A stretch of 47,897 nt of DNA from Thomasclavelia saccharogumia DSM 17460 (lineage in GTDB: Bacteria; Bacillota_I; Bacilli_A; Erysipelotrichales; Coprobacillaceae), in contig NZ_JMLH01000019.1 in assembly GCF_000686665.1 (NCBI RefSeq), forward strand, positions 1-47,897, in the 5' to 3' direction. A model generated the notes under the pieces. The model did no database searches and was not told the DNA's origin. It saw only the letters and a list, made by a program, of their open reading frames with translations. How positions within the stretch are numbered: the stretch's first letter is position 1; each line of letters begins with the position of its first letter. Positions 1-47,897 of the stretch are shown in pieces. The position numbers were made by a program, and so were the translations under genes.

Positions 1-2
1 GT

Positions 3-41
3 GAAGAGAAGCCTGAATCAGTATTTGATATAGAAATATAG
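3..41 (+). CDS. 3' end of an unidentified gene
   Basis: The first frame that reads to a stop ends in EEKPESVFDIEI and is followed 9 bases later by a strong terminator hairpin. This is what the tail of a gene starting outside the window would look like. Too little remains to name it. An alternative frame (VKRSLNQYLI) is equally short, so the choice rests only on composition and the terminator. Confidence 0.35.
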   Translation, partial: EEKPESVFDIEI

Positions 42-50
42 TAGAAATGA

Positions 51-97
51 CAGTCTGAGAGCAGATATTATGAAAATATCAATCAGACTGTTTTTAT
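51..97 (+). terminator. Rho-independent terminator
   Basis: CAGTCTGA pairs with TCAGACTG, an inner GATATT/AATATC stem extends the hairpin, and TTTTT follows. It closes the gene that ends at position 41 and separates it from the ABC transporter remnant. Confidence 0.75.
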
Positions 98-216
98 AAT
101 ATTTATAATAAAATAATTTGAAGAAAGTAGTTAAAATAATTTGATTATTATAATTAATTTATAAAAAAGCATTTCAAAAATAACTAATTTAATCTGAAAA
201 AAGTTATCTAATATAA

Positions 217-564
217 TTCGCTAATCAACAGTTAAATGATTTGATTTCTTCTTACTCTCATGGAATGAAGCAGAAAGTCAGTTTAATAGGTGCTTTTATT
301 CACGAGCCAAAACTGCTTATACTGGACGAGCCTTTTGTTGCATTAGACCCCGAAGCGTTCATTCAATTAAAAGAATTGATGAAAGAATTATGTGCGTCTG
401 GTGGTTCGGTATTATTTTCAAGCCATATTTTAGATGTTGTGGAAAAGACCTGCAATAAAATTGCAATTATAAGAAATGGCGAACTTATTAGAAGCGGAGA
501 AACAAAAGAAATTTTAGGAAATCGTGATTTGGAAAATGTTTTTATGGAGCTGAATGGAAAATGA
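217..564 (+). pseudogene. ABC transporter ATPase, 5'-truncated remnant
   Basis: This is the C-terminal half of an ABC-2-type ATP-binding subunit. Visible motifs are the signature segment (SHGMKQK in place of SGGMKQ), Walker B LLILDEP, the D-loop and the H-loop histidine in LFSSH. The Walker A P-loop and the first 120 or so residues are missing. Homologous-looking residues (ANQQLND) begin about 7 codons before the TTG at 241, and an in-frame TAA at 214 lies just upstream. The stop overlaps the permease start (ATGA), so the two were one operon. Without a P-loop it cannot bind ATP in the normal way. It is probably a decayed gene, although a short TTG-started protein is possible. Confidence 0.75.
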
Positions 565-2141
565 GAACTTTTTATTCATTAACGAAAAGACAATTTTTAG
601 GAATGACTAAATTTAATAAATTTCTTTACGGAAATTCAAAGGAAAAGAAAGTTTTTGCATATACTTTTTTTGCCATTAGCTTAACAGCTATAATACTTTT
701 TTTCTGTTGGTTTAGAATGGCATTTCAGATTTGCATGACATTTCAATACCCTCAAGAAATTTTTAAGTATTTATTAAAACCTTTTGTTGTAGTAAGTATA
801 TTTATGACTTTTTTATCAGCACTTATAAAAGGTAGTGGAATTTTATATTTAGATAAAAGTATTGATCTGCTGTTTTCGTATCCTATTAAAACAAAAACAA
901 TCGTTTTATCTAAATTGAGTTATATATATATCTGGAATGTTGGTATATCATTTTTATTATTGATTGTTCCGTTGCTATATTATGACTCATTACAAAAGGG
1001 GAATATATTGTTTTACGTGGTTGATTTTTTACAGATATTCCTTATTCCCCTTGTACCAACACTTGTAGGTGTGCTTTTAGGGAATGTTCTATACAGACGA
1101 TTAGGAAATCTTTTCCGATTAGGTTCTTACTCAAAAAGTATTTTGTATTTGGTATCATTTACTGTTTTTTTCGCATTTATGATTTTTTTCTTTCGTTATG
1201 TTGATTTTAGCACTTTATTGAAAGGTGCTATTGCTAAATTTGATTTCTTCAATGAAACGGAAAAAGGACTACTTTTTTCACATAACTATAAATCACTTAT
1301 CTTTTTTGCAATATCAATTTTATTAGGAATAATACTATCGGCGTATGTTATACAGACATATAAGAAAAATTGTGCAAAAGTGCAGTTATATTCTGAAATA
1401 AGTAAATGTATTAAAATGAGTTATAAAAAGCATGAAAAAGTATCTGCTTTATTTCGTAGAGAATTGAAAAGATATTTTTCAACCCCGGTATATTTATTAA
1501 ATACAATGCTTGGGATTGTTTCTCTTGTTTTATTGACAATTTATTCGTGCCTAAAAATTGATACCGTTACTATGTACTTAAAACTAATTGGAATGTCCTT
1601 TAAGGTAGAAAATAATTCCATACTACTTGCATTTGTTATTGGTCTGTTGATAATTTTATCAAATGTTACTTATGCCAGTATTTCTATTGAGGGAAAACAA
1701 AGGGAACTTTTAAAATCTTATCCTATATCAATTAAGGAGCTTTTACTTGCAAAGTATTTATTTCATCTTTCTTTAACAGTTCCTATGATTTTTATATGTG
1801 CAACTTTACTCGGAATAGTATGCCGAATGACTGTATCGGAATATTGCTTATTATTCTTGTTGCCTACTGTATTTTCAGTATTTGTAGGAGCATTAGGACT
1901 ACTTATAAATTTAGTTTTTCCGAATTATGAATGGGAAAATGTTACCTATATTGTGAAACAAAGTATATCGGCGATTATAACTATTCTTTTAAGTATTTTA
2001 ATTGTTGGCGGTTCATTATGGATAGTATTATATTTCTTCCATACACATATATTATTTGCTTCGTATATTTTGGCTTTTCTATTTGTATTGCTAACAATGC
2101 TGATTGGAATTTTATTAAAGAAAGCAAGTAAAACATTTTGA
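561..2141 (+). CDS. ABC exporter membrane permease
   Basis: This 526-residue polytopic membrane protein has roughly 12 hydrophobic segments, grouped in two halves around a charged cytoplasmic stretch near residues 270-310 (KKHEKVSALFRRELKRYF). That architecture is typical of putative ABC exporter permeases (ABC-2 superfamily). Its ATG overlaps the stop of the truncated ATPase by four bases, showing translational coupling. ArsR and GntR/YtrA regulators follow in the same direction, as is common for drug or bacteriocin-responsive exporters. The substrate cannot be read from sequence. With the partner ATPase beheaded, transport is doubtful unless another ATPase substitutes. Confidence 0.75.
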   Translation: MRTFYSLTKRQFLGMTKFNKFLYGNSKEKKVFAYTFFAISLTAIILFFCWFRMAFQICMTFQYPQEIFKYLLKPFVVVSIFMTFLSALIKGSGILYLDKSIDLLFSYPIKTKTIVLSKLSYIYIWNVGISFLLLIVPLLYYDSLQKGNILFYVVDFLQIFLIPLVPTLVGVLLGNVLYRRLGNLFRLGSYSKSILYLVSFTVFFAFMIFFFRYVDFSTLLKGAIAKFDFFNETEKGLLFSHNYKSLIFFAISILLGIILSAYVIQTYKKNCAKVQLYSEISKCIKMSYKKHEKVSALFRRELKRYFSTPVYLLNTMLGIVSLVLLTIYSCLKIDTVTMYLKLIGMSFKVENNSILLAFVIGLLIILSNVTYASISIEGKQRELLKSYPISIKELLLAKYLFHLSLTVPMIFICATLLGIVCRMTVSEYCLLFLLPTVFSVFVGALGLLINLVFPNYEWENVTYIVKQSISAIITILLSILIVGGSLWIVLYFFHTHILFASYILAFLFVLLTMLIGILLKKASKTF

Positions 2142-2160
2142 TTATGAATGGAAGATGTTT

Positions 2161-2460
2161 ATGAATGAAAAGGAATTAACTTCTAGTTTCAAGGCTCTCT
2201 CTTGCGAAACCAGAAGAAAAATTATTTACCTTTTGAAAAGTAAATGCTTATGTGCTGGAGATATAGCCAAACATTTTGAACTAACTGGAGCTACTATTTC
2301 ACATCATTTAAAAGTATTAGTAGAGGGCAATTTGATAACATCAAAAAAAGTAGGTTTAGAGATATACTATTCTCTCAACATTGAAAAATATAATGTATTG
2401 AGTAGGTGGTTTCAATTTCTGAATGATACAGAAAATTTCAAAGAGAAAGGGATAAAATGA
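2161..2460 (+). CDS. ArsR-family transcriptional regulator
   Basis: A 99-residue winged-helix protein with the ArsR/SdpR core: KALSCETRRKIIYLLK, then the recognition helix region GDIAKHFELTGATISHHLKVLVEGNLI and the wing. There is no obvious metal-binding ELCVCDL cysteine motif, so it is more like SdpR/YvbA-type autorepressors than a metal sensor. The ATG at 2161 is chosen over 2155 because GGAAG at 2150-2154 is correctly spaced for it. The stop overlaps the next ATG by four bases. It probably controls the adjacent exporter genes. Confidence 0.85.
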   Translation: MNEKELTSSFKALSCETRRKIIYLLKSKCLCAGDIAKHFELTGATISHHLKVLVEGNLITSKKVGLEIYYSLNIEKYNVLSRWFQFLNDTENFKEKGIK

Positions 2461-2792
2461 ACACTCCAAAATATTTAGAAATTGCAGAATTGATTAGAAT
2501 AGATATATTTGTAAAATATACAAAAGCAAACCAACTAATTCCCAGTATCAGAAGATATGCTCAGATTTACAATGTCAATCCCAATACCGTATCCCGTGCT
2601 TTTCGTTTATTAGAAGCAGATAGTATCATTTATCCTTACAGAACACGAGGGTATTATGTTTCAGAAAACATACAAAAGAAAAAAGAAGAATATGGAAGAA
2701 AGTGTGCAAAGCATTTGCTGAATGTTCTTCAAAGACTGGGCTATTCTGATGTGGAAATTGAAAATATGATAGAAGAAGTTATAAAAAGGTAG
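2457..2792 (+). CDS. GntR-family (YtrA-type) transcriptional regulator
   Basis: A short 111-residue GntR protein. The N-terminal winged helix includes [41 protein letters not shown], with the typical R.LA...VN..T..R....L pattern. Only a short helical C-terminal tail follows (residues 75-111) instead of a large effector domain, as in the YtrA subfamily, which usually regulates linked ABC transporters. It overlaps the ArsR gene by four bases, so the two are co-translated. Its likely target is the operon starting upstream of 217. Confidence 0.85.
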
Positions 2793-2802
2793 GTGTTCTA
2801 TT

Positions 2803-3027
2803 GTGATTAGTCTTAAAAAACGAGATATTAAAAAGGCATTGAAAGCTGGTGCAAAAGCTGGCGGTGTATCATTGGCTGATGTTCGGGCTGATATTGAAGC
2901 CACGATTGATGAAGCTATGAACAGCACCGACCCAGAAGTGCAGGCAAATTTCAAGAAATATTTTGGAAATAAACGCCCTACACCAGAAGAATACATTTAT
3001 ATAATTACAAAGAAAACACGGGTTTAG
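2803..3027 (+). CDS. Small hypothetical protein of the integrative element
   Basis: A 74-residue charged, helical protein beginning at a GTG preceded by GGTAGG. The pattern [42 protein letters not shown] and the ending [12 protein letters not shown] are typical of small accessory proteins seen repeatedly in Firmicutes mobile elements. No catalytic motif or membrane segment is visible and no function is assigned. It lies 10 bases after the GntR gene and probably shares its transcript. Confidence 0.55.
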
Positions 3028-3049
3028 AAAATGCATAAGAGGTGCTATT

Positions 3050-3238
3050 GTGGAACAACAAACATGGGTATTATGTCCTGTTTGCAATAATAAGACACGA
3101 ACAAAAATATTAAAAACTACGGAACTAATAAATTTTCCATTGTTCTGTCCGAAGTACAAAACGGAAACTTTAATCAATATAAAGTATGGAAAAGTAACTA
3201 TTATCAAAGAGCCAGACGCTAAGACGCAGAGCCAATAA
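3050..3238 (+). CDS. Cysteine-rich KTR-type small protein
   Basis: A 62-residue protein with CPVCNNKTRTKI near the N-terminus and FCPKYKTETLINIKYGKV further on. This matches the pattern of the cysteine-rich KTR proteins found downstream of resistance cargo in Tn916-like elements. The CxxC pair suggests a small zinc ribbon; in most relatives the second half also has CPxC, here CPKY, so one ligand appears lost. It starts at GTG after AGAGGTG. Family membership is a recognition call, and the role is unknown. Confidence 0.65.
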   Translation: MEQQTWVLCPVCNNKTRTKILKTTELINFPLFCPKYKTETLINIKYGKVTIIKEPDAKTQSQ

Positions 3239-3270
3239 TTTATGGGTTATTGTAACTTGTAGATTGTCGG

Positions 3271-3310
3271 CTCTTATTTGTTACCTGCGGAGCAGATCAG
3301 CAAATAAGAG
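3271..3310. terminator. Inverted repeat between convergent genes
   Basis: CTCTTATTTG at 3271-3280 is the exact complement of CAAATAAGAG at 3301-3310, with a 20-base loop. It lies between the rightward KTR gene and the leftward repressor gene, where a bidirectional terminator is expected. There is no long T tract, so it may act as a pausing or stability hairpin instead. Confidence 0.4.
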
Positions 3311-3342
3311 TATGAAAGACAAAAAAGAAAACAAGAAGCTGA

Positions 3343-3702
3343 TTACTTCTTGCTCCCCCTGCTGTTCAAGATACCGTCAATCGTACCTTGAATGATTTTT
3401 AATTCGTTATCACTCAATAAATCAAGAGAAGTTTCTATCTGACGGCGAGCTGTACTTTTCGTTACTTTTTCTGCTGGATAGAAATATTCATCAACCGATA
3501 TATTGAACATGGTAACTAAATCATGGAATAACTGAAAACTTGGGTGCGACCCAGTATTTTCAATATCTGCGATATGACGTTCCCCATAGAATACCTTATC
3601 GCCTAAATCATTACGAGAAAGTCCCGCTCTTTCACGGGCTTCTCTGATTGCCAGCCCTAGCGGTCTGAAATCAAAAGTATGTGTTTCTTTTGTTTTTCTC
3701 AT
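3343..3702 (-). CDS. XRE-family repressor, Tn916 Orf9-like
   Basis: A 119-residue protein with an N-terminal helix-turn-helix: FRPLGLAIREARERAGLSRNDLGDKVFYGERHIADIENTGSHPSFQLFHDLVTMFNISVDEYF. Order and spacing match the Orf9 repressor of Tn916-family elements, which is encoded leftward against the sigma-like genes. The C-terminal third is helical and charged. In Tn916 the homologue is thought to restrain transcription toward the recombination and transfer genes. The same position upstream of the sigma-like gene and recombinase supports that role here. Confidence 0.85.
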   Translation of the reverse strand: MRKTKETHTFDFRPLGLAIREARERAGLSRNDLGDKVFYGERHIADIENTGSHPSFQLFHDLVTMFNISVDEYFYPAEKVTKSTARRQIETSLDLLSDNELKIIQGTIDGILNSRGSKK

Positions 3703-3716
3703 TTTAAATCACCTAG

Positions 3717-3735
3717 CATGAGTTTATACTTCATG
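3717..3735. promoter_or_regulatory. Candidate repressor operator
   Basis: CATGA and TCATG form an inverted repeat around GTTTATACT, 15-33 bases upstream of the repressor start codon. The position, straddling the gene's own promoter region, suits an autoregulatory operator. The arms are only 5 bp, so this is tentative. Confidence 0.3.
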
Positions 3736-3878
3736 TTATAAATTTAGAATGTGTTAAAATTGCATATAGTATGCAGTAATAATTCAAAAGCTGTTATCGT
3801 GTGCGGTAAATAAAAAAAACCGTTCCTAGATAATATACTTTTGTGCGTCTTGAGAAATAACGGGACGGTTTTGGATAT

Positions 3879-3925
3879 AACCAGAACTGTCCTTTTTCTT
3901 ATAAGTACAAGGTATGGCTCTGGTT
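3879..3925 (+). promoter_or_regulatory. Leader hairpin before a small ORF
   Basis: AACCAGA (3879-3885) pairs with TCTGGTT (3919-3925), immediately upstream of AAGGGGGC and the ATG at 3942. An imperfect hairpin (AACCGTTCC/GGGACGGTT) lies just before it, around 3818-3869. The arrangement resembles an attenuated leader controlling the downstream sigma-like genes, but no regulatory switch is demonstrated. Confidence 0.35.
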
Positions 3926-3941
3926 AAAGGGGGCTTATACC

Positions 3942-4187
3942 ATGATTGCATACGGAAGAACGTTCTGTCGTTCTCAACTGGATAAATATTTTACCCTAGT
4001 ATTACAATCATCATACCCTTTACTAGAATTAAAATTTCATATCAATAGAATTTATAAAACAGTCTGTTTGTGTATTTATACACCTATGGGCTGTTTTTGC
4101 TTTATTAAAAAGTTTTTTCAACTTTTTTGTAAATTTAGTCAGCAAATCACGCCTGCCATTCCCTATATGGTGCGGAAAGAGGGATAA
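3942..4187 (+). CDS. Possible small ORF in the leader of the sigma-like gene
   Basis: An 81-codon frame starting at ATG behind an excellent AAGGGGGC ribosome binding site. The protein is rich in Cys, Phe and aromatic residues and low in acidic ones, with no recognisable domain. A terminator-like repeat (AAACAG...CTGTTTTT, about 4058-4100) lies inside it. The first 10-20 codons may be a real leader peptide, with the rest an untranslated accident. Confidence 0.3.
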   Translation: MIAYGRTFCRSQLDKYFTLVLQSSYPLLELKFHINRIYKTVCLCIYTPMGCFCFIKKFFQLFCKFSQQITPAIPYMVRKEG

Positions 4188-4224
4188 ACGCTTTTCATGT
4201 CATAACGGAAAGGGGGTGAGATTG

Positions 4225-4644
4225 ATGAAACCGTCTGACTTCCAAAAAACTGTTCAATGCCGTTTTGAAAGTTGTTTGAAGAAAGTTGTCCGTCATGTTG
4301 TAAAGGACTACCAGCAAGGATTGAAACGACGAAAAGATAAAGAAATTCCATTCTGTGAACTTCCAGAAATCGTTGTGGAAAAGCTGGCTGTCTGGGACGA
4401 ATACGAAACAGACTATACGATTTTTAATGTATGCGGTAATGATATTCGTGTTTATGATGATGAGCTGGCAGAAGCATTGAAGAAACTTCCAGAAAGAAAA
4501 CGAGATAACGTTTTAATGTACTATTTCTTGGAATTAAGCGACACAAAGATAGCAGACATTTTAAACATTACAAGAAGTGGAGCATTTAGAAGTAGATACC
4601 ATGCTTTAGAAGCTCTGAAAAAATCACTCAAGGAGGAAAAGTAG
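4225..4644 (+). CDS. Sigma-70-like regulator, Tn916 Orf7-type
   Basis: A 139-residue protein. The C-terminal part (ELAEALKKLPERKRDNVLMYYFLELSDTKIADILNITRSGAFRSRYHALEALKKSLKEE) is a clear sigma region 4 helix-turn-helix. The N-terminal half has the ECF-like element-specific segment seen in Orf7 of Tn916. The ATG at 4225 is chosen over the GTG at 4216 because AAAGGGGG at 4208-4215 is the ribosome binding site. In this family it activates element genes. The next gene follows after 3 bases. Confidence 0.8.
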   Translation: MKPSDFQKTVQCRFESCLKKVVRHVVKDYQQGLKRRKDKEIPFCELPEIVVEKLAVWDEYETDYTIFNVCGNDIRVYDDELAEALKKLPERKRDNVLMYYFLELSDTKIADILNITRSGAFRSRYHALEALKKSLKEEK

Positions 4645-4647
4645 AAA

Positions 4648-4896
4648 ATGAAACAGACTTTTAAGAAGCCGTCCTACTATTTGCTTTCGCAGGCAATGGA
4701 CGGGGACGAAAAAGCGATTGAAAAGATACTGGCATTTTATGACCCTTACATATCAAAGTGCTGTTTGCGTCCACTCTATGATGAATACGGAAATGTTTAT
4801 ATTGTCGTAGATATGGAGTTAAAAGGACTTATCAGAGAAGCACTTATCAAAATGATTTTAGGGTTTGATATTGCCTTAGAAATCGAAGAAGAATAA
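4648..4896 (+). CDS. Small HTH-like partner of the sigma-like protein (Orf8-type)
   Basis: An 82-residue protein: KPSYYLLSQAMDGDEKAIEKILAFYDPYISKC, then YIVVDMELKGLIREALIKMILGFDI. This matches the short helix-turn-helix or sigma region 2-like proteins that follow Orf7-type genes in Tn916-family and Tn1549-family elements. The AGGAGG at the end of the previous gene is its ribosome binding site, so they are coupled. No membrane segment or catalytic motif is seen. Confidence 0.7.
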   Translation: MKQTFKKPSYYLLSQAMDGDEKAIEKILAFYDPYISKCCLRPLYDEYGNVYIVVDMELKGLIREALIKMILGFDIALEIEEE

Positions 4897-4897
4897 C

Positions 4898-4956
4898 AAG
4901 CAGTAACCGCAGAGCATGATTTGTTCAATCCCCTCTTTCCTGCTCTGCCCCTGCTT
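4898..4956 (+). ncRNA. Hairpin at the start of a structured noncoding region
   Basis: AAGCAG (4898-4903) pairs with CTGCTT (4951-4956) and GCAGAGCA (4909-4916) pairs exactly with TGCTCTGC (4941-4948). It begins directly after the stop of the Orf8-type gene. There is no T tract, so it is either a processed terminator or the first domain of the larger RNA that follows. Confidence 0.5.
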
Positions 4957-5004
4957 CTAAATGAAAGCAACACGCTTTCGCCACAGCTCTTTGACAACTG
5001 AATA

Positions 5005-5233
5005 AAGCAGACAGATACGTTTGTGAGATAGCGAGCCACGGGGACTGTACGCCACGACCTTTTCAAAAGAAAGCGAGCGACCCACGCAGTGATCCGAGAG
5101 CGACTGTTGGAAAAGTCGTTTTGCCACGACCTATCCTCACAGGATAATGATACGTCCGCATGGTGCGGTTCTGCCCACAAGAATGGGAATAGTTGAGATA
5201 CTAACGGAGCTTTCCAAAGCCGTCTGTCTGCTT
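5005..5233 (+). ncRNA. Candidate structured RNA closed by an 11-bp stem
   Basis: AAGCAGACAGA at 5005-5015 is the exact complement of TCTGTCTGCTT at 5223-5233, closing a 229-base domain. Inside are further stems: CGACT/AGTCG near 5111-5128, ATCCT/AGGAT near 5152-5164, CCGCA/TGCGG near 5157-5170 and CCCA/TGGG near 5174-5188. GCCACGACC occurs twice (near 5051 and 5143). GC content is clearly higher than in the neighbours and no credible ORF exists on the plus strand. A 153-codon minus-strand frame overlaps but has no recognisable product. It sits between the Orf8-type gene and the recombinase. Confidence 0.5.
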
Positions 5234-5317
5234 CTGTAACATTGTGAAAAATACGCATATTGGATAAGCCTATGTGCGTATGTTGAGAATAGATAGCTGA
5301 CTAAGGGGGCTGATAAC

Positions 5318-5440
5318 TTGGCTAAAAAAGAACCTGCACAATATATCGTAGAACGGGAATTTTTAGGTAAATTTTCCGTAGAGGAATTGCTTGTCCGTAT
5401 CGTGAAATCTCATGTAAAAAAAGGACTATCAAGAGGGTAA
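5318..5440 (+). CDS. 40-residue conserved-looking peptide before the recombinase
   Basis: A TTG start with an excellent AAGGGGGC ribosome binding site encodes a 40-residue peptide beginning MAKKEPAQYIVEREFLGKFS and ending KSHVKKGLSRG. It is charged and probably helical. Peptides of this kind commonly precede serine recombinases in Firmicutes elements. An excisionase-like or other small DNA-binding role is possible but not shown. Confidence 0.55.
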   Translation: MAKKEPAQYIVEREFLGKFSVEELLVRIVKSHVKKGLSRG

Positions 5441-5455
5441 AACCCTTGAAAACAA

Positions 5456-5484
5456 TGGAAAGAAGCCGTACTTTATGGTATAAT
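5456..5484 (+). promoter_or_regulatory. Promoter of the serine recombinase
   Basis: TGGAAA (5456-5461), a 17-base spacer and TATAAT (5479-5484) with an extended -10 TGG. It lies 36 bases before the recombinase ATG, so the recombinase can be transcribed independently of the upstream operon. Confidence 0.6.
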
Positions 5485-5519
5485 ATTATCATAGGTACGG
5501 CAGTTGAATAGGTGGAAAA

Positions 5520-7148
5520 ATGATTTATCAAAAAGGTTCAAACTTATTTAACGTGGCTATTTATATCAGATTATCACGAGAGGACGGAGATAAGGAAGAA
5601 AGCGATAGTGTAGGAAATCAGAGAAAACTTTTAACAGAATATGTGAACAAGCATGATGACTTTATCTTATATGATGTTTATATTGATGACGGTTTTACGG
5701 GAACGAATTTCAATAGACCAGACTTTCATAGAATGATTGCTGACATTGAAGATAACAAGGTAAATTGTGTTGTTGTAAAAGACCTTTCCCGTTTCGGACG
5801 AGATTACATTGATACGGGGCGATATTTGGAAAGAATATTTCCAGAGCTTAATGTTCGTTTTATTTCTGTAACAGATAATATTGATAGTATGAAGCAGGCA
5901 TACGATATGTTACTTCCTATTAAAAATATATTCAACGAACAGTATGCCAGAGATATTTCTAATAAAATTCAAGCGACTGTAAAATCAAAGCAGAAAGCAG
6001 GAGAATTTATCGGAGCTTTTACAAGTTATGGTTATAAGAAATCTCCTGCAAATAAAAATAAACTTGTGATTGATGAATATGCGTCCGAAGTTGTAAAAAG
6101 AGTATTTACTATGTATGCACAAGGAATAGGAAAACAAAGCATTGCCAAAATACTAAATGCAGAGGGTATCCTTTGTCCGTCGGAATATAAAAAGCTCAAC
6201 GGCGAAAATTACAAAAATTGCAATCGTTTAGAGAAAACTTCTTATTGGACGTATTCCACGATTAAAGTGATGTTACAAAATGAGCTTTATATTGGAAATA
6301 TGGTACAAGGAAAGAAACATCAACGTATGAGAAGCAAACAGCGTCCAGTTGAGAAAGAAAACTGGATAAGGGTTGAAAATACACATGAACCGATTATAGA
6401 CCGTCAACTGTGGGATAAGGTACAAAAACTGCTGACGAAAAAACATAGGGATATTGATTTAGAAACAAATAAAAATATCTTTGCAGGTTTTATCAAGTGT
6501 GGCGATTGTGGTCGGGCAATGATGAAAAATTTCTGGCGACGTGCTGACGGAAGTAAGTCCTATTCATTTTATTGTGGAACTTACAAAAGAAGTGGAAAAG
6601 ATTATTGCACTCCGCACACGCTCCCGTTTCAAGTATTGAATGATATTGTGCTGGGAGATTTAAAGCAGATTATCCGCAATGTAGAGAACTTGCAGGAACT
6701 TGTAAAATCACAATCTTTCACAGCAATAAAAATCAGAAAATCAACAGACATAGAACTGACAAAGTTAAAAGCAGAGCTTGAAAGAGTGAAGAAGTTGAAA
6801 AAGTCAATTTATGAAGATTACAAAGACGAACTGATTTCTAAAGAAGAATTTCTTTCTTATCGAGAGGACTATCAACAAAAAGAAACGCTTTACTCCAAAC
6901 AGATTGAAACGCTGGAAGAAAAGAAAAAGGAAAGTGTAACAGAAGATGTTTTTGAAACACCGTGGTTAAGGCGGTTGTTGGAACTGAAAGACATTGAAGA
7001 ATTAGACAGAGATATTATTGTGGAAATGATAGACCAGATAACAGTTTATGAAAACCACAAACTTAAAATCTCATACAACTTCGGAAATGAACTGGAACAT
7101 TTATTTTCAAGCGTTTACTGTGAGGACTTGGAGAAAAAGGCTATCTAA
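5520..7148 (+). CDS. Large serine recombinase, TndX/TnpX-type
   Basis: This 542-residue site-specific recombinase catalyses excision and integration of the element through 2-bp staggered cuts and a 5'-phosphoserine intermediate. The N-terminal resolvase domain begins VAIYIRLSRED with catalytic Ser19, followed by VKDLSRFGRDYIDTGRYLE. The recombinase domain follows (SYGYKKSP...ILNAEGI), then a zinc ribbon (CGDCGRAM...CGTYKRSGKDYC, about residues 331-362) and a long coiled coil (about 395-470). Length and layout match TndX/TnpX of clostridial conjugative transposons. The ATG follows AGGTGG. It is the last gene before the element's right end, as in Tn5397-like elements. Confidence 0.92.
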   Translation: MIYQKGSNLFNVAIYIRLSREDGDKEESDSVGNQRKLLTEYVNKHDDFILYDVYIDDGFTGTNFNRPDFHRMIADIEDNKVNCVVVKDLSRFGRDYIDTGRYLERIFPELNVRFISVTDNIDSMKQAYDMLLPIKNIFNEQYARDISNKIQATVKSKQKAGEFIGAFTSYGYKKSPANKNKLVIDEYASEVVKRVFTMYAQGIGKQSIAKILNAEGILCPSEYKKLNGENYKNCNRLEKTSYWTYSTIKVMLQNELYIGNMVQGKKHQRMRSKQRPVEKENWIRVENTHEPIIDRQLWDKVQKLLTKKHRDIDLETNKNIFAGFIKCGDCGRAMMKNFWRRADGSKSYSFYCGTYKRSGKDYCTPHTLPFQVLNDIVLGDLKQIIRNVENLQELVKSQSFTAIKIRKSTDIELTKLKAELERVKKLKKSIYEDYKDELISKEEFLSYREDYQQKETLYSKQIETLEEKKKESVTEDVFETPWLRRLLELKDIEELDRDIIVEMIDQITVYENHKLKISYNFGNELEHLFSSVYCEDLEKKAI

Positions 7149-7170
7149 TCTCAATACATTTCTAACTCCC

Positions 7171-7188
7171 CATATATATTGGGGAATA
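7171..7188 (+). terminator. Short hairpin after the recombinase
   Basis: CCCC and GGGG flank ATATATATT about 25 bases after the recombinase stop. It could be a weak terminator or part of the element's right attachment end. No T tract follows. Confidence 0.3.
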
Positions 7189-7194
7189 CATATC

Positions 7195-7218
7195 ACAATT
7201 TGCGTAAACTACAATCAG
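7195..7218. other. Probable right junction (attR) of the integrative element
   Basis: Amidase coding similarity begins abruptly at HGGLDNGASV (7216 onward). The bases before it do not encode the expected strand and the DPG that normally precede HGG. Large serine recombinases integrate next to their own gene, so the crossover should lie within this stretch. The exact core dinucleotide cannot be fixed without the left end, which is outside the window. Confidence 0.5.
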
Positions 7219-7805
7219 CACATGGTGGTCTTGATAATGGCGCTAGTGTAGGAAAAATATATGAGTCAGAATTGAACTTGAAAATATCATTTGCATTAAA
7301 AGAAGAATTGGAAAATCGAGGTGCCAAAGTGTATATGACACGAGAAGATGATCAAGATATGACAAAACGTGATTATAATTATTCAAAGCAGGATGATATG
7401 TATTTACGTGTAAAAAAGATTGATTCATATAAAAGTGATTATCTGATAAGTATTCATTTAAATTCGGCACCAACTTCAAGTGCATGGGGATCACAAGTGT
7501 TTTATTATAAAAATAGTGAAAAAGGTAAACGTCTAGCAAATGAAATTCAAGTAGCAATGGTGGAAGTGACAGGAAGTCCTAAGCGAATATCTGGGGCCAG
7601 TTTTAGGGTGTTGAGAGCAACACAAACATTAGGAGTACTGATTGAATGTGGATTTATATCTAATGCTAATGAACGCGGGCAGCTTCAAAGTTCTAAGTAT
7701 CATCAAAAACTGGCAATAAAAATTTGTGATGGTCTAGAAAATTATCGGAAAAAGTATCCTGAAGATACAATTAATAAAGAGGATTATGAAAAAATATTAA
7801 ATTAA
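7216..7805 (+). pseudogene. N-acetylmuramoyl-L-alanine amidase, 5' part displaced by the element
   Basis: An Amidase_3 (CwlD/LytC catalytic fold) zinc hydrolase that cleaves the MurNAc to L-Ala bond. Visible elements are HGGLDNGASV with the first zinc histidine, E of YESELNLKI as the second ligand position, H of LISIHLNSAP as the third, and the catalytic glutamate region VLIECGFISN. The signal peptide or N-terminal strand and the normal start are absent. Coding similarity starts at the first histidine, directly after the recombinase. A TTG/ATG-like start near 7179 would give an unrelated leader. The 5' half should lie beyond the element's left end, and excision would restore the gene. Confidence 0.8.
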
Positions 7806-7826
7806 TAGATATTAGATTTAGATAAT

Positions 7827-7867
7827 AAAAAATAGTTGAGATCATCAAGAAATCTTAACTATTTTTG
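7827..7867 (+). terminator. Terminator of the amidase gene
   Basis: AATAGTT-AGAT pairs with ATCT-AACTATT around a 9-base loop, followed by TTTTTGTTT. Confidence 0.8.
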
Positions 7868-7900
7868 TTTATATGCAGTTATAGCATAAAAAATAATTTT

Positions 7901-7927
7901 AAAGATACTATATCATATAGTATCTTT
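7901..7927 (-). terminator. Terminator of the leftward CmpB-like gene
   Basis: A perfect 12-bp stem (AAAGATACTATA with its complement) around a 3-base loop, seven bases beyond the stop codon at 7934. On the minus strand it is followed by AAAATTATTTTTT. Confidence 0.75.
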
Positions 7928-7933
7928 AAGAAA

Positions 7934-8413
7934 TCAATGATTATTATATCTATAATTATAGAATTGATACATAATAATTAGTACATATATAAGGGCTATA
8001 ACGTTAAGAAAATTATAGTTTAGATGAATTAAAATACTATTAATGAAAGGATCGATATAATTGACGAGAACTATTCCTAGAATTCCCCACATCAAACTAT
8101 AAAACATACAAATTCTACCAGAATAATTATGAGAAATTTTAGAATAATTCCAGATCTGAATATTTGAATCTTTTGATAAAAAATAATGTGTCAGATATTC
8201 TAATACCGTACAACAGATCAGAGAATAAAAAAATGTATCGAAATTATTTTGATAATAGGGTACAGTCTTTAAAATTAATAGTGCTCCAAAACCGTATATA
8301 GGAATGAAAGGTCCTTTTAATAATCCCGAAAAATATATTTTACGTTCTAAAATAGACACATATACAGATTCCATGATAAAACCTAAAAAAGTGTATATAG
8401 CAAATTTTACCAT
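7934..8413 (-). CDS. CmpB-family (putative ABC transporter permease) membrane protein
   Basis: A 159-residue protein with four or five hydrophobic helices. GLLKGPFIPIYGFGALLIL near residue 30, VLEYLTHYFL and SGRICMFYSLMWGILGIVLVNYIDPF match the family annotated as putative ABC transporter permease (CmpB, formerly DUF1113). It starts with ATG after AGGAGGT. A longer paralogue with the same motifs is encoded on the other strand at 8820, on the far side of the two tRNA genes. The family's function is not established. Confidence 0.75.
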   Translation of the reverse strand: MVKFAIYTFLGFIMESVYVSILERKIYFSGLLKGPFIPIYGFGALLILKTVPYYQNNFDTFFYSLICCTVLEYLTHYFLSKDSNIQIWNYSKISHNYSGRICMFYSLMWGILGIVLVNYIDPFINSILIHLNYNFLNVIALIYVLIIMYQFYNYRYNNH

Positions 8414-8540
8414 TATTACCTCCTGTAATATAATTATGAAAAGAAATAAAAAATATGCAAAATTGTATTAAAATTCTATGTTGTGATGAAAAGAGAGAAA
8501 AAGAGTATATATATTTTTGTCAAAAAATATAATTAAACTA

Positions 8541-8569
8541 TTGACGATTAAAAATATGTATGTTATTAT
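8541..8569 (+). promoter_or_regulatory. Promoter of the tRNA-Ile/tRNA-Ala operon
   Basis: TTGACG (8541-8546), a 17-base spacer, and TATTAT (8564-8569), ending 19 bases before the first tRNA base. This is the expected stable-RNA promoter geometry. Confidence 0.7.
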
Positions 8570-8588
8570 ATCATGGCAGTCGATTGAT

Positions 8589-8665
<77 letters not shown>

Positions 8666-8688
8666 TATATAGTTTAGTGTTGTTACTT

Positions 8689-8764
8689 GGGGCCTTAGCT
8701 CAGCTGGGAGAGCACCTGCCTTGCACGCAGGGGGTCAGCGGTTCGATCCCGCTAGGCTCCACCA
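8689..8764 (+). tRNA. tRNA-Ala (TGC)
   Basis: Acceptor GGGGCCT/AGGCTCC, anticodon stem CCTGC/GCAGG around CTTGCAC (anticodon TGC), T loop GTTCGATCC, with CCA encoded. It lies 23 bases after tRNA-Ile in the same transcript. Confidence 0.97.
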
Positions 8765-8776
8765 ATTTGGATGTTT

Positions 8777-8798
8777 AGTCTGCTTAGGCAGACTTTTT
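8777..8798 (+). terminator. Terminator of the tRNA pair
   Basis: AGTCTGC/GCAGACT stem with a TTAG loop and TTTTT tail. It sits between tRNA-Ala and the CmpB-like gene 22 bases downstream, so that gene may be transcribed only by read-through. Confidence 0.8.
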
Positions 8799-8819
8799 AA
8801 GTATTTTAAGGAGAAAAAT

Positions 8820-9578
8820 ATGACGAATCGTATAGTAATTTTGATTGTATCTTTTTATATATATAGCTTTATGGGATGGATCTGGGAATCGATTATTTTG
8901 CCGTTAGCGAGAAAACAAATGCCTTATAATAGAGGTTTTTTAAATGGCCCATGGTTACCGATTTATGGTTTTGGAGCAATGCTGGTGATTGTTTTGTTTG
9001 ATACACATAAAGTTAATTATCCAATTTATACTTTATTTTTAAGTAGTGGTGTAGTTGCTTGTATATTAGAATATTTTACTTCGTTTATTATGGAAAAGCT
9101 GTTTCATCAACGCTGGTGGGATTATAGTCAAAAAGCTTTTAATCTAAATGGACGTGTTTGTTTGGAAGGGTTTATTTGTTTTGGTTTATTTAGTGTTGTA
9201 GCGATAAATTATGTTCAGCCTTTTTTTACTGAACAGTTATTGAAAGTTAATGAAAATATTTTATTTATAATTAGTGGTGTTTTGACAGTGGGATTTATTC
9301 TTGATACTATTATGTCAATGCGCATTGCTTTAGATATAGAAAAGAAATTAGATCTTGTAAAACAAATTTTAGAAGAACGCGAAGAAAAAATTGTTGCTGA
9401 ATTAGAAAAAGGACATGCAAAAACTATGAAAAAATTAGAGAAAAAAGGGCATGAATGGCAAAAGCAGCAGTTGTTATTAAAAACATTGTTGAAAAAAGAA
9501 AAATTGTTTACATATCGTCATCGCCGTTTGATTAGAGCTTTTCCACAAATACTTAAAAAGAAACGGGATGATGATTAG
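8820..9578 (+). CDS. CmpB-family membrane protein with a charged C-terminal tail
   Basis: A 252-residue protein. Residues 1-155 are membrane-embedded and match the CmpB/DUF1113 family (GFLNGPWLPIYGFGAMLVI, ILEYFTSFIMEKLF, LNGRVCLEGFICFGLFSVVAINYVQPF). Residues 165-252 are a basic, probably coiled-coil cytoplasmic tail (LDLVKQILEEREEKIVAELEKGH...). The ATG at 8820 follows AAGGAG; upstream codons in the open frame belong to the tRNA-Ala gene and are not coding. It overlaps the MATE gene by one base. It is a paralogue of the gene at 7934-8413. Confidence 0.8.
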   Translation: MTNRIVILIVSFYIYSFMGWIWESIILPLARKQMPYNRGFLNGPWLPIYGFGAMLVIVLFDTHKVNYPIYTLFLSSGVVACILEYFTSFIMEKLFHQRWWDYSQKAFNLNGRVCLEGFICFGLFSVVAINYVQPFFTEQLLKVNENILFIISGVLTVGFILDTIMSMRIALDIEKKLDLVKQILEEREEKIVAELEKGHAKTMKKLEKKGHEWQKQQLLLKTLLKKEKLFTYRHRRLIRAFPQILKKKRDDD

Positions 9579-10939
9579 TGTTAAAAAAATATTTTGGGAC
9601 AAAACAATTTTATAAAGAAGTAACGATGATTGCGCTTCCGATAATGGGACAGCAGTTTATTACTACTTTTGTTAATTTAATTGATAATATCATGATTGGA
9701 AGTGTTGGAAATATTGCGTTGACTTCAGTAACGGTAGCGAATCGTTTCTTTTTGATCATGAATTCAATTTTGTTTGGATTGTGTGGCGCTGCCGGAATTT
9801 ACATTGCTCAATATTATGGGGCAAAGAAAAAAGACAGATGTCAGGAAGTTTTTAATATAAATATGGTATTTTCGTTTGGGGCTGCTATGCTTTTTACTTT
9901 ATTGTTATTTGCGATTCCTAAATTTGCAGTCCAGCTTTTTTCACAAACACCAGTAATTGTTGAAGAAGCTGTTGCTTATCTTAAGATTGCAAAATTTACA
10001 TATCTTCCTTTTGCGATTTCTTTTACTTGTATGATGACATTAAGAGCAGTTGGAATCAATAAAATTCAATTAAAAGTAGGGACAGTTGCGGTACTTACAA
10101 ATACATTATTGAATTATTGTTTGATTTTTGGACATTTTGGATTGCCTAAAATGGGAATTCAAGGTGCGGCTCTTGCAACCTTGGTTGCAAGATTAGTAGA
10201 AATGACTATTTATTTAATGGTATTGATAAGTAAACGGCATTTCTTTAAATTTGATTTAAATGGATTATTGCATATTAATACGGATTTGCTTGTTAATATT
10301 ATTCATAAAGCTATTCCTTTGACTTTAAATGAAATTTTATTTTCTGTAGGACAGGCAATGGTTTTTAAATCATATATTAGATGCGATGAATATTTAGTTG
10401 CGTCTATATCTGTCGTAGATACAGTTTCTAATATTATGTTTATTGCTTTTGGGGGCTTATCTTCAGCTGTATCGATTATGATTGGAAATGAATTAGGTGC
10501 CAATCAACTTGATGAAGCTAAGGATAATGCAAGAAAGCTGTTATGTTTTTCTCTAATGGTATCTTTGGTGGTTGGAACCTGCTGTTTTTTGGCAGCACCT
10601 TTTGTACCGAATTTATATAATGTAGATGTTTCGATAAAAGAAACGATTATAGCTTTACTTAGAATAAAGTCGATAATAATTAATGTGTATGCTTTTAATG
10701 TATGTATTTTCTTTATATTAAGGGCTGGTGGCGATGCTTTAAGTACAATGATCATGGATAGTGGTTTTTTGTGGATGGTGAATGTATTGATTTCAACATT
10801 GTTATCAATGTTTACAGATTTACCATTAGTTACTTTGTATATGATCGTGGAAAGTTTAGATTTTATTAAATTAATAATTGCGATATATTTTTTGAAAAAA
10901 GAGCGTTGGGTTAAAAATATTGTAGTAGTAGGAGAGTAG
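9578..10939 (+). CDS. MATE-family multidrug efflux transporter
   Basis: A 453-residue, 12-helix antiporter of the MATE/MOP superfamily, expected to export cationic drugs or metabolites with Na+ or H+. Family landmarks are MIALPIMGQQFITTFVNLIDNIMIG at the N-terminus, FGLCGAAGIYIAQYYGAKK after the second helix, and the repeat of the pattern in the second half (VVDTVSNIMFIAFGGLSSAVSIMIGNELGANQLDEAK). The GTG start overlaps the upstream stop (TAGTG). It is the middle gene of a CmpB-MATE-EIIC operon. Substrate unknown. Confidence 0.9.
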   Translation: MLKKYFGTKQFYKEVTMIALPIMGQQFITTFVNLIDNIMIGSVGNIALTSVTVANRFFLIMNSILFGLCGAAGIYIAQYYGAKKKDRCQEVFNINMVFSFGAAMLFTLLLFAIPKFAVQLFSQTPVIVEEAVAYLKIAKFTYLPFAISFTCMMTLRAVGINKIQLKVGTVAVLTNTLLNYCLIFGHFGLPKMGIQGAALATLVARLVEMTIYLMVLISKRHFFKFDLNGLLHINTDLLVNIIHKAIPLTLNEILFSVGQAMVFKSYIRCDEYLVASISVVDTVSNIMFIAFGGLSSAVSIMIGNELGANQLDEAKDNARKLLCFSLMVSLVVGTCCFLAAPFVPNLYNVDVSIKETIIALLRIKSIIINVYAFNVCIFFILRAGGDALSTMIMDSGFLWMVNVLISTLLSMFTDLPLVTLYMIVESLDFIKLIIAIYFLKKERWVKNIVVVGE

Positions 10940-10940
10940 G

Positions 10941-11936
10941 ATGAAAAAAGAAAATTATTTTATTAAAACGCTTAATGGGATGGCATATGGCTTTTTTTGT
11001 AGTTTGATAATTGGAACGATCTTAAAGCAGTTAGGAAATTTTACAGGAATTGATGAGCTAACTGTATGGGGACAAACAGCGACTTATCTGATGGGACCGG
11101 CAATTGGTGTAGGAATTGGTTTTGCAGTTGATGCAAAAGGATTAAATCTAATTGCGGCTATTATTGCGGGAAGTATTGGTGCAGGAACTTTTAATGGAAA
11201 TACAGCGGCGACAGGTAATCCCATAGCAGCATATGTTGCAGTAATTGGTGCAATTGAAATAACTCGTTTTATTCAAGGAAAAACACCGATAGATATTTTA
11301 CTGGTACCTTTTACTGCGATTATTATAGCTGGAATAATTACGATTATAATTGGTCCGTATTTAACAAAATTGATTTTAGGAATTGGTGATTTGATTAATC
11401 AAAGTGTAAATATGCAGCCTATTTTAATGTCAATTATAATTGCAACTTTGATGGGAATGGTTTTAACGACACCGATTTCCAGTGCGGCAATTGGGGTGAT
11501 GCTAGAGTTAAATGGTTTGGCAGCTGGTGCTGCTTTGGCAGGATGTTGTGCTCAAATGATTGGTTTTGCGGTGATGTCAATAGAGGATAATGATATTGGA
11601 GAAGTGATTGCGATTGCAATCGGAACGAGTATGCTGCAGTTTAAAAATATTGTTCAAAAACCAATTATTTGGATTCCACCAATTATAGCTGGGATTATCG
11701 TTGCCCCAATATCGACTTGTGTGTTAAATATTTCATGTACATCAGTTGGCTCTGGAATGGGAACGGCTGGTTTAGTTGGAATCTTAGAAGCTGTTAATGT
11801 AATGGGAGGTAATTATTGGATTCCGATTGTTGTTGTTGATATAATTGCACCGGCTTTTATTTCTTGGACTAGTTATAAAATGTTAAAAAAATGTGCTTTG
11901 ATAAAGAGTGGGGATTTGAAATTGAAACAGTTTTAA
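10941..11936 (+). CDS. PTS EIIC-type membrane protein, PfoR-like
   Basis: A 331-residue membrane protein with about ten hydrophobic helices and glycine-rich loops (GPAIGVGIGFAVDAKGLNLIAAIIAGSIGAGTFNG, VLTTPISSAAIGVMLELNGLAAGAALAGCCAQMIGFA). This matches the PTS_EIIC_2 family that includes C. perfringens PfoR, once described as a regulator of perfringolysin O. No EIIA or EIIB domain is fused or nearby, so sugar phosphorylation is unproven. The ATG follows AGGAGAGTAGG, two bases after the MATE stop. Confidence 0.8.
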   Translation: MKKENYFIKTLNGMAYGFFCSLIIGTILKQLGNFTGIDELTVWGQTATYLMGPAIGVGIGFAVDAKGLNLIAAIIAGSIGAGTFNGNTAATGNPIAAYVAVIGAIEITRFIQGKTPIDILLVPFTAIIIAGIITIIIGPYLTKLILGIGDLINQSVNMQPILMSIIIATLMGMVLTTPISSAAIGVMLELNGLAAGAALAGCCAQMIGFAVMSIEDNDIGEVIAIAIGTSMLQFKNIVQKPIIWIPPIIAGIIVAPISTCVLNISCTSVGSGMGTAGLVGILEAVNVMGGNYWIPIVVVDIIAPAFISWTSYKMLKKCALIKSGDLKLKQF

Positions 11937-11948
11937 TTGAATATGAAA

Positions 11949-11978
11949 AAGAAGCGGCATATAACGCTGCTTCTTTTG
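11949..11978. terminator. Bidirectional terminator
   Basis: A 10-bp stem (AAGAAGCGGC with GCTGCTTCTT, one G-U pair) with TTTT on the plus side and TTTTT on the minus side. It serves both the EIIC operon and the convergent helicase gene. Confidence 0.85.
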
Positions 11979-11980
11979 TG

Positions 11981-14900
11981 TTAATCGGTTGAAAATAATG
12001 CAATAATATCATTTGTAGACATTTTAGTGATATTACTGTTATTATTTTCAATAAAGATATTAGATAAATCTTGTTTTTGTTCTTGAAGTTTTTGAATTTT
12101 TTCTTCAATACTATTTTTCATAATTAATTTGTATACTTGAACGTTATTTGTTTGACCAATACGATAAGCGCGATCAGTCGCCTGATTTTGAGCTGACATA
12201 TTCCACCATGGATCATAATGGATAACAATAGAGGCTGCAGTAAGATTTAGACCTGTACCGCCGGCTTTTAAGGAAATCAAAAATACATTGGTATTATCGT
12301 TTTGGAAGGCATTAACTAATTGATGTCGTTTGATCTTATTTGTTGCTCCAGTTAAAACATAATAAGAAATATCTTCGTTGCGAAGTTCTTTTTCAATTAA
12401 ATCTAATGAAGTTGTAAAAGATGAAAATAATAAAACTTTTTGATTATTCTCTTTAGCTTTTTTGATGATATCTAAACATGCTTTCATCTTAGAACTAGGC
12501 TCTTGAATTTCTTTATATAGTATTCTAGGTTCGCAACATAATTGTCGTAATCGAGTCATCATTGATAAAATCTGGATTTTATCAATGTGCTCGATATTTA
12601 AGGCGGTTTTTAGCTTGTTATTGATTTGGCTTAGATTGGCAATATATAGATTCTCTTCTTCTTTAGAAAAAGCAATTTTGATATTGTTTTCAATCTTATC
12701 TGGTAATTCATCTAATACTTCTTGTTTAGTTCTTCTAAGAATAAATGGTTCAACCATCTTTTTTAAACGCTGTTGAACTTCTTTGTCTTCATTTTGAATG
12801 ATTGGTCGCTCAAAATGTTCTTTAAAATAATTATAACTGAATAAATAGTTAGGCATTAAGAAATCAAATATTGACCATAGTTCAGCTAAAGAATTTTCAA
12901 TTGGTGTACCAGTTAGTGCAAAACGATGTGAGCTGTTTAATTCTTTAACAGCTTTAGCATTTTTTGTTGCTTGATTTTTAATGTATTGTGCTTCATCTAA
13001 AATAATATATTCAAAATAATAATCTTTATATAAATTATAATCTCTTCTTAAATAATCGTAAGAAGTAATTATAACATCGTAATCATTGATTTGCTCAATT
13101 AGTTTTTTTCGTATAGGTAAAGTTCCGGTGATACATAGGACTTTTAGGTCACTAGAAAATTTTTTGATTTCATCCTGCCAGTTTAGAATTAACGTGGCAG
13201 GAGTAATGACAATACTAACTTTATCATTTGTTTTAGTGTTTTCTAAAACGGTGATCATTTGAAGTGTTTTACCTAATCCCATATCATCAGCTAAAATTCC
13301 GCCAAATCCATAATCGCTCATAGTTCTTATCCATTTATAGCCTTCACATTGATATTCTCTTAGAATGTTTTGGTAAGGGTGGGGGATAAGATAGTTGTTA
13401 TTATTACAATGGGTCAATTTATTGATTAATTCTTTGAATTGTGTACTTCGTTCAAAGTTAATGGAATGTCTATCTAGGGATAATTGATTTAAGAATAGGG
13501 CTTTAGATTTATCGATTAAAATAGAGCCATCCTGAATATTATTTTCATTAAGATTTAAGTCTTGAATTAGACTATATGCTTCGCTTATTGCATTGTCTTC
13601 TAAGTTTATGAAATCACCATTTTTTAGACGGTGATAAGATTTCTTTTTTTGAATAGAATGAAGAATATCCTGGATTTCATCTTTTGAAACATTGATACTG
13701 TTTAAGTCTATTTCTAGTAGATTATTTTTTAATCGAATACCTATATTTAAAGAGATATTCTTAGGTTTATTGATATTTTTAATATCTTCACTTACGAATA
13801 CTTCGCAGTATTGATTTAATTTAGGTAGAATGTTTTTTATAAAATAATAAACATCTTCATCATTATTTGTGATTAGATACATTTTAGTTAATTCATCATA
13901 ATTTGCATAATTTTCAATCAATACTAAAGCTTTATCAACATTTAATGGAAGTTTGGTTTCGTAACTATCGATATATTTACCGTCAAATAAAATATTTCCA
14001 TTTTCATCACGATATTCTAAATTAATAGTTAGATCGCCAAAATTATTTAAATCAATATACGCTAATAAAGTAATTACACTTGGCATATAGTCATCGATAT
14101 TTGCTCCTGTAATAGAAATATATGGTAAAATTTGATCAATGATATATTTTCCAAAGTATCCAAAATCTTCCTTAGATACAATTAAATTTTCTTTATCCAG
14201 CTTAGATAAGAGATTTTTAGTTATTTGTGACATTTCTAAACTATAACGATTTAAAATATTATCTTTTAAATAATAAATATATTGATTTCCAAGAATTAAT
14301 TGCCCTTCTAAAGGAACAAGTGAGATTTCAAAATAATCTTCTTTATCTTCAATATGAATAGTAAGATTTTTTAAATCGATGGTTGTAAATAATATATTTA
14401 TGTTTAAATTTGTTAAATATGTTTCAAAGAAATCGTCTATATTATATTTATTAATATCGATTGAACGATAGCGTTCGATCTCATCAATAAATTCACTATT
14501 ATCTTTAATAAAATCTATTTGTTTTAAAGCTTCTTGACTAAATGATTTACGATTATGATCAGTAATTAATTTACTGCCATATGTAAAGATTTTATGATAG
14601 CGGTAATTATTTATAAATTCTTTTAAGTTTTTAATTAAGTAAGTTTTAGTGTTTCCGATACGGTAATTGATTAAAATTCGATTAAATGAATAATTTATAT
14701 TTGGAAAAAGTTCTATTAAAGCATCGTTGGTTATGCTTATTTCTTTTTTATCTACATATTTTTCAATAAGTTTTTTTGATTCTTCAATTTTTGTTTGAAT
14801 CATTTTTTCTTCACGAATGCGTTCAAATTCTTCGAATTTTGCACGATAATCAATTTTTTGATTAAATTGGAATGGGATATCTGACATTTCTAGACTGTAA

Positions 14901-15178
14901 AACTTTAGTAATAATACTCCAATATGACCACAGGCTAATTCGTTTGGGTGGCAATTATGACAGCTGCACTCAAAAGTAACGATTTTTCCACTTGTATCAA
15001 CGATAATATGACTAGTACTGACGCGACCATATATTTCTACAGTACCATCAATATGATATTCATTACCTTGCTTTAAAACAGACATGTTAGTAATCACATT
15101 GTCTTTGTAGTAGTTATGAGCAGTTTTCCAGTTTTTTTCATTAAATATTCTATTTATCTCATCATCTTTTATATACAT
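11981..15178 (-). CDS. SWIM zinc finger and SNF2-family helicase
   Basis: A 1065-residue ATP-dependent DNA translocase of the bacterial HepA/RapA-like SNF2 group. In order: SWIM zinc finger (CSC...CGH, Cys71, Cys73, Cys83, His85), a long SNF2-associated region (about 100-590), Walker A ADDMGLGKT (630-638), DEAQ box (728-731), the motif III region LTGTPIENS and the helicase C domain (LFSSFTTSLDLIEKEL, LKAGGTGLNLTAASIVIHYDPWWN, ATDRAYRIGQ). The ATG at 15178 is chosen because GGAGGGA lies just upstream. The TTG at 15193 overlaps that ribosome binding site. Probably involved in nucleic-acid remodelling or repair. Confidence 0.93.
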   Translation of the reverse strand: MYIKDDEINRIFNEKNWKTAHNYYKDNVITNMSVLKQGNEYHIDGTVEIYGRVSTSHIIVDTSGKIVTFECSCHNCHPNELACGHIGVLLLKFYSLEMSDIPFQFNQKIDYRAKFEEFERIREEKMIQTKIEESKKLIEKYVDKKEISITNDALIELFPNINYSFNRILINYRIGNTKTYLIKNLKEFINNYRYHKIFTYGSKLITDHNRKSFSQEALKQIDFIKDNSEFIDEIERYRSIDINKYNIDDFFETYLTNLNINILFTTIDLKNLTIHIEDKEDYFEISLVPLEGQLILGNQYIYYLKDNILNRYSLEMSQITKNLLSKLDKENLIVSKEDFGYFGKYIIDQILPYISITGANIDDYMPSVITLLAYIDLNNFGDLTINLEYRDENGNILFDGKYIDSYETKLPLNVDKALVLIENYANYDELTKMYLITNNDEDVYYFIKNILPKLNQYCEVFVSEDIKNINKPKNISLNIGIRLKNNLLEIDLNSINVSKDEIQDILHSIQKKKSYHRLKNGDFINLEDNAISEAYSLIQDLNLNENNIQDGSILIDKSKALFLNQLSLDRHSINFERSTQFKELINKLTHCNNNNYLIPHPYQNILREYQCEGYKWIRTMSDYGFGGILADDMGLGKTLQMITVLENTKTNDKVSIVITPATLILNWQDEIKKFSSDLKVLCITGTLPIRKKLIEQINDYDVIITSYDYLRRDYNLYKDYYFEYIILDEAQYIKNQATKNAKAVKELNSSHRFALTGTPIENSLAELWSIFDFLMPNYLFSYNYFKEHFERPIIQNEDKEVQQRLKKMVEPFILRRTKQEVLDELPDKIENNIKIAFSKEEENLYIANLSQINNKLKTALNIEHIDKIQILSMMTRLRQLCCEPRILYKEIQEPSSKMKACLDIIKKAKENNQKVLLFSSFTTSLDLIEKELRNEDISYYVLTGATNKIKRHQLVNAFQNDNTNVFLISLKAGGTGLNLTAASIVIHYDPWWNMSAQNQATDRAYRIGQTNNVQVYKLIMKNSIEEKIQKLQEQKQDLSNIFIENNNSNITKMSTNDIIALFSTD

Positions 15179-15276
15179 GTTCTTTCCCTCCAATGATTTA
15201 TTATATCATCAATTTAATGATTACCAAATAGAAATTGTTTAAGAAAATAATTATTTATTATTTTAGAGAATAATGC

Positions 15277-15282
15277 TATAAT
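15277..15282 (+). promoter_or_regulatory. -10 element of the tRNA-Thr gene
   Basis: TATAAT lies 10 bases upstream of the tRNA-Thr 5' end. The -35 region 17 bases further upstream (TTTATT) is weak. Confidence 0.5.
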
Positions 15283-15292
15283 ATTTACAGAT

Positions 15293-15368
15293 GCCGGTAT
15301 AGCTCTAACGGTAGAGCAATCCACTCGTAATGGATAGGTTGCTGGTTCAAATCCAGTTGCCGGCACCA
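15293..15368 (+). tRNA. tRNA-Thr (CGT)
   Basis: Acceptor GCCGGTA/TGCCGGC, anticodon stem ATCCA/TGGAT around CTCGTAA (anticodon CGT), T arm CTGGTTCAAATCCAG, CCA encoded. A single-gene unit with its own terminator. Confidence 0.96.
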
Positions 15369-15380
15369 GTTAAATGATAA

Positions 15381-15405
15381 AAACTACCTGATTAGGTAGT
15401 TTTTA
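15381..15405 (+). terminator. Terminator of tRNA-Thr
   Basis: AAACTACCT/AGGTAGTTT stem with a 4-base loop, followed by TTTTATAT. Confidence 0.85.
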
Positions 15406-15457
15406 TATGGTCAAAGTATATTTTACAAAGATAAAATTAGTTTTTTTATATATAAAA

Positions 15458-15477
15458 AGATGAATTATAATTCATCT
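15458..15477 (-). terminator. Terminator of the leftward tRNA-Lys
   Basis: A 20-base perfect palindrome (AGATGAATTA and its complement). On the minus strand it is followed by TTTTTATATATAAAAAAA, 13 bases after the tRNA-Lys CCA. Confidence 0.65.
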
Positions 15478-15489
15478 CAATTTGTTGAA

Positions 15490-15565
15490 TGGTGACCCGC
15501 AGGCGATTCGAACGCCTGACCCTCTGATTAAAAGTCAGATGCTCTACCGGCTGAGCTAGCGGGTC
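15490..15565 (-). tRNA. tRNA-Lys (TTT)
   Basis: On the minus strand: acceptor GACCCGC/GCGGGTC, anticodon stem TCTGA/TCAGA around CTTTTAA (anticodon TTT), T arm GGCGTTCGAATCGCC. CCA is encoded (plus-strand TGG at 15490-15492). Confidence 0.96.
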
Positions 15566-15631
15566 GTATTTAGCAGTGCCATATAAAAATAGCATATTTT
15601 TAGAATGTTGTAAAGCGATTTTTTAAATAAT

Positions 15632-15660
15632 TTGCTATAAATATAGAATACTGTTATAAT
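15632..15660 (+). promoter_or_regulatory. Promoter of the LppM-like lipoprotein gene
   Basis: TTGCTA (15632-15637), a 17-base spacer and TATAAT (15655-15660) preceded by TGT. It ends 23 bases before the ATG at 15684. Confidence 0.65.
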
Positions 15661-15683
15661 TTAGTTATGAATGGAGGGAAAAA

Positions 15684-16370
15684 ATGAAAAAATCACTCAA
15701 ATTATTGATGATATTTGTCATTGCTTTAGCGTTAACGGGATGTGTTAAAGTTCGTTGTCAAATCAATATTACTGATAGGGATGATGCTGATATTATTATG
15801 GCTGTTCTTTTTGATAAAGAAATACTAGATACATATCAGATGAGTCAGGATAATATTAAAAGTCAATTACAAGAAGAAGGAAATTTTAAAAATTGGGAAA
15901 TTAAAGATGCTAGTGAGACGATTGATGGAAAAAAGTATTTAGGATTTAATGCAACAGCACCAAAAGAAGTTTCTGAAAAAATATTGGAAGATTTAACAGT
16001 TGAAGAAAATCAATATACTTTAAAATTAAAAGGTTCAGATTTAGATAAAACTATAAATACTAACGAATTTGAGCAGTTAGGATATTCTACTGATAAATTA
16101 GAAGAAATGGGAGTGGAATTTAGCATTAAAATTTCTATGCCTGGAAAAATTAAAAGTTCTACATTTGGAGAAGTTAAAGATGGTGTAGTGACGATTGGTT
16201 TAAAAGATTATGAAAAGTTATCAGATGGTGTTGAAATTGTTTCAGAAACATCAGAACCTTCTAGTAATACGGGATTAATTGTTGGTGTTATAGCAATAGT
16301 GATCGTTGGAGCAGGTGCTTTCTATTTTTATAAGAGAAAAAGTAAATCTAATAAAGATAATTTGGAATAA
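15684..16370 (+). CDS. LppM-like lipoprotein with a C-terminal membrane anchor
   Basis: A 228-residue secreted lipoprotein. The signal peptide ends in the lipobox LTGC, so Cys20 would be lipidated. The ectodomain follows the LppM pattern: VKVRCQINITDRDDADIIMAVLFDKE, then a region ending in LKDYEKLSDGVEIVSE. A second hydrophobic helix (about 197-218, LIVGVIAIVIVGAGAFYFY) with a KRKSK stop-transfer tail tethers the C-terminus. The ATG follows GGAGGG. Having both a lipid anchor and a C-terminal helix is normal for this family in Bacillota. Function unknown. Confidence 0.8.
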   Translation: MKKSLKLLMIFVIALALTGCVKVRCQINITDRDDADIIMAVLFDKEILDTYQMSQDNIKSQLQEEGNFKNWEIKDASETIDGKKYLGFNATAPKEVSEKILEDLTVEENQYTLKLKGSDLDKTINTNEFEQLGYSTDKLEEMGVEFSIKISMPGKIKSSTFGEVKDGVVTIGLKDYEKLSDGVEIVSETSEPSSNTGLIVGVIAIVIVGAGAFYFYKRKSKSNKDNLE

Positions 16371-16380
16371 ATTTTAAGAT

Positions 16381-16414
16381 AAAAGGTTCGAAGGTATAAA
16401 TTTTCGAGCCTTTT
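16381..16414. terminator. Terminator after the LppM-like gene
   Basis: A 12-bp stem (AAAAGGTTCGAA with TTCGAGCCTTTT) around a 10-base loop. The stem's own T tract provides termination. Confidence 0.8.
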
Positions 16415-16507
16415 AAAATAGGATTTTTTTATATTATGAGTATATACTTTTCTACATAATTTTAATTTGAATAATGCTTTAATAAAATAAAAAAGGATAT
16501 TTAAATT

Positions 16508-17377
16508 ATGAAAAACAAATGGTTAAGTATAATGATTGGGATGATAATGCTTGTAGGGTGTGTTAAACAAGATACTGAAAATATGGTTTCGATATCTAAG
16601 ATTGATATAACTGAGCTTAATGCACAAAGAAAAGTTAGTAAAAATGTAATTGATTTTGAAGATGATCAACAAGGTAAATATGATTTGTTGAAGCTGATGA
16701 TTAATAGTGTTGATTATTATAATTTGGTAAGTGGAAAAATGTGTGTTACTTCATCATATTTAGATAATCAAACACAAATAAAATATGAGTTTCAAATTAA
16801 TATACCAGAATATCGATCTTTTGTTTATCAAATATCTTCAAGTGGATATAGTGAACAGGTAATGTTTAGAGATAGTAAGAATATGTATTTTTTTACTGGT
16901 AACAGAGAGGACCTGGATAATTTTAGTTTTGAAGAATTAATTAATAAAAAAGAAATCAGTATTGAAGAAATAGATAAAGATGATAATTTATTCAAGTTTG
17001 CAAAATGGTCTTTAGAAGAGCGATTTAATGATATCAATATATCACGAGTTGCTAATGATTTATATGGTGATGTAGCACCGTATTTGTTGCCTGAGGATAT
17101 AGCGTTGAGACAATTAGGGGTTAGTTTAGAAAATTTTAATATTAAAGAAAAAAATAATTTTTTGAAAAGAGAGGTGTTTTTTGTAGAAGGTAAAATAAAA
17201 AATGATTTGTATGTTGAAGGAGGAACCGTATCTTTATTGGTGGACAAAGAAACAGGAATAGTTTTAAAGTATGTTCGTAGTAGTAATAATAGTCGAGTAG
17301 AAATGAAAATGGAAAGTATTTCAATAGATGGTGATCATGAAGAAGACTTATATGAAAAATATATTAAAAGTAGTTAA
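16508..17377 (+). CDS. Predicted lipoprotein, unknown function
   Basis: A 289-residue protein with a short signal peptide and lipobox MLVGC (Cys18). The mature part has YDLLKLMINSVDYYNLVSGKMCVTSSYLDNQTQIKYEFQINIPEYRSFVYQ and the ending GGTVSLLVDKETGIVLKYV. This pattern of a probable curved beta-sheet resembles LolA/RseB-like substrate-binding or sensor lipoproteins, but the similarity is only in style. It stands alone between terminators. No enzyme motif is visible. Confidence 0.75.
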   Translation: MKNKWLSIMIGMIMLVGCVKQDTENMVSISKIDITELNAQRKVSKNVIDFEDDQQGKYDLLKLMINSVDYYNLVSGKMCVTSSYLDNQTQIKYEFQINIPEYRSFVYQISSSGYSEQVMFRDSKNMYFFTGNREDLDNFSFEELINKKEISIEEIDKDDNLFKFAKWSLEERFNDINISRVANDLYGDVAPYLLPEDIALRQLGVSLENFNIKEKNNFLKREVFFVEGKIKNDLYVEGGTVSLLVDKETGIVLKYVRSSNNSRVEMKMESISIDGDHEEDLYEKYIKSS

Positions 17378-17380
17378 GAA

Positions 17381-17414
17381 AATTGTATAGATTGACTTGT
17401 CAATCTGTACAATT
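17381..17414. terminator. Bidirectional terminator after the lipoprotein gene
   Basis: A stem of about 16 bp (AATTGTATAGATTGAC with its complement, one G-U pair) and a 2-base loop. A weak CTTTAA tail follows. Confidence 0.75.
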
Positions 17415-17478
17415 CTTTAAAGCAGTTTCATTTTATAATACCTAGCACAGAAAAAAATAAAAAAATGTAAAAAAAGTA

Positions 17479-17507
17479 TTGCATATAATTTACATAAATG
17501 ATATTAT
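17479..17507 (+). promoter_or_regulatory. Promoter of the five-gene tRNA cluster
   Basis: TTGCAT (17479-17484), a 17-base spacer and TATTAT (17502-17507), 16 bases before tRNA-Asn. Confidence 0.65.
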
Positions 17508-17523
17508 ATTAGGGCACCAAGTT

Positions 17524-17599
17524 GCTTGAATAGCTCAGTTGGTAGAGCAATCGGCTGTTAACCGATCGGTCGTAGGTTCGAGTCCTACTTCAAGCGCCA
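17524..17599 (+). tRNA. tRNA-Asn (GTT)
   Basis: Acceptor GCTTGAA/TTCAAGC with discriminator G, anticodon stem ATCGG/CCGAT around CTGTTAA (anticodon GTT), T loop GTTCGAGTC, CCA encoded. Confidence 0.97.
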
Positions 17600-17600
17600 T

Positions 17601-17676
17601 GGCCTGTTGGAGAAACGGTTAACTCACATGCCTTTCACGCATGCATTCACGGGTTCGAATCCCGTACAGGTCACCA
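17601..17676 (+). tRNA. tRNA-Glu (TTC)
   Basis: Acceptor GGCCTGT/ACAGGTC, anticodon stem CATGC/GCATG around CTTTCAC (anticodon TTC), T arm CGGGTTCGAATCCCG, CCA encoded. One base separates it from tRNA-Asn. Confidence 0.96.
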
Positions 17677-17680
17677 TTTT

Positions 17681-17756
17681 GGAGGTTTAGCTCAGTTGGG
17701 AGAGCATCTGCCTTACAAGCAGAGGGTCAGCGGTTCGAGCCCGTTAACCTCCACCA
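17681..17756 (+). tRNA. tRNA-Val (TAC)
   Basis: Acceptor GGAGGTT/AACCTCC, anticodon stem TCTGC/GCAGA around CTTACAA (anticodon TAC), T loop GTTCGAGCC, CCA encoded. Confidence 0.97.
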
Positions 17757-17768
17757 TTAATATTATAA

Positions 17769-17844
<76 letters not shown>

Positions 17845-17852
17845 TTTTATAT

Positions 17853-17936
17853 GCGGGTGTGGCGGAACTGGCAGACGCACTAGACTTAGGATCTAGCGCC
17901 TTCGGCGTGCAGGTTCGATTCCTGTCACCCGCACCA
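17853..17936 (+). tRNA. tRNA-Leu (TAG)
   Basis: An 84-base class II tRNA with a long variable arm (GCGCC TTC GGCGT). Acceptor GCGGGTG/CACCCGC, anticodon stem CTAGA/TCTAG around CTTAGGA (anticodon TAG), CCA encoded. It is the last gene before the accessory island and a possible integration target, although no duplicated 3' end is found in this window. Confidence 0.96.
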
Positions 17937-17955
17937 TTATTTATAAAATTTACTC

Positions 17956-17997
17956 AAGTGGGTAAGTTATCGTTCGATAGCTTACCCACTTTTTTTC
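17956..17997 (+). terminator. Terminator of the tRNA cluster
   Basis: A stem of about 16 bp (AGTGGGTAAGTTATCG with CGATAGCTTACCCACT) and TTTTTTT. It marks the end of the chromosomal backbone before the island. Confidence 0.9.
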
Positions 17998-18031
17998 GTT
18001 TTTAAACGATATTTCAAGGAGGTGAGATAAA

Positions 18032-18349
18032 ATGATTGTCGATACTAAAAAAAGCGATACAGTGGAAGAAAATAACCTTAGAGCAGAGCGTTTGTTTGAA
18101 TTGATGAAAGTCAATCTTATTCCGTGGATACGGGATCTGTTAAAAGAAAATGAAATGCAGCCCAGCGACATTGAAAAGATGTTTGATAAAAAGAAAAGGA
18201 TGATTTCTAATGCTATGAGAGGTGATTATCAGCCGTCAATTCAGTTTTATATAAAAATGGGAATTGTCTTAGATAAATCTCCAGGAGAGGTTCTTGACAG
18301 TGTTATCCTTTACGAACAAAAAAATAATATGAAAAAGAAAAAAACTTAA
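18032..18349 (+). CDS. Small HTH-like regulator at the head of the island
   Basis: A 105-residue acidic and basic helical protein behind a perfect AAGGAGGTGAG site. The stretch IPWIRDLLKENEMQPSDIEKMFDKKKRMISNAMRGDYQPSIQFYIKMGIVLDKSPGEVLD has the spacing of an XRE-like helix-turn-helix (residues about 45-95). It lies between the tRNA cluster and the repeats at 18436-18540, a natural position for a copy-number or element regulator. Only the fold is supported. Confidence 0.6.
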   Translation: MIVDTKKSDTVEENNLRAERLFELMKVNLIPWIRDLLKENEMQPSDIEKMFDKKKRMISNAMRGDYQPSIQFYIKMGIVLDKSPGEVLDSVILYEQKNNMKKKKT

Positions 18350-18435
18350 ATTAATAATAACTCTGTTTGGCGACAAGGGCTATTAATTTAAGTTTAAGCA
18401 AAAACACGAATACCCGGATTGTATCGAAATTCAAA

Positions 18436-18475
18436 ACCGCTCAATCACCGCTCAATCACCGCTCGATCCTCGATC
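18436..18475 (+). repeat. Three and a half tandem 11-bp repeats
   Basis: ACCGCTCAATC occurs at 18436-18446 and 18447-18457, ACCGCTCGATC at 18458-18468, then a partial CTCGATC. The contiguous 11-bp period equals one helical turn, as in replication iterons or regulator arrays. Confidence 0.75.
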
Positions 18476-18509
18476 CATGCTCCACACTGCACACTGCACT
18501 GTCTACTGC

Positions 18510-18540
18510 ACCATGTACTACACCGTGTACTACAACCGTG
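18510..18540 (+). repeat. Tandem 12-bp repeats
   Basis: ACCATGTACTAC (18510-18521), ACCGTGTACTAC (18522-18533), then AACCGTG. Just upstream is a short CACTGCA repeat (18484-18498). It is C-rich compared with the surrounding AT-rich DNA. Confidence 0.65.
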
Positions 18541-18642
18541 TTTTGTAAAAAAATGTATTTAATTAATACAAAATGATTATAGCAAGATTAATAGACTATT
18601 TCAATGATTTCAGTACTGAAAATACGGTCTGAAATAAAAAAA

Positions 18643-18665
18643 ACATTAAAGCAGAGCTTTAATGT
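18643..18665 (+). promoter_or_regulatory. Hairpin before the cysteine-ladder gene
   Basis: ACATTAAAGC pairs perfectly with GCTTTAATGT around AGA, about 8 bases upstream of the AGGAGG ribosome binding site. It could be a translation-control hairpin, or a terminator-like barrier shielding the gene from upstream transcription. Confidence 0.45.
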
Positions 18666-18688
18666 CTATTTAGGAGGACGAAGAATAG

Positions 18689-20092
18689 ATGATTACCAAT
18701 AACACTTATGTATCTTACGCTACATGCGGTTCCAGAGATGATATCAATATCTGGCTTAATACCGGTCATGACATCTTCAGCAACCGTTCGGACTATAAGA
18801 CAGTGATAGCGCATCAATGTGATTATAAGGACAGGCATTCTTATACTTATGGCAGAAAGAAGAACAAAAAGGTTTACTCTAATATTTATGCCCATCTGAT
18901 GGAGGTTATGATTCCAGTTACTATGACTGATGCACTTAAGCATGATTTTATCAAAAAATTCATGTGTGCAGTAAATCCGCTTTACAAGCTTAACAGTTTC
19001 CTGTACTGCTACAAATTTATTTCAAAAGGTAAAGGTAGCTATATTAGTGTACTGTGTTTTACCAGAAAGTATTTCAAAAGACAACGGTTAATGACTGTTA
19101 CCTATGAAAAGGATTATATTTACAGCAGTAAGACAAAAAGGCTGTGTAAGAAAGATGATCCGGATGCAGTACTTGTTCATAAGAAAGGTGATATGAAAAA
19201 AGATGCCAACGGCTCTCCTGTAAAAGAAACTTTCTTTGTTTCCCAAACAGAGCAAGAAATATTTAAATATACTTCTTTTACCCGATTTCATAAACGTCTT
19301 TTAAAAAATGCCGAGTATGCAGCTATGCTGTTAGACCGGGATTTCTGGAATAAAAAAATAAAGTATTTTTCACGGATAACAATAAAAAAATCAGGTTTTA
19401 AAAATAAAGAAAAGATTCATATAAAAAATCAGCTGATAATCAGGCTAAATTCCCGTATTAATTCTATGCAGACTGCATTACAGGAAGGCAGGTACTGGAA
19501 CACCTCGGATATTGATAAAGCCTTTCATAAGATGATTCATCGTATTAACAGTCTGTTATATCTAACCAGATGGACCGACCCGGTGAGTGGCAGTTCGATC
19601 TATCTCGGAACAAAACAGTCTGTTACATGTTTAAAAGACAATATTTCTTTAATAGAGGAGTATATAGAGTCACTCCTAACGCAGTGGTGGGCTGATGAAG
19701 TATATAGTGATGATGATTTTACAGCTGATCAATATACGGAGCATGAAGCTGATTCGGTTAAATCTTTAGTTGAAACTGATAAATACTGGAAAGATTTCAA
19801 CAACAATAAGTGGAGTAAGAACCGCTATAGTTATGAGGAGGCTCTTGAGTATTCAAGAACTCTTATAAACTGCAGGAACTGCATCAATTGCCTTGACTGC
19901 CGAAACTGTAAAAACTGCACTGACTGCATAGACTGCAGCTGCTGCACTGGATGCTGTAACTGTTTTGAATGTGTTTTCTGTATCAGGGCAACTGATCAGC
20001 ATCATTATATGGAGAAACCTTCAAATACTGGATACTGGGACAACAACTTAATAAATACATATCTAAATCTGAAAGAAAAAGGGGTGGCTTAA
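18689..20092 (+). CDS. 467-residue protein with a period-three cysteine ladder
   Basis: Not recognised. The ATG follows TTTAGGAGGACG. Residues 1-150 look globular, with IYAHLMEVMIPVTMTDALKHDFIKKFMCAV followed by FLYCYKFISKGKGSYISVLCFTRKYF, a strand-helix-strand order that vaguely recalls relaxase or Rep folds but without the HxH metal motif. Residues 180-340 are basic and helical. Residues 395-431 carry 15 cysteines, 13 of them at exact three-residue spacing in an x-[N/D]-C pattern, suggesting a metal-binding or disulfide-laddered spiral. It ends directly before the next ATG. As the largest island protein it could be a replication or mobilisation initiator; this is inference only. Confidence 0.75.
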   Translation: MITNNTYVSYATCGSRDDINIWLNTGHDIFSNRSDYKTVIAHQCDYKDRHSYTYGRKKNKKVYSNIYAHLMEVMIPVTMTDALKHDFIKKFMCAVNPLYKLNSFLYCYKFISKGKGSYISVLCFTRKYFKRQRLMTVTYEKDYIYSSKTKRLCKKDDPDAVLVHKKGDMKKDANGSPVKETFFVSQTEQEIFKYTSFTRFHKRLLKNAEYAAMLLDRDFWNKKIKYFSRITIKKSGFKNKEKIHIKNQLIIRLNSRINSMQTALQEGRYWNTSDIDKAFHKMIHRINSLLYLTRWTDPVSGSSIYLGTKQSVTCLKDNISLIEEYIESLLTQWWADEVYSDDDFTADQYTEHEADSVKSLVETDKYWKDFNNNKWSKNRYSYEEALEYSRTLINCRNCINCLDCRNCKNCTDCIDCSCCTGCCNCFECVFCIRATDQHHYMEKPSNTGYWDNNLINTYLNLKEKGVA

Positions 20093-20566
20093 ATGAAAAA
20101 ACTGCAATGCTATGTTGCATCAAGTTTTGATGAACTGAACAAAAAATGCGGATATGGAGTAATTATGGTAGAAGAATACAAACCAATTGATATTATAAGC
20201 GGTTTTACAGAAGAATCATGGCAAATAAAGAGCTATCAGGTTGGAGGATATCTGATAGGGGTTTTGAAAGGGATTAAATATGCAATAGCTAATAATTATG
20301 ATGATGTTACGATTTTTTACAATTTTGAGGGAGCAGACAAGTATACAAAAATAAGAAACAGTGAAGGATTATCAGATGTAGTAAAAACATATCTCTCAGG
20401 TTTCAAGGATTTAGAACAGAAAATTGATATAAAATTTGAAAAGGTTAATATGAACCTGTTTCTTCCAAGAACAAATTTACAGCGTGCATATAAAGTATCC
20501 AGAAAAGCAACGCGCGAAGAATATGATGAATTTCATATTCTAAACAAGAAGAATTTCAAGGCTTAA
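20093..20566 (+). CDS. RNase H-fold protein lacking catalytic residues
   Basis: A 157-residue protein whose first 90 residues follow bacterial RNase HI-like proteins: a strand CYVASSFD, then CGYGVIMVEE, the helix region QVGGYLIGVLKGIKYAIANNYDDVTIFYNFEG. In active relatives these positions read YxDGS, GEIxGxxxA and YYDYEG. Here the first Asp is Ala (YVAS), the Glu of GE is Gly (VGGY) and the third Asp is Asn (FYNF). The fold seems preserved while the metal-binding carboxylates are gone, pointing to RNA:DNA or protein binding rather than cleavage. It starts at the base after the stop of the cysteine-ladder gene, so the two are strictly coupled. Confidence 0.65.
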   Translation: MKKLQCYVASSFDELNKKCGYGVIMVEEYKPIDIISGFTEESWQIKSYQVGGYLIGVLKGIKYAIANNYDDVTIFYNFEGADKYTKIRNSEGLSDVVKTYLSGFKDLEQKIDIKFEKVNMNLFLPRTNLQRAYKVSRKATREEYDEFHILNKKNFKA

Positions 20567-20572
20567 AATCGG

Positions 20573-20668
20573 ATGTTTGCTGGAGCAGAATGGGATAAAT
20601 ATACTGTACAGGACGCTTTAAAAAACGGAAAAGATGAAATGTCTCAATTGGTAAAAATGAGATTATAA
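20573..20668 (+). CDS. Possible 31-residue peptide or gene remnant
   Basis: The ATG-started frame begins MFAGAEWDKYTVQDALKNGK and ends LVKMRL, with no good ribosome binding site and following the RNase H-like gene by 6 bases. It reads like the end of a larger protein, so it may be a remnant. Listed because the spacing fits the operon. Confidence 0.25.
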   Translation: MFAGAEWDKYTVQDALKNGKDEMSQLVKMRL

Positions 20669-20751
20669 GGGCATTAACATATAAAAATCATATTATATCG
20701 GTAGAATAGCCGACATAATGATTAGAGTTTACTGGAGAGGAGTAATGGTCG

Positions 20752-21444
20752 ATGCTGAATAATGACAAATCTGATAACTGCAGAAGAAAAGTAAATATAA
20801 AATTATCTATTGAAAATGTTAAAGCTGTTTTGAACAGAGTAAGTGAGTTGATGCTCGATCATGCCTATTCAGTCGAAGCAAATATTTCATCATTTTCTGC
20901 CTCTGTAATAAGAATGTCCAATGGCAGTTTAGAAAGCGGTGACTATAAGTTTATTAAAAGTGTATGCAAGTCAAATAGTAACGAAAATTATATATGCAGA
21001 ACGCTTGAAGCTGTAAATATGCTGAAAAATGAAAAACAAAAAAATGTAATTATTCTTCACTATTTCTATAACGCTACATTTAATGAAATACGTTATGGTT
21101 ATTATGATTCAGTACACGATGTTGAGTTTGAACCTATCTGGCAGGTATATAAACTTCGTGATAATGCGCTGGCAGAGCTTATTTATCTGTTTGATGATGT
21201 ACTGGTCTATGAAGATGAAAATATAAGGAACAAGAACACAAAAACTGTAAAAGAAAGTAAAAGTAAAGAGCGAATCCCAGTTAACTATATAGCTAAGAAT
21301 GGAATGCACGGGACTATACATTTAAAAGATTACGAAGATTTTTTAAACTGGTCAAAGCGTATGAAGATATTCAAAGATGTTGAATTAACTGAAGAAACTA
21401 TTAAGAATGTCAAAGCGGTGTTTGGGGTGAAAGGGGTAGCGTAG
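20752..21444 (+). CDS. Sigma/ArpU-like regulatory protein
   Basis: A 230-residue protein. Residues about 20-140 resemble phage ArpU or sigma region 4-like regulators: a helical start, then LEAVNMLKNEKQKNVIILHYFYNATFNEIRYGYYDSVHDVEFEPIWQVYKLRDNALAELIYLFD, where repeated helices end in a recognition-like segment. The C-terminal part (GMHGTIHLKDYEDFLNWSKRMKIF) is separate and unknown. The ATG at 20752 lies 9 bases after GAGAGGAG. It may activate the par and downstream genes. Moderate confidence in the fold only. Confidence 0.5.
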   Translation: MLNNDKSDNCRRKVNIKLSIENVKAVLNRVSELMLDHAYSVEANISSFSASVIRMSNGSLESGDYKFIKSVCKSNSNENYICRTLEAVNMLKNEKQKNVIILHYFYNATFNEIRYGYYDSVHDVEFEPIWQVYKLRDNALAELIYLFDDVLVYEDENIRNKNTKTVKESKSKERIPVNYIAKNGMHGTIHLKDYEDFLNWSKRMKIFKDVELTEETIKNVKAVFGVKGVA

Positions 21445-21577
21445 ATGTTTGATGTCAAATACTTGAATTTTATTTTGTAAAATGAGTTGATTCTTATTAG
21501 TTTATGAATGTTTTTGCTGTTGAGATTAATACGAAAAAGTGAAATTTAATAAAAGAAAAAACAAGGAGAATAGAGAG

Positions 21578-22465
21578 ATGAAAGTTATAAGTATTATCAA
21601 TGAAAAGGGCGGAGTTGGAAAAACCACCGCATCAGTAAATATCAGTTACGGGTTAGTAGAAAGATTAATGAATGACGGAAAAAGAATTTTGTTAATCGAT
21701 GCAGATGCACAGGGCAATGCAACTAAATTTTTTCTGCCGGAGTTTAAATCAATTACATTAGAAGAATTTAATATGCTGGAGGTACCGGAAAACTGTGACA
21801 TTAGAAGTTCAACTAAGTTTATAAAAAATTCACTAATCAGTATGCTTGGCGAAAGAAATGATTTAAATAAACTTCTGCTTGAGGGGAAAGATGTTATTAG
21901 AGAGTGTATTCATCAAACACAGTATCAGCAGTTAGATATTATTCCATCAATCGGTACTGAACTTATTGCTACAGATAAGCTGCTTGGTGCATCAACAGGT
22001 CAACGACATGTGATTTTAAAAAGGGCTTTGAGAGAAATTAGAAATGATTATGATATCGTGATCATTGATCATGCACCAACATTTAATAATATTACTGTAA
22101 ATGGTCTATTTTGTTCGAATGAAATTATAATCCCACTTAAACCAGGTGGATTTGAATTAAAGGGGCTGATTGATACACTTGAGGAATTGTTTGATATTGA
22201 AGATGATTATGAATGTGAATATAAAATAAGAATATTGATGAATATGATTCCTCGTGGTATAAGACCGGCTTACATCAATTTTATTAATAAGATTAGAGAA
22301 TTCTATGGCGATACTATTTTAAAGACAACAGTAGGCTATCAGGATGCAGTTGCATCAAGATCAACTATGAGCGGTAAATTACTGTATAACAGTAAAACTG
22401 GTGTTGGTGAGGATTATCGTAATCTTGTAGATGAATTAATTAAAGAGTTTGATAATGAAATTTAA
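21578..22465 (+). CDS. parA: ParA-type partition ATPase
   Basis: A 295-residue ParA/Soj-like ATPase. The deviant Walker A KGGVGKTT has signature Lys10 and Lys15; Walker A' is LLIDADAQGNAT and Walker B DIVIIDHAPTF. It lacks an N-terminal HTH, so it is the short type Ib/chromosomal-like form. It would polymerise or pattern on DNA and be stimulated by the ParB encoded next. The ATG at 21578 follows AAGGAG; the upstream extension to 21539 lacks a ribosome binding site. Its stop codon touches the first 24-bp palindrome. Confidence 0.92.
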   Translation: MKVISIINEKGGVGKTTASVNISYGLVERLMNDGKRILLIDADAQGNATKFFLPEFKSITLEEFNMLEVPENCDIRSSTKFIKNSLISMLGERNDLNKLLLEGKDVIRECIHQTQYQQLDIIPSIGTELIATDKLLGASTGQRHVILKRALREIRNDYDIVIIDHAPTFNNITVNGLFCSNEIIIPLKPGGFELKGLIDTLEELFDIEDDYECEYKIRILMNMIPRGIRPAYINFINKIREFYGDTILKTTVGYQDAVASRSTMSGKLLYNSKTGVGEDYRNLVDELIKEFDNEI

Positions 22466-22488
22466 ATCCTGGTAAATTTACCAGGATT
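22465..22488. promoter_or_regulatory. parS-like palindrome 1, between parA and parB
   Basis: A perfect 24-bp palindrome with core CTGGTAAATTTACCAG at 22469-22484, flanked by complementary AATC/GATT. The same core recurs after parB. Candidate ParB binding site, ParA/ParB operator or RNA hairpin. Confidence 0.7.
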
Positions 22489-22506
22489 ATGAGGAGGAGT
22501 AAAGGT

Positions 22507-23352
22507 ATGGCACTTACAAATTTAATCAATGCAGATAAAGTTAACAAGATGAATAAGAAACCCGTTGGACTAAAAACTATTGATATTGATGATATAGAAG
22601 TGAATCAACATAATCAGTTTGATATTAATGGAATTGACGAGCTTAAATCGTCAATTCTGGAATATGGATTAAGGAAACCACTGGATGTTTATAAAATAGG
22701 TGACAGATACAGGATAAGTGATGGTGAACGTAGGTATACAGCACTTAAGGGATTAGCTGACGAGGGAAAGATAGAACCGGAAGTATACTGTATCGTTTAT
22801 GAAGCACCGGAAAGTGAATTAAATGACCGTTTGCGTTTGATATTAGGAAATGGGACAAGAATAATGTCGGAACTAGATAAAATAAAAATTGTTGCTGAGC
22901 TGTTAGATATATATCAGCAATTGGATCCTAAACCTAAAGGTAATAAAAGAGACTGGATTGCACCTTTTATTGGTGCAAAGTCAGGTAAAACGGTACAAAA
23001 ATATATAAATGCAATTGAAAAGAAAGAAGAATCTGTTGATATAGGAACGCATGATGAAGCCAAAAAAGATAGCTGTAAAAATAAAGAGTATGGATTAAGT
23101 GAACTCTTTTCAGATTACAAAAAGCTGTTAAAGCAGATTGATAAGATTAATAAAAAAGTTGAGAATACATCTATATCTCATAAAAAGATTGCAGAGTCTG
23201 ATGATAGGGATATTACTGTCGAAGATTCTCTAATAAATATTCATAATGTGATTAGTAAATTTAGCAGATGTATTCAAATATCAATTGAGATAGATGAACA
23301 AAATAAAGATGAAAATGTTTTAGATGGGCAGATGAGTATGGATGAAATATAA
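22507..23352 (+). CDS. parB: ParB-type centromere-binding protein
   Basis: A 281-residue ParB/Spo0J/Noc-like protein. ParB N-terminal motifs: IDIDDIEVNQHNQFDINGIDELKSSILEYGLRKPLDVYKIGDRYRISDGERRYTALKGL, where the GERR segment corresponds to the CTPase box. The central HTH lies around residues 115-190 (ELDKIKIVAELLDIYQ...GAKSGKTVQKYINAIEKKE), followed by a coiled-coil-like C-terminus. The ATG at 22507 is chosen over 22489 because GAGGAGGAG at 22491-22499 precedes it. It is flanked on both sides by palindromes with an identical core. Confidence 0.88.
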   Translation: MALTNLINADKVNKMNKKPVGLKTIDIDDIEVNQHNQFDINGIDELKSSILEYGLRKPLDVYKIGDRYRISDGERRYTALKGLADEGKIEPEVYCIVYEAPESELNDRLRLILGNGTRIMSELDKIKIVAELLDIYQQLDPKPKGNKRDWIAPFIGAKSGKTVQKYINAIEKKEESVDIGTHDEAKKDSCKNKEYGLSELFSDYKKLLKQIDKINKKVENTSISHKKIAESDDRDITVEDSLINIHNVISKFSRCIQISIEIDEQNKDENVLDGQMSMDEI

Positions 23353-23366
23353 GTACAAGGAAATTA

Positions 23367-23392
23367 CAACGCTGGTAAATTTACCAGCGTTG
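23367..23392. promoter_or_regulatory. parS-like palindrome 2, after parB
   Basis: A perfect 26-bp palindrome with the same core CTGGTAAATTTACCAG at 23372-23387 but different, still self-complementary arms (CAACG/CGTTG). It lies 15-40 bases after the parB stop and just before the next gene's ribosome binding site. Confidence 0.7.
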
Positions 23393-23405
23393 GCAAAGGA
23401 GGAAT

Positions 23406-23900
23406 ATGATGATTAAACGTTTATTTTATACTGTTTTTAATAACATTGATGTATTTAGGTTATTTAAATGGATAGTTATATTTATTATTGAGTGTGTAGC
23501 AATGTATTTAGGATTTTTAGGTTTTGCCTGTTTAGTAAATCCGGATATGGTAGATAAAAGTTTTGTGGCCAGTGCTTCCTTTCGAAATAACTATTATGTA
23601 TATTTAACTATAATTTTTTTGACTGAGGGAATTAGAAATATAACCAGTTCTATTTTCTTTGATAGAAAAATTACTTATATCAGTGGTTCAACAATAGAAC
23701 GGATAAAAAAAATAAAAGTTTTATGTATGGAATTTTATTCTTTTATAAATGAAATAATGCATGATTCAGATAAAATACTTAGATTTTGTGGAGTAGTTTT
23801 AATATTTGTTTTCTGCATTTTGATTTTGTTGCTTTTACCTATATTGGTTTATTTTATGTATGGATTTATATTGCTTTTTATAGAAATTTTAATGTATTAA
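23406..23900 (+). CDS. Small membrane protein of the island
   Basis: A 164-residue protein with three or four hydrophobic helices: residues about 20-45 (WIVIFIIECVAMYLGFLGFACLV), 65-80, and a very long hydrophobic C-terminal segment from about 126 to 163 (VVLIFVFCILILLLLPILVYFMYGFILLFIEILMY). ATGATG start after AAAGGAGG; the second ATG (23409) has better spacing. No recognised family. The par-linked position suggests an element-maintenance or envelope role, unproven. Confidence 0.6.
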   Translation: MMIKRLFYTVFNNIDVFRLFKWIVIFIIECVAMYLGFLGFACLVNPDMVDKSFVASASFRNNYYVYLTIIFLTEGIRNITSSIFFDRKITYISGSTIERIKKIKVLCMEFYSFINEIMHDSDKILRFCGVVLIFVFCILILLLLPILVYFMYGFILLFIEILMY

Positions 23901-23909
23901 AGCAGAACA

Positions 23910-24008
23910 GTGAGAGTATTCTTTGATAATATGGAATGTCATGTTAGAGAATTCGAAGAAAATCGTTTCTTTCCAGTGCAAATGGCTAATATTTTAGGAG
24001 TGAAATAA
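23910..24008 (+). CDS. Possible 32-residue peptide
   Basis: The GTG-started frame begins MRVFFDNMECHVREFEENRF and ends MANILGVK, 9 bases after the membrane protein and 2 before the next gene. There is no clear ribosome binding site. It could be a remnant. The AGGAG near its end serves the following gene. Confidence 0.25.
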   Translation: MRVFFDNMECHVREFEENRFFPVQMANILGVK

Positions 24009-24010
24009 AA

Positions 24011-24301
24011 ATGGAAATAAAAAATAAACAGAATTTTACGAAAAATACTAAGATTTATTTTGAACATTGTGTAGAGATAAAAGATAACAGTTATTTAATA
24101 ATTTTTGGTCATCACATAAACGGTGGATTTATAGCAATACCAAATTGGAATATTTGCTGTGAAGCATCTGATCATAGTGATAGCTGTTATTATAATCGAA
24201 TTAAATTAATGGATGCAGGAATGGATGAAATTACTGCAAGAGGGATTTCTGAATATATTAATTCATGGATTGAAGTCAATTACAATATACCAGGTGATTA
24301 G
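24011..24301 (+). CDS. Small accessory protein with GGFIAIPNW motif
   Basis: A 96-residue soluble protein: YLIIFGHHINGGFIAIPNWNICCEASDHSDSCYYNRIKLMDAGMDEITARGISEYINSW. The pattern GGF-I/V-x-P-x(4)-CE followed by a D-x(3)-YN-x(3)-L segment is seen in small uncharacterised proteins of clostridial mobile elements (DUF6618-like in style). The ATG follows TTTTAGGAGTG. Its last codons share an exact 22-base match with 43393-43414. Function unknown. Confidence 0.6.
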   Translation: MEIKNKQNFTKNTKIYFEHCVEIKDNSYLIIFGHHINGGFIAIPNWNICCEASDHSDSCYYNRIKLMDAGMDEITARGISEYINSWIEVNYNIPGD

Positions 24302-24302
24302 A

Positions 24303-24683
24303 ATGGCGCATGATTTTACTATAAGAGTACCAAATGGAATATGGTCGAAAAGATATGATGTAATAACTGTTGGAAATGAACATACATACATTGAAAAAAA
24401 GGAATATAAAGGAGTACCTAATGATGAAGTGTATTTCTTTGGATATGCAGATGGAATTTTTTATAAAGCTTTTAGATGTGAGGAATGTAATGCATTATCT
24501 GGTAATGGGTCAATATATTTGATTTCGTATGATACAGCAGTAAAAAATTTAAAAAAGGCAAAAAATGAATTTTATAAATTAAACTATCCAGATCCAACAA
24601 GAATTAACGATATTAAAGAATTTTATGAACGTATGAAACACGATTATAAAAATGTTGAATATTTTGAAATTATTTTTGATTAA
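24303..24683 (+). CDS. Hypothetical protein of the island
   Basis: A 126-residue soluble protein beginning MAHDFTIRVPNGIWSKRYDV, with FRCEECNALSGNGSIYLISYDTA in the middle and an acidic helical C-terminus. The ATG at 24303 follows AGGTGATTAG at the end of the previous gene; codons upstream to 24213 overlap that gene and are not used. The CEEC pair may bind metal or form a disulfide. No family recognised. Confidence 0.55.
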   Translation: MAHDFTIRVPNGIWSKRYDVITVGNEHTYIEKKEYKGVPNDEVYFFGYADGIFYKAFRCEECNALSGNGSIYLISYDTAVKNLKKAKNEFYKLNYPDPTRINDIKEFYERMKHDYKNVEYFEIIFD

Positions 24684-24751
24684 TTTAATTGAGGTTGAAA
24701 TGGTTAATTGGAAATATGAAAAGAGTTTTAAAATTCAGGAGGTTATAGAGG

Positions 24752-24979
24752 ATGCCAAAAATTATAGTATATGCTAATTACGAATTCACAAATGATAGTA
24801 ATCATTGTGCGGATAATGGAGAGCTTTCAATGTTGTATGATGTACCAAAATCGTGGTTGAAATGGAATGAAGAAAAACGACAAGCCTGGCTGGAAAAAAA
24901 TAGTGAAAAAATTGAAAAGGAGTTCATTTATTCTATGTGTGTTAATGACATTTATGATCATTATGAAGATGTTGAATAA
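24752..24979 (+). CDS. Small acidic hypothetical protein
   Basis: A 75-residue protein: MPKIIVYANYEFTND, then SWLKWNEEKRQAWLEKNSEKIEKEF and an acidic C-terminus. Strong ribosome binding site (AGGAGG, with GAGG closer to the ATG). Strand followed by helices suggests a compact soluble domain. No family recognised. Confidence 0.55.
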   Translation: MPKIIVYANYEFTNDSNHCADNGELSMLYDVPKSWLKWNEEKRQAWLEKNSEKIEKEFIYSMCVNDIYDHYEDVE

Positions 24980-24993
24980 AAAGAGGGATTAAA

Positions 24994-25377
24994 ATGAATA
25001 GAATCGAGAAATTTAGAGCTGAACTGGAAAAATATGAAGAAAAATATGCATTATTAATAAAAGAGCATATTCAAGAGGAAATTAATAAAATTGATTCAGA
25101 CATTGAAATAAGCATATACAGCAATGATATAGATCGTATTTATGTCACATATAAACAGTTTAAATTTGAATTTACGTATAATTATTCAATAATAAGCAGG
25201 GAATTGTATCTTCGTGGTTATGGAAAAACTAATACTCATGGTTATTCTTATGACAGGTATACAAGAGAAGAACAGAAGGAACGTGAGAGAGCATATGATT
25301 ATGTGCGTTCAATATTAAAAAGTGTTTTAGAATGTGATCAAGGCCAAAAGGAGATGATAAAAAATGTATGTAATTAA
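24994..25377 (+). CDS. Hypothetical helical protein
   Basis: A 127-residue protein with charged helices at both ends (EKFRAELEKYEEKYALLIKEHIQEEINKI; EEQKERERAYDYVRSILKSVLE) and a tyrosine-rich central sheet-like part. The ATG follows AAGAGGG. It overlaps the next gene by 14 bases in another frame, a sign of tight packing in phage or plasmid DNA. No family recognised. Confidence 0.55.
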   Translation: MNRIEKFRAELEKYEEKYALLIKEHIQEEINKIDSDIEISIYSNDIDRIYVTYKQFKFEFTYNYSIISRELYLRGYGKTNTHGYSYDRYTREEQKERERAYDYVRSILKSVLECDQGQKEMIKNVCN

Positions 25378-25942
25378 ATATAATAGTGAAATTTATGCAG
25401 GAACATACAGTGATATGGATGGGCTGTATCTTTATCCAAGCAGTTGGTTTAATATGCAAAAACCAAAAGTTTTTAAAACACTAAAAGGCGCAGAAAAGCA
25501 TCTTAGTAATCTAAAAAATAAAATCGTTTGGGGAAATGATGAAAATGCATATAATTTTAAAATTATTGAATGGTCTGAAAATGATTTAGAATCACATTTA
25601 ATGTTTATTGGACTTAAAACACCTGAAAAAAATACAAATGATGATCTACAAAACAGTAATACTCTTTCATCAGATAAAAAGTTAGAGAAGTATTGGAAAA
25701 AAGTATTCAAACCATTGAAAATGAAAAATCAAGAAATAGAAATTACAAGTATCACAGTATCTAATAATGTATGTATCATAAGTTATTTAATGCCTTACTG
25801 CACATCTGCTGACAAATATAGCTTTCAAGCTGATATAGATAAAGAAAAAGTAATCGATGGATTTTGTAACGCAGTAGAAGAAAGAGCAAATGAAATGATT
25901 ACTATGATTAGAGAATGCAGTTATATAAGAAATCTATTTTAA
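25364..25942 (+). CDS. Hypothetical protein of the island
   Basis: A 192-residue protein. The N-terminal 75 residues (MYVIKYNSEIYAGTYSDMDGLYLYP..LKGAEKHLSNLKNKI) look like a small alpha/beta domain of the kind found in clostridial accessory proteins. A Ser/Asn-rich linker follows (about 90-110), then ITSITVSNNVCIISYLMPYCTSADKYSFQADIDKEKVIDGFCNAVEERANEMI. AAGGAG lies before the ATG inside the previous gene. No catalytic motif seen. Confidence 0.55.
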   Translation: MYVIKYNSEIYAGTYSDMDGLYLYPSSWFNMQKPKVFKTLKGAEKHLSNLKNKIVWGNDENAYNFKIIEWSENDLESHLMFIGLKTPEKNTNDDLQNSNTLSSDKKLEKYWKKVFKPLKMKNQEIEITSITVSNNVCIISYLMPYCTSADKYSFQADIDKEKVIDGFCNAVEERANEMITMIRECSYIRNLF

Positions 25943-26004
25943 ATATAAAGCGTGCAGGTTAAATATGAAAAAGAAGTGTAACATTTGCGGACAATATTAA
26001 ACGG

Positions 26005-26032
26005 GGATTAAAAATGTGTGTATTTTTAATCC
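26005..26032. terminator. Hairpin after the hypothetical operon
   Basis: GGATTAAAAAT pairs perfectly with ATTTTTAATCC (11 bp, 6-base loop). A T-rich arm supplies the U tract. It follows a stub reading MKKKCNICGQY (25964-25999), probably the leftover of a zinc-finger gene. Confidence 0.55.
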
Positions 26033-26139
26033 TGAGTCTATTAAGTTGTAGTGCAACTACATATATTTAAAAAATAATTATAAAAAATTTATAAATAGTA
26101 TGATGATTAAAATTTAAACTTGCAAAGGGGACAGTAAAA

Positions 26140-26283
26140 ATGAGCAATACAATAAAGGCAATAAACTATGAAGAATATGTAAATACTCCCTCGTTGAGAA
26201 ACGGCTATAATGATACACTCGCAAAGTGTCATTTATACAATTACGGCTGTATCTTTGTTGAGACAATACTGGGAGTAATGTAA
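26140..26283 (+). CDS. 47-residue hypothetical protein
   Basis: The ATG follows CAAAGGGGAC. The product begins MSNTIKAINYEEYVNTPSLR and ends VETILGVM. Composition is like that of its neighbours. It contains HLYNYGC-type aromatic and cysteine residues but no motif. Small and isolated, yet with a good ribosome binding site. Confidence 0.4.
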   Translation: MSNTIKAINYEEYVNTPSLRNGYNDTLAKCHLYNYGCIFVETILGVM

Positions 26284-26386
26284 TCAGATGTGAAATAATA
26301 AATAATCAGGGCACATACAAAAATGTTAAACGTAATATTTAATAACATTTGTGTCAGTGAGTGGTACAAAAGAGGAGTTGAAAATT

Positions 26387-26779
26387 ATGAACGAAAACAA
26401 AGATAAGATCTGTGATGATGCAGACAGTAGAAAAAATCCATATACATACAGAAATATAGTGCTTTCATCTGAAGGACATGGTGAAAAGATGATGATTGAC
26501 AGAGCTGAGTTTGAAAAGTGGGCTAAAGAAAATGGTAAAATTATTATTGACCCCCTGGAATATCAGACGGAAAAATATATGAATACAAATAAAGTAATTG
26601 AACTTATGAAAGTAAAAAATATAACAGTATATAAATTATCAAAAATGACAAATTATGACCGTACGAATTTAAAGAAACTACTAAATGGTGAAATAAAAGA
26701 TCCGACTATATCTACAGTAATAGCTATTGCAGATGCATTAGAAATAAGCATAGACGAGATAGTAATCAGAAATAAATAA
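26387..26779 (+). CDS. XRE-type DNA-binding protein
   Basis: A 130-residue protein. Residues about 66-128 form a Cro/C1-type helix-turn-helix: NKVIELMKVKNITVYKLSKMTNYDRTNLKKLLNGEIKDPTISTVIAIADALEISIDEIV. The N-terminal part includes IDRAEFEKWAKENGKIIIDPLEYQTEKYM, an antitoxin-like or dimerisation segment. The ATG at 26387 follows AGAGGAG; the GTG-like upstream extension has no such site. A likely island regulator. Confidence 0.75.
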   Translation: MNENKDKICDDADSRKNPYTYRNIVLSSEGHGEKMMIDRAEFEKWAKENGKIIIDPLEYQTEKYMNTNKVIELMKVKNITVYKLSKMTNYDRTNLKKLLNGEIKDPTISTVIAIADALEISIDEIVIRNK

Positions 26780-26809
26780 AAATACATTTATATAAGGAGA
26801 AGTAACGCT

Positions 26810-26914
26810 ATGAAAGAAATATTAAAAATTATTTATATAGCAATCTGTTTAGCAGTTTGTTTGGATTGTCAACAATTTTTTGGACAATTTTTAAGAGAGA
26901 ACAGGAGAGTGTAA
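26810..26914 (+). CDS. Tiny membrane peptide, 3' end replaced by an IS
   Basis: The ATG follows ATAAGGAGAAG. The product begins MKEILKIIYIAICLAVCLDC and continues QQFFGQFLRENRRV, a single hydrophobic segment of the kind seen in small phage or plasmid membrane peptides. The last codons and the stop lie in the IS256 left end, so the native C-terminus is lost. Confidence 0.4.
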   Translation: MKEILKIIYIAICLAVCLDCQQFFGQFLRENRRV

Positions 26915-26917
26915 AAT

Positions 26918-26960
26918 AAACTGTGTAAGTAAAGAGCGTACGGCTTTGCTTAGACAGTTT
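26918..26960. promoter_or_regulatory. Conserved hairpin in the IS256 left end (copy A)
   Basis: A 17-position stem (AAACTGT...ACAGTTT, one mismatch and one G-T pair) with the 9-base loop AGCGTACGG. The same loop and compensated stem are found at 40058-40099. It can serve as a terminator shielding the transposase from outside transcription. Confidence 0.7.
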
Positions 26961-27005
26961 ATTTTTTATTTAAATAGTATATAGTAATTATGATTGGAGA
27001 TTTAT

Positions 27006-28242
27006 ATGACAAAAATTAAAAGAGACCCACAAACTGTAGCTTTAGCTGAAGCTATTTTAAAACAATATAAACCAGAGTAGAAGACATGTCTAATGCTTTG
27101 AAGGATCTTTTTGGACCAATGTTAGAGAGTATGCTTAAAGGTGAAATTAATCATCATCTTGGTTATGATTCTAATGATAAAAATTTTAAAGAAACTGATA
27201 ATCGACGTAACGGTTATGGTAAAAAGAAAGTAAAATCTTCACAAGGTGAACTGGAAATTCAGGTTCCCAGAGATAGAAACGGTTCATTTGATCCAGTGAT
27301 CGTCCCTAAACGACAAAGAGATATATCTTCTATCGAAGATAAAGTTATTGCGATGTATGCGGGGGAATGTCACAAAGAGATATTTCAGCTACTATTGAAG
27401 ATATTTATGGATTTAGTGTATCACATGAAATGATTTCTGATATTACTGATGCAGTTTTAGATGATCTAAATGAGTGGCGAAATAGACCGCTTAAAAAGTG
27501 TTATGCGTTTACTTTTGTTGATTGTATGTATGTAACACTTAGAAATGATTATGAGGTAAAGGATTGTGCTGTATATGTTATCTTAGGCTATGATTTAAAC
27601 GGTAATAAAGAAATACTCGGTATTTGGTTAAATGAGACAGAATCTAAGAATTATTGGATGCAAATTTTTGATGAAATTAAAGCACGTGGTGTAGAAGATA
27701 TATTCTTCATATCTATGGATGGTGTATCGGGATTAGAATCAGGTGCGAAAGCAATATTTGCCAATGTAGTAGTCCAAAGGTGTATTGTTCATTTGATTCG
27801 CAATTCACTAAAATATGTACCATCAAAGGATTATAAGCGATTTACGCAAAGTATAAAAAAAGTATACGGGGCTGCTAGTTTAAAAGCTGCAAATACAGCT
27901 TTTGAAGCTTTTAAAAAAGAATGGAGCCATTATCCAGGTGCAGTAGATGTCTGGGCAAGAAACAAGGAGCATATCGATCAATTATTTGATATCGGAAGTG
28001 ATGTAAGAAAGATCATGTATACGACTAATGCAGTTGAATCGATAAATGCAACATTTAGAAAAGTCACAAAAAAAGGAGCATTTCCTAATGAAAATGCATT
28101 ATTTAAATTAATATATTTAAGAGTGAGGGAATTAGAGAAAAAATGGGAAGGAGGAAGAGTTAGAAACTGGTCAATGGTATTAAACCAATTAATGACAGAT
28201 GATAGATTTAGAGACAGGATAAATAAATATATAAAATTATAG
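27006..28242 (+). pseudogene. IS256-family transposase with two frameshifts
   Basis: A mutator-type DDE transposase. Reading begins at ATG 27006 (MTKIKRDPQTVALAEAILKQYKPE), hits TAG at 27078 through a one-base loss, resumes at VEDMSNALKDLFGPMLESMLKGEINHHLGY, and shifts again near 27362, where MYA-G-MSQRDISATIEDIYGFSVS continues in a third frame. Catalytic residues remain: D in FVDCMYV, D in SMDGVSGLESG and E in TTNAVESINATFRK. Intact relatives are about 400 residues in one frame, so this copy is inactive. Confidence 0.85.
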
Positions 28243-28267
28243 ATCATAAATATGTGAAGATATTTAC

Positions 28268-28301
28268 AGGTAAGCGTTTACAAAGGAACACTTACCTTTT
28301 T
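28268..28301 (+). terminator. Terminator after the IS256 transposase
   Basis: An 11-bp stem (AGGTAAGCGTT with AACACTTACCT, one G-U), an 8-base loop and TTTTT. It lies inside the IS, 26 bases after the transposase stop. Confidence 0.8.
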
Positions 28302-28422
28302 GAGCATTAATATAAAATCAAACAAATAAAAGAATGTGTATAAAATTATAACAGCATAGAAAAAGTGGTAAGTTTTTAATTCGAAATAATTTTTCTAAAA
28401 AACTTACACATTTTACTTGACA

Positions 28423-28657
28423 AACCCGGCTTCTACTTAAATTTCCTTGCAAAACAAAAGCACTGATCTGGTGCTAATGTTTAAAATTTTTTGAGATATT
28501 TTCAAATTTGCTTGACAAAAACAAATCACGAAATTTTCCATATAAACAATTCAATAACAAAGTATATTTTTTCAAAGATAAAGCATAAATTAGTCATAGT
28601 CACAAATAAATTCTAACTAGCCCTAACCAGTATTTTCTATTTAACAAATTTCTTTAA
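28423..28657. other. Intergenic stretch without a supported feature
   Basis: AT-rich DNA between the IS256 right end and the glycosidase terminator. I see no ORF with a ribosome binding site, no tRNA and no strong repeat. Confidence 0.5.
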
Positions 28658-28658
28658 A

Positions 28659-28686
28659 AAACGGTTATGAAAATTCATAACCGTTT
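28659..28686 (-). terminator. Terminator of the glycosidase gene
   Basis: A 13-bp perfect stem (AAACGGTTATGAA and its complement) with a 2-base loop, 7 bases past the stop codon. The minus-strand tail is TTTAAAGAAATTT. Confidence 0.8.
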
Positions 28687-28692
28687 AAAGAA

Positions 28693-31600
28693 TTAATCTA
28701 CTTTTCTTCTAAATGCTGTATATCCAGCCGCACTTAATAATGCCATTGTTGCAAACATTCCAACTAAACCATTATCTCCTGTTTTTACACTTACTATTGT
28801 ATCACCTTTATTTACTGGTGTACTTACTGTATTATCAGTTGTTACAGTTTGTAATCCAGCAATAGCTTTTGCAAGAACATCTTTTGCACTATCTACTTCT
28901 TCTTGAGTTGCATTTGAAATATCAAATACTACTTTTGCGTCATTCAATGCATCACTTAAAACTTTATATGATGCCTTTGTATAATTAGCTGCGCTTAATC
29001 CATTTGCTTTGTTGATTAAATCTTCTAATAAAGTTTTATCAGGGATTAATCTTAAATTTATAAATGCAGTTACTAATTCATTGTATACTTTAGTTATTTC
29101 TTCTTGCATTGCATTTTCATCGTTGTATACACCAGTTGCCACTACTAAAGCCTCATTAAACGGTACCCATGTAGCTTCTGTGTATTTACTAGCTTCTAAT
29201 CCACTAACCTTATCAATAAATGCTTTTAACGCTGTTTTGTCACCTTTAACAAAGTCTAGCATATGCATAGCTGTTGCAAGTCTGTCAAATGCAGCATTTA
29301 CTTTATCTTGAGTTGCACTAGTATCATTATAAATTCCATTAGCTTCATCTCTTGCTTCTTTGAATTCTTCAACTACTGCCGGTACGACATTAGCTAAATC
29401 TTCATCAGTAATAGCATTAGCTAAATCTAGGGCAATCTTTAATAGTGTTTTATCTGCCTCTTTTGCTGGTTCATTAGGTTTTAAAATACCTTCTGCATTC
29501 TTTAATGCTTCAACCATTTGAGCTATTTCTTCTTGATCAGTTGCATTTTCTAATACATCTCTAGCTTCATCTAATAAAGTATTAAATTCTTCAATACTTT
29601 CTTCAGTACAATTTGTTGTATCAACTTTTTCTAATTCTTCAATACGTTGACTTAAAGCATCTGTATCTAATTCAATCTTACCATATACTTTAAATTCTGC
29701 AGCTGCAACAATTGTATTATTTGAACCTTGTTTCCAGTGATATGTATCATTTGCACTTAAACGTACATATTTGGCTTCAACTGGGGATTCAAAAATGATA
29801 TCAGTAACCCCGTTACCTTCTCTTACTGTAGCACCAGTTGCTACTTGTTTCCATTCTTGACCATCCATACTTGTTTCTACAACATATTCTAAAATATTAC
29901 CTGTACAATTTAATTTTTGAGTAGCATCAAATCTTGGAATATATTGTACTTTGTTTACTGTATAAGCATTTGACAATTCATAAGTTAAATATTGTTTTTC
30001 AGTTTTATTGTTAGCAGTTTGTGCACTTGCCCAATAAGTGTTTGTATTAGCATCATTTGCATTATTAGCTACAGCACCTTCAGTGCTATCATATGTAGTA
30101 GCTGTTGGCTTAATATTTTCATTTGAGATTAATCCTTCTTCACTACTATCAGTTGTAAATTCATTGTATCCTAATGCTCTATCTAATACTTTTATACCTA
30201 ATTTACCTTCAAATCCATCGCTACCAAGGATCGTCTTAGCAGCTTCGATAACTAATGTTTTATTATCTTTATCATATGCTGAACTTTGTAATGCTCCATC
30301 AACATATAATTTTAAGATACCATTATTTTCTTTAATTGCTTGAATTTGATGATCAGTACCATCATTTACTACAACTTTAGATGTAGCTGTTGCATTACCT
30401 AATGTAAAGTATGCTTTACCTTCAGCATTAATTCCTACTGTATATCCTTGACTAGCAAGTTCTTTATTAGTTGTTGTCGTATTAACATCTACAACCACAC
30501 TAAATCCATTATCATTACTTAATGATTTTGCTACAGTTCCTACAACTTTAGAACCAGTTACTTCATCAGATTTAACAGATAAAGCTGTATTATTTTTATG
30601 GAATATTACTGATTTTTCAGCTTTAGCAACTTTATTTCCATTTAAATCAGAAATATCTTTAGCAGTTACAACAACTGTTGCATTGTTTGTTGGTTTAGTT
30701 GCCAATTCAATTTCATAAAAAACTTGATCAACGCTCTTACTAACGTTAGCTATTTCTGCAACTTTTCCGTTTACTGTAACATCAAAATCTGTTCCAATTA
30801 CTTTTTCATCAAATTTAACATTTAATGTTTTATCTCCATCAGTTGATAAAGTTGTATAAGTAGGAGCTTCTACATCTTTAGTAGTTGACAAAGACCAAAG
30901 TCTTGTTTCACCAGGTTGTAAAGTAACAGTTACTTCTTGACCATATGTAAATTCTTTATAGTTATCATTTCCACTTTCTGGCATATTATAACTATGAATT
31001 CCTGTACTATATAAAGTTTTATCTTTAATAGACTCTGCAAGACCAATATTACGATCTAATGTAAATGTAATTGTTTGTACTTCGTCATCAGGATTACGCA
31101 TTGAAATAATTCCATCCTCACCATCCCAAGCAGAGAATCCATATGCTTCAAATTCTGTCGATTGACCAATTCCACCTAATTTAACACCATTAGCTGGATT
31201 TCCACCAAACATCTTAGCATTTTTTAAAATATGGAAATTTTCTTCTGCCCATGCTAAGAATTCAGCATTTACTTCATACTTACCTTTTGTCATAATTGAA
31301 TCTGAATAATACAATTCCCAGAAACCTGTTCCACGAGTTGACATCATGTATAAGTAATTTTTAAATTGTTCATCAGTCATTGAATTAATATTAATTTGTG
31401 TACCTTCAACCCCATAAACCGGATCATGATTATAAAGGTTTGCAAGCGGGAATTGGAATTCATGTTCTTTAATGAAGTCATAATAAACAGCTTCACGGTA
31501 AGTTAGCATGGTATCCATTTTGTTATTAATTGGACCAGCATCACCACGGTCATGTGTACATTGAATCCATACACTGTTTGCCCATTGTAAATACCAAGGG

Positions 31601-33705
31601 CTTGGATTTACATAACAAGTTAATGAAATCCATAAATCATTGATATTGTCATCAATTTCACTTTGACGAACTGCTTCAAACAAATCAATCCATGCTTCCC
31701 ACATATCAGTTACATGATACATATTTTTATATCCACCTGTCATGTGATTATTTGCATATCCAGGTACCCCATCTCTAGCAGGGAAAGCATTAAATTGCGC
31801 TCTATCAGCAAATCCATCCCATTTCCAATAATTAACTTTATATTCTTTTTGCCAATTTACAGCCATTTCTTGGAAATTTTTAATGTAGTTACGATCTGCT
31901 ACATCGATTGAACCTCCAGCTTTACTTCCTGTACCATTTTTAACTAAAATATCAGCTAAAGAACTATAAAAGTTATAACCACCACGTGGTCCAACCCATA
32001 CCCCAAAGTTACTTCCAAAATTATTTACTAATTCACTTGAAGGTGTTAATCCTTGAGGAAATTTACTGTTGAATTCCCAGAATCCTGTTTGATTTAATGT
32101 TGTTCCAGAACGTACTGCATCTACAACATGTGTATCATTATAGTTATTCCATCCATCATCTACAACATATGAATCTAATGGTCTAACACCTGTATTACTC
32201 AGTTCTCTATCAACTTCAATAAATGAATCAAGAATATTTTTATCATCAATTCTCATCATATTATCAAACCATGAATTATATTGAATTCTAAATTCAGAAG
32301 GTGTTGCAATAGATTGGATATAATCATAAAAATCTGCCTGAATTACAGAATTATCAGTACTTCTAGCAGCACCAGCTACTGTTTGCCATGTCATATAATT
32401 AGTCATGCCATCATTGCTAGTAGCTTGCTTATCGTCAACTAATTTGTTAAATGTTTTTCCTGTATAATATCTGATATAACCGTTATCATCAACGATTTGT
32501 GTATCAGTTGCAGGAAATTCACATCCCATAAACATACCTTGAATATAGATTGGCTGTCCTAAATTAGCTTTAAATTCATCCATTTCAACAACGCCACCTT
32601 TTCCAGTTGGAATAGTCCAAGTAGCATCACTTTCATTAACATTTAATGATTCTAAATCAATATAATCGATTTCAGCTTCTCCTGCATGTTCATCAGGTAC
32701 ACTAATTTCCATATATTTACGCATGAAGTGATCCCCTTCATACATAACAACAACTTCATTAACTGTATAATCTACACCTTTGAAATTATATGGTTCAAAA
32801 GAAAATGTTACTTTTTTACCAATTTTTTCTATGTTATTAATTGTAGCAGTAGTATCTTCTACTGTTACTCCATTTTCCTTTAAAGTCAAATCACTTGCTT
32901 CAAAAGAACGTGCATTATCTTCTTCAACAGGTGCCTTTTCTGCATGTAAATTAAATTCTGCTCCACCTGCAAATTTTGCTCCATTATTAGATGAAGTCGC
33001 AACAAACTTAATTTGTGTTGCTGTTGTAGCTTCTTTTAAATTTACATAAATAGGATTTACTCCTTCATAAACAAAATTTCCTTTAGCAACTTGTTTCCAT
33101 TCAGATGAATCAACTGCTAAATCATCACCAACAGGTCCATTATAAACCCATAATTCATATCCTTGAATATTTCCATTTGTCTCTTCACCTTGTTGTCTAG
33201 GTGTATAAGAAAATGCTTGAAATGTTTCTTCACCTTTTAAATTAATTACAACGTTATGAGGATATTCTTGGTCACCAGTTCCCCCACCATAATTAGTATG
33301 CCAGATTGAATTAACATCACCGTCTAATAAATTTTGTGCTGGTCCATCACTTGGTCCTGATGGGTTATGAAAACTATCAGCTGTCGCTGTCCAACCATTA
33401 CGATTAAGTGCCGGTACAACTGGAGCATCTTTTTGCTCTTTAGTTGTTTTAATAATAAATTCTTCGCTGCCTGTCGCTGGTTCAAACGTTGTTTTAGCAC
33501 GTTTATTTTCAATACTAGTAGTTTTTAATTTATTATCTACTGTTGAAAATTCCCTTTCAATATACTCGTTTCCAATTGTTACAATGTTATTTGAATTAGT
33601 TACTTCAATATCAGAAGCTGCTAATGCATCTAACTTATTTGTATTCATTGGGACACAAGATAATGTAAGAGCTAAAACTAATGAACCTTTTAAAATTTTT
33701 TTCAT
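28693..33705 (-). CDS. Surface-anchored multidomain glycosidase (clan GH-D/GH36-like)
   Basis: A 1670-residue exported enzyme. Signal peptide 1-31; discoidin-type (F5/8C, CBM32-like) domain 95-255; beta-sandwich 265-460; catalytic barrel about 470-800; Ig-like 940-1035; LamG-like 1050-1190; second F5/8C 1195-1345; four FIVAR-like helical repeats 1345-1620; a VKTGD tail with hydrophobic segment 1646-1664 and RRK. The barrel has VVDDGWN (514-520), GVWVGPRGGY, NYWKWDGF with candidate nucleophile Asp630, and CTHDRGD with candidate acid Asp719 or Asp722. This is the order found in clan GH-D alpha-galactosidase/alpha-N-acetylgalactosaminidase enzymes. Probable substrate: host mucin or blood-group-type glycans. 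ATG after GAGGAAAG. Confidence 0.75.
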   Translation of the reverse strand: MKKILKGSLVLALTLSCVPMNTNKLDALAASDIEVTNSNNIVTIGNEYIEREFSTVDNKLKTTSIENKRAKTTFEPATGSEEFIIKTTKEQKDAPVVPALNRNGWTATADSFHNPSGPSDGPAQNLLDGDVNSIWHTNYGGGTGDQEYPHNVVINLKGEETFQAFSYTPRQQGEETNGNIQGYELWVYNGPVGDDLAVDSSEWKQVAKGNFVYEGVNPIYVNLKEATTATQIKFVATSSNNGAKFAGGAEFNLHAEKAPVEEDNARSFEASDLTLKENGVTVEDTTATINNIEKIGKKVTFSFEPYNFKGVDYTVNEVVVMYEGDHFMRKYMEISVPDEHAGEAEIDYIDLESLNVNESDATWTIPTGKGGVVEMDEFKANLGQPIYIQGMFMGCEFPATDTQIVDDNGYIRYYTGKTFNKLVDDKQATSNDGMTNYMTWQTVAGAARSTDNSVIQADFYDYIQSIATPSEFRIQYNSWFDNMMRIDDKNILDSFIEVDRELSNTGVRPLDSYVVDDGWNNYNDTHVVDAVRSGTTLNQTGFWEFNSKFPQGLTPSSELVNNFGSNFGVWVGPRGGYNFYSSLADILVKNGTGSKAGGSIDVADRNYIKNFQEMAVNWQKEYKVNYWKWDGFADRAQFNAFPARDGVPGYANNHMTGGYKNMYHVTDMWEAWIDLFEAVRQSEIDDNINDLWISLTCYVNPSPWYLQWANSVWIQCTHDRGDAGPINNKMDTMLTYREAVYYDFIKEHEFQFPLANLYNHDPVYGVEGTQININSMTDEQFKNYLYMMSTRGTGFWELYYSDSIMTKGKYEVNAEFLAWAEENFHILKNAKMFGGNPANGVKLGGIGQSTEFEAYGFSAWDGEDGIISMRNPDDEVQTITFTLDRNIGLAESIKDKTLYSTGIHSYNMPESGNDNYKEFTYGQEVTVTLQPGETRLWSLSTTKDVEAPTYTTLSTDGDKTLNVKFDEKVIGTDFDVTVNGKVAEIANVSKSVDQVFYEIELATKPTNNATVVVTAKDISDLNGNKVAKAEKSVIFHKNNTALSVKSDEVTGSKVVGTVAKSLSNDNGFSVVVDVNTTTTNKELASQGYTVGINAEGKAYFTLGNATATSKVVVNDGTDHQIQAIKENNGILKLYVDGALQSSAYDKDNKTLVIEAAKTILGSDGFEGKLGIKVLDRALGYNEFTTDSSEEGLISNENIKPTATTYDSTEGAVANNANDANTNTYWASAQTANNKTEKQYLTYELSNAYTVNKVQYIPRFDATQKLNCTGNILEYVVETSMDGQEWKQVATGATVREGNGVTDIIFESPVEAKYVRLSANDTYHWKQGSNNTIVAAAEFKVYGKIELDTDALSQRIEELEKVDTTNCTEESIEEFNTLLDEARDVLENATDQEEIAQMVEALKNAEGILKPNEPAKEADKTLLKIALDLANAITDEDLANVVPAVVEEFKEARDEANGIYNDTSATQDKVNAAFDRLATAMHMLDFVKGDKTALKAFIDKVSGLEASKYTEATWVPFNEALVVATGVYNDENAMQEEITKVYNELVTAFINLRLIPDKTLLEDLINKANGLSAANYTKASYKVLSDALNDAKVVFDISNATQEEVDSAKDVLAKAIAGLQTVTTDNTVSTPVNKGDTIVSVKTGDNGLVGMFATMALLSAAGYTAFRRKVD

Positions 33706-34214
33706 TTTTCTTTCCTCTTTATCTTTTCTTAATGTATGTTTATATTTTTAGTTAAACTACTGGTGATTTAGTTCATACTAAAAATACATTAGATATTCTA
33801 GCATATTATTTATTTTAATCATTTATAATAATTAGTAATCATTTTGTATAAAATGGCTATAAATATGTTGCAGGCTTAAAAATATGTAAATTTGCTGTAT
33901 TAAAAAGGATAAAATTTATGTTAATTAAATAAAATATCTGTCTGGTTTGACGTTTTGTCAAATAATAGTTTGTAAGTGGCAGATTTGTAGGTTTCCAAAC
34001 GAATTGAATTTCCTTATATCCAGTGGACTTAGTCTTTGTTAAATGTTAACATGGTTTATTTTAAAGTCTAATTTGCTATTTTAAAATAATTTTATCAAAG
34101 TAAATATTTAGTAAAGGTTATATAAAAGAAAATTAAGGAAAAAATTACTTAGTATTAACATACTTTGTTGATGATTTTGTTATATTACCTTTGTAATATC
34201 AGGAGGACGAAAAA
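33706..34214. other. Divergent intergenic region with promoters for both surface genes
   Basis: 509 bp of AT-rich DNA without an ORF. Two leftward or rightward transcripts must start here. It holds the TTTGAC/GTCAAA inverted repeat (33946-33962). On the right side TTAACA at 34155-34160 precedes TGTTAT/TATATT near 34179-34186, a plausible but weak promoter for the rightward gene. Confidence 0.5.
33946..33962. promoter_or_regulatory. Candidate operator between the two surface genes
   Basis: TTTGAC GTTTT GTCAAA, perfect 6-bp arms with a 5-base spacer, near the middle of the divergent region. It would suit a regulator acting on both genes. No experimental support. Confidence 0.35.
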
Positions 34215-37200
34215 ATGACGAAGAAAAAATCAAATAAAGTAATTAAAGCCACAATGGCAACCTTGGTGACAACTCTTGTTGTAGGTAGTAATAGTGCTAT
34301 TTCATTACAAGCAGTTAATAATGATAATAGTGACACAGCTATCTTAAATGAAAATAGTGTTACATCACCAATTATTATTAGTGAAATAGTTGCTGATAGC
34401 CACCAGAGTGATATGACAACAACTAGTGGTAGAGATGCATTTGAGTATTTTGAATTGTATAATACTAGTAATCAAAGTATTAATTTAGATGATTATCAAG
34501 TATTATATGATAATGGTAGTACTATTAGTGAGTGGAATTTACCTGCTAATACAATTTTACCAGCTAATGAAGCTTTGATTGTTTGGATTCAAAATGAAGA
34601 AAGTAAAGATTTAGATTTAGCTTTGTTTAGAGAATATTATAATTTGTCAGCTGATGAAGGACAAATTGTTAAAACTGAAAATATTGTTAGTGGTTTTTCT
34701 AATAGTGGTCAAAGAGAACTGCGAGTTACAGTAAAAAATACTAAACAAATTTTAAGTTCAGTTATTTATAATGATGAAGATGTTAAAGTACAAACAAAAA
34801 AAGGAATTAACTTTATTTACAATTCTGGTAGAATTCAAGAAAGTACTTTTAGTTATGACTTGGATCCTACACCAGGTAGTTTGATTGAACAACAAAAATT
34901 AGAAAGTAAGTATCAATTTGTAACAGTAAGTGATGGAATTGTTACCATTAATACTGTTCAAGAAATCAATGCCGGCGAAGCTTTGGTTGTAAAAGCTACG
35001 ACTAATTTACCAGGAGTTATTTTAAAAGCAACTTTAAAGGTAAATGATAAAGAATATGATATGACATATGATAGTGACGGTAATTATGTTTATAGTGTCC
35101 CTGCTAGCGAAATTAGTAATGAGGATCTTTTAAATATTACTGCTACTTTTAATGATGGTATTAATGAAATTACTAGTGCAACTCAAACAGTTACTGTTAA
35201 TGAAGGGGCGGTTGAATTTGCTTCACCATTGTTGATTAGTGAATTATCACCAAATAGTACTAATGTTTCTGGTAGTGATGCGTATGAATATTTACAGATT
35301 TTTAATGTTAGTGACCAAAGTGTAGCTGTAAATAATTACCAGCTTGTTTATGTTAATGGTAATAAAGAAACAGTTTGGAAATTAGATGATGATATTGTCT
35401 TAGATGCTAAAGAAGTATTAACAGTTTGGGTTGTTAATGAGACAGTAGAACAAACTGGCTTAACAGTTGCAGATTTTAATAATAATTATGGTACTAATTT
35501 TGTCGCTGGTGATAATTTTACAACTATTCATAGTGATGGAATGAGCAATAGTGGTACTCGTGGATTTAAAATTATCACTAATACTAATCAAGAATTAACA
35601 TCGGTTAATTATACTGCTAGTGATTCTAGTAATGGTAAAATCGACACAGATGAAGCTATTTATTATAATTACACTTCAAATTCCGGAGTGCCAGTTTATG
35701 ATAATGAAGTAACATTAGGAAAATTAAATAGTCAACAATTAATTACGGGGCGCTATATAACACCAGCGATTGTAGAAAACCCTGAAGTAGAAGTTGGGGC
35801 AGATAGTTTTGTAAGTGCAAATAGCAATTTCACTGTCAGTGTAGAAAATACTAATCTTACAAACACAATTATTGATGCTAAGTTAAATTTATATCAGGAT
35901 GAAAATGTAGTAGCCAGCTATGATTTATCATATACTGATGGGATTTTAAAGGTAGATGTACTTGCTCAAGATTTAGCTGCTTATTCAAATTTAACATATG
36001 ATGTTACTATTACTGATGGTTTTAATAAGGTGACTTCTGTTAAGAAAACTGTAGTAATCGAACAGCCAGGAATGATTGATCAAAGTAAGGTTGCCCCCTT
36101 GGTTATTAGTGAAATTATGCCTGATAGTTCTAATGTCGGTGGCAGTGATGGTTATGAATTCATTGAAATTTATAATAATTCAAATTTGGATATTAATTTA
36201 AAAGATTATAAATTGTATTATAATTATCCTGATCAAGGTGTAGATGGTGATGTTATCTGGTATGAAACTAATGAGGATAAAATTATCAAATCACATGATA
36301 CATTAGTTTTTTGGATTAAAAATGGTGCTAATGATGATTTACAAATTAGTGATTTTAACAATAAGTTTAATACTAATCTAGATAGTGATCATTTAATTTC
36401 GATTTATAATGCTGGAATGGCAAATGGTTCGGCTCGTGGGTTAAAAATAACTTCTAATATTAAAGATGTTTTAGATTATGTTTTATATAATATGGATGGT
36501 GTTGATGATACTGCAGCTGATAAATCAATTGTATATCAAAATAGATATGATGGTTCAACTTTTACTAGTACGCTAATCGATAATAGCGCTGAACCAACAC
36601 CAGGAACAGTAACTGAAAAACCTATGTATGAGGCTGTTTTACCAGAAACTGTTTCTTTGATAGAATACAAAGATCAAACACCAGCTACTTTTAATGAAGC
36701 TAACGATTTAACTTTCTCGCTTGATGCTAAATCTAACGATACAACAATTAAGAGTGTTTACTTGTATTTAAAAGATAATAATAGTGAAGATTTTGAAGTT
36801 TATAATTTATTACGTAATTCTGGTGATAATTTTTCAAAAACATTACCAGCAGTAGATTTATATAATAAATCATCATATACATATTATTTTGCTATTAGCG
36901 ATGGTTATCAACAAATAACAACACCAGTTAGCACAGTTAATAATGAAAAACCAGTTTCTACTGGCGATCAAATTAATATTAGCGAAGGTGCGATTATTAA
37001 CCAAACTGAACAAATTATTGGTACCGCTAATAATTTGATAATTGATGATCAGGATGTAACTGATAAAGCAGTCAAATCAATTAACGGAAACGCACGAATT
37101 GTTTTTGATACTACTCAAACAGATGTTTTCTTTAAAAATGCAGTTGCAATTGGAAATGATGTAATTGGCGTTTTCAATGAAGGTACTTATAGTGACTGGC

Positions 37201-40022
37201 GGACATATGCTTATGATATTAATGCTAGCTGTTTTGACAGTGATTCAAAAACAATTACTATTGCTTTCCATGCTGGTAATAAAGCTAATGCTTTAGAACA
37301 CAATGTTGAAAATAACGATGACTTTACTATAAAGAATATTAGATTAACATTACCAGATGGTACAACTTTAAGAGCTGGTCAGTATAGTGCTGTTTATGGT
37401 CTAGGAGCAGTTGAACATACTGAAGATAACTGGAAACCAGATAGTCCAGTTGAAGTTAATGATATTACCCCTGAAAAAGAAATTAGTATGGGTGATGGTA
37501 CAAGCAAAGTTGAAATTTTATATGCTACTTTCACATTAGATGATCAAAACTTTAATGCTTTACGTTATGATCTTGATACAACTGCGTTAGAAGATGGTAC
37601 TCATAGTGTAACAAGTGGTAGCAAGACGGTATCATTTGTTAGTGATAATACCGCACCAGTTATTGAAACTAATATGGTTGAAGGTCAAATTTATCATAAT
37701 GGAACTATTGAAGGTAGTGCCCAAGATGCTATTTGTGATACGAGTACTTTAATTGCTGCTCTTGATGGGGAAGGAATTGAATTGCCTTATGATTTCCGTT
37801 CATTAGAAATGGAGCCAGGTAATCATCAATTAGTATTAACAGCTTCAGATATGATTGGAAATGTTACTAGTAAGGTAATAAATTTTGTAACACCAGAAGA
37901 AAATGCAGCAATTAATGGGGAAATAACACCAGTAAGTGGGACAACTGTTAATGGTGATCCAACATTTAAAGTTACTGTAAGTGATAGTACTGATGATTTA
38001 ATGCAGGTTGCTTTCAAACATGGTGAACGTTATCTATTAGGTGATGCTAATATTACTTCATCTAGTGGTATTAGTCAGATTGCCGGTAATAATACTCAGG
38101 ATTTCAGTGGTGATTCTGGTGATGGATTCCCTTATCAACAGTTTGATGTTAAAGTAACTGGTGATATAAGTGATGATGCAACTGTTAAGATTGATTGGAA
38201 AGGTAAATCTAATAATCAAAAGACTTTTATGTATGCTTATAACTATGCAACTAATACTTTTGATAAATTAGATACGGTTATGGAAATTGATGGTGAAACC
38301 ATGAAATTAACCGGTGAAGTAATATTAAAAGATCACTTACTTGATCAAACAATCAAAATTATGGTTCAAAATGGTGAAGGATATACCCCTGATCAATATA
38401 GAGAAGATTTTACTGGTGCAATGTCTAATCCAGCAGATACACCAAGAGAAAACTATGATTTTACATTTGCTGTTGAAAGTGATACTCAATATTATAATGA
38501 AGACTTTGATGGCAATCCAGATCAAGATGTTGATGGAAACTATCAATATCAATTAGATATTCATAATTGGTTATTAGCTAACCGTGAACGGATGAATATT
38601 CAGTATTTATTCCATGATGGTGATATTATTGATGATGAAGATCAAGTGCAAGAATGGATCAATGCTGACAATGCTTATAAAATGCTTGATGATGCTAATA
38701 TGCCTTATGGTGTTTTAGCTGGTAACCATGACGTTGGTCATTTAAGTGGTGATTATACTTCTTTCTCCAAATACTTTGGTGAAGATCGTTATAATCAAAA
38801 CCCATGGTATGGTGAAAGTTATCAAGACAATCGTGGACATTATGATTTAATTACTGTTGATGGCATTGACTTTATCATGGTATATATGGGGTGGGGTATT
38901 GGTAATCAAGAAATTCAATGGATGAATGATGTTTTAGCTCAGTATCCAGAAAGAAAAGCAATTTTGAATTTCCATGAATACCTATTAGCTAGTGGTGGTT
39001 TAGGTGAAGAGCCACAAAGAATTTATAATGAAGTCGTAGCTGTTAATCCTAATGTTTGTATGGTTTTATCTGGTCATTATCATAATGCTCAAACAGTAGT
39101 ATCGCAGTTTGATGATAATCATGATGGTGTTAATGATCGTAATGTTTATCAAATGTTATTTGATTATCAAGGTTTAGCTCAAGGTGGTATGGGTTATATG
39201 CGTTTGATGCATTTTGATAATACAAATGGACAAATAATTATTAGAACATATTCACCTTCATTAGATGATTATAATGCTAAAGATGAAAGTAATATTGGTG
39301 ATGTAGCTGATATTAATGGTGAAGAAGAATTTGTAATTAATTATAGCGATTTAGGAATTACACCAGTTCAAAAACAAATTGAAACAACAAATTTAGATGT
39401 TAATATTTATACTGATGATACTTTTGGTACAGTTAATGATGTAAGAAGTAATCAAGAAATCAGCTATACATTAGAAAATGCTCCTCATGGATTATTTGGC
39501 TGGTATGTTGAAATTAGTGATACTAATGGTGGTTTAACAAGATCAAATGTTAATTATGTTAATATTGATAAACAAAATATTAAACCAACAATAGTATTAC
39601 CTGATGATGAATTTAATAAGATTGCTGTAGGAACAGATTTTGATCCATTGAAAGATGTTAAAGCTTTTGACAGTCAAGGCAATGATTTGACTAGTCAGAT
39701 TGTTGTATTAGGTAGTGTCGATGTTGATAAAGCTGGTAGATACGAGTTGACATATCAAGTAACTGATTGCTTTAACAATGTTGCTATTGTAACTAGAGTA
39801 GTAGAAGTTGTTGAAAATGATGACGATCAAGATATCAATGTTCAACCAGGAAACGATAGTAGTGTAAATGGAAATAATAGTACTACTAGTTCATCTGCCA
39901 ATGCACCACTTACCGGTGATCTTGCTAATAGTAATTATTTAACATTAGCAGTTGTAAGCTTAATGACTTTTATAATAATGATCAAAAAATATTTAAAAAA
40001 TCTAAAAAATATTCATAAATAA
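34215..40022 (+). CDS. Cell-surface protein with lamin-tail domains and metallophosphoesterase
   Basis: A 1935-residue exported protein; the ATG follows CAGGAGGACG. Signal peptide about 1-33. Three lamin-tail (LTD) domains at about 52-215, 337-512 and 628-797, each starting with IISEIxxDS or ISEIMPDS and containing FELYNTS-like strands, separated by Ig-like linkers. A lectin-like region and Ig-like domains follow. The calcineurin-type phosphoesterase lies at about 1415-1690: ESDTQYY (Asp1423, DTQ in place of DxH), GDIIDD, GNHD, FHEY and GHYH. Ig-like domains follow, then APLTGD (about 1896) with a hydrophobic helix and KKYLKNLKN tail. Probably a surface phosphodiesterase; substrate unknown. 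Confidence 0.85.
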   Translation: MTKKKSNKVIKATMATLVTTLVVGSNSAISLQAVNNDNSDTAILNENSVTSPIIISEIVADSHQSDMTTTSGRDAFEYFELYNTSNQSINLDDYQVLYDNGSTISEWNLPANTILPANEALIVWIQNEESKDLDLALFREYYNLSADEGQIVKTENIVSGFSNSGQRELRVTVKNTKQILSSVIYNDEDVKVQTKKGINFIYNSGRIQESTFSYDLDPTPGSLIEQQKLESKYQFVTVSDGIVTINTVQEINAGEALVVKATTNLPGVILKATLKVNDKEYDMTYDSDGNYVYSVPASEISNEDLLNITATFNDGINEITSATQTVTVNEGAVEFASPLLISELSPNSTNVSGSDAYEYLQIFNVSDQSVAVNNYQLVYVNGNKETVWKLDDDIVLDAKEVLTVWVVNETVEQTGLTVADFNNNYGTNFVAGDNFTTIHSDGMSNSGTRGFKIITNTNQELTSVNYTASDSSNGKIDTDEAIYYNYTSNSGVPVYDNEVTLGKLNSQQLITGRYITPAIVENPEVEVGADSFVSANSNFTVSVENTNLTNTIIDAKLNLYQDENVVASYDLSYTDGILKVDVLAQDLAAYSNLTYDVTITDGFNKVTSVKKTVVIEQPGMIDQSKVAPLVISEIMPDSSNVGGSDGYEFIEIYNNSNLDINLKDYKLYYNYPDQGVDGDVIWYETNEDKIIKSHDTLVFWIKNGANDDLQISDFNNKFNTNLDSDHLISIYNAGMANGSARGLKITSNIKDVLDYVLYNMDGVDDTAADKSIVYQNRYDGSTFTSTLIDNSAEPTPGTVTEKPMYEAVLPETVSLIEYKDQTPATFNEANDLTFSLDAKSNDTTIKSVYLYLKDNNSEDFEVYNLLRNSGDNFSKTLPAVDLYNKSSYTYYFAISDGYQQITTPVSTVNNEKPVSTGDQINISEGAIINQTEQIIGTANNLIIDDQDVTDKAVKSINGNARIVFDTTQTDVFFKNAVAIGNDVIGVFNEGTYSDWRTYAYDINASCFDSDSKTITIAFHAGNKANALEHNVENNDDFTIKNIRLTLPDGTTLRAGQYSAVYGLGAVEHTEDNWKPDSPVEVNDITPEKEISMGDGTSKVEILYATFTLDDQNFNALRYDLDTTALEDGTHSVTSGSKTVSFVSDNTAPVIETNMVEGQIYHNGTIEGSAQDAICDTSTLIAALDGEGIELPYDFRSLEMEPGNHQLVLTASDMIGNVTSKVINFVTPEENAAINGEITPVSGTTVNGDPTFKVTVSDSTDDLMQVAFKHGERYLLGDANITSSSGISQIAGNNTQDFSGDSGDGFPYQQFDVKVTGDISDDATVKIDWKGKSNNQKTFMYAYNYATNTFDKLDTVMEIDGETMKLTGEVILKDHLLDQTIKIMVQNGEGYTPDQYREDFTGAMSNPADTPRENYDFTFAVESDTQYYNEDFDGNPDQDVDGNYQYQLDIHNWLLANRERMNIQYLFHDGDIIDDEDQVQEWINADNAYKMLDDANMPYGVLAGNHDVGHLSGDYTSFSKYFGEDRYNQNPWYGESYQDNRGHYDLITVDGIDFIMVYMGWGIGNQEIQWMNDVLAQYPERKAILNFHEYLLASGGLGEEPQRIYNEVVAVNPNVCMVLSGHYHNAQTVVSQFDDNHDGVNDRNVYQMLFDYQGLAQGGMGYMRLMHFDNTNGQIIIRTYSPSLDDYNAKDESNIGDVADINGEEEFVINYSDLGITPVQKQIETTNLDVNIYTDDTFGTVNDVRSNQEISYTLENAPHGLFGWYVEISDTNGGLTRSNVNYVNIDKQNIKPTIVLPDDEFNKIAVGTDFDPLKDVKAFDSQGNDLTSQIVVLGSVDVDKAGRYELTYQVTDCFNNVAIVTRVVEVVENDDDQDINVQPGNDSSVNGNNSTTSSSANAPLTGDLANSNYLTLAVVSLMTFIIMIKKYLKNLKNIHK

Positions 40023-40043
40023 TGAATTAAATTACATAGAAAT

Positions 40044-40100
40044 AGAGAGTGTAATATAAACTGTGTAAGTCAGTAGCGTACGGATTGACTTCACAGTTTT
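40044..40100 (+). mobile_element. Orphan IS256-type left end
   Basis: GAGAGTGTAATATAAACTG and the following 40 bases match the left end at 26905-26961 at most positions. There is no IS256 transposase here; the IS110 coding region begins 5 bases after the hairpin. It is a remnant of a lost IS256 copy. Confidence 0.7.
40058..40099. terminator. Conserved IS-end hairpin (copy B), likely terminator of the upstream surface gene
   Basis: AAACTGTG pairs with CACAGTTT and AAGTCA with TGACTT (one bulged T), loop AGCGTACGG, tail TTTTTATT. It is the first terminator-like structure after the lamin-tail gene, which stops at 40022. Confidence 0.65.
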
Positions 40101-40104
40101 TATT

Positions 40105-41283
40105 GTGAAACAAAAACCACGTGCTATTGAAGTGAACCCAGAAAATTGGAAACTTTAAAAACCTATTGTAATTGACTTATTTAACTGTCATGAACCTTTC
40201 TTCTTTCCTAATAATTCTGATGGTTTTGATTCTTTTATCAAAGCTGTTAAAAAATTTAAATCACCTAGACATATTGTAGGCTTAGAAGCCACCGGTCATT
40301 ACGGTGACAACCTTATCAGCTTTCTAATCAAACACGATTATGAGGTTGCTTTAATTAATCCATTAACCACTGATGCCAAGCGCAAGTCTAAAATCCGCAA
40401 GACTAAGAATGATAAAAAAGATACTTTTCTTATCTGTTCAGTACTCTTTGACAGAGACTATACTAAAGTCACTCAGCATAAACTCGATATGAAACAGGCT
40501 CGAGAATTAACCCGTTATCACGCTTCAATTACTGAAGATATCAATCAAAAGAAAAACCGTCTTCAAAAGTGTATCGATATCGTTATACCCGAGTTTAATT
40601 CATGGTTTAAAACCAAGTATTCCAAAACTTATATGGCTGTTTTAAAAGAATTTGGAAGTTCTTATAATTTAGCCAAAGCTAATCTTACTCATCTCAAAAA
40701 CGTTCTAAACCCTAAAAACAAGGGGTATCATGTAGAGATAGATGCATCATCTCTTCGTGATAATGCAAAGAAATCTATTGGCGAAAATAACGAAGTTATT
40801 GCTCTTGAAATTAAGATGCTTATTGAAAATATTGAACTCTTAACCAGTCAGCTTAAAACTATAGACAAAAAAATAGAAGAATTAGATGCTAAACTAGATT
40901 CTCTTATCTTCTCGATTCCCGGCATTGGGATTTATACGGGAATGTCTATTTTAAGCGAGATTGGTGATATCCATAACTTCAGCTCTGCTGTCAAAGTCAT
41001 GGGATTTGCAGGTGTAGACCCCGGTACTTATCAGTCCGGTGAATACAGCGCTCCTCAAACAGCATTGTCTAAACGTGGTTCGCGCTACCTAAGAAAAAAT
41101 CTATATCAGTGCATTCTTACAGTATGCAAATACAATCTCACTTTCAATAAGTATTATAAACTAAAACGGTCACAAGGTAAATCCCATAGATGCGCCCAGG
41201 GCCATTCAGTACGAAAACTTATAAGAGTAATCTATAAATTATTGTCTGAAAACATACCATTTGATGAAAGACAGCTGATTTAA
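40105..41283 (+). pseudogene. IS110-family transposase with an in-frame stop
   Basis: A DEDD/RuvC-like recombinase. The frame opens with GTG at 40105 (MKQKPRAIEVNPENWKL), is interrupted by TAA at 40156, and continues in the same frame as KPIVIDLFN...HIVGLEATGHYGDNL...KTKNDKKDTF to the Tnp20 C-terminal domain (FSIPGIGIYTGMSILSEIG, GFAGVDPGTYQSGEYS, SKRGSRYLRKNLYQ). Acidic residues D, E and D are present, as is the conserved serine of RGSRYLR. The usual long 5' noncoding (bridge RNA) region is missing because an IS256 end abuts the start. Translation from ATG 40489 would give an inactive 264-residue fragment. Confidence 0.85.
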
Positions 41284-41410
41284 AAATATTTAACTTAATA
41301 TTTTTAAAATTCTGCATAAAGCAGTAGTTTTCAGTGTACACAAAATTCACTTTTCAAAGAACTAAAAAATATTTCAGCTAATTATCAAAAATCACTTGAT
41401 TTATATATAG
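41284..41410. other. IS110 downstream region
   Basis: Begins with an AAAAATATT...AATATTTTT hairpin right after the transposase stop. If this is an IS1111-type element the RNA-coding right end would be here. The boundary is not identifiable. Confidence 0.3.
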
Positions 41411-42166
41411 TTAGCTTTCCTGTAAAAATTCTACTTCTCCATTCAGTATATTTTTTGTATTAGGTATCTGCAACCACGCTCTTTCAAGTTCATCATTGCA
41501 ATATTCTCTCACTTTATCTGGCAGGCTTTCCCAGATTTCTTTAAATTGAAGTGATTGAGATAATCTCCACTCAGCTACATCTTCTCCTCCGTATTGACCA
41601 TACTGATATTGATCGCATGCATCAAAATGTTTGTGAAATGCAATATTTTCAACACAATTAACTATCGCTTCTTTTACTTTAATGTTTTGTAATTCTTCAT
41701 TTGATAACTGACCTAAAATATGATATGGAATATTTACATTCATAGTGGTTAAACGTATAATTATTTCTTCGATTGAAAAATTGGCATTACTTGACAATTC
41801 ATTCAGATAGTCGAGTATTTTATTCCCCTCGTTATATTTATCATTTAGAAACAGGTATAAGTTATCGTCTAAGTCATTATTACCACTTAACTTAAAACTG
41901 TGAAAACTTATATCAGTATATGGTTCAGCATATAGATCCCCAAATCTGTCACCTCCAGGATAATTAATAATCAATTCCGTTTGATTTGTTAGATGAATAA
42001 TATCTCGATGATCATAATAAAAATCGTTTCTTTCATCAATGTTTTCCCAACTAAACTCATTTTCAGGAAATTCAATTTTAATGTATGATATTACATCGTG
42101 TATTTTTAGTTGTTTTGTTTTTTCGATAAGATTTTCAATTTTAGTTTTGATTAATTTATTTTCCAT
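41411..42166 (-). CDS. Hypothetical protein, possible immunity or effector-linked gene
   Basis: A 251-residue soluble acidic protein starting with ATG after AAGGAG. N-terminal helices (IENLIEKTKQLKIHDVISYIKIEFPENEFSWENID), a central part with IIHLTNQTELIINYPGGDRFGDLYAEPYTDISFHSFKL, and a C-terminal helical region ending LQIPNTKNILNGEVEFLQES. No enzyme motif and no family recognised. It lies 14 bases downstream of the broken methyltransferase on the same strand, so it may have been part of a restriction-modification or defence locus before IS invasion. Confidence 0.6.
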   Translation of the reverse strand: MENKLIKTKIENLIEKTKQLKIHDVISYIKIEFPENEFSWENIDERNDFYYDHRDIIHLTNQTELIINYPGGDRFGDLYAEPYTDISFHSFKLSGNNDLDDNLYLFLNDKYNEGNKILDYLNELSSNANFSIEEIIIRLTTMNVNIPYHILGQLSNEELQNIKVKEAIVNCVENIAFHKHFDACDQYQYGQYGGEDVAEWRLSQSLQFKEIWESLPDKVREYCNDELERAWLQIPNTKNILNGEVEFLQES

Positions 42167-42180
42167 ATTTTTTCTCCTTG

Positions 42181-42590
42181 TTATAATCCTAAATCATAAT
42201 CATTTTCTAATTCCTCATATCCGACAATACTTTCATTAGAATATGTAATACGATTGATATCAATTATAGTAGCTTCTTTATTCAGCTGTTCTTCTATATT
42301 TTTTTTCATTAGATTAAAATTTTCTTTTGCTAAATTTCTTTTTTCTTGTGAGGTATTTTATATATTTTCAACTCCTTCAATAACGATTGCATTTCTAGAC
42401 ATATTCAATGCAGCCACGGCTAAATTACTGCTTCCAGCAAACTGATCAAGAATAATTTCATATGGAAGCGATATATAACCGATTATTTCCTCTAGCAACT
42501 CGACAGGTTTTTCAGCCTGATGCACTCTCTTAGTTATACTTTTTGGTTGATAGTTAAACTGCGAAGGAAGCATACCTGATGTTCCGCTCA
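42181..42590 (-). pseudogene. DNA methyltransferase, C-terminal fragment with in-frame stop
   Basis: A remnant of an N6/N4-type DNA methyltransferase. HQAEKPVELLEEIIGYISLPYEIILDQFAGSSNLAVAALNMSRNAIVIEGVENI corresponds to the end of such enzymes (usual form QKPxxLLxxLI, then LDPFxGSGT). A TAA at 42358-42360 interrupts it, and the same frame continues for 58 more codons to TAA at 42181. The N-terminal part with the catalytic DPPY/NPPY motif is missing: similarity ends near 42590, exactly where istB coding begins on the other strand. Confidence 0.75.
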
Positions 42591-43331
42591 TGTAATGAAC
42601 AATTAAATTATTTAAAATTGAAATCAGCATATTCATATTTAAATTCATTAATAATGAATAATGAAATAGATGAAGAACAACTACAGGTAATGCATAAAAT
42701 ATTGAATAAGGAAGTAATAGCCAAGGAGGAAAATAACAGACTTTATAATGTAAAGGTAGCAGCATTTCCTTTCTTAAGAAAAGTTGACGATTATGATTTT
42801 AATTTTCAGCCAGGCATAAAAGAAGAAAAAATAAGATCGATTATTGAATCGGATTTTTATGAAAACGCAACAAATGTTGTTTTTATAGGTAATCCAGGTA
42901 CGGGGAAAACGCACTTAGCAATAGCAATTGCATATACAGTAGCCATTAGACGTAATAGTGTATATTTTATTAAATTTAATAAATTAATCAATATTCTAAG
43001 ACAGGCATATAACGAGGGCACTTTAGAAAGAAAAATAAAACTATTTTATAAATATAAACTGCTAGTCGTTGATGAAGTTGGATTTAATGAGATATCACCA
43101 TTGGAGGCCAAATTGTTTTTCCAATTGATTGATATACGATATACGAAACGATCTACAATTTTTACCAGCAATATTTCCTTTGATAAATGGCCACAGATAT
43201 TAGGCAATGATGAAATGATAACTAAAGCCATAGTAGATAGAATTCTTCATTACTCATATTTATTTAATATTACAGGACCATCTTATCGAATCAAGGATAA
43301 ATTGAATCCTAAAAAAACTGAGAACACTTAA
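42579..43331 (+). CDS. IstB-like ATPase of an IS21-family element
   Basis: A 250-residue AAA+ helper of IS21 transposition, related to DnaC. Core: LNYLKLKSAYSYLNSLI at the N-terminus, PGIKEEKIRSI, Walker A FIGNPGTGKTHLAIAIAY, Walker B LLVVDEVGF, sensor IFTSNISFDKW, and the ending ITKAIVDRILHYSYLFNITGPSYRIKDKL. The first five codons (MFRSC) come from the junction with the methyltransferase fragment, so the native start is probably lost. No istA precedes it, hence a partial IS21 element. Confidence 0.85.
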   Translation: MFRSCNEQLNYLKLKSAYSYLNSLIMNNEIDEEQLQVMHKILNKEVIAKEENNRLYNVKVAAFPFLRKVDDYDFNFQPGIKEEKIRSIIESDFYENATNVVFIGNPGTGKTHLAIAIAYTVAIRRNSVYFIKFNKLINILRQAYNEGTLERKIKLFYKYKLLVVDEVGFNEISPLEAKLFFQLIDIRYTKRSTIFTSNISFDKWPQILGNDEMITKAIVDRILHYSYLFNITGPSYRIKDKLNPKKTENT

Positions 43332-43376
43332 GTGCAACAAATTGGTCAAATTATCTTGACTTTTATAAGGTATACA

Positions 43377-43414
43377 TAATTGACAGTTAAATAAGTCAAT
43401 TACAATATACCAGG
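43377..43414. repeat. Chimeric repeat shared with the IS110 gene and the island
   Basis: Bases 43381-43407 are the exact reverse complement of 40164-40190 inside the IS110 gene. Bases 43393-43414 are identical to 24273-24294 in the par island. The two matches overlap by 15 bases. It also contains an 8-bp inverted repeat TAATTGAC/GTCAATTA. Confidence 0.75.
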
Positions 43415-43599
43415 AACGATAAAAATTAGTTTTTATCAGATATCTTAATTGTTTAAAACGTCGCTCGGTGATAGATCTTACTTGTTATGAATGTAGAATT
43501 ATAAATGATACTATTAATACGTACAAAAATGATCATATAAAAATGTACAAAATCAATTATATATAATATAATAATCCAGTTTTATTGGAGGATTATATT

Positions 43600-44378
43600 A
43601 TGATTATGAATTTATCAGTTAATTCAAGTATCGAAATCAAATCTTTACTTGAATTGAAAGTATTAATAGAGGAGTTAAAATTGAAAGTTAATAAATCACA
43701 GATTGCAAGAGAGCTTGGTGTAGATAGAAGATTAATAGATAAATATATGAATGGTTATACCAAGCCAGAGAAAAGAAAAAGAAAAAGTAAGTTAGATGAT
43801 TTCTATCATATAGTATATGACTTGCTTATCAACCAGAAAACTCAGGTTTTCTTTTATAAAAGAGTTTTATGGCAGTATCTAAAAGATAATCATGGATTAG
43901 AATGCTCGGCTTCACATTTTAGAAAATGGATCAGTCAACATGAAGAATTCAACAAATATTTTAATGGAAAAACAAACAGAACAGTAAATGGTGAAGTTAG
44001 AAATTGTTCTACTAATCATCAGGCAATCAAAAGAGAGAGTGGTATGGGAGTTGAAGCACAACTAGACTGGAAAGAAAGTATGAATTACACATTAAAAACT
44101 GGTGAAGTTATTAATTTGAATATCTTTGCCCTTGTTTATTCCTATTCAAGATATAGTGTTAATTTTATATCACTTACCAAGAAACAAGGAGCTCTATTTC
44201 ATTATCTTGATCAGGCTTTTGAATCAGCAGGTGGTATACCTGATATCCTAAAGACCGATAACATGAAAACGGTTATGGATGAAGCAAGAACAGAGTATTC
44301 GAGCGGAAAAGTCAACGTTAAGTTTCAACAGTTTGCAGATGATTATGGATTTATGGTGAAACCATGTATTGCCGGAAA
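43600..44378 (+). pseudogene. IstA transposase of an IS21-family element, 3'-truncated
   Basis: The N-terminal two thirds of an IS21 DDE transposase. HTH segment KSQIARELGVDRRLIDKYMNGYTKPEKRKRKSKLDDF, a second binding domain, then the rve core: AQLDWKESM (first Asp), FALVYSYSRYSVNFISL, ILKTDNMKTVM (second Asp) and KPCIAG. At this point relatives continue with R-Q-T-KGKVE carrying the catalytic Glu, but coding similarity stops and the end of another transposon begins. The frame runs on for about 30 unrelated codons to 44469. ATG 43600 follows TTGGAGG; a TATAAT lies near 43563. Confidence 0.85.
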
Positions 44379-44463
44379 TGTTAAACTGCAAACTCTCCCC
44401 ACTTTGCAACTGCAAATTAAAATAATCAGATTTTTATACTTTTTGAATTGTAACCGCAAATTA
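44379..44463. repeat. Putative transposon end with three repeated motifs
   Basis: Three copies of a related motif: TTAAACTGCAAAC (44381-44393), TTGCAACTGCAAATTA (44404-44419) and TTGTAACCGCAAATTA (44448-44463). They begin at TGTTAAAC, exactly where istA similarity ends. Multiple subterminal repeats and a TGT terminus are typical of Tn7/Tn5053-like transposon ends. Confidence 0.55.
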
Positions 44464-44812
44464 TTTTAACTTGTTATCTGTTAAATAAAAAAAGAATGCA
44501 ATTATGCATTCTCTTGTTTTTTCATATATCGCTTTTATTCCATATGCTATTTTTAAACTTATTTCAATATCTTCAAATACTTCATATATCGCTTTCATAT
44601 TCCAATAGACATCTCTTGGATGTGCAAGTTCTACATTTTTTCTAATATCAATAAAATGTATGCACCATTCATTTAATAAATGCTCCATCTGACACCATAT
44701 TATTTTATCTTTTATTTTTATTGAAAAATCATATACTGGTGTTATTACCAGTCCTTCTATTGTTCCTACACACTTTTCTTCTTGTGAATTTCTATATATA
44801 ATCCATAATCAT
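44461..44812 (-). pseudogene. Fourth transposon gene, frameshifted in an AT repeat
   Basis: The natural start overlaps the ATPase stop (TAATG, ATG at 44810-44812), giving MIMDYI and then TAG. A 2-base shift within the run TATATATA (about 44792-44800) restores a long frame: YRNSQEEKCVGTIEGLVITP through MEHLLNEWCIHFIDIRKNVE to FFFYLTDNKLK at 44461. The restored product would be about 116 residues with no recognised domain. Slippage in the AT repeat is the likely cause. An intact downstream start at 44688 would give a 75-residue protein. Confidence 0.6.
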
Positions 44813-45618
44813 TACCCAATCATCAATTCCTTGCTTGCTTTCATTATTAATTCACTATCTATTACATCTTTTTTATAATGCATTCCCAGTATCAGACTCT
44901 TGTTTATTAAAAGGTTGAGTATTCTTACAGAAGTATTCATTAATGAATATAGTGTATGATAACATTCTTCTTTGAAAAGATCGCTTCTGCAGTTAACTGA
45001 TTTGAGTCTTGAGACAACATAGTTTTTGACCTCTTCTTCATTGAAGCCAGTAAATGTATAATTCATATTGATGCGTTGTCTAAATGGTTCAAGTGATTTG
45101 AGTCTTAATGTTCTTAAAAATTCATTCTGCCCTACAAATATAAGTGTGCAGTAATCTTTAGAATCATAATCAAAATTCATAAGCATGATGAATTCTCTGA
45201 GTACTTCTTTTCTTAAAAACTGTGCCTCATCAACAGCTATGATGACTTCCATCTTGTTTTCTGATGTCAGTCTTTTGAGTTCTTCCTGTATCTGATTGAA
45301 CATTTGCGATTTCTTCGTTGTTTCTTCCAGACCAAGTGCATCATTAAGCATACGATAAAAATCAATCGCTGTTATAGTTGTCATGCATATATAGATGACG
45401 ACATAACGATTTGGATTGAGTGATTCAAGTGTCTTTCTTAAACATGTCGTCTTTCCCATTCCTGGACTGCTTAAAAATACACCAATACCCCTTGAACGTA
45501 TGATAAAATCCAGTCTATTTGTCATCTGATTGAAATCATTCGATGCATAAAGTGTTGAAACTGTTGCATCCTTGGTAAAAGGATTTTTATCCATTCCATA
45601 ATATGTTGTCATTTCCAT
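44812..45618 (-). CDS. ExeA/TniB-like AAA+ transposition ATPase
   Basis: A 268-residue ATPase beginning YYGMDKNPFTKDA..STLYASNDFNQMTNRLDFIIRSRGIGVFLSSPGMGKTTCLRKTL, the hallmark of the ExeA/TniB/TnsC-like AAA group. Walker A SPGMGKTT lies at residues 51-58, Walker B VIIAVDEAQFL at about 127-137, a sensor-like segment is FVGQNEF and an arginine-finger candidate is in EPFRQRI. These ATPases carry target information to the DDE transposase. The ATG overlaps the stop of the transposase gene by one base (TGATG). Full length for the family. Confidence 0.88.
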   Translation of the reverse strand: MEMTTYYGMDKNPFTKDATVSTLYASNDFNQMTNRLDFIIRSRGIGVFLSSPGMGKTTCLRKTLESLNPNRYVVIYICMTTITAIDFYRMLNDALGLEETTKKSQMFNQIQEELKRLTSENKMEVIIAVDEAQFLRKEVLREFIMLMNFDYDSKDYCTLIFVGQNEFLRTLRLKSLEPFRQRINMNYTFTGFNEEEVKNYVVSRLKSVNCRSDLFKEECYHTLYSLMNTSVRILNLLINKSLILGMHYKKDVIDSELIMKASKELMIG

Positions 45619-46916
45619 CAGTAAATGATCTCCTCTCTTCTTGTTTTTCCATTTTCAACTCTATCTGTTCTCTTTAGGAATACTTTTTTCTTTTGTGATG
45701 TATCATAAAGATATGTTCCTTCAAAAGTACGAGGATTATAACGAATAATAACTCGAATCCCTATATAAACAGAAGGAACATCAAATAATACATTCTCTAT
45801 AAGAACTGTTGAATCTCCATTAACCTTTCTTGTCGTTTCATGAAGAAATACATCATCAAGCCATGAAGAATAATCAGCCGGTGATTTATTGGAAAGTCTT
45901 GATACTTCAATATCTCTCATATCATACATATACCTTTCAAATGGTGTATGATTATCGTGTTCATCATCTTTCATGGATGAATGGACCGTTCTGTTGTATT
46001 CATTGATCCATTTATTGAGATCATCATTCAATTGATGGAGTGACTGATAATCACTTCCTTTATGTACATCTAAAAATCTCATTTTCATGGTATGAAAAAA
46101 TCTTTCAATAACAGCTTTTCCCGTTGGAGAATAAGGGGGATTATAGATAATCTTAGTTCCCAATTTTGCTTCTATTTCTTTTGTGCTCTTATTTTTATAG
46201 CTGCTTCCATTATCTAAGATAATGACTTTGCTTCTCCCATACCTTAAAACAGCATCATGCCACACTTTTTGAAAGTTGACTGCATTATCATTGAAAAAGA
46301 ATTCAGCACCAACGATCATCCTTGAATGATTATCAATAATAGCTATCAGATATGTTTTTCGATATTCTCCATTTTTATCAAAAATATAAAATGTATGACA
46401 TGTATCAGCTTCATATCCATCACATGAATGGGCAAATTCCCAAGCCCTTCTTTCTTTGGTCAGTGTTTTACCCTGTCCGTTTCTTAAACCACTGTTTTTG
46501 ATATAACGCTGAACCGTATCTACCGAACAGTCTCCTTGATTTAACACACCATCTTCGATCATTTTTTCATAGATCATAACTCCTGTTATTTTAGGATATT
46601 CTTTAATGAGATTAGCGATATATTTCTTATGTTCCTCATCAAGTTTCCTGACTCTCCCAAGATCGAGTCTATCTTTAGGCATAAGTCCTTCAAAGCCAAA
46701 TTTTCTGTAAATATGGAGCCAGTATTTCATTGTCTGTCCAGAAAAGTGGCGTTTTGTACCATCAGGCCATTCAATTTCACTGTTTCCAATGCGCTTGAAA
46801 TAGGCAGTTATAGAATCATCAGTAAATGTATGTGAAACAACTGGCGCAATCATCGAAAATTTGACCTGTGCTACAAGCTTTCGATACTCATAGCTGTCTG
46901 TTTTTTGTATATTCAT
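45618..46916 (-). CDS. DDE integrase-type transposase (TniA/Mu-like)
   Basis: A 432-residue rve-domain transposase. Two N-terminal HTH regions (about 30-75 and 95-140) are followed by the catalytic core with Asp171 (YEADTCHTF), Asp235 (VIILDNGSSYKN) and Glu271 (GKAVIERFFHTMK), 35 residues apart in the last pair as in DD35E enzymes. A beta-barrel-like C-terminus follows (VLIENVLFDVPSVYIGIRVIIRYNPRTFEGTYLY), typical of Mu/TniA/IS481-type proteins. The ATG follows AGGAGG. Partnered with the ATPase downstream. Confidence 0.9.
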   Translation of the reverse strand: MNIQKTDSYEYRKLVAQVKFSMIAPVVSHTFTDDSITAYFKRIGNSEIEWPDGTKRHFSGQTMKYWLHIYRKFGFEGLMPKDRLDLGRVRKLDEEHKKYIANLIKEYPKITGVMIYEKMIEDGVLNQGDCSVDTVQRYIKNSGLRNGQGKTLTKERRAWEFAHSCDGYEADTCHTFYIFDKNGEYRKTYLIAIIDNHSRMIVGAEFFFNDNAVNFQKVWHDAVLRYGRSKVIILDNGSSYKNKSTKEIEAKLGTKIIYNPPYSPTGKAVIERFFHTMKMRFLDVHKGSDYQSLHQLNDDLNKWINEYNRTVHSSMKDDEHDNHTPFERYMYDMRDIEVSRLSNKSPADYSSWLDDVFLHETTRKVNGDSTVLIENVLFDVPSVYIGIRVIIRYNPRTFEGTYLYDTSQKKKVFLKRTDRVENGKTRREEIIY

Positions 46917-47003
46917 ATTATTTTACCTCCTGATTTGAGTATAGAACAGACAATCATGAAATGACATTGCCAACATATTTATTTGATTATCTTTCAAGAA
47001 CGA

Positions 47004-47627
47004 TCAGGATATTGATTGAAACAGCTTGCGACTGTTTTGAAAAAGAGTATGAAGAGTCATACCGAAAATATCACTGATGAGACTTTCGTAGTCATAGATC
47101 AAATGAATGAAGAAATGCATATGATATTTATTTTTTAAAAAGCTGAATATCCTTAAATAATATGAATATTTTTTTATCCAGCGGTAAAGTGTTGAAACAG
47201 ATATCTGAAATATATTGACGATTTTTTCAATGGTCAATGAAGAAAACATCTTCAAAGAGAGGACATGAAGTACAAAAAATATGGAATATGATGAATGAGG
47301 TATGATAAAAGAAGCAGGCAAAATAGAATGAAAATGACCGTCATTACGGCAGTACATCACAGGGACTTCAAGCATCTGATCATCAATTTGGCCATTATGA
47401 AAAGAGATATAATGTCTCTGATAGGACTGATAATATTTGATATTGGAAGATTTACAGACGATGCCGTTATGAGTATGTAAAGATGACAGCTCCAAATGAT
47501 TGAGACAGTAGAATTCGAAATCGCGGATTTGTGAAAAAGAAGGTTCATTATAGAATTTAATATTTTGAGAATCAAAAGCTGACTTGTTTGAGTTTCGATA
47601 AAAAATAAAGAACAGGTAGAAAGTCAT
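47004..47627 (-). CDS. DUF6431-like transposon protein with HTH
   Basis: A 207-residue protein. CRNDGHFHSILPASFIIPHSSYSIFFVLHVL (about residues 91-121) matches the C-x(3)-G-H/Y-H-x(3)-P..IIP.YS pattern of DUF6431 proteins, which co-occur with DDE/AAA transposon pairs in Bacillota. TIEKIVNIFQISVSTLYRWIKKY follows, a helix-turn-helix. An N-terminal CLNHLELSSLHTHNGIVC may bind zinc. The ribosome binding site is weak (AGGCAAG). By position it could recognise target or end DNA, like TniQ/TnsD; that is inference. Confidence 0.6.
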   Translation of the reverse strand: MTFYLFFIFYRNSNKSAFDSQNIKFYNEPSFSQIRDFEFYCLNHLELSSLHTHNGIVCKSSNIKYYQSYQRHYISFHNGQIDDQMLEVPVMYCRNDGHFHSILPASFIIPHSSYSIFFVLHVLSLKMFSSLTIEKIVNIFQISVSTLYRWIKKYSYYLRIFSFLKNKYHMHFFIHLIYDYESLISDIFGMTLHTLFQNSRKLFQSIS

Positions 47628-47646
47628 TCACAACTTGCCTGTTCTT
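47608..47646. promoter_or_regulatory. Hairpin spanning the DUF6431-like start codon
   Basis: AAGAACAGG (47608-47616) is the exact complement of CCTGTTCTT (47638-47646). The 21-base loop contains the ATG at 47627 and the ribosome binding site region, so folding could limit translation of the gene. Confidence 0.4.
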
Positions 47647-47681
47647 GCTTGTTTTATAAGGAAAATCAGCCTCGAAAATGT

Positions 47682-47687
47682 TATAAT
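47682..47687 (+). promoter_or_regulatory. -10 element of the last transposase gene
   Basis: TATAAT, 39 bases before the ATG at 47727. No convincing -35 hexamer at 16-18 bases upstream. Confidence 0.35.
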
Positions 47688-47726
47688 TTATTTAACCAGA
47701 TAAACAAAATTTAGGAGGGATTTTCC

Positions 47727-47897
47727 ATGAACTATTTTACCACAGATTTATATGAAACCAAAAGAGAAATTGTTATTTTTTCAGATAAACTTGCTTCTGG
47801 TCTTTCTAAGCCTGAATGTAAATTTGTAATGGATATGATGTTTGGTCTTTCTAGAGGTCAAAGTATTTTATTGAGTGATGTATCTCGTGCTCTTAAT
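47727..47897 (+). CDS. Transposase, N-terminal part (runs off the window)
   Basis: 57 codons of an open frame starting with ATG after TTAGGAGGG. Residues MNYFTTDLYETKREIVIFSDKLASGL, then KPECKFVMDMMFGLSRGQSILLSDVSRALN. This is the opening helical DNA-binding region of an IS4-type (DDE_1-like) transposase in which the GL..GQS.LLSDI.R.L pattern is conserved. The rest lies outside. Classification to family is from the N-terminus only. Confidence 0.65.
   Translation, partial: MNYFTTDLYETKREIVIFSDKLASGLSKPECKFVMDMMFGLSRGQSILLSDVSRALN

Follow-up and report, generated by a model that had tools for sequence, protein, structure and literature searches.

Genes and features at the locus

The DNA analysed here (the window) is a stretch of 47,897 nucleotides from Thomasclavelia saccharogumia DSM 17460, contig NZ_JMLH01000019.1. 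It contains an ORF for a protein that we call pseudo-RNase HI, which lies in a Thomasclavelia plasmid-like module whose gene order is Rep-like/cysteine-ladder protein, pseudo-RNase HI, a 230-amino acid protein, ParA and ParB. The features are:

18436..18541, no strand assigned: iteron-like direct repeats, three 11-bp ACCGCTCAATC units followed by a 12-bp array
18689..20092, plus strand: Rep-like protein with a C-terminal cysteine-ladder domain, 467 amino acids, the Rep-like part being residues 1-340 (gene order)
20076..20087, plus strand: Shine-Dalgarno-like sequence AAAAGGGGTGG, just 5' of the pseudo-RNase HI start (sequence)
20093..20566, plus strand: pseudo-RNase HI ORF, 157 codons, 157 amino acids (ORF list, homology, alignment, AlphaFold2 model, fold match)
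20752..21444, plus strand: 230-amino acid protein of the same module (ORF list)
21539..22465, plus strand: ParA-type partition ATPase (Pfam AAA_31, 8.7e-41)
22489..23352, plus strand: ParB-type partition protein (Pfam ParB_N, 1.5e-6)

The ATG of pseudo-RNase HI is placed directly after the TAA stop of the Rep-like ORF, as a sequence-only reading of this DNA had it when it described the protein as translated immediately after the cysteine-ladder protein. Codon-position G+C of the pseudo-RNase HI ORF is gene-like (0.41/0.27/0.26) and resembles the values for ParA and ParB nearby.

We infer the Rep-like identity of the upstream ORF from the gene order around its relatives; no family model matches its residues 1-340. 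Relatives of this region adjoin ParA and/or ParB in nearly all of the loci fetched from the order. The relative in Thomasclavelia cocleata DSM 1551 is 72% identical, and a ParB-like gene lies approximately 100 bp 3' of it. Seven Rep relatives, once aligned, proved too divergent to scan the collection with; an alignment of four sequences worked. The cysteine ladder, in which cysteine recurs about every third residue (window 19850-19990), matches phrog_15341, a family of unknown function, at residues 364-436 of the Rep-like protein with an E-value of 1.4e-17. None of the six aligned Rep relatives has it, and stand-alone ladder proteins are present in another genome of the order. By eye, and unscored, the 230-amino acid protein resembles proteins of 241-266 amino acids that are encoded upstream of Rep in related elements, with an IPSFSTS-like motif.

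The repeats upstream of the Rep-like gene are candidate iterons and may mark a replication origin. They are unusually G+C-rich, with tandem 11- and 12-bp units, and similar repeats were not seen upstream of the other Rep relatives. Upstream of the Rep-like gene, the minus strand has a good match to the promoter consensus (TTGAAA-17-TATAAT with TG, window 18576-18604), which reads across the repeats and could yield an antisense RNA; the surrounding region is no richer in promoter-like sites than its shuffles. Just 5' of the Rep-like start is a hairpin of 12 or more pairs (window 18637-18671) that is terminator-like for the minus strand. Further downstream, two overlapping ORFs with an apparent frameshift resemble, by eye, an IS256-like transposase (window 27086-28242). 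The tRNA-Leu 3' end has no att-like repeat elsewhere in the window, small contigs carrying Rep relatives show no terminal overlap that would mark them as circular, and pseudo-RNase HI, the Rep-like protein and the 230-amino acid protein match no defence family.

Is the pairing of a Rep/cysteine-ladder protein with an RNase H-like protein conserved? We searched 26 stretches around relatives of the Rep-like protein or the cysteine ladder, some of them duplicates of one place, and no RNase H-like ORF was found in any. One check put forward in the sequence-only reading was whether every homologue beside a comparable cysteine-rich protein is inactive; in the loci searched, no other Rep-like or cysteine-ladder relative has an RNase H-like neighbour. 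With this neighbour missing from those loci and the ladder from the aligned Rep relatives, the two seem to have been added locally to this element and not to form a conserved pair.

A divergent homologue of viroplasmin-type RNase HI

A whole-genome search of the family matched pseudo-RNase HI to viroplasmin-type RNase HI in 40 genomes out of 43, that of T. saccharogumia included, at 21-33% identity, with E-values down to 1e-12 per genome and coverage of about 115 residues in most. With phmmer, the E-value against RNase HI is 5e-14. The framework motifs described in the sequence-only reading align as stated, with YVASSF in the place of YVDGSF, GYGV shared, and FYNFEG in the place of YYDYEG. The 157-amino acid ORF is homologous to viroplasmin-type RNase HI and divergent from it. 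In profile searches, Pfam and NCBIfam, the RNase_H model included, gave no match at E ≤ 1, the ORF is not among the matches when its own genome is searched with PF00075, and PHROGs gave a weak match to phage RNase H (E 9e-4). These results would suit an RNase H resemblance that is due to chance, or an ORF that is not a gene at all, but the RNase HI matches are reproducible in 40 genomes, at the same residues, and the fold prediction agrees with RNase HI. The 40-genome matches and the structural match contradict a chance resemblance, which we regard as extremely improbable.

A Pfam search detected no N-terminal Cauli_VI domain in pseudo-RNase HI, whereas the RNase HI encoded elsewhere in the same genome has one. 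That protein (G000:C11) is a separate, intact, chromosomal RNase HI. Searches of 316 genomes from the order, of 392 from the phylum, and of genome contigs, viral contigs and phages revealed no close homologue of pseudo-RNase HI, and a plasmid search returned no close homologue, only proteins annotated as RNase H family at 24-30% identity. In a tree its branch is very long and saturated, and a placement among the relatives was not obtained.

An AlphaFold2 model of pseudo-RNase HI has a pLDDT of 86.4 and a pTM of 0.83, with strands and helices in the order of RNase HI, although residues 144-157 are mostly of low confidence; the input alignment consisted of 25 viral RNases HI, that is, active RNases. 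The mixed beta sheet flanked by helices that defines the RNase H fold is present in the predicted model, as built from that RNase HI alignment. Structure prediction followed by superposition on RNase HI was the check proposed in the sequence-only reading, and its outcome supports an RNase H fold: with Foldseek and VIA-align 2, RNases HI ranked top, the best solved structure being 3h08 (Z 17.7, 2.2 Å over 131 residues by VIA-align 2), and human and E. coli RNase HI score Z 15-17. A model from the single sequence is poor (pLDDT 41), and the fold assignment therefore rests on homology. That homology is solid.

Replacement of the catalytic residues

To compare active sites we aligned pseudo-RNase HI twice, once to 20 RNases HI encoded in related genomes and on a plasmid, and once to 25 viral RNases HI. 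Both agree that all five catalytic positions are replaced: D9A, E53Y, D77N, H121N and D133Y. Ala9 occupies the invariant Asp column of DGS, Tyr53 the Glu column of AGEI (which has become GGYL), Asn77 the Asp column of YDYEG, Asn121 the His column of AHSG, and Tyr133 the last Asp column, in an EADKLA-like motif. The catalytic set is kept in the 20 cellular and plasmid relatives, in the 25 viral relatives and in the further relatives checked, a count that excludes matches in other lineages that are interrupted by TGA codons and were read only in pieces. The sequence-only reading had the Asp, Glu and Asp positions as Ala, Gly and Asn. The Ala and the Asn were correctly placed, but the Gly is the residue preceding the Glu column, which is Tyr53, and H121N and D133Y have to be added to the list.

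In 90% or more of the intact relatives 51 positions are conserved, and pseudo-RNase HI keeps 22 of these; polar residues are kept at 3 of 15 such positions and non-polar residues at 19 of 36 (Fisher p 0.06). Further replacements are N49Q, T97V, W84Y and W90S, in columns that are canonical hybrid-contact positions of RNase HI, position 49 being that of the RNA-contact Asn and position 97 that of the phosphate-pocket Thr. With the catalytic residues gone, pseudo-RNase HI presumably lacks nuclease activity. It combines common descent with RNase HI and loss of all of the catalytic residues, as would a pseudoenzyme derived from that enzyme.

Retained protein or decaying gene

What might explain an RNase HI without any of its catalytic residues? 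One answer is that the element acquired an RNase HI copy that no longer has a function and whose frame happens still to be unbroken. It is a lone copy on a very long branch, the catalytic residues of its relatives are intact, and the chromosome already supplies an RNase HI. However, the frame of 157 codons is intact at about 31% identity or less to RNase HI, a translation signal is present, and the hydrophobic pattern of the core is kept: pseudo-RNase HI has hydrophobic residues at 39 of the 51 positions where its relatives are hydrophobic, compared with 17 of the 69 where they are polar (p 2e-8). When neutral drift of the RNase HI from the same genome was simulated to 40% identity, a mean of 7.7 stops accumulated and none of 400 runs gave a stop-free frame, although the simulation overstates the neutral time because part of the divergence may predate loss of the active site. 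The sequence-only reading would have been overturned by close homologues that retain the DEDD residues beside a lone, decayed copy. The relatives do keep the catalytic residues and the copy is indeed alone, but simple decay is disfavoured by the intact frame and the conserved hydrophobic core, and we consider a decaying gene unlikely. Because an intact frame, a Shine-Dalgarno-like sequence with a start directly after the upstream stop, and a kept core occur together, pseudo-RNase HI is probably a retained protein and not fresh debris.

Possible roles of a presumably nuclease-dead RNase HI

RNase HI keeps R-loop-primed initiation in check and clears away RNA primers. As the sequence-only reading had suggested, a dead RNase H could bind RNA:DNA hybrids or R-loops, perhaps at the origin of the element; by binding without cutting it might stabilise a primer or block replication. 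The gene is directly 3' of the Rep-like gene, with iteron-like repeats upstream, the RNase HI fold is predicted, and active-site mutants of RNase HI can bind hybrid; structures of human D210N with hybrid are among the structural matches. The protein is also basic (net charge +3.6, pI 8.9), but an intact relative (L014) is equally basic (pI 8.9), so the charge is not distinctive. The proposal is weakened further by the four contact-position replacements, N49Q, T97V, W84Y and W90S, and by the missing Cauli_VI domain, which is a hybrid-binding domain. Hybrid binding by pseudo-RNase HI is possible, the residues giving it no support, and we rate it as improbable.

RNase HI as a protein partner has a precedent, since E. 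coli RNase HI serves the RnlA-RnlB system, in association with the toxin RnlA, and recruitment of the antitoxin RnlB requires it (PMC5308261). Links between RNase HI and RnlA also occur among the sequences that we searched. A viral contig encodes an RNase HI with Cauli_VI fused to an RnlA-type toxin that has RnlA_toxin_N, RnlA_toxin and RnlA DBD domains (L085:1902-3710, plus strand), a genome of the same family encodes a similar fusion (L125:3720-5207, plus strand), and a Lactococcus plasmid has an RNase HI gene directly 5' of an RnlA-RnlB toxin-antitoxin pair (L032:4806-7213). The fusions are in keeping with RnlA's known need for RNase HI. Genomes of the family also encode two divergent RNase HI paralogues with intact catalytic residues (L121:3287-3982 and L122:2694-4166), one of them with a long, unusual N-terminal extension.

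Pseudo-RNase HI could be viewed as a mimic of the host RNase HI, a decoy that captures some factor, of the host or of a rival, able to dock on that enzyme, such as an RnlA-type toxin. The essential part that RNase HI plays in the E. coli system (PMC5308261) would make such a decoy meaningful, as would the RNase HI-RnlA fusions and neighbours in the family, in a virus and on plasmids. Yet the T. saccharogumia genome has no RnlA-type toxin in a search that detected two positive controls, and no toxin or antitoxin gene adjoins pseudo-RNase HI. A decoy role is very unlikely.

The explanation that we favour, tentatively and at a little short of an even chance, is that pseudo-RNase HI is a retained, catalytically dead RNase HI that acts as a non-enzymatic binding protein, probably contacting the Rep-like/cysteine-ladder protein or the replication complex. 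Its ancestor would have been a viroplasmin-type RNase HI of the kind common in this bacterial family, and the gene would now be housed in the replication and partition module of a plasmid-like element. The core RNase HI fold would have been kept while the two catalytic metals would no longer be coordinated. The protein would presumably be made together with the Rep-like/cysteine-ladder protein, and that protein, or the replication complex, is perhaps its binding partner. The adaptor role that the sequence-only reading also raised would be compatible with the data. A more specific version, in which pseudo-RNase HI, as a stand-alone protein, has become an obligate subunit of a plasmid-type initiator with a cysteine-ladder domain and regulates its replication without nuclease activity, is doubtful.

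Encoded right behind a Rep-like gene, a nuclease-dead RNase HI would illustrate in a simple way how an enzyme fold can become an adaptor or a regulator of replication. The wider significance is limited at present because this is a single copy with a putative partner.

Comparison with known systems

With the viroplasmin-type (Cauli_VI plus RNase_H) RNases HI of the Coprobacillaceae and gut phages (phrog_531; PDB 2kq2/2kw4), pseudo-RNase HI shares the common core fold, the framework motifs and up to about 31-33% identity. Unlike them, it has no Cauli_VI domain, its five catalytic residues and several substrate contacts have been replaced, and it is found in a plasmid-like module. The RnlA-RnlB system (PMC5308261) likewise uses the RNase HI scaffold as a protein partner, but the E. 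coli protein is enzymatically active, and the T. saccharogumia genome is without RnlA. Among RNase H-like domains, the connection domain of retroviral reverse transcriptase and the RNase H-like domain of Prp8 are examples whose active site is lost or incomplete (PMC3985635). Like pseudo-RNase HI, these domains keep the RNase H fold with a lost or incomplete active site, and have a structural or binding use. They are, however, parts of large proteins, whereas pseudo-RNase HI is stand-alone, bacterial and of clear RNase HI ancestry. Inactive RNase H folds are therefore known; what is new is a stand-alone bacterial pseudo-RNase HI beside a Rep-like gene.
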